Positions 1 to 48,430 of a DNA stretch of 48,430 nt are shown here, one piece after another. Both the position numbers and the translations under genes were made by a program. The DNA lies in assembly GCA_944322855.1 (NCBI GenBank), contig CALUQG010000016.1, forward strand, positions 1 through 48,430, written 5' to 3'. The stretch comes from Candidatus Gastranaerophilales bacterium. Lineage in GTDB: Bacteria; Cyanobacteriota; Vampirovibrionia; Gastranaerophilales; Gastranaerophilaceae. The first letter of the stretch is position 1; each line of letters begins with the position of its first letter. The notes beneath the pieces are model-generated. The model had not been told where the DNA came from. It was given only the letters and a program-made list of their open reading frames with translations, and made no database searches.

Positions 1-130
1 AAAAATCAAGATATATTTGAAACACAGCCCTATTGGTTCAAAAAAATCAAATTCCGACAATGTCTGTTCAATGGCAGTGTTATTAAAACTTTAATAATTC
101 TTTTGGGGAACAATTGCTCATTTTTTGACT

Positions 131-169
131 AAAAAAGAGGATTTTGAATTTCTCAAAACCCTCTTTTGA
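131..169 (-). terminator. Rho-independent terminator downstream of tRNA-fMet
   Basis: A long A/T-rich inverted repeat (AAAGAGG..TTTTGA pairing with TCAAAA..CCTCTTT, one G-T pair) is followed, read on the minus strand, by a run of T. It lies immediately after the 3' end of the tRNA gene and fits an intrinsic terminator for it. The first 130 bases of the window hold no gene I can support. Confidence 0.75.
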
Positions 170-173
170 TAAT

Positions 174-250
<77 letters not shown>

Positions 251-270
251 ATATTAAGTTTTCATTTTTT

Positions 271-455
271 TGATACTTGCCGCAGTCTGTACCAGACTTA
301 CCTCTCGTCAAACAAGACATTTAGTCTTGTTTTCCTCGGCAGAGTATCCCACGTTATTTAATTTTCAATTACTGATATCTACCGGAGCTGTCTACCAGAC
401 TTACCTCTCGTTCGAAATGACATTTAGTCATTTCTCTCTTGGCAGAGTATTCCGA
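271..455 (-). repeat. Two direct copies of a structured ~100-bp repeat
   Basis: Two imperfect copies begin at 271 and 373 (period 102). Each contains, on the minus strand, TACTCTGCC, then a hairpin, then GAGAGGTA. The hairpin arms differ between copies (AAACAAGAC/GTCTTGTTT at 310-332 versus GAAATGAC/GTCATTTC at 414-434), but each remains perfectly self-complementary around the same ATTTA loop (plus-strand reading). The flanking CTCT and AGAG blocks can also pair. A related copy lies at 47999-48037. A possible reading frame across this region is judged spurious. Apart from these repeats nothing else is seen between the tRNA and 600. Confidence 0.7.
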
Positions 456-628
456 GATAAATTCTCTTACATCCCATTATTAAACGCTAAAAAACAAAAA
501 TCAATACCCACGATTTTTTATTTAAAAATGAGGCATCCCTACAATAATTGTAGGAATGGTATGTCAGCAGCAAATCTGAAATAATAATTATTTATAAAAA
601 ACTTCTTCAAAATTTATATCGGATTTTT

Positions 629-673
629 TTGACTGAAAGTCATTGACTTTTGGTCAAGTGGTGTTATTATTAA
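629..673 (+). promoter_or_regulatory. Promoter with a 29-bp palindromic operator for the TetR operon
   Basis: Positions 629-657 form a near-perfect palindrome with half-site TTGACYRAAAGTCA around a central A/T pair. Its right half contains a -35-like TTGACT (644-649), followed by TATTAT/TATTAA candidates for -10 at 665-673. The position directly upstream of a TetR-family gene fits autorepression, which is inference from the family's usual behaviour. Confidence 0.65.
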
Positions 674-688
674 ATCAGGAGTTTTGAT

Positions 689-1297
689 ATGAATAAAAGA
701 CAAATTTCAGCACAAATTACAAAAAGAAAACTTATTTCTACTGCTCTGGAGCTGATTAAAGAAAAAGGTTTCAGTGCAATTAATGTTGAAGACATTACTA
801 AAAAAGCCGGCGTTGCAAAAGGTACATTTTATACCTATTTCAAACGTAAAGAAGATATTGTGCTCGCAATTAGCAGGGTGCCATTTAGTGAAATTGCTGA
901 TGATATTGAGCGAATGCAAGATATGAAATTAATTTCAAAGCTAACATATTATTTTCACAGATTTATGGAATGTGTTGAATCTTGCGGTATTCAAGTCTGC
1001 CGCGAGTGGATTAGAAATGTTATTGACCCTAATAATGTTCCCGAAAATTTAGATAGCAAAAAATGGGTCTATGACGTTGATATGTTAACAAATATTTTTG
1101 ATAACGCAATTAAAAATGGTGAACTTAAAAAGGAAACCCCCGTTGAACTATTGACTCATATAATAATAAGCCAGCTGTATGGAATGATGACTTGCTGGTG
1201 TATGTCAGATGGTAAATTTGAGCCGCTTGATTGGACAGACAAATTTTGCGAAATGCAGCTTAATTCAATTTTAAAACAATATACAAAAAATAAGTAG
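689..1297 (+). CDS. TetR/AcrR-family transcriptional regulator
   Basis: This 202-residue protein has the size and layout of TetR-family repressors. The N-terminal helix-turn-helix spans about residues 10-56, with the typical run KAGVAKGTFYTYFKRKEDI, and a helical ligand-binding domain fills the rest. The start ATG has AGGAG 7 bases upstream. It is the first gene of a tight operon with a flavin oxidoreductase and an aldo-keto reductase, and a 29-bp palindrome overlaps its promoter. It probably represses the operon until a reactive or aromatic compound binds; the ligand cannot be read from sequence. Confidence 0.9.
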   Translation: MNKRQISAQITKRKLISTALELIKEKGFSAINVEDITKKAGVAKGTFYTYFKRKEDIVLAISRVPFSEIADDIERMQDMKLISKLTYYFHRFMECVESCGIQVCREWIRNVIDPNNVPENLDSKKWVYDVDMLTNIFDNAIKNGELKKETPVELLTHIIISQLYGMMTCWCMSDGKFEPLDWTDKFCEMQLNSILKQYTKNK

Positions 1298-1314
1298 AGA
1301 TTGTGAGGTTATTT

Positions 1315-1953
1315 ATGAATGTATTGATGCTTAATGGAAGTCCTCATTCAAAAGGCTGTACATATACAGCTCTTAAAGAAATTGGAGAAACTTTAAATTC
1401 TTATGGTATAGATTATGAAATTTTTCAAATAGGGGCAAAGCCTGTACAGGATTGTATTGCGTGTGGAAAATGTAATGAGGAAGGATGTATTTTTACGGAT
1501 GATAAGGTTAACGAATTTATAAAAATAGCAAAAAAAGCTGATGGTTTTGTTTTTGGCTCTCCTGTATATTATGCACATCCAAGCGGCAGAATTTTGTCAT
1601 TTTTGGACAGAGCTTTTTTTGCTAATTCCGGCAGAGATTGGGAAAGAAAAGCTTTTCAATTTAAGCCTGCTGCAGCTGTTGTCTCTGCAAGAAGAGGTGG
1701 TACTACTGCTTCTTTCGATGTTCTAAATAAGTATTTTACAATTTCCAATATGCCTGTAGTCGGCTCTTCATACTGGAATATGGTTCATGGAAACACTCCG
1801 GAAGAAGTAATGCAGGATAAGGAGGGTTTACAGACCATGAGAAATATTGCACATAATATGGCTTGGCTGCTGAAATGTATTGAAATTGGAAAACAAAATA
1901 ACATAGCTGTTCCTCAAATTGAACGATCATTTATTACAAATTTTATAAGATAG
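1315..1953 (+). CDS. Flavodoxin-fold NAD(P)H-dependent oxidoreductase
   Basis: The N-terminal NVLMLNGSPHSKGCT is the FMN-phosphate-binding loop of the NADPH-dependent FMN reductase family, and SPVYYAHPSG is the second flavin loop. A cysteine group CIACGKCNEEGC follows, as in iron-sulfur flavoproteins and related reductases; whether it binds a cluster is unknown. I chose ATG 1315, preceded by GAGG at 6 bases, over an in-frame GTG at 1303. The 212-residue product sits 17 bases after the TetR gene and 17 before an aldo-keto reductase, suggesting a shared detoxification or redox role. Confidence 0.85.
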   Translation: MNVLMLNGSPHSKGCTYTALKEIGETLNSYGIDYEIFQIGAKPVQDCIACGKCNEEGCIFTDDKVNEFIKIAKKADGFVFGSPVYYAHPSGRILSFLDRAFFANSGRDWERKAFQFKPAAAVVSARRGGTTASFDVLNKYFTISNMPVVGSSYWNMVHGNTPEEVMQDKEGLQTMRNIAHNMAWLLKCIEIGKQNNIAVPQIERSFITNFIR

Positions 1954-1970
1954 AATAGAAAGGTTAGGTT

Positions 1971-2987
1971 ATGAAATATAGAAAACTAAGAGACATAAAA
2001 GTTTCTGCCGTAGGTATGGGATGTATGGGGTTTTCTCATGGCTATGGTTCAATCCCTGCAGAAGAAGAATCTATAAGACTTATACACAAGGCTTATGATT
2101 TAGGATGTACTCTTTTTGATACAGCAGAAGCATATGGGCCTTTTACAAATGAAACTCTTGTAGGAAAAGCTGTTAAGCCATTTAGAGATAAGATTATTTT
2201 AACAACAAAATTTGTACCGGTATTTCAGCCCGGGCAGGAAATACCCGAAGGCAAATTAAGCAAAAAAGGTATAACAAATGCATTGAATGATTCTCTAAAG
2301 AGATTGCAGACAGATTACATTGATATTTATTACGAACACAGAGTGCCTTTAGATTCTAATGTAGAAGAAGTCGCACTGTGGATGGGAGAATTTATAAAAG
2401 AAGGAAAAATTCGGGCCTGGGGACAATCACAATCTACACCGGAACAAATTAAAAAAGCCCATGCCGTGACTCCATTAACAGCCATTCAGAGTGAATACTC
2501 TATGATGGAAAGAATGTTTGAAAAAGATGTAATACCGCTTTGTCAGGAATTAAATATCGGATTTGTAGCTTTTTCTCCTATGGCGAGTGGTTTTTTGAGT
2601 GGGAAGTACAACAAGAATACACAATATAAAGGCGATGATGTAAGAAGAGTTATTACAAGGTTTGCACCTGAAAATGTCGTGAAAAACCAGCCTTTACTTG
2701 ATTTGCTTAACGAAGTAGCTGATAAAAAAGGTATTACCCCGGCACAAATTTCTTTAGCATGGATGCTTCATAAATATCCTCATGTTGTACCGATACCCGG
2801 TATGAGAAAAGATGAAAGAGTAATAGAAAATCTCGGTGCAGCTGATATAGAACTGAGTGATGAAGAATTCAAAAATATTGAAAAAGAATTGAATAAAATC
2901 ACAATTTATGGAAACCGAACTGATGAAGATATTCATAAACTAGGCACAGTGGACGCTATAGGATATAAAGGAGAGATTGTTGACTGA
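1971..2987 (+). CDS. Aldo/keto reductase
   Basis: This 338-residue TIM-barrel oxidoreductase of the aldo/keto reductase superfamily reduces carbonyl compounds with NADPH. The catalytic tetrad is visible: Asp and Tyr in LFDTAEAYG, Lys in LTTKF and His in YYEHRV. The C-terminal PIPGMRKDERVIENL matches the cofactor-phosphate-binding segment. It resembles the YhdN/AKR13-like group rather than the shorter gluconate reductase group. It is the third gene of the TetR operon, with AGAAAGG before ATG 1971. The natural substrate is unknown. Confidence 0.92.
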   Translation: MKYRKLRDIKVSAVGMGCMGFSHGYGSIPAEEESIRLIHKAYDLGCTLFDTAEAYGPFTNETLVGKAVKPFRDKIILTTKFVPVFQPGQEIPEGKLSKKGITNALNDSLKRLQTDYIDIYYEHRVPLDSNVEEVALWMGEFIKEGKIRAWGQSQSTPEQIKKAHAVTPLTAIQSEYSMMERMFEKDVIPLCQELNIGFVAFSPMASGFLSGKYNKNTQYKGDDVRRVITRFAPENVVKNQPLLDLLNEVADKKGITPAQISLAWMLHKYPHVVPIPGMRKDERVIENLGAADIELSDEEFKNIEKELNKITIYGNRTDEDIHKLGTVDAIGYKGEIVD

Positions 2988-3121
2988 TAGCTGCTATCAA
3001 GTATTAATATTTATTTATTAAAAAGATAGAAGACTAAATATGAAAGAATGTTTTAAAGATAAAGTAGTATTATGTAAAACAAAAAATTTATGTTTTTGTA
3101 ATATAAACTTTATTTTCTTTA

Positions 3122-3168
3122 GATACTTTTCTTTCTTTGTATCTTGCAGGCAAAGAAAGAAAAGTATC
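3122..3168. repeat. Perfect 18-bp inverted repeat (hairpin)
   Basis: Arms 3122-3139 and 3151-3168 are exactly complementary, beginning GATACTTTTC, around an 11-base spacer. No T-run follows on either strand, so it is not a standard terminator. Confidence 0.8.
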
Positions 3169-3522
3169 ACAAAAGAAAGAAACCGGCGCTTATCAAAAGA
3201 AACAGTAGAATGTTTTATAAAAGATTTTGCCACGACAAGCTGTGGACAAAATCTTTTCAAAACACAACTGTTTCTAGTCAAGGTCACATCAGGGCTCCGC
3301 CCCGAACCCAGTTTTAAATTATGCAATACCCCTCCGACCTTTGCATAGTGAATTACAGAATGTTGTACAAACAACTACAAGCGAGGTTTGTCTGAGGCAC
3401 GGAGAATTGTTTGAAACAATTTAATCTTTGTTCTTTAGCAATTTTTACGTGCCGAGTTGCCGAGCATCGGTTTGTGCTACATTCTGTATGAACGGAGCAT
3501 CAGGTCGGGAGTTTCTTGGGCT

Positions 3523-3553
3523 CCACCCGTTCTTTACGCTAAAGAATGGGTGG
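3523..3553. repeat. 14-bp stem with CGC loop, REP-like hairpin
   Basis: CCACCCGTTCTTTA pairs with TAAAGAATGGGTGG, including one G-T pair, around the 3-base loop CGC. It is isolated in the non-coding block and lacks a following T-tract. Confidence 0.75.
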
Positions 3554-3639
3554 AAAATATATCATAAATCTTTTTGTTTTACATAATAAATATTATCAAT
3601 TCAAAAAGATTTAACGACCTAACGAAAGGAGAATAACTT

Positions 3640-4476
3640 ATGCAAACTGTAAAATTAAACAACGGTGTTGATATGCCTATCTTAGGCTACGGTGTATTCC
3701 TTGTTGACCCTAAAGAATGCGAAAGATGCGTTACTGATGCTATTGACGTTGGTTACAGAATGATTGACACGGCACAAGCTTACTATAATGAAGAAGGCGT
3801 CGGTAATGCAATCAAAAAATCAGGCATTAAAAGAGAAGATTTTTTCTTAGTAACCAAAGTTTGGATAACAAATTCCGGAGAAGAAAAAGCAGCAAAATCC
3901 ATTGACGAATCTTTGAAAAAATTACAAACGGATTATGTGGACTTGCTTTTAATCCACCAGCCGTTCGGTGATTATTACGGAACATACAGAGCTATGGAAA
4001 AAGCTTACAAAGAGGGCAAGGTTCGTGCAATTGGTGTAAGCAACTTTTTCCCTGACAGATTTGTTGATTTATGTAATTTTGTTGAAATAAAACCGATGGT
4101 TAACCAGATGGAAACCCATGTATTCCAGCAACAAAAAGTTTTACGCAAATATCTGGATAAATTTGATACCCGTCTAATGTCCTGGAGCCCTATGGCAAGA
4201 GGTGAAAATAATTTCTTTAACAATGAAGTTTTGAAATCAATTGGCAATAAATACAATAGAACAGTTGCACAGATTGCTCTTAGGTTTTTAACTCAGGAAA
4301 ATGTAATTGTTATTCCAAAATCTACGCACAAAGAAAGGATGAAAGAAAATTTTGATATTTTGGATTTTGAACTATCAAGTGAAGATATGGAAACTCTGAG
4401 AAAATTGGACAAAGGTGAAAGCATCTTTGTAAACCATTATGACCCAGAGTTTGTTCAAAGCATTATAAATTATTAA
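3640..4476 (+). CDS. Aldo/keto reductase, 2,5-diketo-D-gluconate reductase-like
   Basis: The 278-residue protein has the compact form of AKR3/AKR5-type reductases. Catalytic residues are in MIDTAQAYYNE (Asp, Tyr), LVTKVW (Lys) and LLIHQP (His); GVSNF and the C-terminal VIPKSTHKERMKEN bind NADPH. ATG 3640 follows AAAGGAG at good spacing, and an intrinsic terminator follows, so it is probably monocistronic. It is only a distant relative of the aldo/keto reductase at 1971, so this is not a recent tandem duplication. The substrate is unknown. Confidence 0.93.
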   Translation: MQTVKLNNGVDMPILGYGVFLVDPKECERCVTDAIDVGYRMIDTAQAYYNEEGVGNAIKKSGIKREDFFLVTKVWITNSGEEKAAKSIDESLKKLQTDYVDLLLIHQPFGDYYGTYRAMEKAYKEGKVRAIGVSNFFPDRFVDLCNFVEIKPMVNQMETHVFQQQKVLRKYLDKFDTRLMSWSPMARGENNFFNNEVLKSIGNKYNRTVAQIALRFLTQENVIVIPKSTHKERMKENFDILDFELSSEDMETLRKLDKGESIFVNHYDPEFVQSIINY

Positions 4477-4498
4477 TTTTTGAATAAATTAAATGTTG

Positions 4499-4533
4499 AA
4501 AAGCTCTGCTTCGTATAGCAGGGCTTTTTTATT
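4499..4533 (+). terminator. Intrinsic terminator after aldo/keto reductase
   Basis: AAGCTCTGCT pairs with AGCAGGGCTT (one wobble) around loop TCGTAT, followed by a run of T. Confidence 0.9.
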
Positions 4534-4557
4534 ATAAAATCCCGGTAAATAAAATAT

Positions 4558-4586
4558 TTGCATATAGCTAAAAGTAGCATTATAAT
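4558..4586 (+). promoter_or_regulatory. Sigma70-type promoter giving a leaderless nanE mRNA
   Basis: TTGCAT (4558-4563), a 17-base spacer and a consensus TATAAT (4581-4586) lie so close to ATG 4594 that transcription would begin at or one base before the start codon. No Shine-Dalgarno sequence precedes the ATG. Confidence 0.7.
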
Positions 4587-4593
4587 TATATTT

Positions 4594-5280
4594 ATGGATA
4601 TACTTTCACAGATAAAACAAAAAGTAATTGTATCAGTACAGGCAATGCCGTCTGAACCTTTGTACAAAGAAGAATGCATGATAGCCATGATGCAGTCAGT
4701 TGTTAAAGGCGGTGCAGCAGCTTTAAGAGTTGCAGGCGTAAGAGATGTTGAGAATGCAAAAAAACTCTTTAAAATCCCTGTTATAGGAATAACAAAACCT
4801 GAAGTTATTCCTGCTAATTGGAGAGAAATCGTCTATATTACACCGACAATAAAAGACGCAAAAGATTTGATACAAGCAGGTGCTGATATAATTGCACTGG
4901 ATGGAACTTCCCGTCCGAGAGGGGAGAACAATCTAAAACAAATTATAAAGTTTATTAAAATCAATAAAAAGCTTGTAATGGCAGATGTGTCTACATTGTC
5001 AGAAGGCATTGCCGCAAGACTGCTGGGGGCTGATATTATATCAACAACTCTGTCCGGTTATACACTTGAGTCTCCGGAGACTTCTAACAAACCTGATTTT
5101 GAACTGCTGAAAGAACTTGTAAATGCTGTTGATTGCCCTGTAATTCTTGAAGGAAGAATATGGGAGCCGCAGCAGGTAGACCTCGCTTTTGAAATTGGTG
5201 CTCATTCTGTTGTTATCGGCTCTGCAATTACAAGACCACAGCTTATTACAAAAAGATTTGTGAACAGACAGGAAAATTAA
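4594..5280 (+). CDS. nanE: N-acetylmannosamine-6-phosphate 2-epimerase
   Basis: NanE converts ManNAc-6-phosphate to GlcNAc-6-phosphate in the cytoplasm. The N-terminus DILSQIKQKVIVSVQA, the GGAAALRVAG segment, ALDGTSRPRG and MADVSTLSEG match the NanE TIM-barrel family at its usual length (228 residues). I chose ATG 4594 because family homology begins there; an in-frame TTG at 4558 is instead part of the -35 element. The next gene, 12 bases away, is a ROK sugar kinase, the usual nanK partner, and a NagA for the next step is encoded at 39.9-40.8 kb. Confidence 0.93.
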   Translation: MDILSQIKQKVIVSVQAMPSEPLYKEECMIAMMQSVVKGGAAALRVAGVRDVENAKKLFKIPVIGITKPEVIPANWREIVYITPTIKDAKDLIQAGADIIALDGTSRPRGENNLKQIIKFIKINKKLVMADVSTLSEGIAARLLGADIISTTLSGYTLESPETSNKPDFELLKELVNAVDCPVILEGRIWEPQQVDLAFEIGAHSVVIGSAITRPQLITKRFVNRQEN

Positions 5281-5292
5281 AGGGCTCAATTT

Positions 5293-6210
5293 GTGAAAAA
5301 AGCACTAGGCATTGATATTGGCGGAACAAAAATTTTATATTCAGTTTTGGATGAAGAAGGAAATATTCTTTCTGAAATAAAAAAAATACATACTCCAAAA
5401 ACTGCAGAGGAAATAGAAAATACTCTAAAAAATATAATTGAACAGCATTATGACGAAATTGATGTTATAGGACTTTCGTCAGCCGGAGCTGTGAATTTGG
5501 AAAACACAATGGTCTTGAGTTCTACACCTAATCTGCCGCAGGGATATAATTCAATTGATTTTTCAAAACTTTCTGACAAAAAAGTTTTTGTAGAAAATGA
5601 TGCAAATTGTGCTGTCTGGGCAGAATACAAAAGCGGAGCAGCTAAAGGCTTTGATACAGTTTTGATGGTTACTATAGGTACCGGTATCGGAGGCGGACTG
5701 GTTTCAAAAGGCAGGCTTTTTAGAGGTTCAAAGGGCAATGCTCTTGAAGTCGGAAGTATGAAAATATTTGCTGATAAGCGTCAGAAATGCACCTGTGGCC
5801 GCTATGACTGCTGGGAAGCTTATGCTTCAGGCACAGGACTAAAAAATTGTGCAATTAACGGAGCTTTAGAATTTCCAGAGTTTAAAACGAGTATTTTTAA
5901 GGATAAAAATCCTCAAAGCCTTACCACATATGATATTACAGATGGTGTTGAAAAAAATGATGAGTTTTCTAAAAAGGTCTTTGAAAACTGGCAGTATTAC
6001 ATGTTTGTCGGTCTTGTCGGTCTGACAGATATTTTAAATCCTGACTGTATAGTTGTTTCAGGCGGAATGTGTGAATTCGTGGATGTAAATCAACTTGAAG
6101 AAAAAATAAATGCTGAAACCGTTGTTACTAATGTATGTGTAAAAAGAGCTGAAACCAAAAATAATGCAGGCATGATAGGTGCAGGTCTGCTTGCTTTAAA
6201 CGAAAATTGA
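5293..6210 (+). CDS. ROK-family sugar kinase, probable N-acetylmannosamine kinase
   Basis: The phosphate-binding DIGGTKI at residues 8-14, the catalytic ENDAN segment and GTGIGGG identify an ASKHA/ROK kinase of 305 residues. The zinc module CTCGRYDCWE is present, but the usual histidine ligand upstream (EIGHM in most ROK proteins) is serine here (EVGSM). Position directly after nanE argues for ManNAc kinase (NanK), although glucokinase activity cannot be excluded. Translation appears to start at GTG 5293, preceded by AAAGGG. The family is certain; the substrate is inferred from context. Confidence 0.85.
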   Translation: MKKALGIDIGGTKILYSVLDEEGNILSEIKKIHTPKTAEEIENTLKNIIEQHYDEIDVIGLSSAGAVNLENTMVLSSTPNLPQGYNSIDFSKLSDKKVFVENDANCAVWAEYKSGAAKGFDTVLMVTIGTGIGGGLVSKGRLFRGSKGNALEVGSMKIFADKRQKCTCGRYDCWEAYASGTGLKNCAINGALEFPEFKTSIFKDKNPQSLTTYDITDGVEKNDEFSKKVFENWQYYMFVGLVGLTDILNPDCIVVSGGMCEFVDVNQLEEKINAETVVTNVCVKRAETKNNAGMIGAGLLALNEN

Positions 6211-6285
6211 TTTATTTTAATAAATTTGGACAAAATACAACAAATATATGATGAACAACTTCCAATCAATTATTAAGATTACTCT

Positions 6286-6328
6286 AGGGGAAGTTATGAT
6301 AGTTTGAAAATTCCCCGTTGATTAGGGG
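6286..6328 (+). promoter_or_regulatory. Export-operon leader with competing hairpins and a 3-codon uORF
   Basis: GGGGAA (6287-6292) is perfectly complementary to TTCCCC (6311-6316). The same CCCC can instead pair with GGGG at 6325-6328, which is the ribosome binding site of the next gene. Between the first two arms lies ATG-ATA-GTT-TGA (6296-6307), itself preceded by AGGGGA at 5 bases. The three elements could form a translational switch. No known riboswitch consensus is recognised. Confidence 0.5.
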
Positions 6329-7567
6329 ATGACATTGCAGACAAGGGAAGAAAACATCAAGATTACATCAGAATTTTCAAACCGGCTGAATTATACATTT
6401 GACTGGTTTAATACGAATTTGCAAAATATTCTGTATGAGTCTTTTGTTGAATTTTGGGGCTGTGATGCTGATATAAAACTTCTAAGTATCAGCGAGAATA
6501 CAAATTTTCTTGCACAAAATGAAGAATTTTTTGTTACTCAGATTCGTCTTAATAAAGAATTGTCTGTCTTTATCAGGTTATCAAAAGAATTAGTTAAAAA
6601 TCTTCTGGAAAGAATTCTCGGGTCTAATGGAAAAAACTTCAACATTGAAAAAATTTCTGAATTAGAAGCAAAAATTTTGACAGGATTTGACAATTTTTTA
6701 TATAAAAATTTTAGTCATTTGATAAAACAGGGCAGTGAAATCCCAAGGAATAACTCAAACTATAATGAATGCAACCTTACATTTTTTGCAAAAAGCGGAG
6801 AAGTAAGCCTTGGAAAAATTATAATAAAAATCCCGGTTGCTGCACTTTCTCCACAGGAAGTGCAATCAGAAGAAAATAAATTTGATATTTCTGATTTTTT
6901 GAATACACAGGCCGAAGTCGACTTAAGTGTGGGATATACAAGAATCAGATTAAATGAATTAAAAAGTCTTGAAAAAGATGATATTGTTGTGCTGGAACAC
7001 AGCAAATCTTCCAAAATGATACTGAAATACGACGGACATTCCGTTGAATTTCGAGTAACCCCAAATCCGGCAATAATGATTGATTATGAAATTGATGAAG
7101 AAGGAGCAAACTCCAAAGGAGACAAACATATGAGCAATGATATCTACAATATGTGGGATACAATTCAGGTCGAAATCGGTGCTGAATTCGAAAAAATAAA
7201 AATGACACTCGGAGAACTAAAACAAATTTCTGAAGGTCTTGTTGTTGACATTGGCTCAGTGTATGACAACCATATTGATTTAAAAGTTGAAGACAAAATA
7301 GTTGCCTCCGGCGAATTGGTCATTATAAATGATAGATATGGAGTCAGAATTAATCAGATTTTTACTGAAGAAAAAGAACAGGCATCAATGGATTATGAAG
7401 ACTCACAGCAACATGAAGAAGAAATAGAGCAGGTTCTTGATGATGATCAGGATCTTGTAAATATTGATGACAAGTTCGAAGATGCTCCGCAAACTGAAAA
7501 TACTGATGAAGTCAGTGAAGAGGATTTCGATTACAGCGATTTTGATGTAGATGATGAAGATATTTAA
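6329..7567 (+). CDS. Fused FliM/FliN-like (SctQ-like) C-ring protein
   Basis: This 412-residue protein has an N-terminal FliM/CheC-like region (about 1-180), a first SpoA domain (about 193-255), a second SpoA domain (about 275-345) and a very acidic tail (346-412). The second SpoA closely resembles FliN (KMTLGELKQISEG, VIINDRYGVRI). Two SpoA domains in one chain recall SctQ of type III secretion systems more than ordinary FliM. ATG 6329 directly abuts AGGGG, so TTG 6335, at 6-base spacing, may be the true start. It heads a tight operon with fliO, fliP, fliQ and fliR, so it should form the cytoplasmic ring below that export gate. Confidence 0.85.
   Translation: MTLQTREENIKITSEFSNRLNYTFDWFNTNLQNILYESFVEFWGCDADIKLLSISENTNFLAQNEEFFVTQIRLNKELSVFIRLSKELVKNLLERILGSNGKNFNIEKISELEAKILTGFDNFLYKNFSHLIKQGSEIPRNNSNYNECNLTFFAKSGEVSLGKIIIKIPVAALSPQEVQSEENKFDISDFLNTQAEVDLSVGYTRIRLNELKSLEKDDIVVLEHSKSSKMILKYDGHSVEFRVTPNPAIMIDYEIDEEGANSKGDKHMSNDIYNMWDTIQVEIGAEFEKIKMTLGELKQISEGLVVDIGSVYDNHIDLKVEDKIVASGELVIINDRYGVRINQIFTEEKEQASMDYEDSQQHEEEIEQVLDDDQDLVNIDDKFEDAPQTENTDEVSEEDFDYSDFDVDDEDI
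7130..7567 (+). CDS. Internal in-frame start producing a FliN-like isoform
   Basis: ATG 7130 (codon 268 of the fused gene) is preceded by AAAGGAG at 7115-7121 with an 8-base spacer, a stronger initiation signal than that of the full-length gene. The product would be 145 residues comprising the second SpoA domain and the acidic tail, i.e. a FliN-like protein. Internal initiation yielding a C-terminal SpoA fragment is established for SctQ homologues (YscQ, SpaO, Spa33). Here it is predicted from sequence only. Confidence 0.6.
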   Translation: MSNDIYNMWDTIQVEIGAEFEKIKMTLGELKQISEGLVVDIGSVYDNHIDLKVEDKIVASGELVIINDRYGVRINQIFTEEKEQASMDYEDSQQHEEEIEQVLDDDQDLVNIDDKFEDAPQTENTDEVSEEDFDYSDFDVDDEDI

Positions 7568-7579
7568 AAAGGCAGGAAT

Positions 7580-8047
7580 ATGGGTGCATATCTGGTAAAT
7601 TTTCTTGTATATTCAATGGCAATGGTCGGACTTTTGTTCGTCTGTTTGATGATATATAAAAAAACAATGCTGAATACAAAATGTACAAAAAATGGTGAAA
7701 AACTCACTGTTGAAAATGCATTGAATCTTTCTCAAAGAAAAACTATCTATGTGATAAAAGCAGGTGAAGAAAAGTTCTTGATTGCAGCAGATACAGAGAG
7801 AACAACATTCCTTGCAAAGTTAGAAGATAATAAAAACGGGATTTCGCAAATTCAAAATGTTGTTTCTCAAAGAAACCTCAATAACATGATTTCAAAAGAA
7901 TACAACAATGTTCCTGATAAGCCGGTTGATTATTCAGAAGTCATGGCTGCTGTTCAAAAAACAGGCGGCTTTAAAAAGCAGGCAGTGATGAAAGAAATGT
8001 TGTCAAAACTGTCACAACCAATCTTACAAAATGACAAAACAAATTAA
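7580..8047 (+). CDS. fliO: FliO-like flagellar export assembly protein
   Basis: This 155-residue protein has one N-terminal transmembrane helix (about 5-26) and a cytoplasmic domain. The segment LSQRKTIYVIKAGEEKFLIA followed by TTFLAKL matches the FliO pattern of a basic residue, a beta strand, a turn, then LL(G/A). FliO assists assembly of the FliP ring. It lies 12 bases after the C-ring gene and 11 before fliP, with AGGCAGGA as ribosome binding site. FliO is poorly conserved in general, so context carries much of this call. Its presence favours a flagellar rather than an injectisome origin. Confidence 0.72.
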   Translation: MGAYLVNFLVYSMAMVGLLFVCLMIYKKTMLNTKCTKNGEKLTVENALNLSQRKTIYVIKAGEEKFLIAADTERTTFLAKLEDNKNGISQIQNVVSQRNLNNMISKEYNNVPDKPVDYSEVMAAVQKTGGFKKQAVMKEMLSKLSQPILQNDKTN

Positions 8048-8058
8048 AGGGATAGAAT

Positions 8059-8700
8059 ATGGAAAGCGTATTAAAAGACCTAAATCCGGTACTGCAAATG
8101 CTGTTAGTAATGACAGTGTTTTCTTTACTGCCGTTTTTCTTTACTTGTATGACAAGTTTTTTGAGATATGCAATAGTCTTTTCAATGCTCAAACAGGCCC
8201 TCGGAACACAGCAGGTTCCGCCTGCAATAGTTTTGCTCGGGCTTTCTATGATTTTGACTATTTATACAATGAACCCTGTATTTTCTAAAATGTGGGAAAT
8301 GGGTTCTGTTCCATATCAAAAAAACGGAGATATCGTCCTTGCAATGACGGAAGGCTCAAAACCGCTGAAAGAATTTATGATGAAACAGACAAGACAGTCT
8401 GATATGACATTTTTCATTCAACTTTCCGGAGCACCAAAGCCGAAATCTCCCGATGATATTACTATCTGGCAGGTTGCGCCGGCATATATTTTGAGTGAGC
8501 TTAAAACAGCATTTGAGATAGGTTTTGTTATTTATGTTCCGTTCATAGTGCTGGATTTGATTGTCGCCAATGTGCTTCTTGCTCTCGGTATGTTTATGCT
8601 GTCACCTACAATTATTTCACTGCCGTTTAAGCTTCTGATATTCATTGCCGTTGACGGCTGGAGTATGATTGTTCACGGTCTTGTTACAAGTTTTAATTAG
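8059..8700 (+). CDS. fliP: FliP/SctR export gate protein
   Basis: FliP forms the core pore of the type III export gate. Family blocks are clear: LGTQQVPP, FMMKQTR, LSELKTAFEIGF, and the C-terminal ISLPFKLLIFIAVDGW. Four membrane segments are visible. At 213 residues it lacks the cleaved signal peptide and longer N-terminus of enterobacterial FliP, and VANVLLALGM is the SctR-style form of that block (flagellar FliP usually has VASVLMSMGM). The gene is preceded by AAAGGGATAG and lies in the order fliO-fliP-fliQ-x-fliR. Flagellar versus secretion function is unresolved. Confidence 0.93.
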   Translation: MESVLKDLNPVLQMLLVMTVFSLLPFFFTCMTSFLRYAIVFSMLKQALGTQQVPPAIVLLGLSMILTIYTMNPVFSKMWEMGSVPYQKNGDIVLAMTEGSKPLKEFMMKQTRQSDMTFFIQLSGAPKPKSPDDITIWQVAPAYILSELKTAFEIGFVIYVPFIVLDLIVANVLLALGMFMLSPTIISLPFKLLIFIAVDGWSMIVHGLVTSFN

Positions 8701-8712
8701 TAAAGGATAAAC

Positions 8713-9207
8713 ATGGAAATTCTGCTTGAATATATGGGTAAAGGGCTTATAGTTATGTTGCTGATATCAATGCCGTGCGTTCTTGTTGCTGCCGCAGTTG
8801 GTCTTGTTGTCGGTATATTACAGGCTGTTACACAGGTTCAGGAGCAAACTATTGCTGCAGCGCCTAAAATTCTTGCTGTATTTCTGGTGCTCATGATTAT
8901 GGGTGTCGGATATATAAAGCTTTTAACAAATTTGCTGCTTGAAGGATATGCAATGGCTTTTAACCAGATACCGGCATCAGAAAGCTATGTTTTGTCAGCA
9001 AATTATCACCGTTATACAAAACCGTTTAATGAAGAATTTAAAAATAACGGCGGAAGGTTTGATAAACAAGAAATCGGTGATATTATGAGAAATCCCGGCA
9101 AAATCCCTTTCATCGATTACAATTCCAAAATCAAACATTATCCGTCAGACAGAATGCCAAATCCTTCGCCTAATTTGATTGAAAGAAATGCTATTATGTC
9201 ACGCTAA
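8713..9207 (+). CDS. fliQ: FliQ/SctS export gate protein with long C-terminal tail
   Basis: Residues 1-88 are a standard FliQ: two hydrophobic hairpin helices with GILQAVTQVQEQT between them, matching the GILQA-TQ-QE-T family motif. The family is normally about 88-90 residues, but this protein runs to 164. The extra ~75 residues are hydrophilic, rich in Asn, Pro and Tyr, with no recognised domain, and there is no stop or frameshift at the boundary. Ribosome binding site TAAAGGA. The extension may contact the small secreted protein encoded next or the C ring, which is speculation. Confidence 0.9.
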   Translation: MEILLEYMGKGLIVMLLISMPCVLVAAAVGLVVGILQAVTQVQEQTIAAAPKILAVFLVLMIMGVGYIKLLTNLLLEGYAMAFNQIPASESYVLSANYHRYTKPFNEEFKNNGGRFDKQEIGDIMRNPGKIPFIDYNSKIKHYPSDRMPNPSPNLIERNAIMSR

Positions 9208-9228
9208 TAAATAAAAAGGTGGACTTTT

Positions 9229-9588
9229 ATGAAAAAAATTTTTTTATTGCTTTTTGTTTTAATGTTTGTTTCGCTGCAGTCTATTGCCGCAGAAAATGTT
9301 CGGGTGATGAATTTGCATACCGGAGATTCTTATATAATTCCTTTGAAAAACAGACCTCTTAATTTAAAAAACAGCAATGAAAATATTGTTTCTGCTGAGC
9401 CCGTGACAAATATTTTCGATGCGGATTCTTCTATTCTTCTTACAACTTACAAAGAAGGTATTGCTTATATAACATATAAACAAAAAAATGATACATTTAC
9501 TCTTAAACTTTTGATTGATAACAAAGCCATAGAAGACAATGATTTAATCAAACTCGATAAAGCTGAAAAACCTGAGAAAGCAAAATAA
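9229..9588 (+). CDS. Small secreted protein, pilus/secretin N-domain-like
   Basis: This 119-residue protein begins with a signal peptide (MKKIFLLLFVLMFVSLQSIAA, cleavage near residue 21). The mature part, with ENIVSAEPV, then SILLTTYKEGIAYITY, is reminiscent of the short beta domain (T2SS/T3SS pilus N-terminal type) found ahead of secretins and in CpaC-type proteins. The assignment is tentative. It is embedded between fliQ and fliR with AAAAAGGTGG as ribosome binding site, so it is co-expressed with the export gate and presumably acts in the periplasm. The C-terminal ~20 residues are charged (KAEKPEKAK). Confidence 0.7.
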   Translation: MKKIFLLLFVLMFVSLQSIAAENVRVMNLHTGDSYIIPLKNRPLNLKNSNENIVSAEPVTNIFDADSSILLTTYKEGIAYITYKQKNDTFTLKLLIDNKAIEDNDLIKLDKAEKPEKAK

Positions 9589-9592
9589 AATA

Positions 9593-10375
9593 ATGATAGA
9601 TACAGTACTAGAAGCATTTCCGAAATATTTTCCAGAAATAAATAATGCCCTTGGCGGAGGGATATTTATTTTTGCAAGAATTATGGGTTTTGTTAGATTT
9701 GCTCCTGTATTGAACAGAAAAGAAATCCCCGGATTTGTTAAACTGTCGTTTTCTTTAATCTTAACTATAATATTGATGCTGACCATAGAAACAGGCCCTG
9801 CTCCGAAAGGTACATCTCTGGTATTAGGGTTGATTTTGAACGCAGCAGCAGGTATGATGATTGGCTTCATCGCAAATTGTATTGTACAGGCAATTTCGGC
9901 TGCAGGCGATATGATAAATATGCAGATGGGGCTTTCTTCTGCGATGGTTTTGGATCCGACAGCAGGTTCTCAGGTTTCAATCCTCGGAAATTTCTTCGGT
10001 CTTTTGGCAGTTATACTGTTTATTCACATCGGAGGGGTATACTGGCTCATAAATGCTTTGCACAGAAGCTTTGAAATCTTTCCTATTTATGCCACTGTAA
10101 TTCCGCTTGATAAACTTATCAATAAAAGCTATTTGATTACGCTTACATCAAATGTTTTATATGTAGGTTTGCAAATAGCCTCTCCGATATTGCTCGCAAC
10201 ACTCGGGCAGGATTTGATACTCGGTATAATTTCAAAGACAGCTCCTCAGGTAAATGTTTTTCAGTTAAGCTTTCTTTTTAAGCCGGTTTTAGGTGCCGCA
10301 ATTTTGTTGTGGATAATGCCTATTATTGTAAATGTAATAAACGACTACTTTTTGTCTTTTGCAAGAATATTTTAA
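9593..10375 (+). CDS. fliR: FliR/SctT export gate protein
   Basis: This 260-residue integral membrane protein completes the FliP-FliQ-FliR core. Characteristic blocks are FARIMGFVRFAPVL near the N-terminus, GDMINMQMGLSSAMVLDPTA in the middle and NVFQLSFLFKPVLG near the C-terminus. These read as flagellar FliR rather than SctT. It starts 4 bases after the small secreted protein. Its TAA stop overlaps the stop of the convergent HNH gene (shared TTAA at 10372-10375). flhB and flhA, which normally follow, are not in this window. Confidence 0.92.
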   Translation: MIDTVLEAFPKYFPEINNALGGGIFIFARIMGFVRFAPVLNRKEIPGFVKLSFSLILTIILMLTIETGPAPKGTSLVLGLILNAAAGMMIGFIANCIVQAISAAGDMINMQMGLSSAMVLDPTAGSQVSILGNFFGLLAVILFIHIGGVYWLINALHRSFEIFPIYATVIPLDKLINKSYLITLTSNVLYVGLQIASPILLATLGQDLILGIISKTAPQVNVFQLSFLFKPVLGAAILLWIMPIIVNVINDYFLSFARIF

Positions 10376-10878
10376 GATACCCATTTTTGCCAGTAGTGCT
10401 GTTCTTCACAGGAGTATTTTTTCATTTCATAAATAAAATATTCATCAGGGCGAAATGGTCTTCTCATTAGTCTCATGCCTGCTTCTTTGGGAGTTTTATC
10501 AGCTTTATACTGGTTGCATTCTTTGCAGCAGGTCACAATATTTTCCCAGATATCAGGCCCGAAACGGGATTTTGGATATACATGATCAAGCGTAAGTTCC
10601 GAGGCAGGAAACTTTTTGCCGCAGTACTGACAGGTATAATCATCACGTACAAATACATTTTCCCGATTAAAAGGCAGTTCCTTGTAGGGAACTGCCACAT
10701 TGTAATTGAGTCTGATGACTTTAGGTATATTAGTATTGTCAATGTTTATATAGTCTTCAATATTTTGTATGCGCTTATCGCAATGAGCTTTGCCTTTTAT
10801 CAGTAATACCAGAGCACGCTTCCAGCTGCAAATTCGAAGCGGTTCATTCTCGGAATTCAACAAAAGTACCCGGCTCAT
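10372..10878 (-). CDS. HNH endonuclease
   Basis: The protein (168 residues from ATG 10878) opens with MSRVLLLNSENEPLRICSW, a hallmark of a widespread stand-alone HNH family. The nuclease core is CQYCGKKF, LTLDHVYPKSRFG, then NIVTCCKECNQYKADKTP: two CxxC zinc pairs around the His-containing beta-beta-alpha motif. I reject a longer in-frame start 32 codons upstream because homology starts at MSRV and AAGG precedes ATG 10878. Role in vivo is unknown for the family. It converges with fliR and the stop codons overlap. Confidence 0.9.
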   Translation of the reverse strand: MSRVLLLNSENEPLRICSWKRALVLLIKGKAHCDKRIQNIEDYINIDNTNIPKVIRLNYNVAVPYKELPFNRENVFVRDDYTCQYCGKKFPASELTLDHVYPKSRFGPDIWENIVTCCKECNQYKADKTPKEAGMRLMRRPFRPDEYFIYEMKKYSCEEQHYWQKWVS

Positions 10879-10991
10879 ATCCTTGTCTTTCTTTGTGTTA
10901 CATTTGTAGTATATCATATTTTTAAATAAAAAATAAGTGGGCAGAACACAATTGTAAACAAATGTTAAAACCAATTTTTTATTGATTAGAC

Positions 10992-11020
10992 TTGTGTTTG
11001 AGGTAACAAGATATTAGAAT
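10992..11020 (+). promoter_or_regulatory. Promoter giving a leaderless ABC permease mRNA
   Basis: TTGTGT (10992-10997), a 17-base spacer and TAGAAT (11015-11020) are followed after 6 bases by ATG 11027. Initiation would fall on the start codon; no ribosome binding site lies directly upstream. Confidence 0.6.
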
Positions 11021-11026
11021 TGGGTA

Positions 11027-11851
11027 ATGAAAAAATTTATAAAAATTACTGGTTATTTATTAATTATCATAGGTGCAATCTCAATGCTGGCACCTTTTAT
11101 CTGGATGATTTCTGTTTCTTTTATGACTGATTTTCAAATTTTTTCAGTTCCTGTAAAAATTATTCCAAATCCTCTTATTTTAGATAATTATATTAATGTA
11201 TTTTCAAAACTTCCTATCACAAGATTTTTTTTAAACAGCCTGTTTGTCGCAGTAACAACAACTGTTTTTCAGGTGATTTTTTCTTCATTGGCCGGATATG
11301 CTTTTGCAAGAATAAATTTTAAAGGAAAAGATTTATTGTTTTTTATCTTTATTGTAACAATGATGATACCTCCTCAGGTCAATATAATTCCGTTATTTTT
11401 TCTAATGAGGGAGCTGCATTTGATTGACACATTTCCTGCTTTGATTTTGCCGGGAATTTTTGGAGGAATGGGGGTATTTTTGATGAGGCAGTGGTTTAAA
11501 TCTGTTTCAACTGAAATCGAAGATGCAGCAAGGATTGACGGATGCAATCTGTTTGAAATCTTTTTCAAAATAGCTTTGCCTGTTTCTATGCCTGCAATTG
11601 TCACTCTGGGGTTGTTTACTTTTGTCACGACGTGGAATAGTTTTATGTGGCCTTTAATTGTTACAAATTCACTTCGGGTTACGACTTTGCCTGTTGCGAT
11701 TGCGCAATTTAAAGGCAGTTTCCGTGAACTTATACAATGGGGCGATTTGATGGCATGTTCTGTTGTTCTGTCAGTACCTGTAATTATTATATTTCTGGCC
11801 GGTCAAAAATACTTTATAAATGACATTCTTGCAGGCAGTTTGAAGGAATAG
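11027..11851 (+). CDS. Carbohydrate ABC transporter permease (MalG/UgpE type)
   Basis: This 274-residue inner-membrane protein has six predicted helices and the EAA loop (EIEDAARIDGCNLFEIFFKIALP) that docks the ATPase. MISVSFMTDFQIF and WNSFMWPLIV match the MalG-like subfamily that imports sugars or glycerol-phosphate. Such permeases normally work with a second permease, a binding protein and an ATPase; none is adjacent, so partners must be encoded elsewhere. Its promoter appears to produce a leaderless message. Confidence 0.9.
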   Translation: MKKFIKITGYLLIIIGAISMLAPFIWMISVSFMTDFQIFSVPVKIIPNPLILDNYINVFSKLPITRFFLNSLFVAVTTTVFQVIFSSLAGYAFARINFKGKDLLFFIFIVTMMIPPQVNIIPLFFLMRELHLIDTFPALILPGIFGGMGVFLMRQWFKSVSTEIEDAARIDGCNLFEIFFKIALPVSMPAIVTLGLFTFVTTWNSFMWPLIVTNSLRVTTLPVAIAQFKGSFRELIQWGDLMACSVVLSVPVIIIFLAGQKYFINDILAGSLKE

Positions 11852-11982
11852 AAAAAATCCGTAATAACTTTTTAAATAATCCTCCAGTTGGGCAATTATT
11901 ATTTCCCTCCAAAGGAATTAATATATAAATCCAAACAAAATGCCTATCAGTATAATAGATAAAAACGAAAGCAAGAATCGGA

Positions 11983-13407
11983 ATGAGAAAAGGGAAAATA
12001 CTTATCATTGATGATAGCTCTGTAAATTTGCAATTGTTAGCAAAAGTACTTAAACCTTTTGGATATGATTTATTGTTATATACAAATCCATCAGAAGCTA
12101 TTGAAAAAGAAAAATCTACAAAGATTAAGGCGGCAGTAATAAATCTTGCCGGTGTATCAGATTTTACTAAACAATTTTTGTTATATCATCCAGATAGTCC
12201 GATTATTTATATTGATAATGGTGGTCAAAAAATAGAAAAACAAATTGATAGCACCGCTTCTTTTGTATATATTCAAAAGCCTTTTGATTTAAAAAAGTTT
12301 ACGCAGCAGATTAAAAATATCTTAAATTTCAAAAATGCTAAGGATGAACTTTTTCAAGATCAGCAAATACTTGAAAATTTTATAAAATATACAAATAATG
12401 AAATAATATTTTGTGATTTGAATTTTGATGTATTATCACAAAATTACAAAATTTTTAACCAAAACAGTAAAATAAATAATTTTGTCGATATATTAAAGTT
12501 TTCTAAAGATGAAGAGAATATTCGTTTGCTGAGTCGTTTTGTTAATTCAGATGAAAATGACTTACAGCTAAAAACATATTTTGAAGGTTCAAAATATTTA
12601 AAAATAATTATTTCAAAAATAAAAAAGAGTAACATTCCTTCCGGATATCTTATTATTGTTGATGATATAACAAGAAAAAATGAAACAAGCAAGATGCTAG
12701 GGCAATTTATAGAAATGCTTACCCATGATTTAAAAACTCCTGTTAGAGCGGAAGAAAGAGCCCTAAAACTTTTACTTGACGGTAGTTTTGGAAAATTAAA
12801 TAAAGATCAGGCTGAGATTGTTAAAGAACTTTTGAATTCTTCAAGATTTATGCTAAGAATGACTGATAACATTCTTACACGTTACAAAATTGATAATGGA
12901 GAGTGCAAAATCATAAAAACTTCTAATTCAATAAAATGTACACTTCAACATTGTCTTGAAAATCTTAGTTATTTATTTGAAGCAAAATTACAAAAAGTAA
13001 ATGTTAATTTCAATATTCAAAATCCTGAGGATGAGATTTTTGATTACGATGAAGTTGAGATAAGACAAGCATTGACAAATCTAATATCTAATGCATCGGA
13101 ATATTCTCCAAAAGATTCTGAAATAAATATAAAGGTTGAAAAAGATAATGATTATATAAAAATAATCATCAAAGATAATGGGAATGGAATTCCGGATTGT
13201 GTGATATCAAACCTTGAAAAAGAGTTTGCTTATAATCAAAGAAGATTTAAAAATGTTGGTTCAGGTTTTGGGTTATATGTTGTAAAAAAGATAATAGAAG
13301 CACATAAAGGCTCTATTCAAATTAATACAGGCTTGAATTCCGGAACTTCATTCAGTATCTGTTTGCCTTATATGAATTGTCAAAAACAAAAATTAGTTTA
13401 TTTATAA
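11983..13407 (+). CDS. Sensor histidine kinase with N-terminal pseudo-receiver
   Basis: This 474-residue protein has a receiver-like domain (about 5-115), a PAS-like middle (about 125-230), a dimerisation/phosphoacceptor helix with His248 in EMLTHDLKTP, and a HATPase domain with N box NLISNASEYSP, G1 DNGNGIP and G2 GSGFGLYVV. The receiver keeps IIDDS and the Lys of IQKPFD, but the expected phosphoacceptor Asp is Asn54 (AVINLAG), so it is unlikely to be phosphorylated. No transmembrane segment is seen, so it is cytoplasmic. TATAAT lies at 11951-11956, about 26 bases before ATG. No partner response regulator is adjacent. Confidence 0.88.
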   Translation: MRKGKILIIDDSSVNLQLLAKVLKPFGYDLLLYTNPSEAIEKEKSTKIKAAVINLAGVSDFTKQFLLYHPDSPIIYIDNGGQKIEKQIDSTASFVYIQKPFDLKKFTQQIKNILNFKNAKDELFQDQQILENFIKYTNNEIIFCDLNFDVLSQNYKIFNQNSKINNFVDILKFSKDEENIRLLSRFVNSDENDLQLKTYFEGSKYLKIIISKIKKSNIPSGYLIIVDDITRKNETSKMLGQFIEMLTHDLKTPVRAEERALKLLLDGSFGKLNKDQAEIVKELLNSSRFMLRMTDNILTRYKIDNGECKIIKTSNSIKCTLQHCLENLSYLFEAKLQKVNVNFNIQNPEDEIFDYDEVEIRQALTNLISNASEYSPKDSEINIKVEKDNDYIKIIIKDNGNGIPDCVISNLEKEFAYNQRRFKNVGSGFGLYVVKKIIEAHKGSIQINTGLNSGTSFSICLPYMNCQKQKLVYL

Positions 13408-13410
13408 TAC

Positions 13411-13578
13411 TTATTTTGATTTGATAAGTACAGGGTTATCATAATATATGTAATTTTTTATAACCGGTTGTTTTGAACTAAAACTACAGACATATGTGGT
13501 TGTACGGTTAATTTTATTTTGATAAACACCTTGAAAATCACTGTTAAGCGTTTTTGATACAATTATTTCATTATTCAT
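13411..13578 (-). CDS. Possible small protein, 55 residues
   Basis: A short frame from ATG 13578, with GAGAG 8 bases upstream, ends 4 bases beyond the convergent kinase gene. The composition is ordinary soluble protein (rich in Asn, Ile, Lys, Tyr) with no recognised motif. It occupies a space otherwise devoid of genes, and its direction fits a compact layout. No function is proposed. Confidence 0.35.
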   Translation of the reverse strand: MNNEIIVSKTLNSDFQGVYQNKINRTTTYVCSFSSKQPVIKNYIYYDNPVLIKSK

Positions 13579-13736
13579 AAAAAAATCTCTCACTGCAAAC
13601 TATTTATTTTTGCCGTTGCATTCTGGCTTTTACACATTAAAATATGCTACACTTATTAGTAAAAAACCTTGCTCTTTTATCGGTTTTTGGGGATACTTAT
13701 AGACAGCTTTATTATTTAATTTCGGGTACAAATATA

Positions 13737-15875
13737 ATGTTGGATTGGAAGAAAAAACTAAAATTTGCCTCAATAGTATGTGCGTTTGCAATATTGATAA
13801 TAATAGTGCTTGTAAATGTTTTTAAGATGACAAGAGTATCTGAAAAAGATTTTAAAACATACAAACAGGGACTTGCTTATGTTGAAAAAAAAGATTTTGA
13901 AAATGCATATTACAATTTTTCAGGAGTTTCTAAAAATTCAGCATTATATGAAATTGCACTTTTAAGACAGGGCTTGTGTGCTGATGAACTAAATGACACA
14001 GAAACAGCAATGAAAAAATATAAAATGTTTATTGAAAAATATCCTGATTCAATTTTTGTTCAAAAAGCATATTATGCACTGGCTCAGAATTATTTTAGAG
14101 CAAAAGATTATAGCCGTGCTGAAAAAACATTTCATACAATCAGAAAATTTTTTAAAGACAGCGAATACAAAACAGCCTCCAGCTATTATTTAGGCATAAT
14201 ATATAAAGAAAAAGCTTTTGCTAAAATTAAAGAAGAACAGGAAAAACAAAAAACAATTAACTTGCAAAACAACGACATATCAAAAAATACAACTCAGCCT
14301 GTAACTTCCGTTCAATTAAAAGACAACAAAGAAATCAGCCAGCTGAAACAAAAGTCAAAAATTTATTTTGCTGAATATTTGCAAGAAGCTCCAACCGGAA
14401 GATTGGCACTAAACGCTGCTGATGAAATGAATAAACTTCAAATTCTTTTAACACAAAAAGACTATTACCTTTTAGGAAGAACTTATTTTAAAAACGGCTT
14501 ATACAAAAAGGCATATGACTGTTTAAACAAATCCTATATGTCTTCTTCATGGGGATATCTTTCTGAAATTTACAGAATGCGTGGAGATTATAAAAAATAT
14601 TTACAAATATTTGAGCACAATTACAAGCTTTATTCCAAAAATATTGAAGAAGAAGACTTGCAAACAATTCTGCAAAATTATGCCGTTTCTTATCAAGGCG
14701 GAGAAAAAGAGGGATGGTACAGCCTTCTTCTTCTTTCACACAACAATAATGCCTCCGGACAGGATTATATAATGTACAGACTGCTCAGATTTGAGAAAGC
14801 AGATGTACAAAATGATTTGTATTATAAAATTTATAAAATGTTTCCAAAAGGAAAGTATGCGTCAGATGCCTTGGCCAATTTATTCTGGAGTGCATATAAA
14901 AATAAAAATTATAAAGAAGCATATAATCTTGGAACAGAACACATAAAAAATTATCCAAATACCATAGCTTCTCCGGGTGTTATTTTCTGGATGGGAAAAT
15001 TAGCGGAAAGACAAGGTAATCAAAGTGAGGCAAAAGGTTTTTATCAAAAAGTTCTTGATAATTATCCTGATGACTATTATGCATATAGGGCAAGCAGGCA
15101 TATTAACAGCCCTCACAATCCTAACTGGAAAGTAAAAACTTCTCATCGCTTGCCTGAAAAGTCGCCTGTTATTAAATTTCCTTTGAAATTGTCAGGAATT
15201 TCAGAAGACAACGCAAATTTGATAAATACAATATTAAAGCTAAATGATTATAAACTGATTGGAGAAATTGATAAAGAAAATAAAGCAATTCAAAGCTGGA
15301 TAAATTATAAAGAAGGTAACTTTGCAATAGCTGCAGTACTGGCCAGAGATGCAATAGCTGAAGCCGAAGTTAAACCGGATTTTTCAGATGGAATTTACAA
15401 ACTGGCTTATCAGCTTCATTATCAGGAATATATTAATAACAGCGCAAAAGATTTTAGGCTTGATCCTTTTCTCGTTACTGCTTTGATAAGAGAGGAAAGC
15501 TATTTCAATCCCAAAGCAGGCAGTAATGTCGGAGCCAGAGGATTGATGCAGCTTATGCCGTCCACTGCATCATACATTGCTCAAAAAAACGGTATAAAAT
15601 ATTCAGGAGCTTCATCATTGTATAATCCGCAAAAAAATATTGAACTCGGATGTGCATATCTGGATTATGCGAAAGAAAGACTGTATGAAAACAATCTGCT
15701 GGCTATTGCGTCGTATAACGGCGGCCCAAATGTTGTAAGAAAGTGGAAAGATACACTTGAATATAAAAACTTTGATGAGTTCATTGAACATATTCCATAT
15801 CCTGAAACAAGAGAATATGTAAAGAAAGTATATAGGAGCTACTGGGTTTATCTTAATATTTATAACAAGAAATAA
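13737..15875 (+). CDS. Soluble-type lytic transglycosylase with TPR repeats
   Basis: This 712-residue murein hydrolase cleaves the MurNAc-GlcNAc bond to form 1,6-anhydro ends. An N-terminal signal anchor (about residues 7-27) is followed by a long TPR-like helical region (e.g. AYYALAQNYFRAKDYSRAE) and a C-terminal SLT domain. Catalytic Glu587 lies in REESYFNP, with GARGLMQLMP and AIASYNGGP completing the active site. I chose ATG 13737, which puts the anchor at the very N-terminus; an in-frame ATG at 13644 would add 31 unlikely residues. It resembles Slt70. A second, smaller SLT enzyme is encoded at 35.9 kb. Confidence 0.92.
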   Translation: MLDWKKKLKFASIVCAFAILIIIVLVNVFKMTRVSEKDFKTYKQGLAYVEKKDFENAYYNFSGVSKNSALYEIALLRQGLCADELNDTETAMKKYKMFIEKYPDSIFVQKAYYALAQNYFRAKDYSRAEKTFHTIRKFFKDSEYKTASSYYLGIIYKEKAFAKIKEEQEKQKTINLQNNDISKNTTQPVTSVQLKDNKEISQLKQKSKIYFAEYLQEAPTGRLALNAADEMNKLQILLTQKDYYLLGRTYFKNGLYKKAYDCLNKSYMSSSWGYLSEIYRMRGDYKKYLQIFEHNYKLYSKNIEEEDLQTILQNYAVSYQGGEKEGWYSLLLLSHNNNASGQDYIMYRLLRFEKADVQNDLYYKIYKMFPKGKYASDALANLFWSAYKNKNYKEAYNLGTEHIKNYPNTIASPGVIFWMGKLAERQGNQSEAKGFYQKVLDNYPDDYYAYRASRHINSPHNPNWKVKTSHRLPEKSPVIKFPLKLSGISEDNANLINTILKLNDYKLIGEIDKENKAIQSWINYKEGNFAIAAVLARDAIAEAEVKPDFSDGIYKLAYQLHYQEYINNSAKDFRLDPFLVTALIREESYFNPKAGSNVGARGLMQLMPSTASYIAQKNGIKYSGASSLYNPQKNIELGCAYLDYAKERLYENNLLAIASYNGGPNVVRKWKDTLEYKNFDEFIEHIPYPETREYVKKVYRSYWVYLNIYNKK

Positions 15876-15919
15876 CCAAATACACCCGACAGCATATATT
15901 TTAAATTTAAAAATCAAGA

Positions 15920-15925
15920 TATAAT
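15920..15925 (+). promoter_or_regulatory. -10 element directly before the OppF-type start codon
   Basis: A consensus TATAAT ends 6 bases before ATG 15932, placing the predicted transcription start on the A of the ATG. The -35 region is poor. No ribosome binding site is present. Confidence 0.5.
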
Positions 15926-15931
15926 ACTTTT

Positions 15932-16891
15932 ATGCAAAAACTTATAGAAATCAAAGATTTGAATATGTATTATCCTGTTTCATCAGGTATATTAAATTCT
16001 GCGAAAGAATATATAAGAGCATTGTCTGATATAAATCTTGATATTTATAAAGGTGAAATTCTGGGATTAGTAGGAGAATCAGGATGCGGAAAATCGACGC
16101 TTGGAAAGGCAATATTGAGACTGCTTAATCCTGAGGGTTATGTGTATTACGAAAACAAAAATCTTTTGGAATTCGACAGAAAAGAACTAAAACAATTCAG
16201 AAAAAAAGCTCAGATGATTTTTCAAAATCCTTTCTCGAGTCTTGATCCCAAAATGACAATATATTCACTTTTGAGAGAACCTCTTGTTGTACACAAAATA
16301 CGAGACAAAAGTGAAATAAATTCCAGAATTCACGAAATTATAAATCTTGTCGGGTTAAACGATGAGGATCTCAAAAGATACCCTCACGAATTTTCAGGAG
16401 GACAAAGGCAAAGAATTGCTATCGCGAGAGCTTTGATATTAAAACCGGAATTTCTTGTGGCAGATGAACCGGTTTCTGCTCTGGATGTAAGCATTCAGGC
16501 TCAGATTATTACTCTTTTACAAAATTTGAAAGAGAAACTTAATCTCACAATACTTTTTATTTCACATGACCTCGGGGTTGTAAAATATCTTTCTGACAGA
16601 ATTGCTGTAATGTACCTCGGTGATATTGTCGAACTTTCCGAAACTCATGAATTGTTTAAAAATCCGAAACATCCTTACACAAAAGCTTTGATTTCTGCAG
16701 TTCCATCAATTCATGAAAAAGCAGTCAAAGAAATAAAACTTGAAGGAGATTTGCCTTCTCCCAAAAATCCGCCTGAAGCCTGTAAATTTCACACAAGATG
16801 CAAAGACGTGATGTCTGTTTGCTCACAAAAAGAGCCTGAATTTACAAAAATTTCAGACTCTCATTGTGTAAAATGTCATTTGTATGACTAA
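15932..16891 (+). CDS. Oligopeptide/dipeptide ABC transporter ATPase (OppF/DppF-like)
   Basis: This 319-residue ATPase has Walker A GESGCGKST, the Q loop, signature FSGGQRQRIAIARA, Walker B FLVADEP and the switch His in FISHDLG. A C-terminal oligopeptide/nickel extension carries four cysteines (CKFHTRC, CSQKE, HCVKC), the pattern associated with an iron-sulfur cluster in some Opp/Dpp ATPases. Normally it pairs with OppD, two permeases and a binding protein; none is nearby, so the gene is an orphan. It converges with the secreted protein gene with adjacent stops (TAATTA). Confidence 0.92.
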   Translation: MQKLIEIKDLNMYYPVSSGILNSAKEYIRALSDINLDIYKGEILGLVGESGCGKSTLGKAILRLLNPEGYVYYENKNLLEFDRKELKQFRKKAQMIFQNPFSSLDPKMTIYSLLREPLVVHKIRDKSEINSRIHEIINLVGLNDEDLKRYPHEFSGGQRQRIAIARALILKPEFLVADEPVSALDVSIQAQIITLLQNLKEKLNLTILFISHDLGVVKYLSDRIAVMYLGDIVELSETHELFKNPKHPYTKALISAVPSIHEKAVKEIKLEGDLPSPKNPPEACKFHTRCKDVMSVCSQKEPEFTKISDSHCVKCHLYD

Positions 16892-17365
16892 TTATTTTGC
16901 ATATTTCAAGAATTTTTGCTGTTTTGTGTACATCATTTCTTCTTTAATTTTAAGATTTCCGTTGGCATCAGGTCCGATTACGAAATGAGCAGGAATTTTG
17001 TAATCGCTTGTGGAAGGTTTGCGTAAGCATGTGATTTTGTAATCATTACCCTGTTTTGTAATTTTTCTTTCTGTATAAAAGTTTTTGTATTTGTTAATCT
17101 TTGCAAGATTAGCACCTATTCTCATCTGGTTAAAATATTGTTTTGTGTTAGCGGTCACACTGGCTGTAGTACCGTCAGGTTTCATTACAACCCTTATTAT
17201 TTTTGCATTCGGTGAATAAAAATCAGTCACTTTTTCACTGTATGTATTTGCAGCTTCAATATAATTATTGAAAAATGCCAGAACTTCTTGTGGGGTAGTT
17301 GCTGCATGAGCTGCCAGTCCTGCCGTTATAATAAGTGCAAAAACTATTGATAATATTTTTTTCAT
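16892..17365 (-). CDS. Secreted small protein, possible NTF2/SnoaL-like fold
   Basis: The 157-residue product has a signal peptide with likely cleavage after AAHAA (about residue 22). The mature domain begins TPQEVLAFFNNYIEAANTYS and contains alternating beta-strand segments, compatible with an NTF2-like fold used by SnoaL-type proteins, but no catalytic residues are evident. It stands alone, with AAGGAGAA upstream on the minus strand. Function unknown; a periplasmic location is probable. Confidence 0.75.
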   Translation of the reverse strand: MKKILSIVFALIITAGLAAHAATTPQEVLAFFNNYIEAANTYSEKVTDFYSPNAKIIRVVMKPDGTTASVTANTKQYFNQMRIGANLAKINKYKNFYTERKITKQGNDYKITCLRKPSTSDYKIPAHFVIGPDANGNLKIKEEMMYTKQQKFLKYAK

Positions 17366-17562
17366 TAAGAAATTCTCCTTCTCTCACATAATAAAATATT
17401 CTTTACACATATTATATAACGAAAAAAGAGACACATTGTTCACTGTTAAGATTATTATGTTACAAACTATAAAAATGCATCATATTATAGTTTTTTGTTT
17501 TATATTTATCTTGATTAATAATGGCAAAAATTTTTTTTACGGTTTTTTAACGCAATACAACA

Positions 17563-19596
17563 ATGAAAATACTACCACTTATATATAATTTTAATCATAC
17601 AGGCTATTTTTTGAATAATGACAAATCACCGCAAAAAAACGGTGTATCTGTTTGTGTTCAAACAAAACCTTCACAACTTTCTTTTTATACTACTCAAGTT
17701 AATTTTAAGGCAAATGACGAATATATTTTTACAAGGGAATTGTTGAGCCTGAAAGACATTCACTGCCCTGTATGCGGTGTGAAATTGTTAAACCACAAAC
17801 AGATGAAAAATCTTATGGATACAGGTTCAAGGATAGCAAGCCCTAAGTCATTCGTTAAATTTATTGAAAAAAATGAGGAGCATATCCCTGTTCAATACAA
17901 AAAGTTTTTACCTTCTGCGCAACGAACTTTAGCAGAATACGGAACAAATGATATAGATACTCTGCTTGAAAAAATGAGAGATAGCGCAGTTATTTTTTCT
18001 CAAAATGCTATAGACTGCATTAAAAATTCTGTTATAAATTTTCAAAAAAATACACCGCTGTCTGACAGTGACAATGTACTTGTTGATGAATGCATTATAA
18101 GATTAAATGAATTTAAACCTGAAAAATATGATGATGTACAAAAACCTGTGGTAAAAATTTTTTATGAAACGATAAACAACCTTGAAAATGAACAGGCGGC
18201 AAAAAAACTTTATACAGAATGCTATGAAACTATCAAACCTGTTTCTTTGTATCAAAAACTTTTTGAAAAAGAATCTAAAATATCCAAAAATGTGTCATAT
18301 CAATATCTGGTTTTGCAAAAACTTTTTGGCGGTGCTCACAGCAATATCCAAAAATTCTACTCAAATAGAGCAGAAGGAAAGGATGAAAGATTAAACAGTA
18401 TATTAATATGCAGAGATTGCAGGGTGCCTGAAAATAATAATATTTTTAAATATCATAAAAACCAACAAAATATTGAACAAAATTTCACAAGATATCTTGA
18501 AGATATAGGAAAAAATGTTTTAGATAAAAATTTTTCAAGTTTCAAGTATTATCCTGTTGCAATAGCAAAAATTATTGATAAAAACAGTGGTGGCAAAGTT
18601 AAAATTGATTTTTATCAAAACAAAATTTTAAAACAGGTTTCAATAAACACTTTTTATGAAGATAAAGAAAAAATTAATTTTGAACCTGTTAATCATCCAG
18701 GTATACCGTGTGCTTCCTGCGGTGGTATGACAATAACTCATGAGCAAAGACTAAAACTTTTTGAAGAAATAGAAAAAACAAAAAATCTCCAGGAATTAAA
18801 TGAATTTTTACATAAAAATGAGCAGTATATTAATTTCAGATATAAACCAATGCTCAGATTGTTTGACATGGCATTGAATGCAAATCCTGATATAACAGAA
18901 AGAGAGCTTGTTGAAAACTTTAAACTTGCAGCTTCAAACAATATCAATAACCAGCTTAAATCACTTCTTGAAATTGCCGAGGTGCTAAAAAAAGGTTTGA
19001 TACCTCAAGATAGAATACTTGTGCAAAAATATATAGATGAGGTTAAGAAAAATTATCTCAACTTCACTCCAAACAAACAGTTTCCTTATAAAAAATACAA
19101 TAGTCTATTGAAAGAGACACTTTTTAGTGTTCAAGATGAGAGTTTTAAGTCTAATTACGGGCCAAAATTTAAGGAGACAATAAGAAGAAGATATACAAAA
19201 CAGGCTGTGCTTTTCCCGAATAAAGATACAGTACAAAAAGTAGGAACCGTAACAAAAGTAATAGCGCAAGACATGATAAAAGGCTCTGTTGCTACGGTAG
19301 ATCATCTTGTTGCCCGAGATCGTGACGGATGGGAAGCTATGGCGAATTATGCTGTCATGTGCAAAAACTGTAACCATGAAAAAACAAATTATAGTTTTAA
19401 GCACTGGTGTGATTTACATCCCGGTATTCAAAAAAATATGCAGAATTATATCAAAAAGATTATTGAATTGATAAAAACAGGCGAACTTGATGAAAAAAAA
19501 TATGAAAAATATCCGTATCTTTTCTCACGGTGTGTAAACAGATTATCAGGCGGTTCTGTAAAAATTATTTTTAAACGGTTTCATAAAGATGACTGA
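17563..19596 (+). CDS. Internally duplicated HNH/zinc-cluster protein
   Basis: This 677-residue protein consists of a short N-terminus with the lineage-type motif VNFKAND (46-52) and two homologous halves, about 68-350 and 383-670. Each starts with a CxxC pair (CPVC, CASC) followed by helices, then a second CxxC (CRDC, CKNC), and ends NSGGKVKIDF or LSGGSVKIIF. Only the second half has an HNH-like core: ATVDHLVARDRDG (His581), then YAVMCKNCNHEKTN. In the first half the catalytic His segment is lost. No ribosome binding site is obvious. A nucleic-acid cutting role is inferred only from the HNH resemblance. Confidence 0.8.
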   Translation: MKILPLIYNFNHTGYFLNNDKSPQKNGVSVCVQTKPSQLSFYTTQVNFKANDEYIFTRELLSLKDIHCPVCGVKLLNHKQMKNLMDTGSRIASPKSFVKFIEKNEEHIPVQYKKFLPSAQRTLAEYGTNDIDTLLEKMRDSAVIFSQNAIDCIKNSVINFQKNTPLSDSDNVLVDECIIRLNEFKPEKYDDVQKPVVKIFYETINNLENEQAAKKLYTECYETIKPVSLYQKLFEKESKISKNVSYQYLVLQKLFGGAHSNIQKFYSNRAEGKDERLNSILICRDCRVPENNNIFKYHKNQQNIEQNFTRYLEDIGKNVLDKNFSSFKYYPVAIAKIIDKNSGGKVKIDFYQNKILKQVSINTFYEDKEKINFEPVNHPGIPCASCGGMTITHEQRLKLFEEIEKTKNLQELNEFLHKNEQYINFRYKPMLRLFDMALNANPDITERELVENFKLAASNNINNQLKSLLEIAEVLKKGLIPQDRILVQKYIDEVKKNYLNFTPNKQFPYKKYNSLLKETLFSVQDESFKSNYGPKFKETIRRRYTKQAVLFPNKDTVQKVGTVTKVIAQDMIKGSVATVDHLVARDRDGWEAMANYAVMCKNCNHEKTNYSFKHWCDLHPGIQKNMQNYIKKIIELIKTGELDEKKYEKYPYLFSRCVNRLSGGSVKIIFKRFHKDD

Positions 19597-20982
19597 TTAA
19601 TTTTCAGAATTTTTCAATTCCTCAAGTTCTTTTAAAATACCCTGATTTATTTCAAGCACATCAACACCGAGATTGGATAAAACTTGCATTGCAACAGAAT
19701 CAGGAGTTTGAGTTATTGCCCACAACAAATTTTCGGATGCAATTTTTGTATTCTTGTGCTTTTGAGCTTTTTCCCAGGCCAGCTCAAGAATTTTCTTTGC
19801 TCTGTCTGAAAATACAACTTCTCCAAAGGTGTAAGAATTTCCGTATCCCAAAACTTTTTCAACTTCAATTCTTGCATCTTTGATGTTTATACCGAGTCTT
19901 GAAAGCACTCTTGCTCCGATACCTGCTCCTTCTCCTATAATACCTAACAAAATAAATTCGCTGCCTACGATGTTTCTGTTCATACTCTGCGCTTCACGTT
20001 TTGCCAGCCTTAAGATAGTAAGAGTTTCCGGCATTTGTTTTTCTATAGGTTTGATTATTTTGTGTGCAAGCGTATCATCGTCAATATTGAATTCTTTAAA
20101 AATATTGTATGCTATACCGCTTTTTGCTTTGAGCATACCGAGTATAATATGTTCCGGTTTTACACTGGCTGAACCGAGTTCTTTTGCGGTCTCAAAAGCC
20201 AGAAGCATTGTCTTGAAAGCATTTGGAGTAAAAATAATCTGCTTTTCTTCAAATTCCGCCTGTCTGGATGAAACTTCCTGAAGTTTATTGATATAGTTTT
20301 CAAGAGTTATTCCGTTTTCATTTAACAATTTTGTTAAATCCGAATTGCTGTCTTCAAGAATTGATTGGACAATCTGTTCTGTTCCCAGGATTTCGTAATG
20401 TGAGGCTGTCAATTTTGCAACAGCTCTGTCAAGAATGTTCTTTGCTTCACCATCTTTAAAGATAGATTGAACTGTTGAGTATTCGCTTTTGTCGGTTTGT
20501 CTTATTATTTCAGGGTGGAAATCACCTTTTCTGTTTTTCTTTTCTACAAGTTTTAAAAGTGTTTGTTTTAATTTTTTTATATCGACGCTGTATTTTTCAA
20601 AATCTTTTGTAATAATTGTTTCGGCCTTTTCTCCTACTAAAATAAGCGCAAGGAGTATATGCTCCGGCATAATATATGATTTTGTCTTGTTTTTCGCAAG
20701 TTCTGATGCCAGTTTTATAATTTTTTGTGAATACTCGCTAAAGGCTATATTTGTATGTTTAAATTCGTGCTGAATATTTTTATATTTGTTATTTACATAC
20801 TCTCTGAAACTTTCAGGATTCATGCCTGCATATGAAAGGAGTTTGGAACATATATTATATTTTGTTTCAAGAATACCCAGAAGAATGTGCTCGGGATAAA
20901 TTTTATTTGTCATTGAATCTGCAGCTTCTTTTTGTGCTGTAGATATTATGTTTATTGCTTTTTCTGTAAAACGTTCGAACAC
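19597..20982 (-). CDS. Protein with three tandem Clp_N domains and no ATPase
   Basis: The 461 residues form six half repeats of the ClpA/ClpC N-domain type, at about 1-70, 81-148, 175-240, 251-311, 319-377 and 391-457. Each has a helix, then a P/S-E-H/F-I-L-L-(G/A) motif (YPEHILLGIL, MPEHILLALI, KPEHIILGML, GSEFILLGII, ASENLLWAIT). No Walker motifs follow, so it cannot unfold substrates itself. Start is GTG 20982 with AAAGGA upstream. By analogy with other N-domain-only proteins it may bind substrates or adaptors for the Clp protease. This is inference. Confidence 0.85.
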   Translation of the reverse strand: MFERFTEKAINIISTAQKEAADSMTNKIYPEHILLGILETKYNICSKLLSYAGMNPESFREYVNNKYKNIQHEFKHTNIAFSEYSQKIIKLASELAKNKTKSYIMPEHILLALILVGEKAETIITKDFEKYSVDIKKLKQTLLKLVEKKNRKGDFHPEIIRQTDKSEYSTVQSIFKDGEAKNILDRAVAKLTASHYEILGTEQIVQSILEDSNSDLTKLLNENGITLENYINKLQEVSSRQAEFEEKQIIFTPNAFKTMLLAFETAKELGSASVKPEHIILGMLKAKSGIAYNIFKEFNIDDDTLAHKIIKPIEKQMPETLTILRLAKREAQSMNRNIVGSEFILLGIIGEGAGIGARVLSRLGINIKDARIEVEKVLGYGNSYTFGEVVFSDRAKKILELAWEKAQKHKNTKIASENLLWAITQTPDSVAMQVLSNLGVDVLEINQGILKELEELKNSEN

Positions 20983-21043
20983 CTGATTTTCCTTTCATAG
21001 ATAAATATAGAATTTAAACTCCTTTTTTACATTATATACGAAT

Positions 21044-22015
21044 TTATTCTGATTTTACCACTATGTTCCATTTATTTTGTATTATTTCAATGCATTCAGT
21101 TGTAAGTTCTTTTTTTGTTTTATTTTTAATATCGAGCCAGTGAATATGTTCATTTTTTCTAAACCACGTAAGCTGCCTTTTAGCATAGCGTCTTGTGTTT
21201 TGTTTTATTTTTTCGATTGTAGTTTCATAAGAAATTTTGTTTTCAAAATACTCTTCAAATTCCTGATATCCGATTGTGTGCGTTAGACTCGGGATTTTTC
21301 CGTATTTTTCAAAAAGACGTCTGGCTTCACTTTCAAGACCGTTTTTAAGCATTGTATCAACTCTTGCATCAGTTCTGTCATATAGAAACTGTCTTTCATC
21401 TCCGTTCAGATGTCCCAGTCCAAACCACAATACGTCAAATTCAGGCTCTTTTTTTATTTTTTGTGCTTCAGACATAGGTATTCCAAGCATTTTTGAAACT
21501 TCAATAGCCCTTATTATTTTTACAATATTGTTTGGATGCATATCTTTTGCCAGTTTTTCATCCAATTCATAAAGAATTTTGTGTACTGCTTCATTTCCCT
21601 GCTTTTGGGCGATATCATGGAGCTTTTCTCTTAATTCTTTATTTGGCGGAACTTTTGGAATATCAAAATTTTCAAGCAAAATCCTGAAATAAAGTCCAGT
21701 TCCTCCCACGACTACAGGTATTTTATTTTTGCTGTATAATTTTTGCATAATTTTTTTTGCGTCGTCGGCAAAGTTTGCTACTGTATATTCTTCATCAGGG
21801 GTTATGATACCAATAAGGTTATGTTTAATATCTTGCATTTCTTCTTGAGATGGTTTTGCTACAGCAATATTAAACTCTTTAAAAATCTGTCTTGAATCTG
21901 CAGAAATAATTTCCGTATCAAGAAGTTTTGCTATTTCAACAGCTAATGAAGTTTTTCCTGATGCAGTAGGGCCTACAATTGCAATAACTTTTTTATCAAT
22001 TTTTTCTTGTTTCAT
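21044..22015 (-). CDS. miaA: tRNA dimethylallyltransferase
   Basis: MiaA adds the dimethylallyl group of DMAPP to A37 of tRNAs reading codons that begin with U. The P-loop IVGPTASGKTSLA, the SADSRQIFKEF segment, and VVGGTGLY are diagnostic, and the C-terminal region contains NTRRYAKRQLTWFR. Length 323 residues is normal. The ATG overlaps the end of the upstream membrane-protein gene by 20 bases, indicating translational coupling. It is not next to mutL here, although those two genes are neighbours in many genomes. Confidence 0.97.
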   Translation of the reverse strand: MKQEKIDKKVIAIVGPTASGKTSLAVEIAKLLDTEIISADSRQIFKEFNIAVAKPSQEEMQDIKHNLIGIITPDEEYTVANFADDAKKIMQKLYSKNKIPVVVGGTGLYFRILLENFDIPKVPPNKELREKLHDIAQKQGNEAVHKILYELDEKLAKDMHPNNIVKIIRAIEVSKMLGIPMSEAQKIKKEPEFDVLWFGLGHLNGDERQFLYDRTDARVDTMLKNGLESEARRLFEKYGKIPSLTHTIGYQEFEEYFENKISYETTIEKIKQNTRRYAKRQLTWFRKNEHIHWLDIKNKTKKELTTECIEIIQNKWNIVVKSE

Positions 22016-22862
22016 AATAAAGAAATATCAATACCACCACATATGTCATAAAATAAAAAGAAACAAGAAGACCGATTATTGCAAGAATAATATTCAAATT
22101 AAATATTACGCTGAAAAGCGAAAGTATTGTATTTAAGAAAAGCAAAAACAGCATAATACCAAAAGAACCAAGAAAATTTTTGAAAATAAAAACAATATTT
22201 CTTTTGAAAGCTAAAAATGGTGTGAATAAAAAGAATTCTTTTTTCTCTGAATTAATATCAAAAACTGCAGGAAACCAGAATAATGTCAAAAAAGAAAAAA
22301 TAAAGAATGACAGCCCGATATAGTATATCCACAGGTTCAAAGCTTTTATTTGTTCAAAACTCAAACTTAATACAAAATTTTTCATCTCAGCAGGTGTAGA
22401 ATTTGAAGCCGCATAAAGTTTATTGATATCAATATCCGGATTGGGCAGGAAATTAATACCGGCTTTATAAATCAGAAAAGTTACAATTGCGGCAGCAACT
22501 AAATATACTGCTGTTGTAAAGGTTGCAGGCAGAAAATATTCCCCTACACCCGGGAAAAACTCTTTTCCGAGAGCAAAAGACGCGGACGCTCTTTCTTCCG
22601 GCTTACGATACTCTCCGTTTTCTATCCTTTTGTTAAAATAAATTCCCTGTTTTATCATATAAAACCAGCCGGCAACAAAGGCTGTGGACAAAAGTATATT
22701 GGCTACTGCAAATACATAATATGTTATTTTGTTAGACTGCATAGCCAGCCCTGCAAGCGTAAAGCTCAACACAATCATGAAAATAATCAGCGGCTGCGCT
22801 AATATAAGATTTTCGCGTGTTATATCGAATGCTTTTTGAATAAAATTACTGTTTGAACTCAT
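21996..22862 (-). CDS. Polytopic membrane protein of unknown function
   Basis: This 288-residue protein has about six hydrophobic segments, including positions 24-42, 49-68, 113-133, 178-198, 228-250 and 255-282. Charged loops such as NKRIENGEYRKPEERA separate them. No transporter or enzyme motif is recognised. It is co-transcribed with miaA through a 20-base overlap. An extended -10 (TGGTATAAT) ends 7 bases before the ATG and there is no ribosome binding site, so the message is probably leaderless. Confidence 0.8.
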   Translation of the reverse strand: MSSNSNFIQKAFDITRENLILAQPLIIFMIVLSFTLAGLAMQSNKITYYVFAVANILLSTAFVAGWFYMIKQGIYFNKRIENGEYRKPEERASASFALGKEFFPGVGEYFLPATFTTAVYLVAAAIVTFLIYKAGINFLPNPDIDINKLYAASNSTPAEMKNFVLSLSFEQIKALNLWIYYIGLSFFIFSFLTLFWFPAVFDINSEKKEFFLFTPFLAFKRNIVFIFKNFLGSFGIMLFLLFLNTILSLFSVIFNLNIILAIIGLLVSFYFMTYVVVLIFLYYETRKN

Positions 22863-22869
22863 GGCTTTG

Positions 22870-22878
22870 ATTATACCA
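22870..22878 (-). promoter_or_regulatory. Extended -10 promoter for the membrane protein-miaA operon
   Basis: The minus strand reads TGGTATAAT, then CAAAGCC, then ATG. The extended -10 would start transcription within one base of the start codon. Confidence 0.55.
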
Positions 22879-22955
22879 TATTTTCTGCAAATTTGTAGTA
22901 TAATTTTATTTGTAATGCAGGTCTAGAATACAATGGCTATTTAGAGGAATATAAG

Positions 22956-24614
22956 ATGAGAAGCGATAGTGTAAAAAAGGGAATTCATAAAGCGGCACAC
23001 CGCTCTTTGCTTTATGCAACAGGTGTTACAAAAGACGGACTTAAAAGACCTTTTATAGGAATAGCGAGTTCTTTTTCAGATCTTGTTCCTGGTCATGCAG
23101 GCATGAGAGAATTGGAAAGACAAATCGAAAAAGGAATTCACTCAGGCGGAGGACAGTCATTTATTTTTGGAACACCGGCTGTATGTGACGGTATTGCAAT
23201 GGGACATTGCGGTATGAAGTATTCTCTGCCGTCTCGTGATTTGATAGCAGATTGTATTGAAACTGTTGCACAGGCTCATCAGCTTGACGGTTTAGTGCTC
23301 CTTACAAATTGTGACAAAATCACTCCCGGTATGCTTATTGCCGCATTGAGAATAAATATTCCTTGTATAGTTGTTACAGCAGGGCCTATGATGGACGGTT
23401 GTTCAAAGAATGAAGTTTTGACAATGATTAGAGGCTCATTCGAAGCAGTCGGAAAGTTTTCTGCAGGAAAAATTACAGAAGAAAGACTTCATGAAATGGA
23501 AGAAGAATGCTGTCCTTCTGCAGGATCTTGCCAGGGGCTTTATACAGCAAATACAATGGCCTGTCTCACAGAAATTATGGGCATGAGCCTCCCGTTTTGC
23601 GCTACAGCATCTGCTGTTTCTTCAAAGAAAAAACAAATTGCCTTTGAATCAGGTATGAAAATAGTAGAGCTTGTAAATAATGATATAAAACCGTCTGACA
23701 TAATTACCCGTACATCGATGAGAAATGCTATAGTTACAGACCTTGCCTTGGGAGGTTCTACAAACTCTATTTTACATCTTCTTGCCATAGCAAATTCAGG
23801 AGGCATAGATATAACTCTCAATGACTTTGATGAATTGAGCTATAAAATTCCTCAGATTATCAAGCTTGACCCATCGGCACTTCCTACAATGACAGATTTG
23901 CATAACGCTGGAGGTATTCCGGGAGTAATAAAAACTCTGTATGGAAATACTCCGGAATTTAAAGATACAAAAGGTGTTTCAGGCTTAAAAATTTCTGAAA
24001 TCGCATCAGCAGCATGGGTTGATAATAAAATTATTCATACCCTTGACAACCCAATAACAACAAATCCGGGACTCGGTATATTGAAAGGTAATCTTGCTCA
24101 AGATGGTGCGGTAATAAAAATTTCCGGAGTAGATGCTTCCGCTCTGACTTTTGAAGGGAAAGCAAAAGTGTTTAACTCGGAAGAAGAAACAATGGCGGCA
24201 ATTGATAAAGACGAAATAAAAGAAGGCGATGTTGTGGTAATCTGCTATGAAGGCCCCAAAGGAGGCCCGGGAATGCGTGAGATGCTTGCTCCTACATCAA
24301 TGATTGTCGGAAAAGGACTCGGCGCAAAAGTTGCATTGATTACTGACGGCCGTTTTTCAGGCGGTACAAGAGGACTTTGTATAGGTCATATATGTCCGGA
24401 GGCTGCTATGGGCGGAATTATAGGCTTGATAAAAAACGGTGATGTTATTAAAATAGACATACCGTCAAGAAAGCTGGAACTGCTGGTTAGTGAAGAAGAG
24501 CTTGAACAAAGAAGAAAAACTTTCAAACCTCTTCAACCGAAAGAAGAAAAAGGATTTTTGGCTAAATATGCAAAAACCGTACAAAGTGCAAGCACCGGTG
24601 CGGTTACATTATAA
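22956..24614 (+). CDS. ilvD: Dihydroxy-acid dehydratase
   Basis: IlvD dehydrates 2,3-dihydroxy acids in isoleucine/valine biosynthesis using an iron-sulfur cluster. Cluster and active-site motifs are present: [28 protein letters not shown] and the C-terminal [15 protein letters not shown]. Length 552 residues is standard. ATG 22956 follows AGAGGAA. A TATAAT lies at 22899-22904 in the region shared with the divergent membrane protein gene. Other ilv genes are not in the window. Confidence 0.97.
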
Positions 24615-24653
24615 ATTTTAAAGTTTTAATTAGTAGATAAAGGAAAATATTTT

Positions 24654-25406
24654 ATGTCAGGACACTCAAAATGGTCAACAATTAAACACAAAAAAGCAAA
24701 GGTAGATGCCCAAAGAGGGGTTGCTTTTCAAAAATATTCAAGAGAAATCATAGTAGCTGCAAAAATGGGCGGAGGCGATCCGGCTGCGAATTTCCGTTTG
24801 AGAACAGCAATCGAAAAAGCTAAAGCCGGCGGTCTTCCTAACGATAATATCAAAAGAGCAATCGAAAAGGGCTGCGGCGCAGGTGCATCTGAAAACTATG
24901 AAGAACTTACTTATGAAGGCTATGGAGCAGGCGGTGTTGCTGTTATTGTTGAAGCAATGACTGATAACAGAAATCGTACCGCAGGTGATATAAGAAGCTA
25001 CTTCACAAAATTCAACGGAAATCTGGGAGAAACAGGTTGTGTCGGCTGGATGTTTAAAGATGCAGGTGTTGTGACTTTTTCAAAAGAAGACAATGACTAT
25101 GAAAAACTGTTTGATGAAGCAATTAATGCAGGAGCTGATGATTTTCTTGATGAAGAAGATGAATACAAGGTTATCACATCACCTGATAACTTCCAAACAG
25201 TAGTTGAAACACTAGAAAAAGCAGGATTTAAGCACACCGGTGCGGAACTCACCAAGCTTCCGCAAAACACACTTGAAATCACTGACGAAAAAACAGCAAA
25301 AATGATTTTGCTTTTGATGGATAAACTGGAAGAACATGATGATGTTCAAAATGTTTATTCAAACTTTGACATTCCTGATGAAGTTATGGACAAAGTTCAG
25401 TTCTAA
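24654..25406 (+). CDS. yebC: YebC/PmpR-family regulatory protein
   Basis: The N-terminus [20 protein letters not shown] is diagnostic of the YebC/TACO1 family, and [24 protein letters not shown] and GCVGWMF continue the match over the usual 250 residues. Members have been described as transcription factors and, in other work, as factors that relieve ribosome stalling; which applies here cannot be told. It lies 39 bases after ilvD with AAAGGAAAA before ATG. Confidence 0.97.
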
Positions 25407-25429
25407 AAGAATTATAAGTCAGAATATAC

Positions 25430-25457
25430 TTGTAAGTTTTTTTCTTTAAACTTACAA
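25430..25457. repeat. 10-bp perfect hairpin between yebC and ndk
   Basis: TTGTAAGTTT pairs with AAACTTACAA around TTTTCTTT. No T-run follows, so it may be an RNA end-protecting stem or a weak terminator rather than a classical one. Confidence 0.6.
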
Positions 25458-25513
25458 ATAGCTTGTGAAAAAACGGTGTTTATGCTTCAATATACTTGAA
25501 ATGGAGGAATTTG

Positions 25514-25972
25514 ATGGACAGAACATTTGTTGCAATCAAGCCCGATGGCGTTAAAAGAGGCTTAATTGGTAATATTATCAGAAGAATTGAACACAAAGGC
25601 TACAAAATAGTAGGCCTTAAGATGCTTCAGCCAACGCTTGAAATTGCAGAAAAACACTATGCCGAACATAAAGGAAAACCCTTTTATCAGGATTTAATTA
25701 ACTATATCACCTCAGGCCCGATTGTTGCCATGGTAGTTGAAGGAAAAAATGTAATAGAAGGTATGCGCCATATGATGGGTTCAACCGTACCGAACGATGC
25801 TCAGGTTGGTACAATCAGAGCTGATTTTGCGCAAACTAAAGAATGCAACACAATTCACGGGTCGGATTCTTGTGAAAGTGCTCAAAGAGAAATAGATATC
25901 TATTTCAAACCTGAAGAGCTTTGCAGAGATTGGAAAACTATGATGGAATACGTTTGGGAAGACATGAAGTAA
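25514..25972 (+). CDS. ndk: Nucleoside-diphosphate kinase
   Basis: Ndk equilibrates nucleoside di- and triphosphates by a phospho-histidine mechanism. The N-terminus DRTFVAIKPDGVKRG, then MMGSTVPNDAQVGTIRADF, and the active-site NTIHGSDS are textbook family motifs. The start is ATG 25514 with TGGAGGAA upstream; an in-frame TTG at 25496 lies before that site and is rejected. The 152-residue length is normal. Its stop overlaps the tgt start (TAATG), so the two genes are translationally coupled. Confidence 0.98.
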   Translation: MDRTFVAIKPDGVKRGLIGNIIRRIEHKGYKIVGLKMLQPTLEIAEKHYAEHKGKPFYQDLINYITSGPIVAMVVEGKNVIEGMRHMMGSTVPNDAQVGTIRADFAQTKECNTIHGSDSCESAQREIDIYFKPEELCRDWKTMMEYVWEDMK

Positions 25973-27093
25973 TGAAAAGTGATTTTTTCAGTTATGAATT
26001 GTTAAATGAAGATAAAAAGACCGGAGCACGAGCCGGTCTTTTGCATACACCGCATGGAGACATTGAAACACCTATTTTTATGCCGGTTGGCACAAATTCT
26101 GCTGTAAAAATGATGACTAATGATCATCTCAAAGATACAGGTGCTCAAATTATTCTTGGAAATTCTTATCATCTTTCGCTAAGACCCGGAAATAAGTTGA
26201 TAAAAGAATTTGGCGGACTTCATAAATGGATGAACTGGGATAAACCGATACTTACAGATTCCGGCGGATTTCAGGTGTTTAGTCTCGCAGATTTGAGAAA
26301 TATTACTGAAGACGGGGTTAAATTTAAAGATACCAAAACAGGTACGGAATATTTTATAAATCCTGAAATTTCTATGGAAATTCAGCAGGATTTGGGTGCT
26401 GATATTGCCATGGCATTTGATGAATGTGCTCCGTATCCTTGTACTTACGACGAAGCCAAAACAGCAATGGAAAGAACACACAGATGGCTTGAACGTTGTT
26501 TTAAAGCACATACCCGTGACGATCAGGCATTATTCCCGATTGTACAGGGGGCTTTTTATGATGACTTGAGAAAAGAAAGTGCCCGTGTAATATCTTCTTT
26601 TGATGCTGTCGGTTATGCAATAGGCGGAGTAAGTGTCGGAGAGCCGGCAGATGTAAAAAATCATTTTGTAGAACTAACAGCACCTCTATTGCCGAGATTA
26701 AAGCCAAGATATTTGATGGGCGTCGGAACACCGGAAGATTTGTTGGATGGAATTTTGAGAGGGGTGGATATGTTTGATTGCGTTTTGCCTACCAGAAATG
26801 CAAGACATGGCTCCTTTTTTACTCGCAGCGGCAGAAAAATTATAAAAAATAAAGAATTTGAACGAGATGCATCACCTCTTGATAAAAATTGCAATTGTTA
26901 TGCCTGCAGGAACCACACAAAAGCATACATCAGACATCTCTATAGAGTCGGTGAAGCAACTGCTGCTATTTTGATAAGTATTCATAATATACAGTTTTTA
27001 ATAGACCTTGTAAAAGAAGCAAGAAAAGCTATTCTTGAAGATAGGTATGAAGAATTTTATAACGAAAGAATGACAAGTCTGAATATAAAATGA
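25972..27093 (+). CDS. tgt: tRNA-guanine transglycosylase
   Basis: Tgt exchanges guanine 34 for preQ1 in tRNAs with GUN anticodons. Catalytic and binding motifs are present: LTDSGGFQVFSL, AIGGVSVGE, DCVLPTRNARHG and the zinc site CNCYAC with the later His. The 373-residue length is typical. ATG 25972 overlaps the ndk stop by one base; a longer in-frame extension into ndk is rejected. With queA at 32.9-33.9 kb, two steps of the queuosine pathway lie in this window. Confidence 0.97.
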   Translation: MKSDFFSYELLNEDKKTGARAGLLHTPHGDIETPIFMPVGTNSAVKMMTNDHLKDTGAQIILGNSYHLSLRPGNKLIKEFGGLHKWMNWDKPILTDSGGFQVFSLADLRNITEDGVKFKDTKTGTEYFINPEISMEIQQDLGADIAMAFDECAPYPCTYDEAKTAMERTHRWLERCFKAHTRDDQALFPIVQGAFYDDLRKESARVISSFDAVGYAIGGVSVGEPADVKNHFVELTAPLLPRLKPRYLMGVGTPEDLLDGILRGVDMFDCVLPTRNARHGSFFTRSGRKIIKNKEFERDASPLDKNCNCYACRNHTKAYIRHLYRVGEATAAILISIHNIQFLIDLVKEARKAILEDRYEEFYNERMTSLNIK

Positions 27094-27459
27094 TATTTTT
27101 GTAAACAACACATGTAAAATATTCAAAAGAATAAGGATAAAAATCCTCTATACCCAACCAACGACTTTATCAATGTTGTTGTTGGTGCTGTTGGGCAGGT
27201 GTCTTGGATTATTGGACGTTCGGACGGAGTAACGTCCGCCCTCACAGGACGTGCTCGCTCCCTACGGTCGACTCCGCACTAGCCAAAATCCGCGTCTTGG
27301 ATTTTCTTCACGCTCAGACAGTTTCGCCTTTTATGCTTTGCATAAGCCGGCTCAATGTCCTCGCTCACCGGGTTCCACCCGTCCGAAAATCCGCTATGCC
27401 CAACAGACGTCCCGTTGTAACCTTGGTTAAACACTGTTGATTTTCATTATGAATTTTAA
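27094..27459. other. GC-richer non-coding block
   Basis: About 365 bases between tgt and trkH have no credible gene. From about 27190 the sequence is distinctly richer in G and C than its surroundings. It holds the hairpin CGGACG-GAGTAA-CGTCCG (27221-27238), preceded by GTCTTGGATTATT, a combination partly shared with the minus strand near 48060-48096. One 78-codon frame crosses it, but it has no protein-like character and is probably chance. Confidence 0.55.
27201..27238 (+). repeat. Hairpin-bearing dispersed repeat, copy 1
   Basis: GTCTTGGATTATT followed by spaced CGGACG and CGTCCG arms. The minus strand at 48060-48096 shows the same lead sequence and a related GACGGACTAACGTCCG segment. Confidence 0.5.
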
Positions 27460-28911
27460 TTATTTTATATTCCAAAAATCAGGATGAAGCATTGCTAGAA
27501 AAGGCACAAGTTCTAGTCTGCCGACAAGCATATTAAATATGCATATGCATTTTGAAATCGGATGCAAAACATCAAATGAGCCGAGAGCTCCTATATGTCC
27601 GAATGCAGGGCCGACATTTCCGAGTGTTGAAATGCTTACTGATAATCCTATTGTTCCGTTGTTGTCTATAATAGAAATTAAAATTGTAGATATCGCAAAA
27701 ATCAAAAAATAGAAAAATATAAATGCGAGAATCTGTTGTGCCACATCAACAGGCACAATAGTTTTATTAATTTTAATCGGATAAACTGCATTGGGATGGA
27801 GAATTTTGGCTATTTCTCTTTTTAGATATTTAAAAAGAAATATCAATCTTACAACTTTTAAACCGCCGCCTGCTGAACCTGCACAAGCACCGAAGAAAAA
27901 TACACAAAACAATAATATCTTTGCTGTCAAGCACCATTTTGCATAATCAACAGAAACAAAACCGGCTGTGATTATTACACTTATAACTTGAAAGAATCCG
28001 GCAGTAATTGCATTAATTGCACTGTATGCCTCTTTATTAAACAAAACCAGCGCAATCATTATTGAAAAGAATAAAATAATTCCGATGTAAGCTCTAAACT
28101 CTTCGTCTTGAAATAGCAAAGAGGGTTTGCGATACATATAAACTTTATAAAGCAGCGCAAAGTTTAAGCCGGCAATAAGCATAAAAAATATCATAATCCA
28201 GCAAATCAAATTTGAATGATATCCTAATACGCTCATTGAATTACAAGAAAAACCTCCGCCTGCAAGAGTTGCAAATGAATGGCAGAATGAATCAAACAAA
28301 GGCATGCCTGCAAGTTTTAGAGATATAATTTCGAGTATTGTAAAAACAATATAAACACCCCAGACGGCGCTTGCGGTGTGGCGAATTCTCGGTGTTATTT
28401 TATCTTCTGTAGGCCCCGGAGCTTCCGCAAAAAACATCTGTCTGCCGGCAACAGCAAACTGCGGCAAAACTGCTATGAACAGAACTATAATCCCCATACC
28501 TCCGAGCCATTGGCTCAATGCTCTCCAAAAAAACATTGTTTTTGGATAATCAAAGGTATTTAGTATTGTTGCACCTGTTGTTGTGATACCTGAAACAGAT
28601 TCAAATAGTGAATTAATCGGACTTAAACCATAATATAAATAAGGGATTGCGCCTATTATGCAGAATATAATCCAGGATAAACTGACAACACACAGTGCTT
28701 CAGACTTTTTTATATCATTGAGACTTTCAAAAGTGTCGGATTTCTTTCTGAATAAAAAGCTTAAAATAATAGATATAAAACTTGCCACAACAAAAGGGAT
28801 AATAGAATTCCAGTCATGATAATACAAAGCAACTGCTGCAGGTGCAAGAATTACAAGTGCAATGCACCTGAGAACGAGTTCTAATGATGTGAATATATAT
28901 GTAAGTCTCAT
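27460..28911 (-). CDS. trkH: Trk-type potassium uptake membrane subunit
   Basis: This 483-residue membrane protein has the four pseudo-repeated pore loops of the TrkH/KtrB family, each carrying a filter glycine: SGITTTGATIL, LAGGGFSCNS, ITAGFVSVD and STLGNVGPAFG. It imports potassium together with the TrkA regulator encoded just upstream (1-base gap). The two genes form a minus-strand operon. The C-terminal VGRLELVPFLAMLHPDFW is the usual end of the family. Confidence 0.95.
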   Translation of the reverse strand: MRLTYIFTSLELVLRCIALVILAPAAVALYYHDWNSIIPFVVASFISIILSFLFRKKSDTFESLNDIKKSEALCVVSLSWIIFCIIGAIPYLYYGLSPINSLFESVSGITTTGATILNTFDYPKTMFFWRALSQWLGGMGIIVLFIAVLPQFAVAGRQMFFAEAPGPTEDKITPRIRHTASAVWGVYIVFTILEIISLKLAGMPLFDSFCHSFATLAGGGFSCNSMSVLGYHSNLICWIMIFFMLIAGLNFALLYKVYMYRKPSLLFQDEEFRAYIGIILFFSIMIALVLFNKEAYSAINAITAGFFQVISVIITAGFVSVDYAKWCLTAKILLFCVFFFGACAGSAGGGLKVVRLIFLFKYLKREIAKILHPNAVYPIKINKTIVPVDVAQQILAFIFFYFLIFAISTILISIIDNNGTIGLSVSISTLGNVGPAFGHIGALGSFDVLHPISKCICIFNMLVGRLELVPFLAMLHPDFWNIK

Positions 28912-28912
28912 A

Positions 28913-30241
28913 TTATCCTCTAAAGAAATCTATAATTTTTTGAGAATCTTCGTCTTTTGTGAAAATTAGCAGTTTATCTTTTGGCTTTAATCTTGTAATT
29001 CCTTTTGGAATTAGCACGCTGTGGCCCCTTTGTATAATTGCAATAACTGCTTTTCGAGGCAATTGCAGCTCCATAAGCGAGGTTTCGTTGAAATTATCCG
29101 GTATAACGGTTTCAATTATACGTCCCTGCCCTCTTTCTACAGTTGCCAAAATCTCAACATCTGTTTCCATTAAACTGTTTCTGATTTCTGTAATTGCAGC
29201 TTCCTTCGGAGATATTGCAACATCAATGCCTACTTTCTCAAAAAGCCCTATATTTGCATTTTGAGATACTCTTGTGATAACTTTCGGGCAGCCCATCTGT
29301 TTTGTCAAAAGAGAGCACAGCAGATTTTTTTCATCGTTATTTGTGACACTGATTACTACGTCACATTCTCCGATGTCTTCCTGCTCCAGAAGTTCCATAT
29401 TTGTGCCGTCACCGTATAAAACCAGTGCGTTTTTGAGCTGTTCGGTAAGATATTCACAACGTTTGTAATCACGTTCTATAATTTTGGTTTTTATATTAAT
29501 TTTTTCCAGATTCAATGCCAGCATCAGCCCGACACTGCCGCCGCCGATGATTGCAGCGGTTTTTACTTTGGATTTGCTCTGAAAAATGTCTCTTGCCAGT
29601 ATATCAAGAGATGTCGAAGACCCCATAAAAATAACTTTGTCGTTAAGGTTGAACTCTGTTTCACCGTCAGGAATAAATAGAGTTTCTTCTCTTGTTATTG
29701 CTACAACAAGTGTCTGGTCTGTGAAACGGCAGTCTTTTAGTTTTTTGTTGAGAAGCAGGGAATCTTCTTTAATTCTGTATTCCAGAAGCCTAGCTTTACC
29801 CTGAGCAAAATTTTCTACATCAACAGCTTCAGGTACTGTAATAATTCTGAAAATTTCCTGTGTTAATAACTGTTCCGGCCAGATTACGAAATCTATAACC
29901 TCGTACTGAGTGTTTTTTACAAGGTTCAATGATTCTATGTATTCAGGTTTGCTGACAAAACAAACGGTTTTTGCCTGACTTAAACGGCTGACCGTCAAAC
30001 AAGCCACAATATTAGCTTCATCAAAATTTGAACTCGCAATAAATATGTCAGCATCTTCGACATTTGCAGATTTTAATGTATTGATATTAGAACCGTTACC
30101 GGCAATAAAACTTATATCAAGCCTATTAAAAGCATCTGTTCTGTTTTCTTCTTTATCAATTATTGTGACATCATGGTCTTCAAAAAATTCCGTGGCTATC
30201 AAAAGCCCCATTTCACTGGCACCAAAAACTACTATTTTCAT
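28913..30241 (-). CDS. trkA: Trk potassium uptake NAD-binding subunit
   Basis: The 442-residue cytoplasmic protein has two tandem RCK units: the first nucleotide-binding fold starts VVFGASEMGLLIA and the second AAIIGGGSVGLMLA, each followed by an RCK_C domain (e.g. VIPKGITRLKPKDKLLIFT at the end). The first glycine motif is GxSxMG rather than the usual GxGxxG. It gates TrkH in response to nucleotides. It precedes trkH by 1 base and is divergent from yidC. Confidence 0.95.
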   Translation of the reverse strand: MKIVVFGASEMGLLIATEFFEDHDVTIIDKEENRTDAFNRLDISFIAGNGSNINTLKSANVEDADIFIASSNFDEANIVACLTVSRLSQAKTVCFVSKPEYIESLNLVKNTQYEVIDFVIWPEQLLTQEIFRIITVPEAVDVENFAQGKARLLEYRIKEDSLLLNKKLKDCRFTDQTLVVAITREETLFIPDGETEFNLNDKVIFMGSSTSLDILARDIFQSKSKVKTAAIIGGGSVGLMLALNLEKINIKTKIIERDYKRCEYLTEQLKNALVLYGDGTNMELLEQEDIGECDVVISVTNNDEKNLLCSLLTKQMGCPKVITRVSQNANIGLFEKVGIDVAISPKEAAITEIRNSLMETDVEILATVERGQGRIIETVIPDNFNETSLMELQLPRKAVIAIIQRGHSVLIPKGITRLKPKDKLLIFTKDEDSQKIIDFFRG

Positions 30242-30346
30242 CTCGCAAATCTCATGTTTTTGTTTAATTATAATACATAATTTTAATTGGCAAAATATTT
30301 TTTTGTTTTACAATATTATTTAGGAAAATACAGGGGAGAGACCAAA

Positions 30347-31456
30347 TTGGATTTTACAACACTCACTATAGAATTTTTAAAACAATTAAGTAATATATTT
30401 GGCAGTTACGGATTAGGTATTATAGCGTTGACTGTAATAATCAGGCTAGCTATGTGGCCGTTAAATGTTTCACAGCAGCGTTCTATGAAAACAATGCAGC
30501 TTTTACAGCCGAAAATGAAAGCTATTCAAGATAGATACAAAAATAATCCGCAGGTAATGCAGCAAAAAATGATGGAGTTCTACAAAGAACACAAATTCAA
30601 TCCTATGGCAGGATGTTTGCCGTTATTAATTCAAATGCCGATTTTCATTCTTTTGTATTCATCATTGATGAGTCCGCAGTTTATTTCTATGGCCGGTCAG
30701 TCGAATTTCCTTTTTATAAACAGGCTTGATGCAACATTGAAAGGCAATGCCGGAATATCAAATGACGGAAAATTCTCTGTCGGCAACAGAGATACCTTCT
30801 CATTAAATAAAAACATAAAAGTTTATGTCGGTGATGAGGAACTTCAGGGTGCAAAACTTTCAAATCCAAGAAATGCTCTTAAAGTTCAAGGTGAAATCAC
30901 TCCAGGACAGCCTGTTGATTTAAAAATCAGTCTTGACGACTTTAATATGAAATTCAGCCAGCTTGATAAAATTTCTAAAGTTGAAGCAACAGTTACAGAT
31001 AATAATACAAGAGAAATTGAAAAAGTTACATTTTTAAGACAGGGTGATATTCTTGCAGCATCTGTGCCTACACTCGCCGCAAAATCATCATTCAATTATG
31101 ATGTATTACTGCTTGTAGTTATATTCGGAGCTACAATGTTCCTTACACAAAAAATCATGATGGCTACAAACAAAATGGCTCAGGCTGATCCTGCTCAGGA
31201 AGCTATGCAAAAATCACTGGGCACAATGATGCCTGTTATGCTTACTGCAACTTTTCTGTTTATCCCGATTCCTGCAGGTGTACTTCTTTATTTGATTTCA
31301 AGTAATGTTATTCAGGTTGCTCAAACTCTTGTTATTAACAAACAACTTGATAAAGAAAATGAAAGAAAGCACAACAAAAATATTACAAACGATTCAATAT
31401 CAGAAGCAAAAAAAGTTGAAGCTAAAGAAGTAAAAAATGTGGAGCCTGAAAAATAA
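30347..31456 (+). CDS. yidC: YidC/Oxa1-type membrane protein insertase with large loop insertion
   Basis: YidC inserts and folds inner-membrane proteins. The core shows the conserved positive charge Arg33 in IIRLAMWPLN, the cytoplasmic helices (LLQPKMKAIQDRYKNNPQ), and NPMAGCLPLLIQMPIFILLY. About 120 residues (roughly 125-248) with beta-strand character interrupt the family between the second and third core helices, so they should lie in the periplasm. The tail is Lys/Glu-rich. TTG 30347, with GGGGAGAG upstream, is the best start. Length 369 residues. Stop overlaps the next gene by one base. Confidence 0.93.
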   Translation: MDFTTLTIEFLKQLSNIFGSYGLGIIALTVIIRLAMWPLNVSQQRSMKTMQLLQPKMKAIQDRYKNNPQVMQQKMMEFYKEHKFNPMAGCLPLLIQMPIFILLYSSLMSPQFISMAGQSNFLFINRLDATLKGNAGISNDGKFSVGNRDTFSLNKNIKVYVGDEELQGAKLSNPRNALKVQGEITPGQPVDLKISLDDFNMKFSQLDKISKVEATVTDNNTREIEKVTFLRQGDILAASVPTLAAKSSFNYDVLLLVVIFGATMFLTQKIMMATNKMAQADPAQEAMQKSLGTMMPVMLTATFLFIPIPAGVLLYLISSNVIQVAQTLVINKQLDKENERKHNKNITNDSISEAKKVEAKEVKNVEPEK

Positions 31457-32031
31457 TGATAGATAGAGCACAAAAAGCACTGGATATTCTTCTTGAAGGA
31501 AACAAAAATTTTGTTTCGGGCAAAAGTTCTGCTTTAAACAGAGACATAAATTCTCTAAAAGCACTTTCTCAAGGCCAGTCTCCTATAGCATGCGTAGTGA
31601 CTTGTTCAGATTCCAGAGTCATACCGGAACTTGTTTTTGATAAAGGTTTTGGTGATATATTCGTTGTCAGATGTGCAGGCGCTGTTATTGGCGAGAATAT
31701 TCTGGAAAGTGTTGAGTATGCTGTTGACCATTTGAATGTTCCTCTGGTAATGGTTCTCAGTCATGACGATTGCGGAGTAATGAAGGCGGCAAAATCACTA
31801 TATCCTAAAGAGCCTGAACATCTACAGCTTTTAATACGTTCTGTTTACGAAATTATTGATGATGAAGCAGAGTGTTATAACGAAATAGCAAGAAATTATA
31901 CTTTAACAAAGAAAAGAAAACTCTTAAAACGTTCGGAAATTCTTAGAAAAGCACATCATGAAAAGAAATTCGAAATAGTCAGAGCTTATCTGAAATTTGA
32001 TACAGGCGAAGTTGTTGTTGTAAACGATTAG
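31456..32031 (+). CDS. Beta-class carbonic anhydrase
   Basis: This 191-residue zinc enzyme interconverts CO2 and bicarbonate. Zinc ligands and the catalytic dyad are in VVTCSDSRV (Cys, Asp, Arg) and VLSHDDCGV (His, Cys), and RCAGAV forms part of the pocket. The stretch after residue 120 replaces the usual helical insert and is Lys-rich; the end YLKFDTGEVVVV is normal. It is translationally coupled to yidC (TAATG overlap), an unusual partner. Confidence 0.93.
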   Translation: MIDRAQKALDILLEGNKNFVSGKSSALNRDINSLKALSQGQSPIACVVTCSDSRVIPELVFDKGFGDIFVVRCAGAVIGENILESVEYAVDHLNVPLVMVLSHDDCGVMKAAKSLYPKEPEHLQLLIRSVYEIIDDEAECYNEIARNYTLTKKRKLLKRSEILRKAHHEKKFEIVRAYLKFDTGEVVVVND

Positions 32032-32035
32032 TGCT

Positions 32036-32854
32036 TCATTCCTGTTCTTTTCTTTGCAGTGCGGAGTATCTCAGCATTTGAAAAATCGTGGCAATAAAGC
32101 ATAGCAAATAGTTGAATTCCTGAAAATCATGATATATTAGCTCGCCGGCTTTCTTACTTTTTTCTATAGCATCTTTTTCAACCAAACGTTCTATAGAATA
32201 CAGATTTACGGGAACTTTTTTATTATTTTCATTAATAAGATATAAAAATCCTGATTTATCTCTTTCAAAAGTTCTTTTTATGGCAGCAGAATCGTTTTGA
32301 GATCTCAATTCAATATCAAAAGTATTACTGTCAGAGTTTTTGAATATAATTTTGTAGCTGTATGAGTCGATAGTTGTATTGTCTTTTGATATAATCTCGC
32401 CTTTAGCAATATTATCATCAAGATTTTTTGTAGAGATGGTCATATTTATCTCTTTATCAGCTGTTTTAAAGTTAGCATTATAAAAATTATTGCTTATTTT
32501 ACGCAATGTAGGAACTTCTGTTTTGTTAAACAAATTCAAATGATAAAAAGCATTTGACGTATTTGAAATTTTCTCAGTATCTTCGGTGAGTTGTTCAAAA
32601 ATTTCGGCGGATGCTTTGTCTTGAACATACTGTTCAAGTTCTTGTTCCTTTTTGTCACTAGAAAATTTATTTATTGTGGGATTAACAAGAAGGGTATTGG
32701 CTATTATTGCCCAGTAAGCAATATCAGCAACAGAAAAATTTTTTTTGTTTTGATTGTTATCTGGTTTTCCACTTCCTGCAGTCAGTTGAACAGAAGACTT
32801 AAAGTTTTTATTTGATTTATAGCCGTAAAGATTATTTAAATAGCTTACTCTCAT
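32036..32854 (-). CDS. Hypothetical protein with lineage-type N-terminus and C-terminal helix
   Basis: The 272-residue protein begins with NNLYGYKSNKNFKSSVQL, a variant of the short aromatic-rich N-terminal motif also seen in other hypothetical proteins here. A weak hydrophobic stretch lies near residues 43-60, and a stronger one near the C-terminus (YLLCFIATIFQML, about 246-260). The central part is polar and beta-rich, with no recognised domain. It follows queA on the same strand and converges with the carbonic anhydrase gene. Function unknown. Confidence 0.72.
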   Translation of the reverse strand: MRVSYLNNLYGYKSNKNFKSSVQLTAGSGKPDNNQNKKNFSVADIAYWAIIANTLLVNPTINKFSSDKKEQELEQYVQDKASAEIFEQLTEDTEKISNTSNAFYHLNLFNKTEVPTLRKISNNFYNANFKTADKEINMTISTKNLDDNIAKGEIISKDNTTIDSYSYKIIFKNSDSNTFDIELRSQNDSAAIKRTFERDKSGFLYLINENNKKVPVNLYSIERLVEKDAIEKSKKAGELIYHDFQEFNYLLCFIATIFQMLRYSALQRKEQE

Positions 32855-32879
32855 TATTACCTATCTTTTTTATGCAATG

Positions 32880-33944
32880 TTAACCTATAAGCATACAATC
32901 ACCGTAGCTGTAAAATTTATATTTTTTCTCAATGGCTTCTTTATATGCCTTAAAAATATAGTCTTTTCCGGCAAGTGCGCTTACAAGCATCAGAAGAGTA
33001 GATTTAGGCAGATGGAAATTTGTTATTAATCTGTCAATTACCTTAAACTCAAACCCCGGATAAATGAACAGCGTAGAATCATCAACAACTTCAAGAATTT
33101 CATCATATTTTTGCATACAACTTTCAAGTGTTCTTACAGTAGTAGTTCCAACAGCTGTAATTCTTTTGCCCTGTTTTTTTGCATTCATGATAATTTCTGC
33201 AGTCTGTTTTGAAATTTCGTATTCTTCCGAATCCATTTTGTGTTCTAAAATATTTTCAACTTTAACAGGACGGAAAGTTCCAAGACCTACGTTAAGTGTA
33301 ACATAACAGATTGTCACTCCTTTTTCTTCAAGCTTTTTAAGGAGTTCCTTGGTAAAATGCAATCCTGCTGTCGGTGCAGCAACAGAGCCTTCTTTTTCTG
33401 CATAAACCGTTTGATACCTGTCATAATCAAGTGCTTTTAGCTGGGCATCTGTCATTGTTCTTTCAATATATGGCGGCAGCGGAATATTTCCGACTTTATC
33501 CAGTATCTGATAAAAATCTCCGTCATAATGCAGCTCAACAAGCCATTTCCCCTCATTTTGACGGGTAAGAACTTTTACATACAAATCAGGTGAAATATCA
33601 ATCAAAGACTCTTCTTTAACCCTTTTTGAAGGATTAATCAAAACTTCCCATACCTTGTCACTGATTTGTTTAAGCAAAAAGACTTCTATATTTGCACCTG
33701 TATTTTTTTTACCAAATAATCTTGCCGGAATAACTTTGGTATTATTCAATACAAGAACATCATTTTCATCAAAATAATCCAGGATATCATAGAAATGCTT
33801 ATGCTCAATGGATTTGGTCTGTCTGTCAAGAACCATCATTCTGCAGTTTTCCCGTTTTTCGGACGGAAGCTGAGCAATAAGTTCTTTGGGCAGCTCATAA
33901 TCATAGTCATGTATTGAAATAATTTCAGCCTGTGTATTTGTCAT
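32880..33944 (-). CDS. queA: S-adenosylmethionine:tRNA ribosyltransferase-isomerase
   Basis: QueA transfers and isomerises the ribosyl moiety of SAM to preQ1-tRNA, making epoxyqueuosine. The blocks YELPKELIAQLPSEKRENCR, LVLNNTKVIPARL, SVAAPTAGLHFTKELL and TNFHLPKSTLLMLVSA are characteristic. The start ATG 33944 gives 354 residues; an upstream in-frame start overlaps asd and is rejected. It is 13 bases downstream of asd on the same strand, while tgt of the same pathway is about 6 kb away. Confidence 0.97.
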   Translation of the reverse strand: MTNTQAEIISIHDYDYELPKELIAQLPSEKRENCRMMVLDRQTKSIEHKHFYDILDYFDENDVLVLNNTKVIPARLFGKKNTGANIEVFLLKQISDKVWEVLINPSKRVKEESLIDISPDLYVKVLTRQNEGKWLVELHYDGDFYQILDKVGNIPLPPYIERTMTDAQLKALDYDRYQTVYAEKEGSVAAPTAGLHFTKELLKKLEEKGVTICYVTLNVGLGTFRPVKVENILEHKMDSEEYEISKQTAEIIMNAKKQGKRITAVGTTTVRTLESCMQKYDEILEVVDDSTLFIYPGFEFKVIDRLITNFHLPKSTLLMLVSALAGKDYIFKAYKEAIEKKYKFYSYGDCMLIG

Positions 33945-33957
33945 AATCTTGCGCTTT

Positions 33958-34974
33958 CTAAAATAAGCCCATTTTGATAACACTTTCAGCAATTCTGACA
34001 GTGTTCAATGCTGCTCCTATTCTGATATTATCGGCAACACACCACAAATCAATAGCATTTTCAAAAGCAATGTTTTTGCGAATTCTTCCGACATATACGG
34101 GGTTTTTTCCTGCAGCATCTTTAGGAGTCGGGTAAATATAATTTTCGACATCATCCATGACCTCTACTCCCCACGCTTTTTCTAAGATTTCTCTTGCTTT
34201 TTCTGGAGTAATTTCTTTTTCAAATTCAATTGTAACAGCCTCAGAATGCCCGTGAAAGACGGGAACTCTTACTGCTGTACAAGAAATTGGAGTAGACGCA
34301 TCAAGATGAAGTATCTTTCTGGTTTCATTGGTAACTTTCATTTCTTCTTTTGTGTATCCGTTTTCACAAAAGACATCAATTTGCGGAATAACATTATAGG
34401 CTATGGGTTTTTTAAATTTTACATTTTCAAAACTTTTGCCTTCGTTATCAGCAATTGTATTTTCTTTTAGTTCATTAATTGCAGCAAGACCTGCACCTGA
34501 AACAGCTTGATATGTGCTGACAATCATTCTTTTTATCTTTGCATAATCATGCAGCGGCTTTAATACAAGCATTAACTGTGAGGTTGAGCAGTTCGGGTTA
34601 GCAATGATACCGTGGTGATTTTTTAAATCATCATCATTTACACCAGCAATAACAAGAGGAACATCTTTTTCCATTCTGAAAGCACTTGAATTGTCAATAT
34701 AAACACAGCCTCTTTTAACAGCTTCGGGAGCAAGAGCAAGTGAAGTTGAACCTCCTGCTGAGGCAAGCACTATATCAATTCCCTCAAAAACTTCTGGTTT
34801 TGCTTCAATAATTGTATATTCTTTATCCTTAAAGGTGATTTTTTTGCCTGCGCTTTTAGCACTTGCAAGAAATTTTATATTTTCAAACGGAACATTGTCT
34901 TCTACTAAAATTTTTAAAATTTCTCTGCCGACTACACCGGTTGCACCAAGAACTGCGATATTAGGCTTTCTCAT
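33958..34974 (-). CDS. asd: Aspartate-semialdehyde dehydrogenase
   Basis: Asd reduces aspartyl phosphate to aspartate semialdehyde for lysine, diaminopimelate, threonine and methionine synthesis. The nucleotide fold VLGATGVVGREIL, the catalytic cysteine in NPNCSTSQLM, and the VPVFHGHSEAV segment with the active-site His are diagnostic; 338 residues is normal. GAGTGAGGAA precedes ATG. A 19-bp palindrome lies about 20 bases upstream of the start codon, just downstream of a likely TATAAT, so repression there is plausible. Confidence 0.97.
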   Translation of the reverse strand: MRKPNIAVLGATGVVGREILKILVEDNVPFENIKFLASAKSAGKKITFKDKEYTIIEAKPEVFEGIDIVLASAGGSTSLALAPEAVKRGCVYIDNSSAFRMEKDVPLVIAGVNDDDLKNHHGIIANPNCSTSQLMLVLKPLHDYAKIKRMIVSTYQAVSGAGLAAINELKENTIADNEGKSFENVKFKKPIAYNVIPQIDVFCENGYTKEEMKVTNETRKILHLDASTPISCTAVRVPVFHGHSEAVTIEFEKEITPEKAREILEKAWGVEVMDDVENYIYPTPKDAAGKNPVYVGRIRKNIAFENAIDLWCVADNIRIGAALNTVRIAESVIKMGLF

Positions 34975-34994
34975 ATTTCCTCACTCTTCAGTAA

Positions 34995-35013
34995 TGTAAT
35001 GTGATACATTACA
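34995..35013. promoter_or_regulatory. 19-bp palindrome upstream of asd, possible operator
   Basis: TGTAATG-TGATA-CATTACA is a perfect 7-bp dyad. On the minus strand it follows ACTATAAT, a good -10 candidate, so it would lie at the start of the asd transcript. The cognate factor is unknown; the neighbouring NrtR-like gene is one candidate. Confidence 0.45.
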
Positions 35014-35106
35014 ATTATAGTATAAACAATATTGTTGATAGCAAAAAAATCATAAATATGGTTTACACAACAAAACAATTGCTATCAAATAAAAAATCAA
35101 TTAACT

Positions 35107-35787
35107 TTAAGAAAAGAAATGACCTCTTTTTGAATCTAAAGTAATTTTGTCAAAAGAATATAATCTGGCAGGTCTTTTAGAACCTGATTTTGTGTATTCG
35201 TCAAGCTCTTTTAAAATTGCAAGAGACAGGAATTTTTTTCTAAAGTTTCGTTTATCCAGCTTTTTCATAAGAATCATTTCGTAAGCTTTCTGAAGCTCTG
35301 TCAGCGTGAATTTTTGAGGCAAAAGCTGGAATGCAATCGGACAAAATTCCAGTCTTTCTCTTGTTCTTTTCAGAGAGTATTCAATAATTTCTTTGTGGTC
35401 AAAAGCCAGAGCCGGAAGATTATTGACCGGATGCCATTTAACTTCTGTAATTTCTGTGTTTTCTTCAAATGAAAGTACAATGTCATCAGAACGAATTAAT
35501 GCAAAATAAGCACAGGTTATAACACGGGAATTCGGGTGTCTGAGAGGATCACCAAAAGTATACAACTGTTCAAGATAAATGTTTTGAACATTTGTTTTCT
35601 CTTTCAAAATACGAAGCGCTGCATCATCCAGAGTTTCAGAGATACGTACATAGCCGCCGGGCAGAGCCCATTTACCTTTAAAAGGTTCATGTGCACGTTT
35701 AACCAGCAATACTTTAAGTTTTTCATCTTTAATTGTCAGAATAACAACGTCGGTAGTGACCTCGTGAGTTTTTGTTTCTTTAAACAT
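35107..35787 (-). CDS. Nudix-domain regulator, NrtR-like
   Basis: This 226-residue protein has an N-terminal Nudix domain (about 8-140) and a C-terminal winged-helix region (about 150-226, including FRKKFLSLAIL), the arrangement of NrtR regulators of NAD metabolism. The Nudix box GGYVRISETLDDAALRILKEK keeps the first Glu and Arg, but the REUxEE core reads RILKEK, so hydrolase activity is probably reduced or lost, as in ligand-sensing NrtR. No NAD biosynthesis gene is adjacent, so the regulon cannot be named. It lies upstream of asd on the same strand. Confidence 0.82.
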   Translation of the reverse strand: MFKETKTHEVTTDVVILTIKDEKLKVLLVKRAHEPFKGKWALPGGYVRISETLDDAALRILKEKTNVQNIYLEQLYTFGDPLRHPNSRVITCAYFALIRSDDIVLSFEENTEITEVKWHPVNNLPALAFDHKEIIEYSLKRTRERLEFCPIAFQLLPQKFTLTELQKAYEMILMKKLDKRNFRKKFLSLAILKELDEYTKSGSKRPARLYSFDKITLDSKRGHFFS

Positions 35788-35821
35788 ACTTCCTCGGCTT
35801 ATTTTAACTCTCCTACTATTT

Positions 35822-35879
35822 TAAAATAAAAAAAGAGCAATTTATAATTTTTTGATAAAACTTTACAAATTGCTCTTTC
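35822..35879 (-). terminator. Intrinsic terminator after the small lytic transglycosylase
   Basis: AAAGAGCAATTT (35832-35843) pairs with AAATTGCTCTTT (35867-35878), a perfect 12-bp stem, followed on the minus strand by TTTTTTTATTTT. Confidence 0.9.
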
Positions 35880-35897
35880 TGTTTTGTAATTTAATTT

Positions 35898-36509
35898 CTA
35901 TATAGCACCGGACAATGATACAAATGGCAGTCTGTCATTTATTTCAAGACTGTTACTTTTCAGTACATTGTTTTTTGCATCAATTGTAAGTGCGTTGTTA
36001 GAAGAAATTCCCTGATTTTTGTACTTTGTGATAGCCGGATCCGGATTGGCTTTTTGGGAATAATATTCGTTCATAATTCCTCTAACGAAACGTTTTGTTT
36101 CAGCAAAAGGCGGCATTCCTTTGTATTTGCTTACATTACCCGGGCCTGCGTTGTAAGCTGCAAGTGCCAGTTCAACCGAGCCGAATTTTTGGTACATCAT
36201 TTTGTAATACATTAATCCGCCTCTTATGTTGTCACTCAGGTAATATGGATTGTAGCCGAGTCTTTTGGCTGTTGACGGCATCAATTGAAAAACACCGACT
36301 GCTCCGTAGGAGCTTCTTTTTTCATGAACAAAACCTGATTCCATTTTTGCAATACTCAAACCGAGCGCAGGATCAATACCCATCTCCAAAGAATGTTTTA
36401 CGATGTAATCTTTGACTGTGGCTTTTGATGTAGCAGCTTGTGTTTGATTGGGATTTGCCAAAATGCAAAAAATGAATAGCAAGGTTAGTGTTAGTAACTT
36501 TCTAATCAA
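35898..36509 (-). CDS. Lytic transglycosylase, SLT domain, secreted
   Basis: The 203-residue enzyme has a signal peptide (cleavage near QTQAA, residue 26) and a single SLT domain. The catalytic Glu is in AKMESGFVHE, with YGAVGVFQLMPSTA and LALAAYNAGPGNV completing the family signature. It acts on periplasmic peptidoglycan. Translation appears to start at TTG 36509 with AGAGG about 9 bases upstream. A long leader with potential alternative folding precedes it, and a strong terminator follows, so the gene is monocistronic. Confidence 0.92.
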   Translation of the reverse strand: MIRKLLTLTLLFIFCILANPNQTQAATSKATVKDYIVKHSLEMGIDPALGLSIAKMESGFVHEKRSSYGAVGVFQLMPSTAKRLGYNPYYLSDNIRGGLMYYKMMYQKFGSVELALAAYNAGPGNVSKYKGMPPFAETKRFVRGIMNEYYSQKANPDPAITKYKNQGISSNNALTIDAKNNVLKSNSLEINDRLPFVSLSGAI

Positions 36510-36640
36510 ATGTTAATCCTCTGTTTTGTAAATTGGAACGGGGAAGCACATATTCTGGCTCTCTTAATAATTTAACAGTTAATTCTTACCACTTCTGTTT
36601 GCTAAACTATAAGGGAACTCCCCGGAAACAATAATCCTAA
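36510..36640 (-). promoter_or_regulatory. Structured leader of the small lytic transglycosylase gene
   Basis: On the minus strand CGGGGA (36624-36619) can pair with TCCCCG (36544-36539) to enclose 74 bases that contain smaller hairpins such as GTTT-AGC-AAAC. The first arm also has an alternative local partner (GGG-GAGTT-CCC). The closing arm lies about 15 bases before the ribosome binding site, a layout typical of cis-regulatory RNAs. I do not recognise a known riboswitch consensus. The rest of the gap to 36859 is AT-rich and holds only the start region of the divergent exonuclease gene. Confidence 0.45.
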
Positions 36641-36859
36641 AATCGATTGCTTTGACTTTCACAAACTATTTTAAAATTAAGGTTCTTGTTTATATTACTT
36701 CATAAAGATAAAAAGTCAAGTCCATAGACGTTTTTGCCCCCTTTATCTCTTGTGAATGCTGTGTTTCACCTGCTTTTTGTATTATCCGATAAATGTAATT
36801 TTTTTTTATTAGATGACTGAACATTCGTTTGTGTTAATATAGTATTGAGGAAGATTTGT

Positions 36860-37786
36860 ATGCCTAGAAAAAAATGTATTGAAATTGTTCTGGATGTTGA
36901 AACAACAGGACTTGACTATAAAAAAGAGAGAATGATTGAGTTTGCTGCTGTCAGACTTGAAAATGGTGTTATAAAAGACAAATATGAAACCTTGATTAAC
37001 CCTCAGCAGCATATTCGTAAATCAAGCATGGCAGTGCACGGTATAACTGAAGACATGGTTGCTGACCAGCCGACAGAAGAAGAGGTCATGCCTAAAATTC
37101 TGGAGTTTATCGGGAATTATCCGATTGTAGCCCACAATGCAATTTTTGATTATAACTTTATAAATGAAGCCTCAAAAAGACTTTACGGAAAGCCTATTGA
37201 AAACCAGAGAATAGATTCACAATTTCTTTTTAAAGAAGTTTATCCTGAATTTGAATCACACGGGTTAGAAAATCTGATGAACAAATTCGGGGTTGAATTT
37301 GATACGAGACACCGCGCAATGGCTGATACAATCGGGCTTGCACAGGCTTATCCGAAACTAAAAAAACTTTATGAGAAAAAATATGACTGGCAGATGAAAC
37401 AAATAGATAATATCGATTATTTATTTGAGCGTTTTCTTCGCATTCAACTCGCTGTTCAGACTATGCAGTCTGAAATTCAGGATTTGAAATCAATATTTAA
37501 ACTCTATTTTGATGAAGGCGGAAAGCCTGTTACGGCAACTACCGGTGAGACCCTTGTATATCAATCAAAACAGTCTTATTCTTATGATTTTGTACAAATA
37601 AAAGACATTCTTGATGACATAGGTGCGCTGCCAAAGGCTGTAAAACTTAATAACGGTTTTGTTGACAGGCTGGTTAACGGTCACAGCCTTGATGAAGAGA
37701 CCAGAGAAAAAATCAAAGCAGCCAGATGTGATTTTTCTGAAACAAGAAATATTCAGGTTATTAAGGCAGACAAAAATCACAACTAG
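36860..37786 (+). CDS. DnaQ-like 3'-5' exonuclease (DEDDh)
   Basis: The N-terminal ~175 residues are an epsilon/PolC-type exonuclease: VLDVETTGLD (exo I), VAHNAIFDYNF (exo II) and HRAMADTIG (exo III with the DEDDh His). SSMAVHGITEDM is also typical. The remaining ~130 residues (after about 180) match no domain I recognise; they are mixed helical and could be a DNA- or partner-binding tail. ATG 36860 is preceded by GAGGAAG; the in-frame TTG at 36845 is rejected. Whether it proofreads replication or acts in repair is unknown. Confidence 0.9.
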   Translation: MPRKKCIEIVLDVETTGLDYKKERMIEFAAVRLENGVIKDKYETLINPQQHIRKSSMAVHGITEDMVADQPTEEEVMPKILEFIGNYPIVAHNAIFDYNFINEASKRLYGKPIENQRIDSQFLFKEVYPEFESHGLENLMNKFGVEFDTRHRAMADTIGLAQAYPKLKKLYEKKYDWQMKQIDNIDYLFERFLRIQLAVQTMQSEIQDLKSIFKLYFDEGGKPVTATTGETLVYQSKQSYSYDFVQIKDILDDIGALPKAVKLNNGFVDRLVNGHSLDEETREKIKAARCDFSETRNIQVIKADKNHN

Positions 37787-37839
37787 AAATGGGTTTTAGT
37801 CTAGTGTCATTTCTAAAGAAGCCGCTTTAAAATTTCATT

Positions 37840-38205
37840 TTACTTATAAGATTCTTTTGAAAGAACTTTGGTCATAAGCTCTTTTAAGTCGTCTATTGTG
37901 TTTGCCAGTTTTTTTACAGTTTCTTGAGATGTTAAAATTTTCTTTATATTCTTCACATCTCCGGTATTAACAAAAGTATATGCTTTTGCATCTCCGTTTT
38001 TTAATTCAACTTTCAAAGCAAGCTTGCCATCCTCATTAACTTTTGAAATATATGCTTTAGAACCGAGTTGTGCAACATCAAAAGACTCTTTTTTTTCAGG
38101 CTTATTATTTATGTTGTTTGAAAGATTTAAACAAGCTTTTTCTATATCTTTTATTTCTTTTGGAGTTGCTTGAAAACTAATATTGTTTGAAGATACTATT
38201 GTCAT
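37840..38205 (-). CDS. Small hypothetical protein with NISFQA N-terminal motif
   Basis: The 121-residue protein starts MTIVSSNNISFQATPKE, carrying the short aromatic motif shared by several hypothetical proteins here. The remainder is a soluble alpha/beta segment: a helical part, a strand-rich centre (KAYISKV, KLALKVELKNG, AYTFVNTG), and a C-terminal helix. AAGGGTTATAA precedes ATG. There is no signal peptide or membrane segment. It does not match a family I know. Confidence 0.72.
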   Translation of the reverse strand: MTIVSSNNISFQATPKEIKDIEKACLNLSNNINNKPEKKESFDVAQLGSKAYISKVNEDGKLALKVELKNGDAKAYTFVNTGDVKNIKKILTSQETVKKLANTIDDLKELMTKVLSKESYK

Positions 38206-38289
38206 ATTTATAACCCTTTTTTTTTATAATACATGTGAAAAAAAATTTTTCCTGATTTTTTAATTTTGCCTAAAAAATTTTAACAAAAT

Positions 38290-39372
38290 TTAAACATGTG
38301 CAAGCTTCATTATATTTTCAGCTCTGAGTACGTCAGGCAAACCTTCAGGGAACCCCGACAATACCGGATTAGTGAGATTTTGTTGTTCAGCAGCTCTAAG
38401 ATTGCCCCATACCTCATTCAAATATTTGTTGTATGGAGCTTGAACATCAGCAGGCTGCCCCAAAAGCTTTTTATATTCTCTGATAATTTCATTAGCTAAT
38501 TGTTTCTGTTCATCTGTATAATGAGAGAGGTCAATTCTTTTACCTTGTCTGGTATCATACAAAACATGCTCTACATCACCCCATTTTGTGGTATGTTTGC
38601 CGCCAATCTGGATTTCTGTTTTAACACCATTGATTAAAGCATCTGTATTTGTTCTTGTATAACCGCTGGGCTTTTGGGTAAAAGCAACCAGGGTATTTTT
38701 CTCAGTTCCTTGAGAAGATATATATTTCAAATGAGCAAAAGAGTCTCTTACAGGCTTACTACTGTATGGTTCAACACCTTTGCCATAATAATCTTCAAAA
38801 CTTGTCAAAGAAAAACCTTTAGTATTACCATTAGGAGTATGTTTTTCCGCCATAGCTCTGTAGACTCTTGTTGAATTATTCATTTTGCCTGTTTTTTCAG
38901 AATTGAGAATAAATCTCATACCAAAAGAATCACCAACAATTTCTCTAACTCCGTTGCCGAGAATAATTTCTTTTATTTTATCCTGTTCATTTTCATAGCT
39001 TGAATTTTTAAAAGTATCAAATTTTTTCTTGATTTTATCAGCGGTGGAATTCACACCTTTTACTCTGTAAGAAATAACAGCATCAGCTTTTGAAGAAGCA
39101 AGCAACTCCTCTGCAATAGCAACAAGGCTGTCCGGATTGTCTTTTGCTTTTGCAATCACCTCCGGTGTATTTAGTTTTGAATTACTAAAAATACCTGCTT
39201 TTTGCTCTGTTTCACGAACAATTGCTTTTGCATTCTTTTGAGCATTTTTGCTCATTGTTACCACAAAAGCATCAAACATGGTTCCGGCAGATTTTTGTCC
39301 TGTTGAATACACTACTTTCCCGGCACCATAAGCATTTTTTAAAGCTGAAATTGCACCATTTAACCTAATCAT
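38290..39372 (-). CDS. Divergent RelA/SpoT-like nucleotidyltransferase-fold protein
   Basis: The 360-residue protein shows, in order, the marks of the (p)ppGpp synthetase domain: YRVKGVNSTADKIKKKF (102-118), resembling the basic RVKxxxSxxxKLxRK block; IVGDSFGMRFIL (145-156), resembling the DxxGxRI block; and KTEIQIGG with WGDVEHVLYD (251-273), resembling VEVQIRT followed by AExxHxxYK. The N-terminal ~90 and C-terminal ~80 residues are unrecognised helices. There is no HD hydrolase, TGS or ACT domain, so it would be a small-alarmone-synthetase-like or toxin-like protein. Activity is inferred and needs testing. Confidence 0.6.
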   Translation of the reverse strand: MIRLNGAISALKNAYGAGKVVYSTGQKSAGTMFDAFVVTMSKNAQKNAKAIVRETEQKAGIFSNSKLNTPEVIAKAKDNPDSLVAIAEELLASSKADAVISYRVKGVNSTADKIKKKFDTFKNSSYENEQDKIKEIILGNGVREIVGDSFGMRFILNSEKTGKMNNSTRVYRAMAEKHTPNGNTKGFSLTSFEDYYGKGVEPYSSKPVRDSFAHLKYISSQGTEKNTLVAFTQKPSGYTRTNTDALINGVKTEIQIGGKHTTKWGDVEHVLYDTRQGKRIDLSHYTDEQKQLANEIIREYKKLLGQPADVQAPYNKYLNEVWGNLRAAEQQNLTNPVLSGFPEGLPDVLRAENIMKLAHV

Positions 39373-39461
39373 AAAAAATTCCTTAAACTAACCCTATGTT
39401 TATAAAGTATTTTTTTTGAAAGAAATTGCCTGAACATTAATCTGTTCATTAATAAAAGTAA

Positions 39462-39492
39462 ACAAAATAAAAACCTGACATTTGCCAGGTTG
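39462..39492 (-). terminator. Intrinsic terminator after the 62-residue protein gene
   Basis: AACCTG (39472-39477) pairs with CAGGTT (39486-39491); on the minus strand the stem runs directly into TTTTATTTTG. Confidence 0.75.
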
Positions 39493-39567
39493 ATTAATAT
39501 TGATAGTAAAAAGTTAAGTCTAGTTAGCCGAATTCCTCTGTTTTTCTCTTTGTAAGTAAAATCTTTA

Positions 39568-39756
39568 TTAAGCAATGAAGTTTGTACCGTATCTTGTTGC
39601 GCCTAAGAAAACACATTCTTCTAACATTGAATCTAAACTTCTGTATACTTTTCTCGGCGGTTTTTTCTCAGCTTCTTCGATACCGGCTTTTGCTTCATTG
39701 TATTGTGCTGTAATTGCTAATGTATAGTTAGTGAATGGATTAGTAGCGTTCATCAT
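39568..39756 (-). CDS. Small conserved-looking protein, 62 residues
   Basis: The short product begins MMNATNPFTNYTLAITAQYN and continues with a charged helical segment (EAKAGIEEAEKKPPRKVYRS) and LDSMLEECVFLGATRYGTNF. The start ATG 39756 (or 39753) has AGAGAG upstream, and a clean terminator follows at 39.47 kb, so it appears to be an independent single-gene unit. A longer in-frame start is rejected because it would include an unsupported hydrophobic stretch. No family recognised. Confidence 0.68.
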   Translation of the reverse strand: MMNATNPFTNYTLAITAQYNEAKAGIEEAEKKPPRKVYRSLDSMLEECVFLGATRYGTNFIA

Positions 39757-39863
39757 TTTCTCTCTGACCTCTTGTTTATTTCTCTTACATATATATAAAG
39801 TCAAAAAGTATATATTAATTGCCAAATTCGTATATACTTTGCTTAATATATCTTAACAAAGGT

Positions 39864-40847
39864 CTAGAATGTAATTATATTGCCTTCTAAATTCATTGCG
39901 CTGATGGTTAAATCATTTTTCCAATATATTTGCGCATTAATTTTGGGTATAAAATTTATATTGGTGGATGCCATTGATACTGCTGTTTTTAGATCCAAAA
40001 GCTTTGTTTGGACAAGATATTTTATTATATCACTGACAAAAGCTGTGCTGCCTGCAATAGTTCCATTTGCGTCCAGCGCCATGCCGTTTTTTAAAAATAC
40101 CTGTTTTCCGCAAAAAAGCATACTTTCTTTGTCGCTGTGAGTGATAGGCAATGCATCGCTAATCAATATTAATCTGCTTAACGGTTTCATTCTGAAAGTG
40201 AGTTTTAATACATCCGGCTGAACATGTTTGCCGTCTGCTATAAGCTCTGTATAGATATTATCACTCGCAAGAGCAGAAATTGCAGTAGATTTTTCCCGAT
40301 GGGAAAATCCCCCCATTGCATTATACAAATGAGTTACCTGATCAACTGCACTTAAATCATTCCCCAGGCAATGTCCTGCAGAAACTCTTACTCCTTTTTC
40401 TTTTAAATAACTGCACAGCAAAAAATCTTTGTCTAATTCCGGCGCCAGGGTAACTATTTTTATTATTTCATCTTCTATTTTTGAATAGTTCTCAATTGTT
40501 GGTGCCAGGAATTGCTCTTTGTTATGAATACCTTTTTTTTCAGGGTTTAAAAAACAAGCCTCAAGATGCACACCAAGGATTTTTGCGGAAGATTCGGTAA
40601 GTGTCATTTGAAGTTTTTGTGCTTCTTTTATTTTGAAAATTTGTTTTTTTAAATTATCTATGCTATCTGTTACCAGAGTCGGGAAAAAACCGCAAACACC
40701 GTATTTCAATATTTCTTTTGAAAATTCTATAAAATCTTCAATTTCACATATTGAAAAATCTATACCGAAGCCCCCATGAAGGTGTTGTTCAATGAGGGCA
40801 TCAGTTTCAATCAAATTATCTACAGAATTTATTGTTTCTTCAAACAT
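39864..40847 (-). CDS. nagA: N-acetylglucosamine-6-phosphate deacetylase, short N-terminus
   Basis: NagA removes acetate from GlcNAc-6-phosphate. Family motifs are present: EQHLHGGFGIDF, GVHLEACFLNPEKKG (metal Glu), SAGHCLG, VTHLYNAMGGFSHRE, LIADGKHV and LISDALP with the catalytic Asp. At about 327 residues it is shorter than the usual ~380: the N-terminal beta-sandwich segment before the first His motif is almost absent. ATG 40847 was chosen; an in-frame TTG at 40856 would add three residues. With nanE and the ROK kinase it would complete conversion of ManNAc to GlcN-6-phosphate. Confidence 0.9.
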   Translation of the reverse strand: MFEETINSVDNLIETDALIEQHLHGGFGIDFSICEIEDFIEFSKEILKYGVCGFFPTLVTDSIDNLKKQIFKIKEAQKLQMTLTESSAKILGVHLEACFLNPEKKGIHNKEQFLAPTIENYSKIEDEIIKIVTLAPELDKDFLLCSYLKEKGVRVSAGHCLGNDLSAVDQVTHLYNAMGGFSHREKSTAISALASDNIYTELIADGKHVQPDVLKLTFRMKPLSRLILISDALPITHSDKESMLFCGKQVFLKNGMALDANGTIAGSTAFVSDIIKYLVQTKLLDLKTAVSMASTNINFIPKINAQIYWKNDLTISAMNLEGNIITF

Positions 40848-40898
40848 AATATCCAACTGTATAAGACTTATATGATTTACAAATATAATTATATAAAT

Positions 40899-42809
40899 TT
40901 ATACCAGTTTTGCCAAATCTTTCAAAAGACTTTCATGTTTTTTGGCAAATTTTGAACCTCTTGCTTCTATAGCCATTTTGAGAATTAAAGGCAGGTTCAA
41001 AGCGAGTCCGTCTTTTGAGTTTCTGCAGTATACTTCTTCAAAGTTATCGGGTACTCTCAAAGACCAGTTTTTGTCACCGGATGTGCCAGGTGTGTTATAT
41101 GTTTGTTTTAATCCGAAGAAGTCGGTGAAGAAAACCTGAATATTTTCAGCTTGAGATGCAAAAATTTCTGCGAGTTTTACATTCATTAATGCTTTTGCAT
41201 CTGTTGTGAGTTTTACTATCAGGTCATCTCTTTCTTTGCACTGCAGTTCAGGATACATATCATCGATGAGGTTTAACACATGAAGGTATCCTGTATGTGT
41301 GTTAACCATTTCATCAGCCCACATAGAAATAGGCTCATTATCATGTGTGCCTACCATTGCCCAGCATTTTGGAACAATGTTGCAGCATCTGTATGGATGT
41401 TCCGGTTTGTCGTATTTTACAAACTGGGTGAGTCTCATTCCCAGCAAACCGTATTCTTTCATTACTGATTCAACGGGGAATGTCAAAGTTCCGAGATCTT
41501 CACAAACGATTGCATCTTTGTTCAATCCTTCTTCTTTTGCTGCTGCAATGACAATTTTTTCAATCATTGCCCCGTATTTTTTTATCTGTTCTTTTGAAAG
41601 CTTTTTAACTCTTTTTTCTTTGTCGGAGCCGAGTTCCAGATTCAAATCATCCATTGTTGCAATTGCATATTTAGACAATTCCGGATGTTCCGGAGAAGAA
41701 TAAAGTCTTCCTGCACCCTGTTCAGGCATTGGCTTTTTGCCTGCTTTGTATACCCAAGGGTCAATCAATCCTACAATATGGTCAATTCTTACACCACCTG
41801 GGTTTTCTTTAAACATTTTTTTGTAAAGATTTTTCAAAAGCAGACCAGCTTCACCGAGAGAACCGTCTTCGTTGAACATTTTTTCAGGATTAACCACAGG
41901 AAATCCCCAGGCCTGTCCGTCTTTTGAAAAATAATCCGGAGGACAGCCTAACATCCATCCTTCTAAAAATAGTGATTGATATGCCCAGCTGTCTCTGTCT
42001 GAGAACGCAACCTGTCTATCTGCAATCATTTTCAGGTCATGTTTTAGAGCATATTTCTTTGTTTGTTCATTCTGTTTGGAAATCACAAACTGACAAAATG
42101 CATAGTAATTAATTTCATCGGCATATTTGAGTCTGATTTCTTTTTCTCTGAGGAAAGAAGCTTTTTTGTCTTCTTCTGTTTTTGGGTTGAAAAGATTTCT
42201 GTCAGTCTTGTTGTCCCATAAAGGCCAGTAGTCATTGTTATTTTCTATAGAAAGAGCTTCATACAGTGCGTCTTTTGAAAGCCAGAAATCATTTTCTTCT
42301 TTGAATTTTTCAAATTCTTTGTTTAATTTTTTGTTATTCCACTGTTTAAAATTCATATAAGCTTCTTGCAAAGCTTCATCCTGAGCTTTAAAAATATAAG
42401 AATAAGCAGTTTTGTTTATATCTTTGTTTGGATTTTCATTACAAATTTTTTGATAAGTTTCTTCGGAGAGAATATTCCCCCAATCTTTTGTTGTTAGTTG
42501 TTCAAGATCAATAAAAAGAGGGTTATTTGAAAAAATTGTACCTGTGTAAGGGGAAGAATCGCAGGCTTTTGTTTTTCCCTGCGGCCCGAGCTGAATTGCA
42601 TTGAATACCCCTGATGCAAAGTCCATCAAGTGTTTTGCCGCTTCGGAATTCGGTGTGCCAAAACCTGTATTTTTTCCGGCTACTGCAGGAAAACTATTTC
42701 CGTGAACAATTAATGCAAAATTCTTTTTGCCGAGTTCCTTTAATGCTTTGTGGCAAACTTTTTTCAGCTTTTTCATATCTTTTTTGTCTGTATCGTTACA
42801 GCAAATCAT
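40899..42809 (-). CDS. malQ: 4-alpha-glucanotransferase (GH77)
   Basis: The protein transfers maltodextrin chains between alpha-1,4-glucans, typically in glycogen or maltose metabolism. GH77 blocks are clear: MIADRQVAFSDRDSW, GCPPDYFSKDGQAWGFPVVN, GVRIDHIVGL (catalytic Asp), CEDLGTL (acid/base Glu) and GTHDNEPISMW. The 636 residues exceed the ~500 typical of short MalQ, the extra being N-terminal and in mid-chain helices. ATG 42809 follows GAAGGGG at 8 bases; an in-frame TTG at 42842 is rejected. Confidence 0.93.
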   Translation of the reverse strand: MICCNDTDKKDMKKLKKVCHKALKELGKKNFALIVHGNSFPAVAGKNTGFGTPNSEAAKHLMDFASGVFNAIQLGPQGKTKACDSSPYTGTIFSNNPLFIDLEQLTTKDWGNILSEETYQKICNENPNKDINKTAYSYIFKAQDEALQEAYMNFKQWNNKKLNKEFEKFKEENDFWLSKDALYEALSIENNNDYWPLWDNKTDRNLFNPKTEEDKKASFLREKEIRLKYADEINYYAFCQFVISKQNEQTKKYALKHDLKMIADRQVAFSDRDSWAYQSLFLEGWMLGCPPDYFSKDGQAWGFPVVNPEKMFNEDGSLGEAGLLLKNLYKKMFKENPGGVRIDHIVGLIDPWVYKAGKKPMPEQGAGRLYSSPEHPELSKYAIATMDDLNLELGSDKEKRVKKLSKEQIKKYGAMIEKIVIAAAKEEGLNKDAIVCEDLGTLTFPVESVMKEYGLLGMRLTQFVKYDKPEHPYRCCNIVPKCWAMVGTHDNEPISMWADEMVNTHTGYLHVLNLIDDMYPELQCKERDDLIVKLTTDAKALMNVKLAEIFASQAENIQVFFTDFFGLKQTYNTPGTSGDKNWSLRVPDNFEEVYCRNSKDGLALNLPLILKMAIEARGSKFAKKHESLLKDLAKLV

Positions 42810-42922
42810 AAATTCTACCCCTTCTTGACTAACTCTTTTCAAAATTATCCTACCATTTAGTATATTATTTTTATATAGCCAATGCGCATAATTTATAACT
42901 GTTTTTACATTTCTTTACCAAA

Positions 42923-44746
42923 TTAAACATTTCTGTGAAAAAATGCAGCAATTTCTTTTTCGCTGAATGAATGAACAATCGGTCTTCCATGAGGGCAGGT
43001 ATATGGCATTTTAGTTGTTTTCCACTTTTTAATAAGTTCCTCCATTTGCCATAAATTAAGCTCTGCGCCGGCTTTCACTGCTGCTTTACATGACATTGTG
43101 ACAAGCATTTTTTCTTCAAGATTATTCAAATCTCCATGTAAATTTTCCAGAATGTCAGAAAGGATGTCTTTTACTTTGACATGAGAAATAACCTGCGGAA
43201 TTTTTTTGAAAATAATTTCTTTTTCTGAAACAGGCTCGATAGAAAAACCGAACTTTTGGAGTTTGTCTGCGTTTTCAACGAGTAATGTTACGTCTTCCTG
43301 TTCAAGAGATAAAACATCTGAAATAAGAAGCAGCTGGGAGGGAATTTCACCATCTTTTTGTGATTTTAATTTTTGCTGCAGCTGTTCAAATATGTAGCGT
43401 TCATCAGCGATATGCTGATCGACAATTTTCAGTTCTTCATTTTCTTCAAATATTATATATGTATTTCTGTATTGTCCTATTATATTAAAAGTTTCTTCGA
43501 CAACGGCTGCATTTGGGATGTCAAAATTTATCTGCTCGGGAATATTTTTTTCGTAACTTGCTTCTGCTGTTTTTATATCTGTAAATTGATTTTCGTTATC
43601 TTTTTGAATTTGGCTGAATGCAATATCACCAAGATATACAGCATCATCTTCATTGTTTTTTTCAATATTCGTATTTGAAGCTTTTGAAGACGATACATTA
43701 TTGTAGTTTCCGAACGGCAATGATTTTATGCTATTTTCAGGAGAAAAATCTTTTAGCCTATATGATGATAAAGCATCCAAAATTGAGCTGTATATAAAAT
43801 TAAAAATCTGATTTGGATTTTTATAGCGCACTTCTTTTTTTGTCGGATGTACGTTTACATCAACATCGGAAGAGGGAATATCCAAGTTTAAACATACAAA
43901 AGGATATTTTCCTGCAGGAAGCATGTTTTTGTATGCTGTGTCAATTGCTTTTAGTATTACAGGACATTTTACAACCCTGTTATTTACAAAAACGTATATG
44001 GATTTTTTGGAGGAACGGGTAAAATCAGGAGTTGAACAGTATCCAGATGCATGGAGTTTTGCCAGTTCATCCGTTTTATTTATTTTTTTTAGTTCACCGG
44101 CAATGGAGTTTGAGTATATTTCTGTAAGTGTGCATAATAAATCACCGCTGCCTGATGTTTTCACAGGAGTCTTTCCTTCACTAATCAGGACAATAGAAAC
44201 ATCAGGATTTGCAATTGCTATACTTTGCAGTATTTCAGCGATAGCAGCCAGTTCGGTTCTTTCCGATTTCAGAAATTTTTGTCTTACAGGTGTATTGTAA
44301 AAAAGATTTTTCACTTCCATCGTTGTTCCAACAGCACAGCCGAATGGCATTTTTCTTACATTTGATTCTTCACATTCTACTTTTGTACCGGTTTCATTGT
44401 CTTTTGTTCTTGTTGTGCAGACGACTTTTGCGATAGAAATAATACTGGCCAGAGCCTCTCCTCGAAAACCCATTGTATGAATATCAAAAAGGTCGTCAGA
44501 GTTTGAAATTTTACTTGTTGCATGTTTTGAAAAAGCGAGTTCTATGTCATCCGGATGTATGCCTGAACCATTGTCTGATACACGGATTGAAAGACAATCT
44601 TTGCTTATTTCCACTTCAATTTTTGTTGAACCGGCATCAATTGAATTTTCAACAAGTTCTTTAACCACAGATGCAGGTCTTTCTATAACTTCTCCTGCTG
44701 CAATTTGGTTTATTAACTGCCTTGATAACTGTTTTATTCTTTTCAA
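42923..44746 (-). CDS. mutL: DNA mismatch repair protein
   Basis: MutL couples MutS recognition to strand incision. The GHKL ATPase shows RQLINQIAAGEVIERP, LVENSIDAGS, VSDNGSGI and THATSKI-type motifs (KHATSKI), then FRGEALASI. The C-terminal domain holds VDQHIADERYIFEQL in place of the canonical DQHAAHER and ends CPHGRPIVHSFSEKE, both parts of endonuclease-type MutL; the QxHA(x)2E site reads QHIADE. Length 607 is normal. The start is TTG 44746 with GGAGA upstream. Divergent from the cysteine-cluster gene. Confidence 0.96.
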   Translation of the reverse strand: MKRIKQLSRQLINQIAAGEVIERPASVVKELVENSIDAGSTKIEVEISKDCLSIRVSDNGSGIHPDDIELAFSKHATSKISNSDDLFDIHTMGFRGEALASIISIAKVVCTTRTKDNETGTKVECEESNVRKMPFGCAVGTTMEVKNLFYNTPVRQKFLKSERTELAAIAEILQSIAIANPDVSIVLISEGKTPVKTSGSGDLLCTLTEIYSNSIAGELKKINKTDELAKLHASGYCSTPDFTRSSKKSIYVFVNNRVVKCPVILKAIDTAYKNMLPAGKYPFVCLNLDIPSSDVDVNVHPTKKEVRYKNPNQIFNFIYSSILDALSSYRLKDFSPENSIKSLPFGNYNNVSSSKASNTNIEKNNEDDAVYLGDIAFSQIQKDNENQFTDIKTAEASYEKNIPEQINFDIPNAAVVEETFNIIGQYRNTYIIFEENEELKIVDQHIADERYIFEQLQQKLKSQKDGEIPSQLLLISDVLSLEQEDVTLLVENADKLQKFGFSIEPVSEKEIIFKKIPQVISHVKVKDILSDILENLHGDLNNLEEKMLVTMSCKAAVKAGAELNLWQMEELIKKWKTTKMPYTCPHGRPIVHSFSEKEIAAFFHRNV

Positions 44747-44796
44747 AACGACATCTCCATTCCCACAAAACTATTCTATCTCAACTTGCAGTCATG

Positions 44797-44805
44797 TGCT
44801 ATATT
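44797..44805 (+). promoter_or_regulatory. Extended -10 promoter directly before a GTG start
   Basis: TGCTATATT ends 6 bases before GTG 44812, so transcription would start on the start codon. No clear -35 and no ribosome binding site are seen. Confidence 0.5.
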
Positions 44806-44811
44806 ATTTAT

Positions 44812-45540
44812 GTGAACAACTTACAAAATGAAATAATTCAGACTCGAAAAATATACAAAGAACTTTTTGAAAAAGGGAAAGAAGCTGTTGATGCGCAAAT
44901 AAACGCATTGAAGTCAGTATCTCTTTGCAATCATTGCCGCCGGAATTGCAAAATAGATTTCAATACAATTGATATGTTTGACACATTCCCCGAAAATTGC
45001 CGTTATCGTTTCTGGCAGGAAGCTGCGCTGGATCTTCTTGAAAATAAAATCTCAAAAGATATATTAGAAAGAATAAAAATTATTGATGAGAGAAGAAAAT
45101 GTTATTCCTGCAGCTGTTGTTCTTCTTGCTGCAGACTTGCCAGCTCGGAATTTTCTTATGACGAATTGAAAGACAGAGCGAAAAAGGGAGATAAATTTTC
45201 AAGAGATTTTGTAAGTGTATTTGTTCCATATAAAGATATAGAAGATGCAAAAAAAGTTTATCCTGACTATGTGGAACTTATTGAAAAAACTTTTGATAAA
45301 TCAGAAAAAGTCTATTTTTATTACTGTCCCAAATTAGGAACGGACGGTTTATGTTCTGATTATGAAAACAGGCCCGATATATGTCGTGATTTTCCAAACA
45401 ATCCTCTTGTTATTCTTCCTTTAAAGTGTTCTTTTAATGAATGGAAAAATGAAGTAGAAATTACCGCAATGACAATGCACGCTTTAATTGATATAATCGG
45501 TTTTTACAAAGATAAATTACAAAAAGCACTGCGTAAGTAG
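44812..45540 (+). CDS. YkgJ-type cysteine cluster protein
   Basis: The roughly 242-residue protein is rich in cysteines. It has an N-terminal pair CNHCRRNC, a central cluster CYSCSCCSSCC and the family signature YYCPKLGTDGLCSDYENRPDICRDFP, which resembles the CxxYxxRPxxCRxFP motif of YkgJ/UPF0153 proteins thought to bind zinc or iron. GTG 44812 was chosen from the extended -10 six bases upstream; ATG 44794 is an alternative start giving six more residues. Role unknown. Confidence 0.82.
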   Translation: MNNLQNEIIQTRKIYKELFEKGKEAVDAQINALKSVSLCNHCRRNCKIDFNTIDMFDTFPENCRYRFWQEAALDLLENKISKDILERIKIIDERRKCYSCSCCSSCCRLASSEFSYDELKDRAKKGDKFSRDFVSVFVPYKDIEDAKKVYPDYVELIEKTFDKSEKVYFYYCPKLGTDGLCSDYENRPDICRDFPNNPLVILPLKCSFNEWKNEVEITAMTMHALIDIIGFYKDKLQKALRK

Positions 45541-45630
45541 AAAATATTCACTTTATTAAACTTATAATATAATAGCAATTTTTTTTATATTTTATGTTTT
45601 TTATAAATATATAAGTAGTAAGGGAAAAAT

Positions 45631-46584
45631 ATGTCCGTGAATTTTAGTACAGCAGTTAATTATCAACCGGCACAATATTCTTCTTTGCCTGCAAAAAAAG
45701 AAGTAAATAATAATCCTTCAGAGTCTAAAAAACTTTTTTCTTCCACAACTGCTAAAATTATCGGAGGAACAGCGGCTCTGGCTATTCTGGGTACAGCAAT
45801 ATATTGCGGTATGAGAGGTAAGTCTTTTAGACTTTCACCAAAACAGGAAGCAAAATTACAAGAACTTATTACACAGGGACAAATGGATGAAACCTATTTA
45901 AAAATCTTTAAAGATACCGAAAATCTTAGAGGAGAGGAGTTTGTTAAAACTGCATATGACAAACTTGCTGATGTTATTGGTTTAACAAGAAAACCTGAAC
46001 TTATAATTTCAAAAAATCAAGGCAGTGGAATTTCTTCTATTGATAGTATACAAATACCGCTGGGCGGACTTGATACAAAAGCAAAGCAGTTTCAATTCAT
46101 AAGACATGAACTGGAACATGCAAAACAAACAGAAATGATATATAGAGCGTTCGGAAAAGATGCTTTGATTGATGCTTACATAGAAAGAAATATTACTGCT
46201 GCTAAAATGAATAATCTAATCTGCAAAAAAATATTTAACGGCAAAATAAATTTCCAATCAGTGACATCTGATGAACTTGCTACTTTTAAGGAAGCTAAAA
46301 AAGCCCAAATACTGCCCAAAACAGGCATGCTGGATGAAGTGGTTGAAGCTAAAGGAAAAATCTTGCCTGATATGCCTGAATATGCCGAAGCTCAAAAATA
46401 TTTGGAAGCGGCCAGGAACTATAAATCTCCAGGTATGCTTAATGGATTGCAGGTTATGGATTCATATTTTGAAAAAATTGTAAATGAATACAAAAATAAT
46501 TTACTTGAAGCTAATGCGTTTCGTGAAGGTGACAGAATTCATGATATGTATGAAAAATTTTGCGAAATTATTAAAAATGTATGA
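45631..46584 (+). CDS. Membrane-anchored HExxH putative metallopeptidase
   Basis: This 317-residue protein begins with a lineage-type MSVNFSTAVNYQP segment, then a single transmembrane helix (about 42-60, TAKIIGGTAALAILGTAIYCG). The following domain contains RHELEHAKQ, an HExxH zinc motif with His159, Glu160 and His163. EANAFREGD near the end (Glu293) could supply a third ligand. A family cannot be named. ATG 45631 follows AAGGGA. It stands alone between two unrelated units; the catalytic domain's side of the membrane is not determined. Confidence 0.72.
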   Translation: MSVNFSTAVNYQPAQYSSLPAKKEVNNNPSESKKLFSSTTAKIIGGTAALAILGTAIYCGMRGKSFRLSPKQEAKLQELITQGQMDETYLKIFKDTENLRGEEFVKTAYDKLADVIGLTRKPELIISKNQGSGISSIDSIQIPLGGLDTKAKQFQFIRHELEHAKQTEMIYRAFGKDALIDAYIERNITAAKMNNLICKKIFNGKINFQSVTSDELATFKEAKKAQILPKTGMLDEVVEAKGKILPDMPEYAEAQKYLEAARNYKSPGMLNGLQVMDSYFEKIVNEYKNNLLEANAFREGDRIHDMYEKFCEIIKNV

Positions 46585-46632
46585 TAGCACTTTTGGATAA
46601 AAAATTCAGAATAAAAAAGAAAAAACAAAAAC

Positions 46633-46662
46633 AAAAAAGCTCCTGAATAAGGAGCTTTTCGT
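46633..46662. terminator. Bidirectional terminator between convergent genes
   Basis: AAAAGCTCCT (46635-46644) pairs with AGGAGCTTTT (46650-46659) around GAATA. T-runs follow on both strands, stronger on the minus strand, serving both flanking hypothetical genes. Confidence 0.9.
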
Positions 46663-46683
46663 ATATATAATTGTTTGTTTTAA

Positions 46684-47226
46684 CTAACCGAACATTTCAA
46701 ATAATTTGTCAGCAGCTGCTTTAACTTTTTCTTGTTCTTCTTTTTTTATATTACTGGTATTATGAATATCTATTTGTTTTTTCTCTAACAATTTAGTTAT
46801 TTCAGCAGCCCTGTCTATATCAGAATGCATATTTTTAAGTTTTTCATATGCTTTTCGAGCTTCCTGTGTATTGGAAAATTCAAGTAATCTGCCAATTTCC
46901 TTGCCTTTTTTAAAGCCTGCACTTTCTGTACCGTCATATATCATATTCACAGAAAAAGAATTGTCATATTGGGATGGGCTGTTTATTTTGAAAGGCGGAA
47001 TATATGCATCTGCCCCCCAAAATTTAATTCTGGGTCTCAAATCTTTACCTATTTCAAGATTATAATATTTCGTATCTTTTAATTCTTCACCAAATTTTTG
47101 TAATTTTTCAATAACCGACATTGTGGTATTTTCAAGAGCTTCTCTGGCTTCCGGTTTAATTTTCAAAGCCATTCCGAATGATGCGGCTTTTTGTTGAGAA
47201 AATTGAGGATTGTTGTGAATTTGCAT
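46684..47226 (-). CDS. Hypothetical protein with ASFGM N-terminal motif
   Basis: The 180-residue product begins MQIHNNPQFSQQKAASFGMALKI, an example of the short N-terminal aromatic motif. A helix (about 25-50) is followed by a beta-rich centre (YYNLEIGKDLRPRIKF, SFSVNMIYDG) and C-terminal charged helices. No signal peptide, membrane segment or known domain is visible. ACGAAAGGTT precedes ATG. The terminator at 46.65 kb ends the unit. Confidence 0.72.
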   Translation of the reverse strand: MQIHNNPQFSQQKAASFGMALKIKPEAREALENTTMSVIEKLQKFGEELKDTKYYNLEIGKDLRPRIKFWGADAYIPPFKINSPSQYDNSFSVNMIYDGTESAGFKKGKEIGRLLEFSNTQEARKAYEKLKNMHSDIDRAAEITKLLEKKQIDIHNTSNIKKEEQEKVKAAADKLFEMFG

Positions 47227-47497
47227 AAAATAACCTTTCGTAAAAATTTTTGTAATAAAGTTATCAGCACTAAAACATCTGAAAATAGAATTTGTTATTA
47301 CAAATTTCAGGCTTTAATATTCTGTTACAAATTAGGATTGTTTTTAGCTTTATATAAAGAATTATAAGTGTGGTTTTGTATTTAAAGTTGTATGATTTCT
47401 TTCAGAAATATTAAGCCTAAGTTTTTCTCAATTTTTTTGTTTCTATGTAAATTAATAGAATTGTTAGTTTTGTATTAATTGTGATATTCTTTAATTT
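47227..47497. other. Divergent intergenic region, AT-rich
   Basis: About 270 bases between divergent genes. Apart from the promoter for the acetyltransferase at its right end and the ribosome binding site of the minus-strand gene at its left end I see no further structure or gene. Confidence 0.5.
47461..47490 (+). promoter_or_regulatory. Promoter giving a nearly leaderless GNAT mRNA
   Basis: TTGTTA (47461-47466), an 18-base spacer and an extended -10 TGATATTCT ending at 47490. ATG 47498 follows after 7 bases, without ribosome binding site. Confidence 0.55.
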
Positions 47498-47944
47498 ATG
47501 CAAATTAAAGAAATAACTAAAAATAAAACTGCTTATATTGATATTTTGTTAATCGGTGATGAAGATGAAAAAATGATTAAAAAATATATAGAGCAGTCAA
47601 TTATTTTTTCGTTATATGAGAATAATGTATTAACTTCTGTTTGTGCCGTTATAACAATAGATAATGAAACAATAGAAATAAAAAATCTTGCAACATATCC
47701 CGAATACCAAAATAGAGGTTATGCATCAGCATTGATTAATTTTGTATGTAATAAATATAAAAGAAATTATAAGTATTTAATTCTCGGCACCGGAGAAAAT
47801 AACAAAACACTGGAATTTTATAAAAAACGAGGTTTTCAAGAAACACATCGGCTAAAAAACTTTTTTATAGATAACTATGAACATCCAATTTTTGAAGAAG
47901 GAAAACAACTCATAGATATGATTTATTTAAAGAAAATTTTATAA
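47498..47944 (+). CDS. GNAT-family N-acetyltransferase
   Basis: This 148-residue protein has the GNAT fold order: strands SVCAVITID and EIKNLATYPEYQNRGYASALINF, the latter being motif A with the Q/RxxGxA acetyl-CoA loop, then YLILGTGENNKTLEFYKKRGF (motif B, the typical FYKKxGF). It transfers acetyl groups from acetyl-CoA to an unknown amine. It is a single-gene unit and the mRNA appears leaderless. The final 25 residues (DNYEHPIFEEGKQLIDMIYL) resemble those of small-molecule acetyltransferases. Confidence 0.9.
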   Translation: MQIKEITKNKTAYIDILLIGDEDEKMIKKYIEQSIIFSLYENNVLTSVCAVITIDNETIEIKNLATYPEYQNRGYASALINFVCNKYKRNYKYLILGTGENNKTLEFYKKRGFQETHRLKNFFIDNYEHPIFEEGKQLIDMIYLKKIL

Positions 47945-47998
47945 TATCCCGACCTTAAAGAAAAATTTTCGACTAACGGATTTTCGGTAGGGTGAAGC

Positions 47999-48037
47999 AC
48001 TCTGCCGAAAAAACGATTGATTATCGTTTTGGAGAGG
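47999..48037 (+). repeat. Structured repeat, third copy
   Basis: ACTCTGCC, then a perfect 8-bp hairpin AAAACGAT-TGATT-ATCGTTTT (48010-48030), then GGAGAGG. Flanks match the minus-strand reading of the copies at 299-346 and 402-449, while the hairpin arms are different but again fully self-complementary. Confidence 0.6.
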
Positions 48038-48059
48038 ACATAACTCGTAAGGTGCAGAT

Positions 48060-48096
48060 CGGACGTTAGTCCGTCTGCTCCCCGAATAATCCAAGA
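48060..48096 (-). repeat. Hairpin-bearing dispersed repeat, copy 2
   Basis: The minus strand reads GTCTTGGATTATTCGG, then GACGGACTAACGTCCG, matching the element at 27201-27238 in order and spacing. Confidence 0.5.
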
Positions 48097-48430
48097 CAAA
48101 CCCCAAATGTCTTTGCAGAAAATAATCAAACCATTAGTACAAGTTCAAATATACCCTAAACTTTCGCCACATAAGGAGTACGACCCAAAGTCTAGAGGGT
48201 AGACATCGACGGACACTTCTTGGACTTTTCAAGTAATTTGGTTTGACACTTGGAGGCACACTTCCGGCAGGTCAAAACCTAAACACAAAGCCACTTTTTA
48301 GGCAATAATCATTTTAAACGTACACGATTGAAAGGTCTGCACAAATACAACAGCTGTAAAAAGACAAATGGTTTGATTTCAATTTACAGATGGTTTGATT
48401 ATTTTGGTAAAGCTCATTGTAAAAAAATAT

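Follow-up and report, generated by a model that had tools for sequence, protein, structure and literature searches.

How are genes transcribed and translated when a promoter-like -10 hexamer ends only six or seven bases before the start codon? The question is raised by six genes in a 48,430-nucleotide stretch of a Candidatus Gastranaerophilales genome. This stretch, called the window here (G000:C16:1-48430), has a GC content of 34% and belongs to an assembly of 2,010,558 bases in 33 contigs (G000). Gastranaerophilales is an order of Vampirovibrionia, a class of Cyanobacteriota that does not photosynthesize. We define the gap as the number of bases between the box and the start codon, and a one-mismatch box as a hexamer with no more than one mismatch from TATAAT. 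All six boxes that the original prediction placed 6-7 bases before start codons are present as claimed (Table 1). Five of the six pass the one-mismatch rule, four of these at an ATG, while the GNAT box, TATTCT, is weak and fails with two mismatches. The gene on the minus strand (22862-21996) gave no match in Pfam.

Table 1. Coordinates of the promoter elements and associated features in the window
Feature	Position	Strand	Basis and spacing
-35-like TTGCAT of nanE promoter	4558..4563	+	sequence inspection
-10 TATAAT of nanE	4581..4586	+	gap 7 to ATG; TTGCAT-17-TATAAT
nanE coding sequence	4594..5280	+	ORF; Pfam PF04131, E=1e-58
Hairpin with U-rich tail	4498..4529	+	after upstream aldo/keto reductase gene; -18.3 kcal/mol, z=-5.6
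-35 TTGTGT of ABC permease gene	10992-10997	+	
-10 TAGAAT of ABC permease gene 11027-11851 (PF00528)	11015..11020	+	gap 6; TTGTGT-17-TAGAAT
-10 TATAAT of OppF-type ATPase gene 15932-16891	15920..15925	+	gap 6
-10 TGgTATAAT of gene 22862-21996 (membrane protein)	22870..22875	-	gap 7; TGGTATAAT
-10 TGcTATATT of CxxCxxCC-domain gene 44812-45540	44800..44805	+	gap 6 to GTG; TGCTATATT
Weak -10-like TGaTATTCT of GNAT gene 47498-47944	47485..47490	+	gap 7; TGATATTCT

The nanE gene illustrates the arrangement. A pattern scan of its region gave a promoter match of 10/12, with two promoter-like sites against 1.9 in shuffled sequences, and TTGC or TTTGC is visible at the -35-like element in many nanE orthologs. 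The hairpin upstream, which was not among the matches of that scan, is read as an intrinsic terminator, and nanE is probably the first gene of its transcription unit because this hairpin with its U-rich tail follows the upstream gene. The nanE coding sequence is predicted to begin at the 5' end of the mRNA or one nucleotide inside it. A longer reading of nanE from the TTG at 4558 was rejected, as that start would fall inside the -35 element and the ATG at 4594 is where the alignment of the orthologs begins.

Boxes were counted across 848 kb of the genome (848,430 bases; 42% of G000) containing 700 genes, taking all in-frame ATGs of the 5' portion of the called genes, a procedure that requires no choice of start. 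Genes in this and the other local samples were called with a lower-order model gene caller. The sample includes the window itself, and dropping the window's own sites would leave the result unchanged. Exact TATAAT hexamers occur 14 times at gap 6 and 8 times at gap 7, with counts of 0-3 at each of the remaining gaps up to 19, and a second, broad mode lies about 23-40 bases before ATG, as expected for leadered genes. With one mismatch allowed, 60 boxes are found at gaps 6-7 where 21.8 are expected (P=1.3e-11); about a third of these matches are thus expected by chance. A genome of the sister genus (G100; loci L136-L145 and L186-L195) gives 39 against 12.7 expected (P=2.6e-9). The enrichment, for which the original prediction had proposed a genome-wide scan, therefore persists at this scale and, as described below, throughout the family, and chance is excluded genome-wide as the source of the peak at gaps 6-7.

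Control counts were made for the reversed hexamer, for ATGs that are out of frame or in frame but internal, and for gaps 9-15, with gap 14 serving for whole genomes. No peak is seen for out-of-frame ATGs (9 at gap 6 and 8 at gap 7) or for the reversed hexamer TAATAT (2 at each of these gaps). The one-mismatch set of the reversed hexamer has an elevated count at gap 6 (21), an excess we attribute to TAAAAT and TATTAT being common to the forward set; this overlap makes it a poor control. Internal in-frame ATGs (n=4671) show the three-base periodicity of coding sequence, with 16 boxes at gap 6, which lies in the low phase, and 44 at gap 7. GTG starts in G000 have no peak (2/199 at gap 6). GTG starts of the sister-genus genome carry the box at gap 6 in 7 of 96 cases, and gap 5 and gaps 7-11 have no boxes.

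Shine-Dalgarno (SD) sequences were scored as SD 4-mers at in-frame starts over the first or next 30 codons. Because SD 4-mers peak at gaps 5-10 in G000, the genome is a mixed one. That the ATG following a box lacks an SD was dropped as evidence, since the box sits in the place of the SD and the absence is forced by geometry. An SD further downstream is informative, and it bears on the possibility that starts are misassigned, with the box driving a leadered mRNA that is really translated from an SD-led, in-frame start farther downstream. Start calls are computational and the N-terminal lengths of orthologs vary, both of which leave room for this explanation. Only 1 of the 60 box genes, however, has an SD-led in-frame start within 30 codons downstream, close to the background of SD-preceded internal codons (20/549), compared with an SD start in the first 30 codons of 327/640 other genes (Fisher 2.6e-16). 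The corresponding values in the sister-genus genome are 1/37 box genes and 200/302 other genes. Misassignment is also countered by orthologs with shifted starts, in which the spacing follows the ATG, and we consider it very improbable.

The orthologs with shifted starts come from a set of 144 scored loci out of 180, with the window's own loci excluded; these orthologs are not mutually independent. All 35 nanE and all 29 permease loci were scored, along with 28/29 for OppF, 22/29 each for the membrane protein and the 44812 gene, and 8/29 for GNAT; the remainder fell below 45% identity, aligned only from beyond residue 30, gave no tblastn match or offered no candidate start. The 35 loci returned by the nanE product search are mostly Candidatus Gastranaerophilales MAGs, the rest being uncultured bacteria, of which one carries the title uncultured Clostridia. 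Among the 144 orthologs, 78 have the box before an in-frame ATG or GTG at gap 6 and 35 have it at gap 7, with at most 13 at any of the remaining gaps up to 19. A box at gap 6-7 is carried by 112/144 orthologs, 4 of which look like chance: the nanE matches of L023, L024, L026 and L027 probably fall by coincidence in the apparent end of an upstream gene. By gene, the counts are 25/35 for nanE, 20/29 for the permease, 24/28 for OppF, 17/22 for the membrane protein, 22/22 for the 44812 gene, where the start is ATG or GTG, and 4/8 for GNAT, these four carrying TATATT at gap 6. Where the start codon has moved, by -7 to +3 codons, the box spacing travels with the ATG; by ungapped extrapolation these shifts are -1, -2 and +2 codons in nanE, -4, -2 and -7 in OppF, and -4, -1 and +3 in the membrane protein. 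Such orthologs make leaderless initiation testable by sequence alone. Of the 13 permease and OppF orthologs scored in other families of the order, 11 have no box at gap 6-7.

The boxes are concentrated in first genes. In G000, first genes have 48 boxes at gap 6-7 against 14.2 expected (P=1.5e-12), and the peak among operon-internal genes is not significant (11 versus 7.6 expected, P=0.15). In the sister-genus genome, first genes have 30 against 8.5, and internal genes are weakly enriched (9 versus 4.2, P=0.03). The excess amounts to about 7% of first genes in G000 and 11% in the sister-genus genome, or 0.055 and 0.078 per gene over all genes, values that count one-mismatch boxes at ATG only and so miss weaker boxes. 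By this same measure, neither genome reaches the level of more than 20% leaderless genes that characterizes high-leaderless phyla. Leadered promoters, with the box 20-40 bases before ATG, and SD starts are both commoner than boxes at gap 6-7, and by the strict box these genes are a minority class and not a rule. The original prediction had taken leaderless initiation to be systematic for first genes; the leaderless reading of its sites holds up as the best one, but its reach is limited to about 7-11% of first genes. Its companion claim, that operon-internal genes have ordinary ribosome binding sites, is not borne out: SD starts are no more frequent in internal genes (110/238) than in first genes (214/455) of G000, and many internal genes within the window lack a 4-base SD. 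Pfam searches of 20 genes outside the window with an exact TATAAT returned mixed enzymes, regulators and recombinases.

The box also resembles a promoter in its flanking elements. Pooling G000 and G100, an extended TG element accompanies 31/99 box sites compared with 16/176 boxes at gaps 9-18 (P=8e-6), and a -35 match (4/6) accompanies 33/99 compared with 38/176 (P=0.04). When only exact TATAAT is considered, neither difference is significant (TG 12/42 versus 3/26, P=0.14; -35, P=0.80). These elements bear on the alternative that the A/T-rich hexamer is a translation signal, similar to the non-SD ribosome-binding region of Bacteroidetes, and not a promoter. About half of the sampled genes have no 4-base SD start, implying that some form of non-SD initiation is common, a point in favour of this alternative. 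Against this, the hexamer sits at one fixed distance and is enriched for TG and, more weakly, for the -35 element, and a translation signal should also precede operon-internal genes, whereas the box is concentrated in first genes. A translation signal is thus a most improbable explanation. As separate observations on initiation in this sample, nearly half of the genes have neither a box at gap 6-7 nor, within their first 30 codons, any start with an SD 4-mer, and the A content of codons 2-6 shows no enrichment in box genes (0.46, equal to that of SD genes).

The boxes at gap 6-7 are in all likelihood best explained as sigma-70-type promoters of leaderless mRNAs, a reading for which the positional peak, the concentration in first genes, the scarcity of SD starts, the persistence in orthologs including those with moved starts, and the recurrence throughout the family all argue. 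Transcription usually starts about 7 bases after the -10 box. Since only 6-7 bases separate the -10 hexamer of an apparently ordinary sigma-70-type promoter from the start codon, RNA polymerase is predicted to start at the A of the ATG or one base before it, the exact position being derived from this spacing. A transcript beginning with AUG would have no room for an SD, and by analogy with other bacteria, in which translation of leaderless mRNAs by 70S ribosomes is described (PMC9031893), its 5'-terminal AUG would most likely be bound by the 70S ribosome.

A closely related possibility is that the mRNAs have a short leader and are not strictly leaderless, with transcription starting 1-4 nt upstream of the ATG. 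This would accommodate the enrichment at gap 7 as well as the eight nanE orthologs (L003-L010) with the box at gap 8-9, and a spread of boxes over gaps 6-11 is seen in a relative from the same class, described below. Gap 6, however, dominates in the family (43 versus 17 at gap 7 in G000, and 28 versus 11 in G100), which fits initiation at the A, and we regard a short leader as rather unlikely to account for the sites. Leaderless transcription from the A or the base before it remains the preferred reading.

The pattern TATAAT-N6-ATG recurs throughout the family. It outnumbers its reversed control by 1667 to 862 in 23 genomes of the same genus and by 8156 to 2722 in 69 genomes of other genera, and the gap-6 count is above the control in 92/92 family genomes. 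At gap 14, the 69 genomes have 4103 against 3608 reversed. Outside the class, 26/79 genomes of the phylum exceed the reversed control, and the ratios there (f16, f18, f22, f25, f26 and f29) mostly stem from small counts. In the largest group outside the class (f24, 19 genomes), the gap-6 count of 975 compares with 1000 at gap 14. Two further counts are of note: 210 at gap 6 versus 66 at gap 14 in genus g47 of f10, within the class, and 121 versus 55 in f18, within the phylum. From these counts, the trait may extend beyond the family and the class.

Local samples of single relatives give a graded picture. A genome of the same order (G046) has 6 boxes at gap 6-7 versus 2.5 expected (P=0.045), and a phylum relative (G225) has no peak there (6 versus 6 expected). 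A class relative (G073, loci L171-L185) has TATAAT spread over gaps 6-11 before ATG, no later mode and weak SD use, a pattern that suggests very short leaders (0-5 nt) and not a fixed spacing. Judging by their position in the phylum, f24 and G225 are both presumably photosynthetic. One tentative reading, which we hold to be possible though somewhat doubtful, is that the non-photosynthetic class has long used initiation without a leader or nearly so, that this old trait was sharpened to a fixed spacing of 6 bases in the Gastranaerophilales family and relaxed to 0-5 nt leaders in other families (G073), and that the photosynthetic branch lacks it. If so, sister lineages of one phylum would use different initiation systems. 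With a strong signal in one family and none in the sampled phylum genome, the group in any case offers a natural comparison of initiation systems within one phylum.

Comparison with known systems places these genes close to the TA-led (leaderless) genes of Zheng et al. 2011 (PMC3160421), which are described as having a TANNNT/TATAAT-like -10 signal about 10-12 bp before the start codon and no SD. Such genes are reported there to exceed 20% of genes in Actinobacteria and Deinococcus-Thermus, unlike the excess of about 5.5-8% of all genes found here. The same paper describes many Cyanobacteria as having neither SD nor leaderless signals (PMC3160421), unlike the Gastranaerophilales lineage, which uses both. 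PMC5397173 treats an AT-rich bias, seen in Cyanobacteria among others, as possibly leaderless, and 19 gene transcription start sites (TSSs) of Synechococcus elongatus UTEX 2973 are considered leaderless in PMC6091082. The mixed class of GeneMarkS-2, SD plus leaderless, is given as 21.6% of bacterial species in the StartLink paper (PMC9581028); G000, as a mixed genome, would fit this class, and the same text places Cyanobacteria, as an example, in the weak-unknown-signal class, unlike the mixed Gastranaerophilales lineage. The leaderless transcriptome of Mycobacterium tuberculosis has been mapped by TSS (Cortes et al. 2013, PMC3898074), and there too the -10 box lies directly before the start codon, although here that position is read from sequence. 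According to that study (PMC3898074), the promoters of M. tuberculosis have no -35 consensus and TGN precedes only 7% of boxes, compared with TG at 31/99 sites and a weak -35 here; ATG and GTG are used alike there, whereas in G000 the peak occurs at ATG only.

A literature search, with most subscription papers outside its reach, found no report of leaderless genes in Gastranaerophilales or Melainabacteria, and the mechanism is thus a known one in a lineage apparently unreported for it. Gene finders relying on SD sites alone will misplace starts in these gut bacteria. Finally, a sequence like ACTACAAGTTTT is found about 24 bases before the -10 box upstream of the membrane protein gene (22862, minus strand) in most box-bearing orthologs (L257-L278), and this repeat is possibly an operator or a non-standard -35 element.
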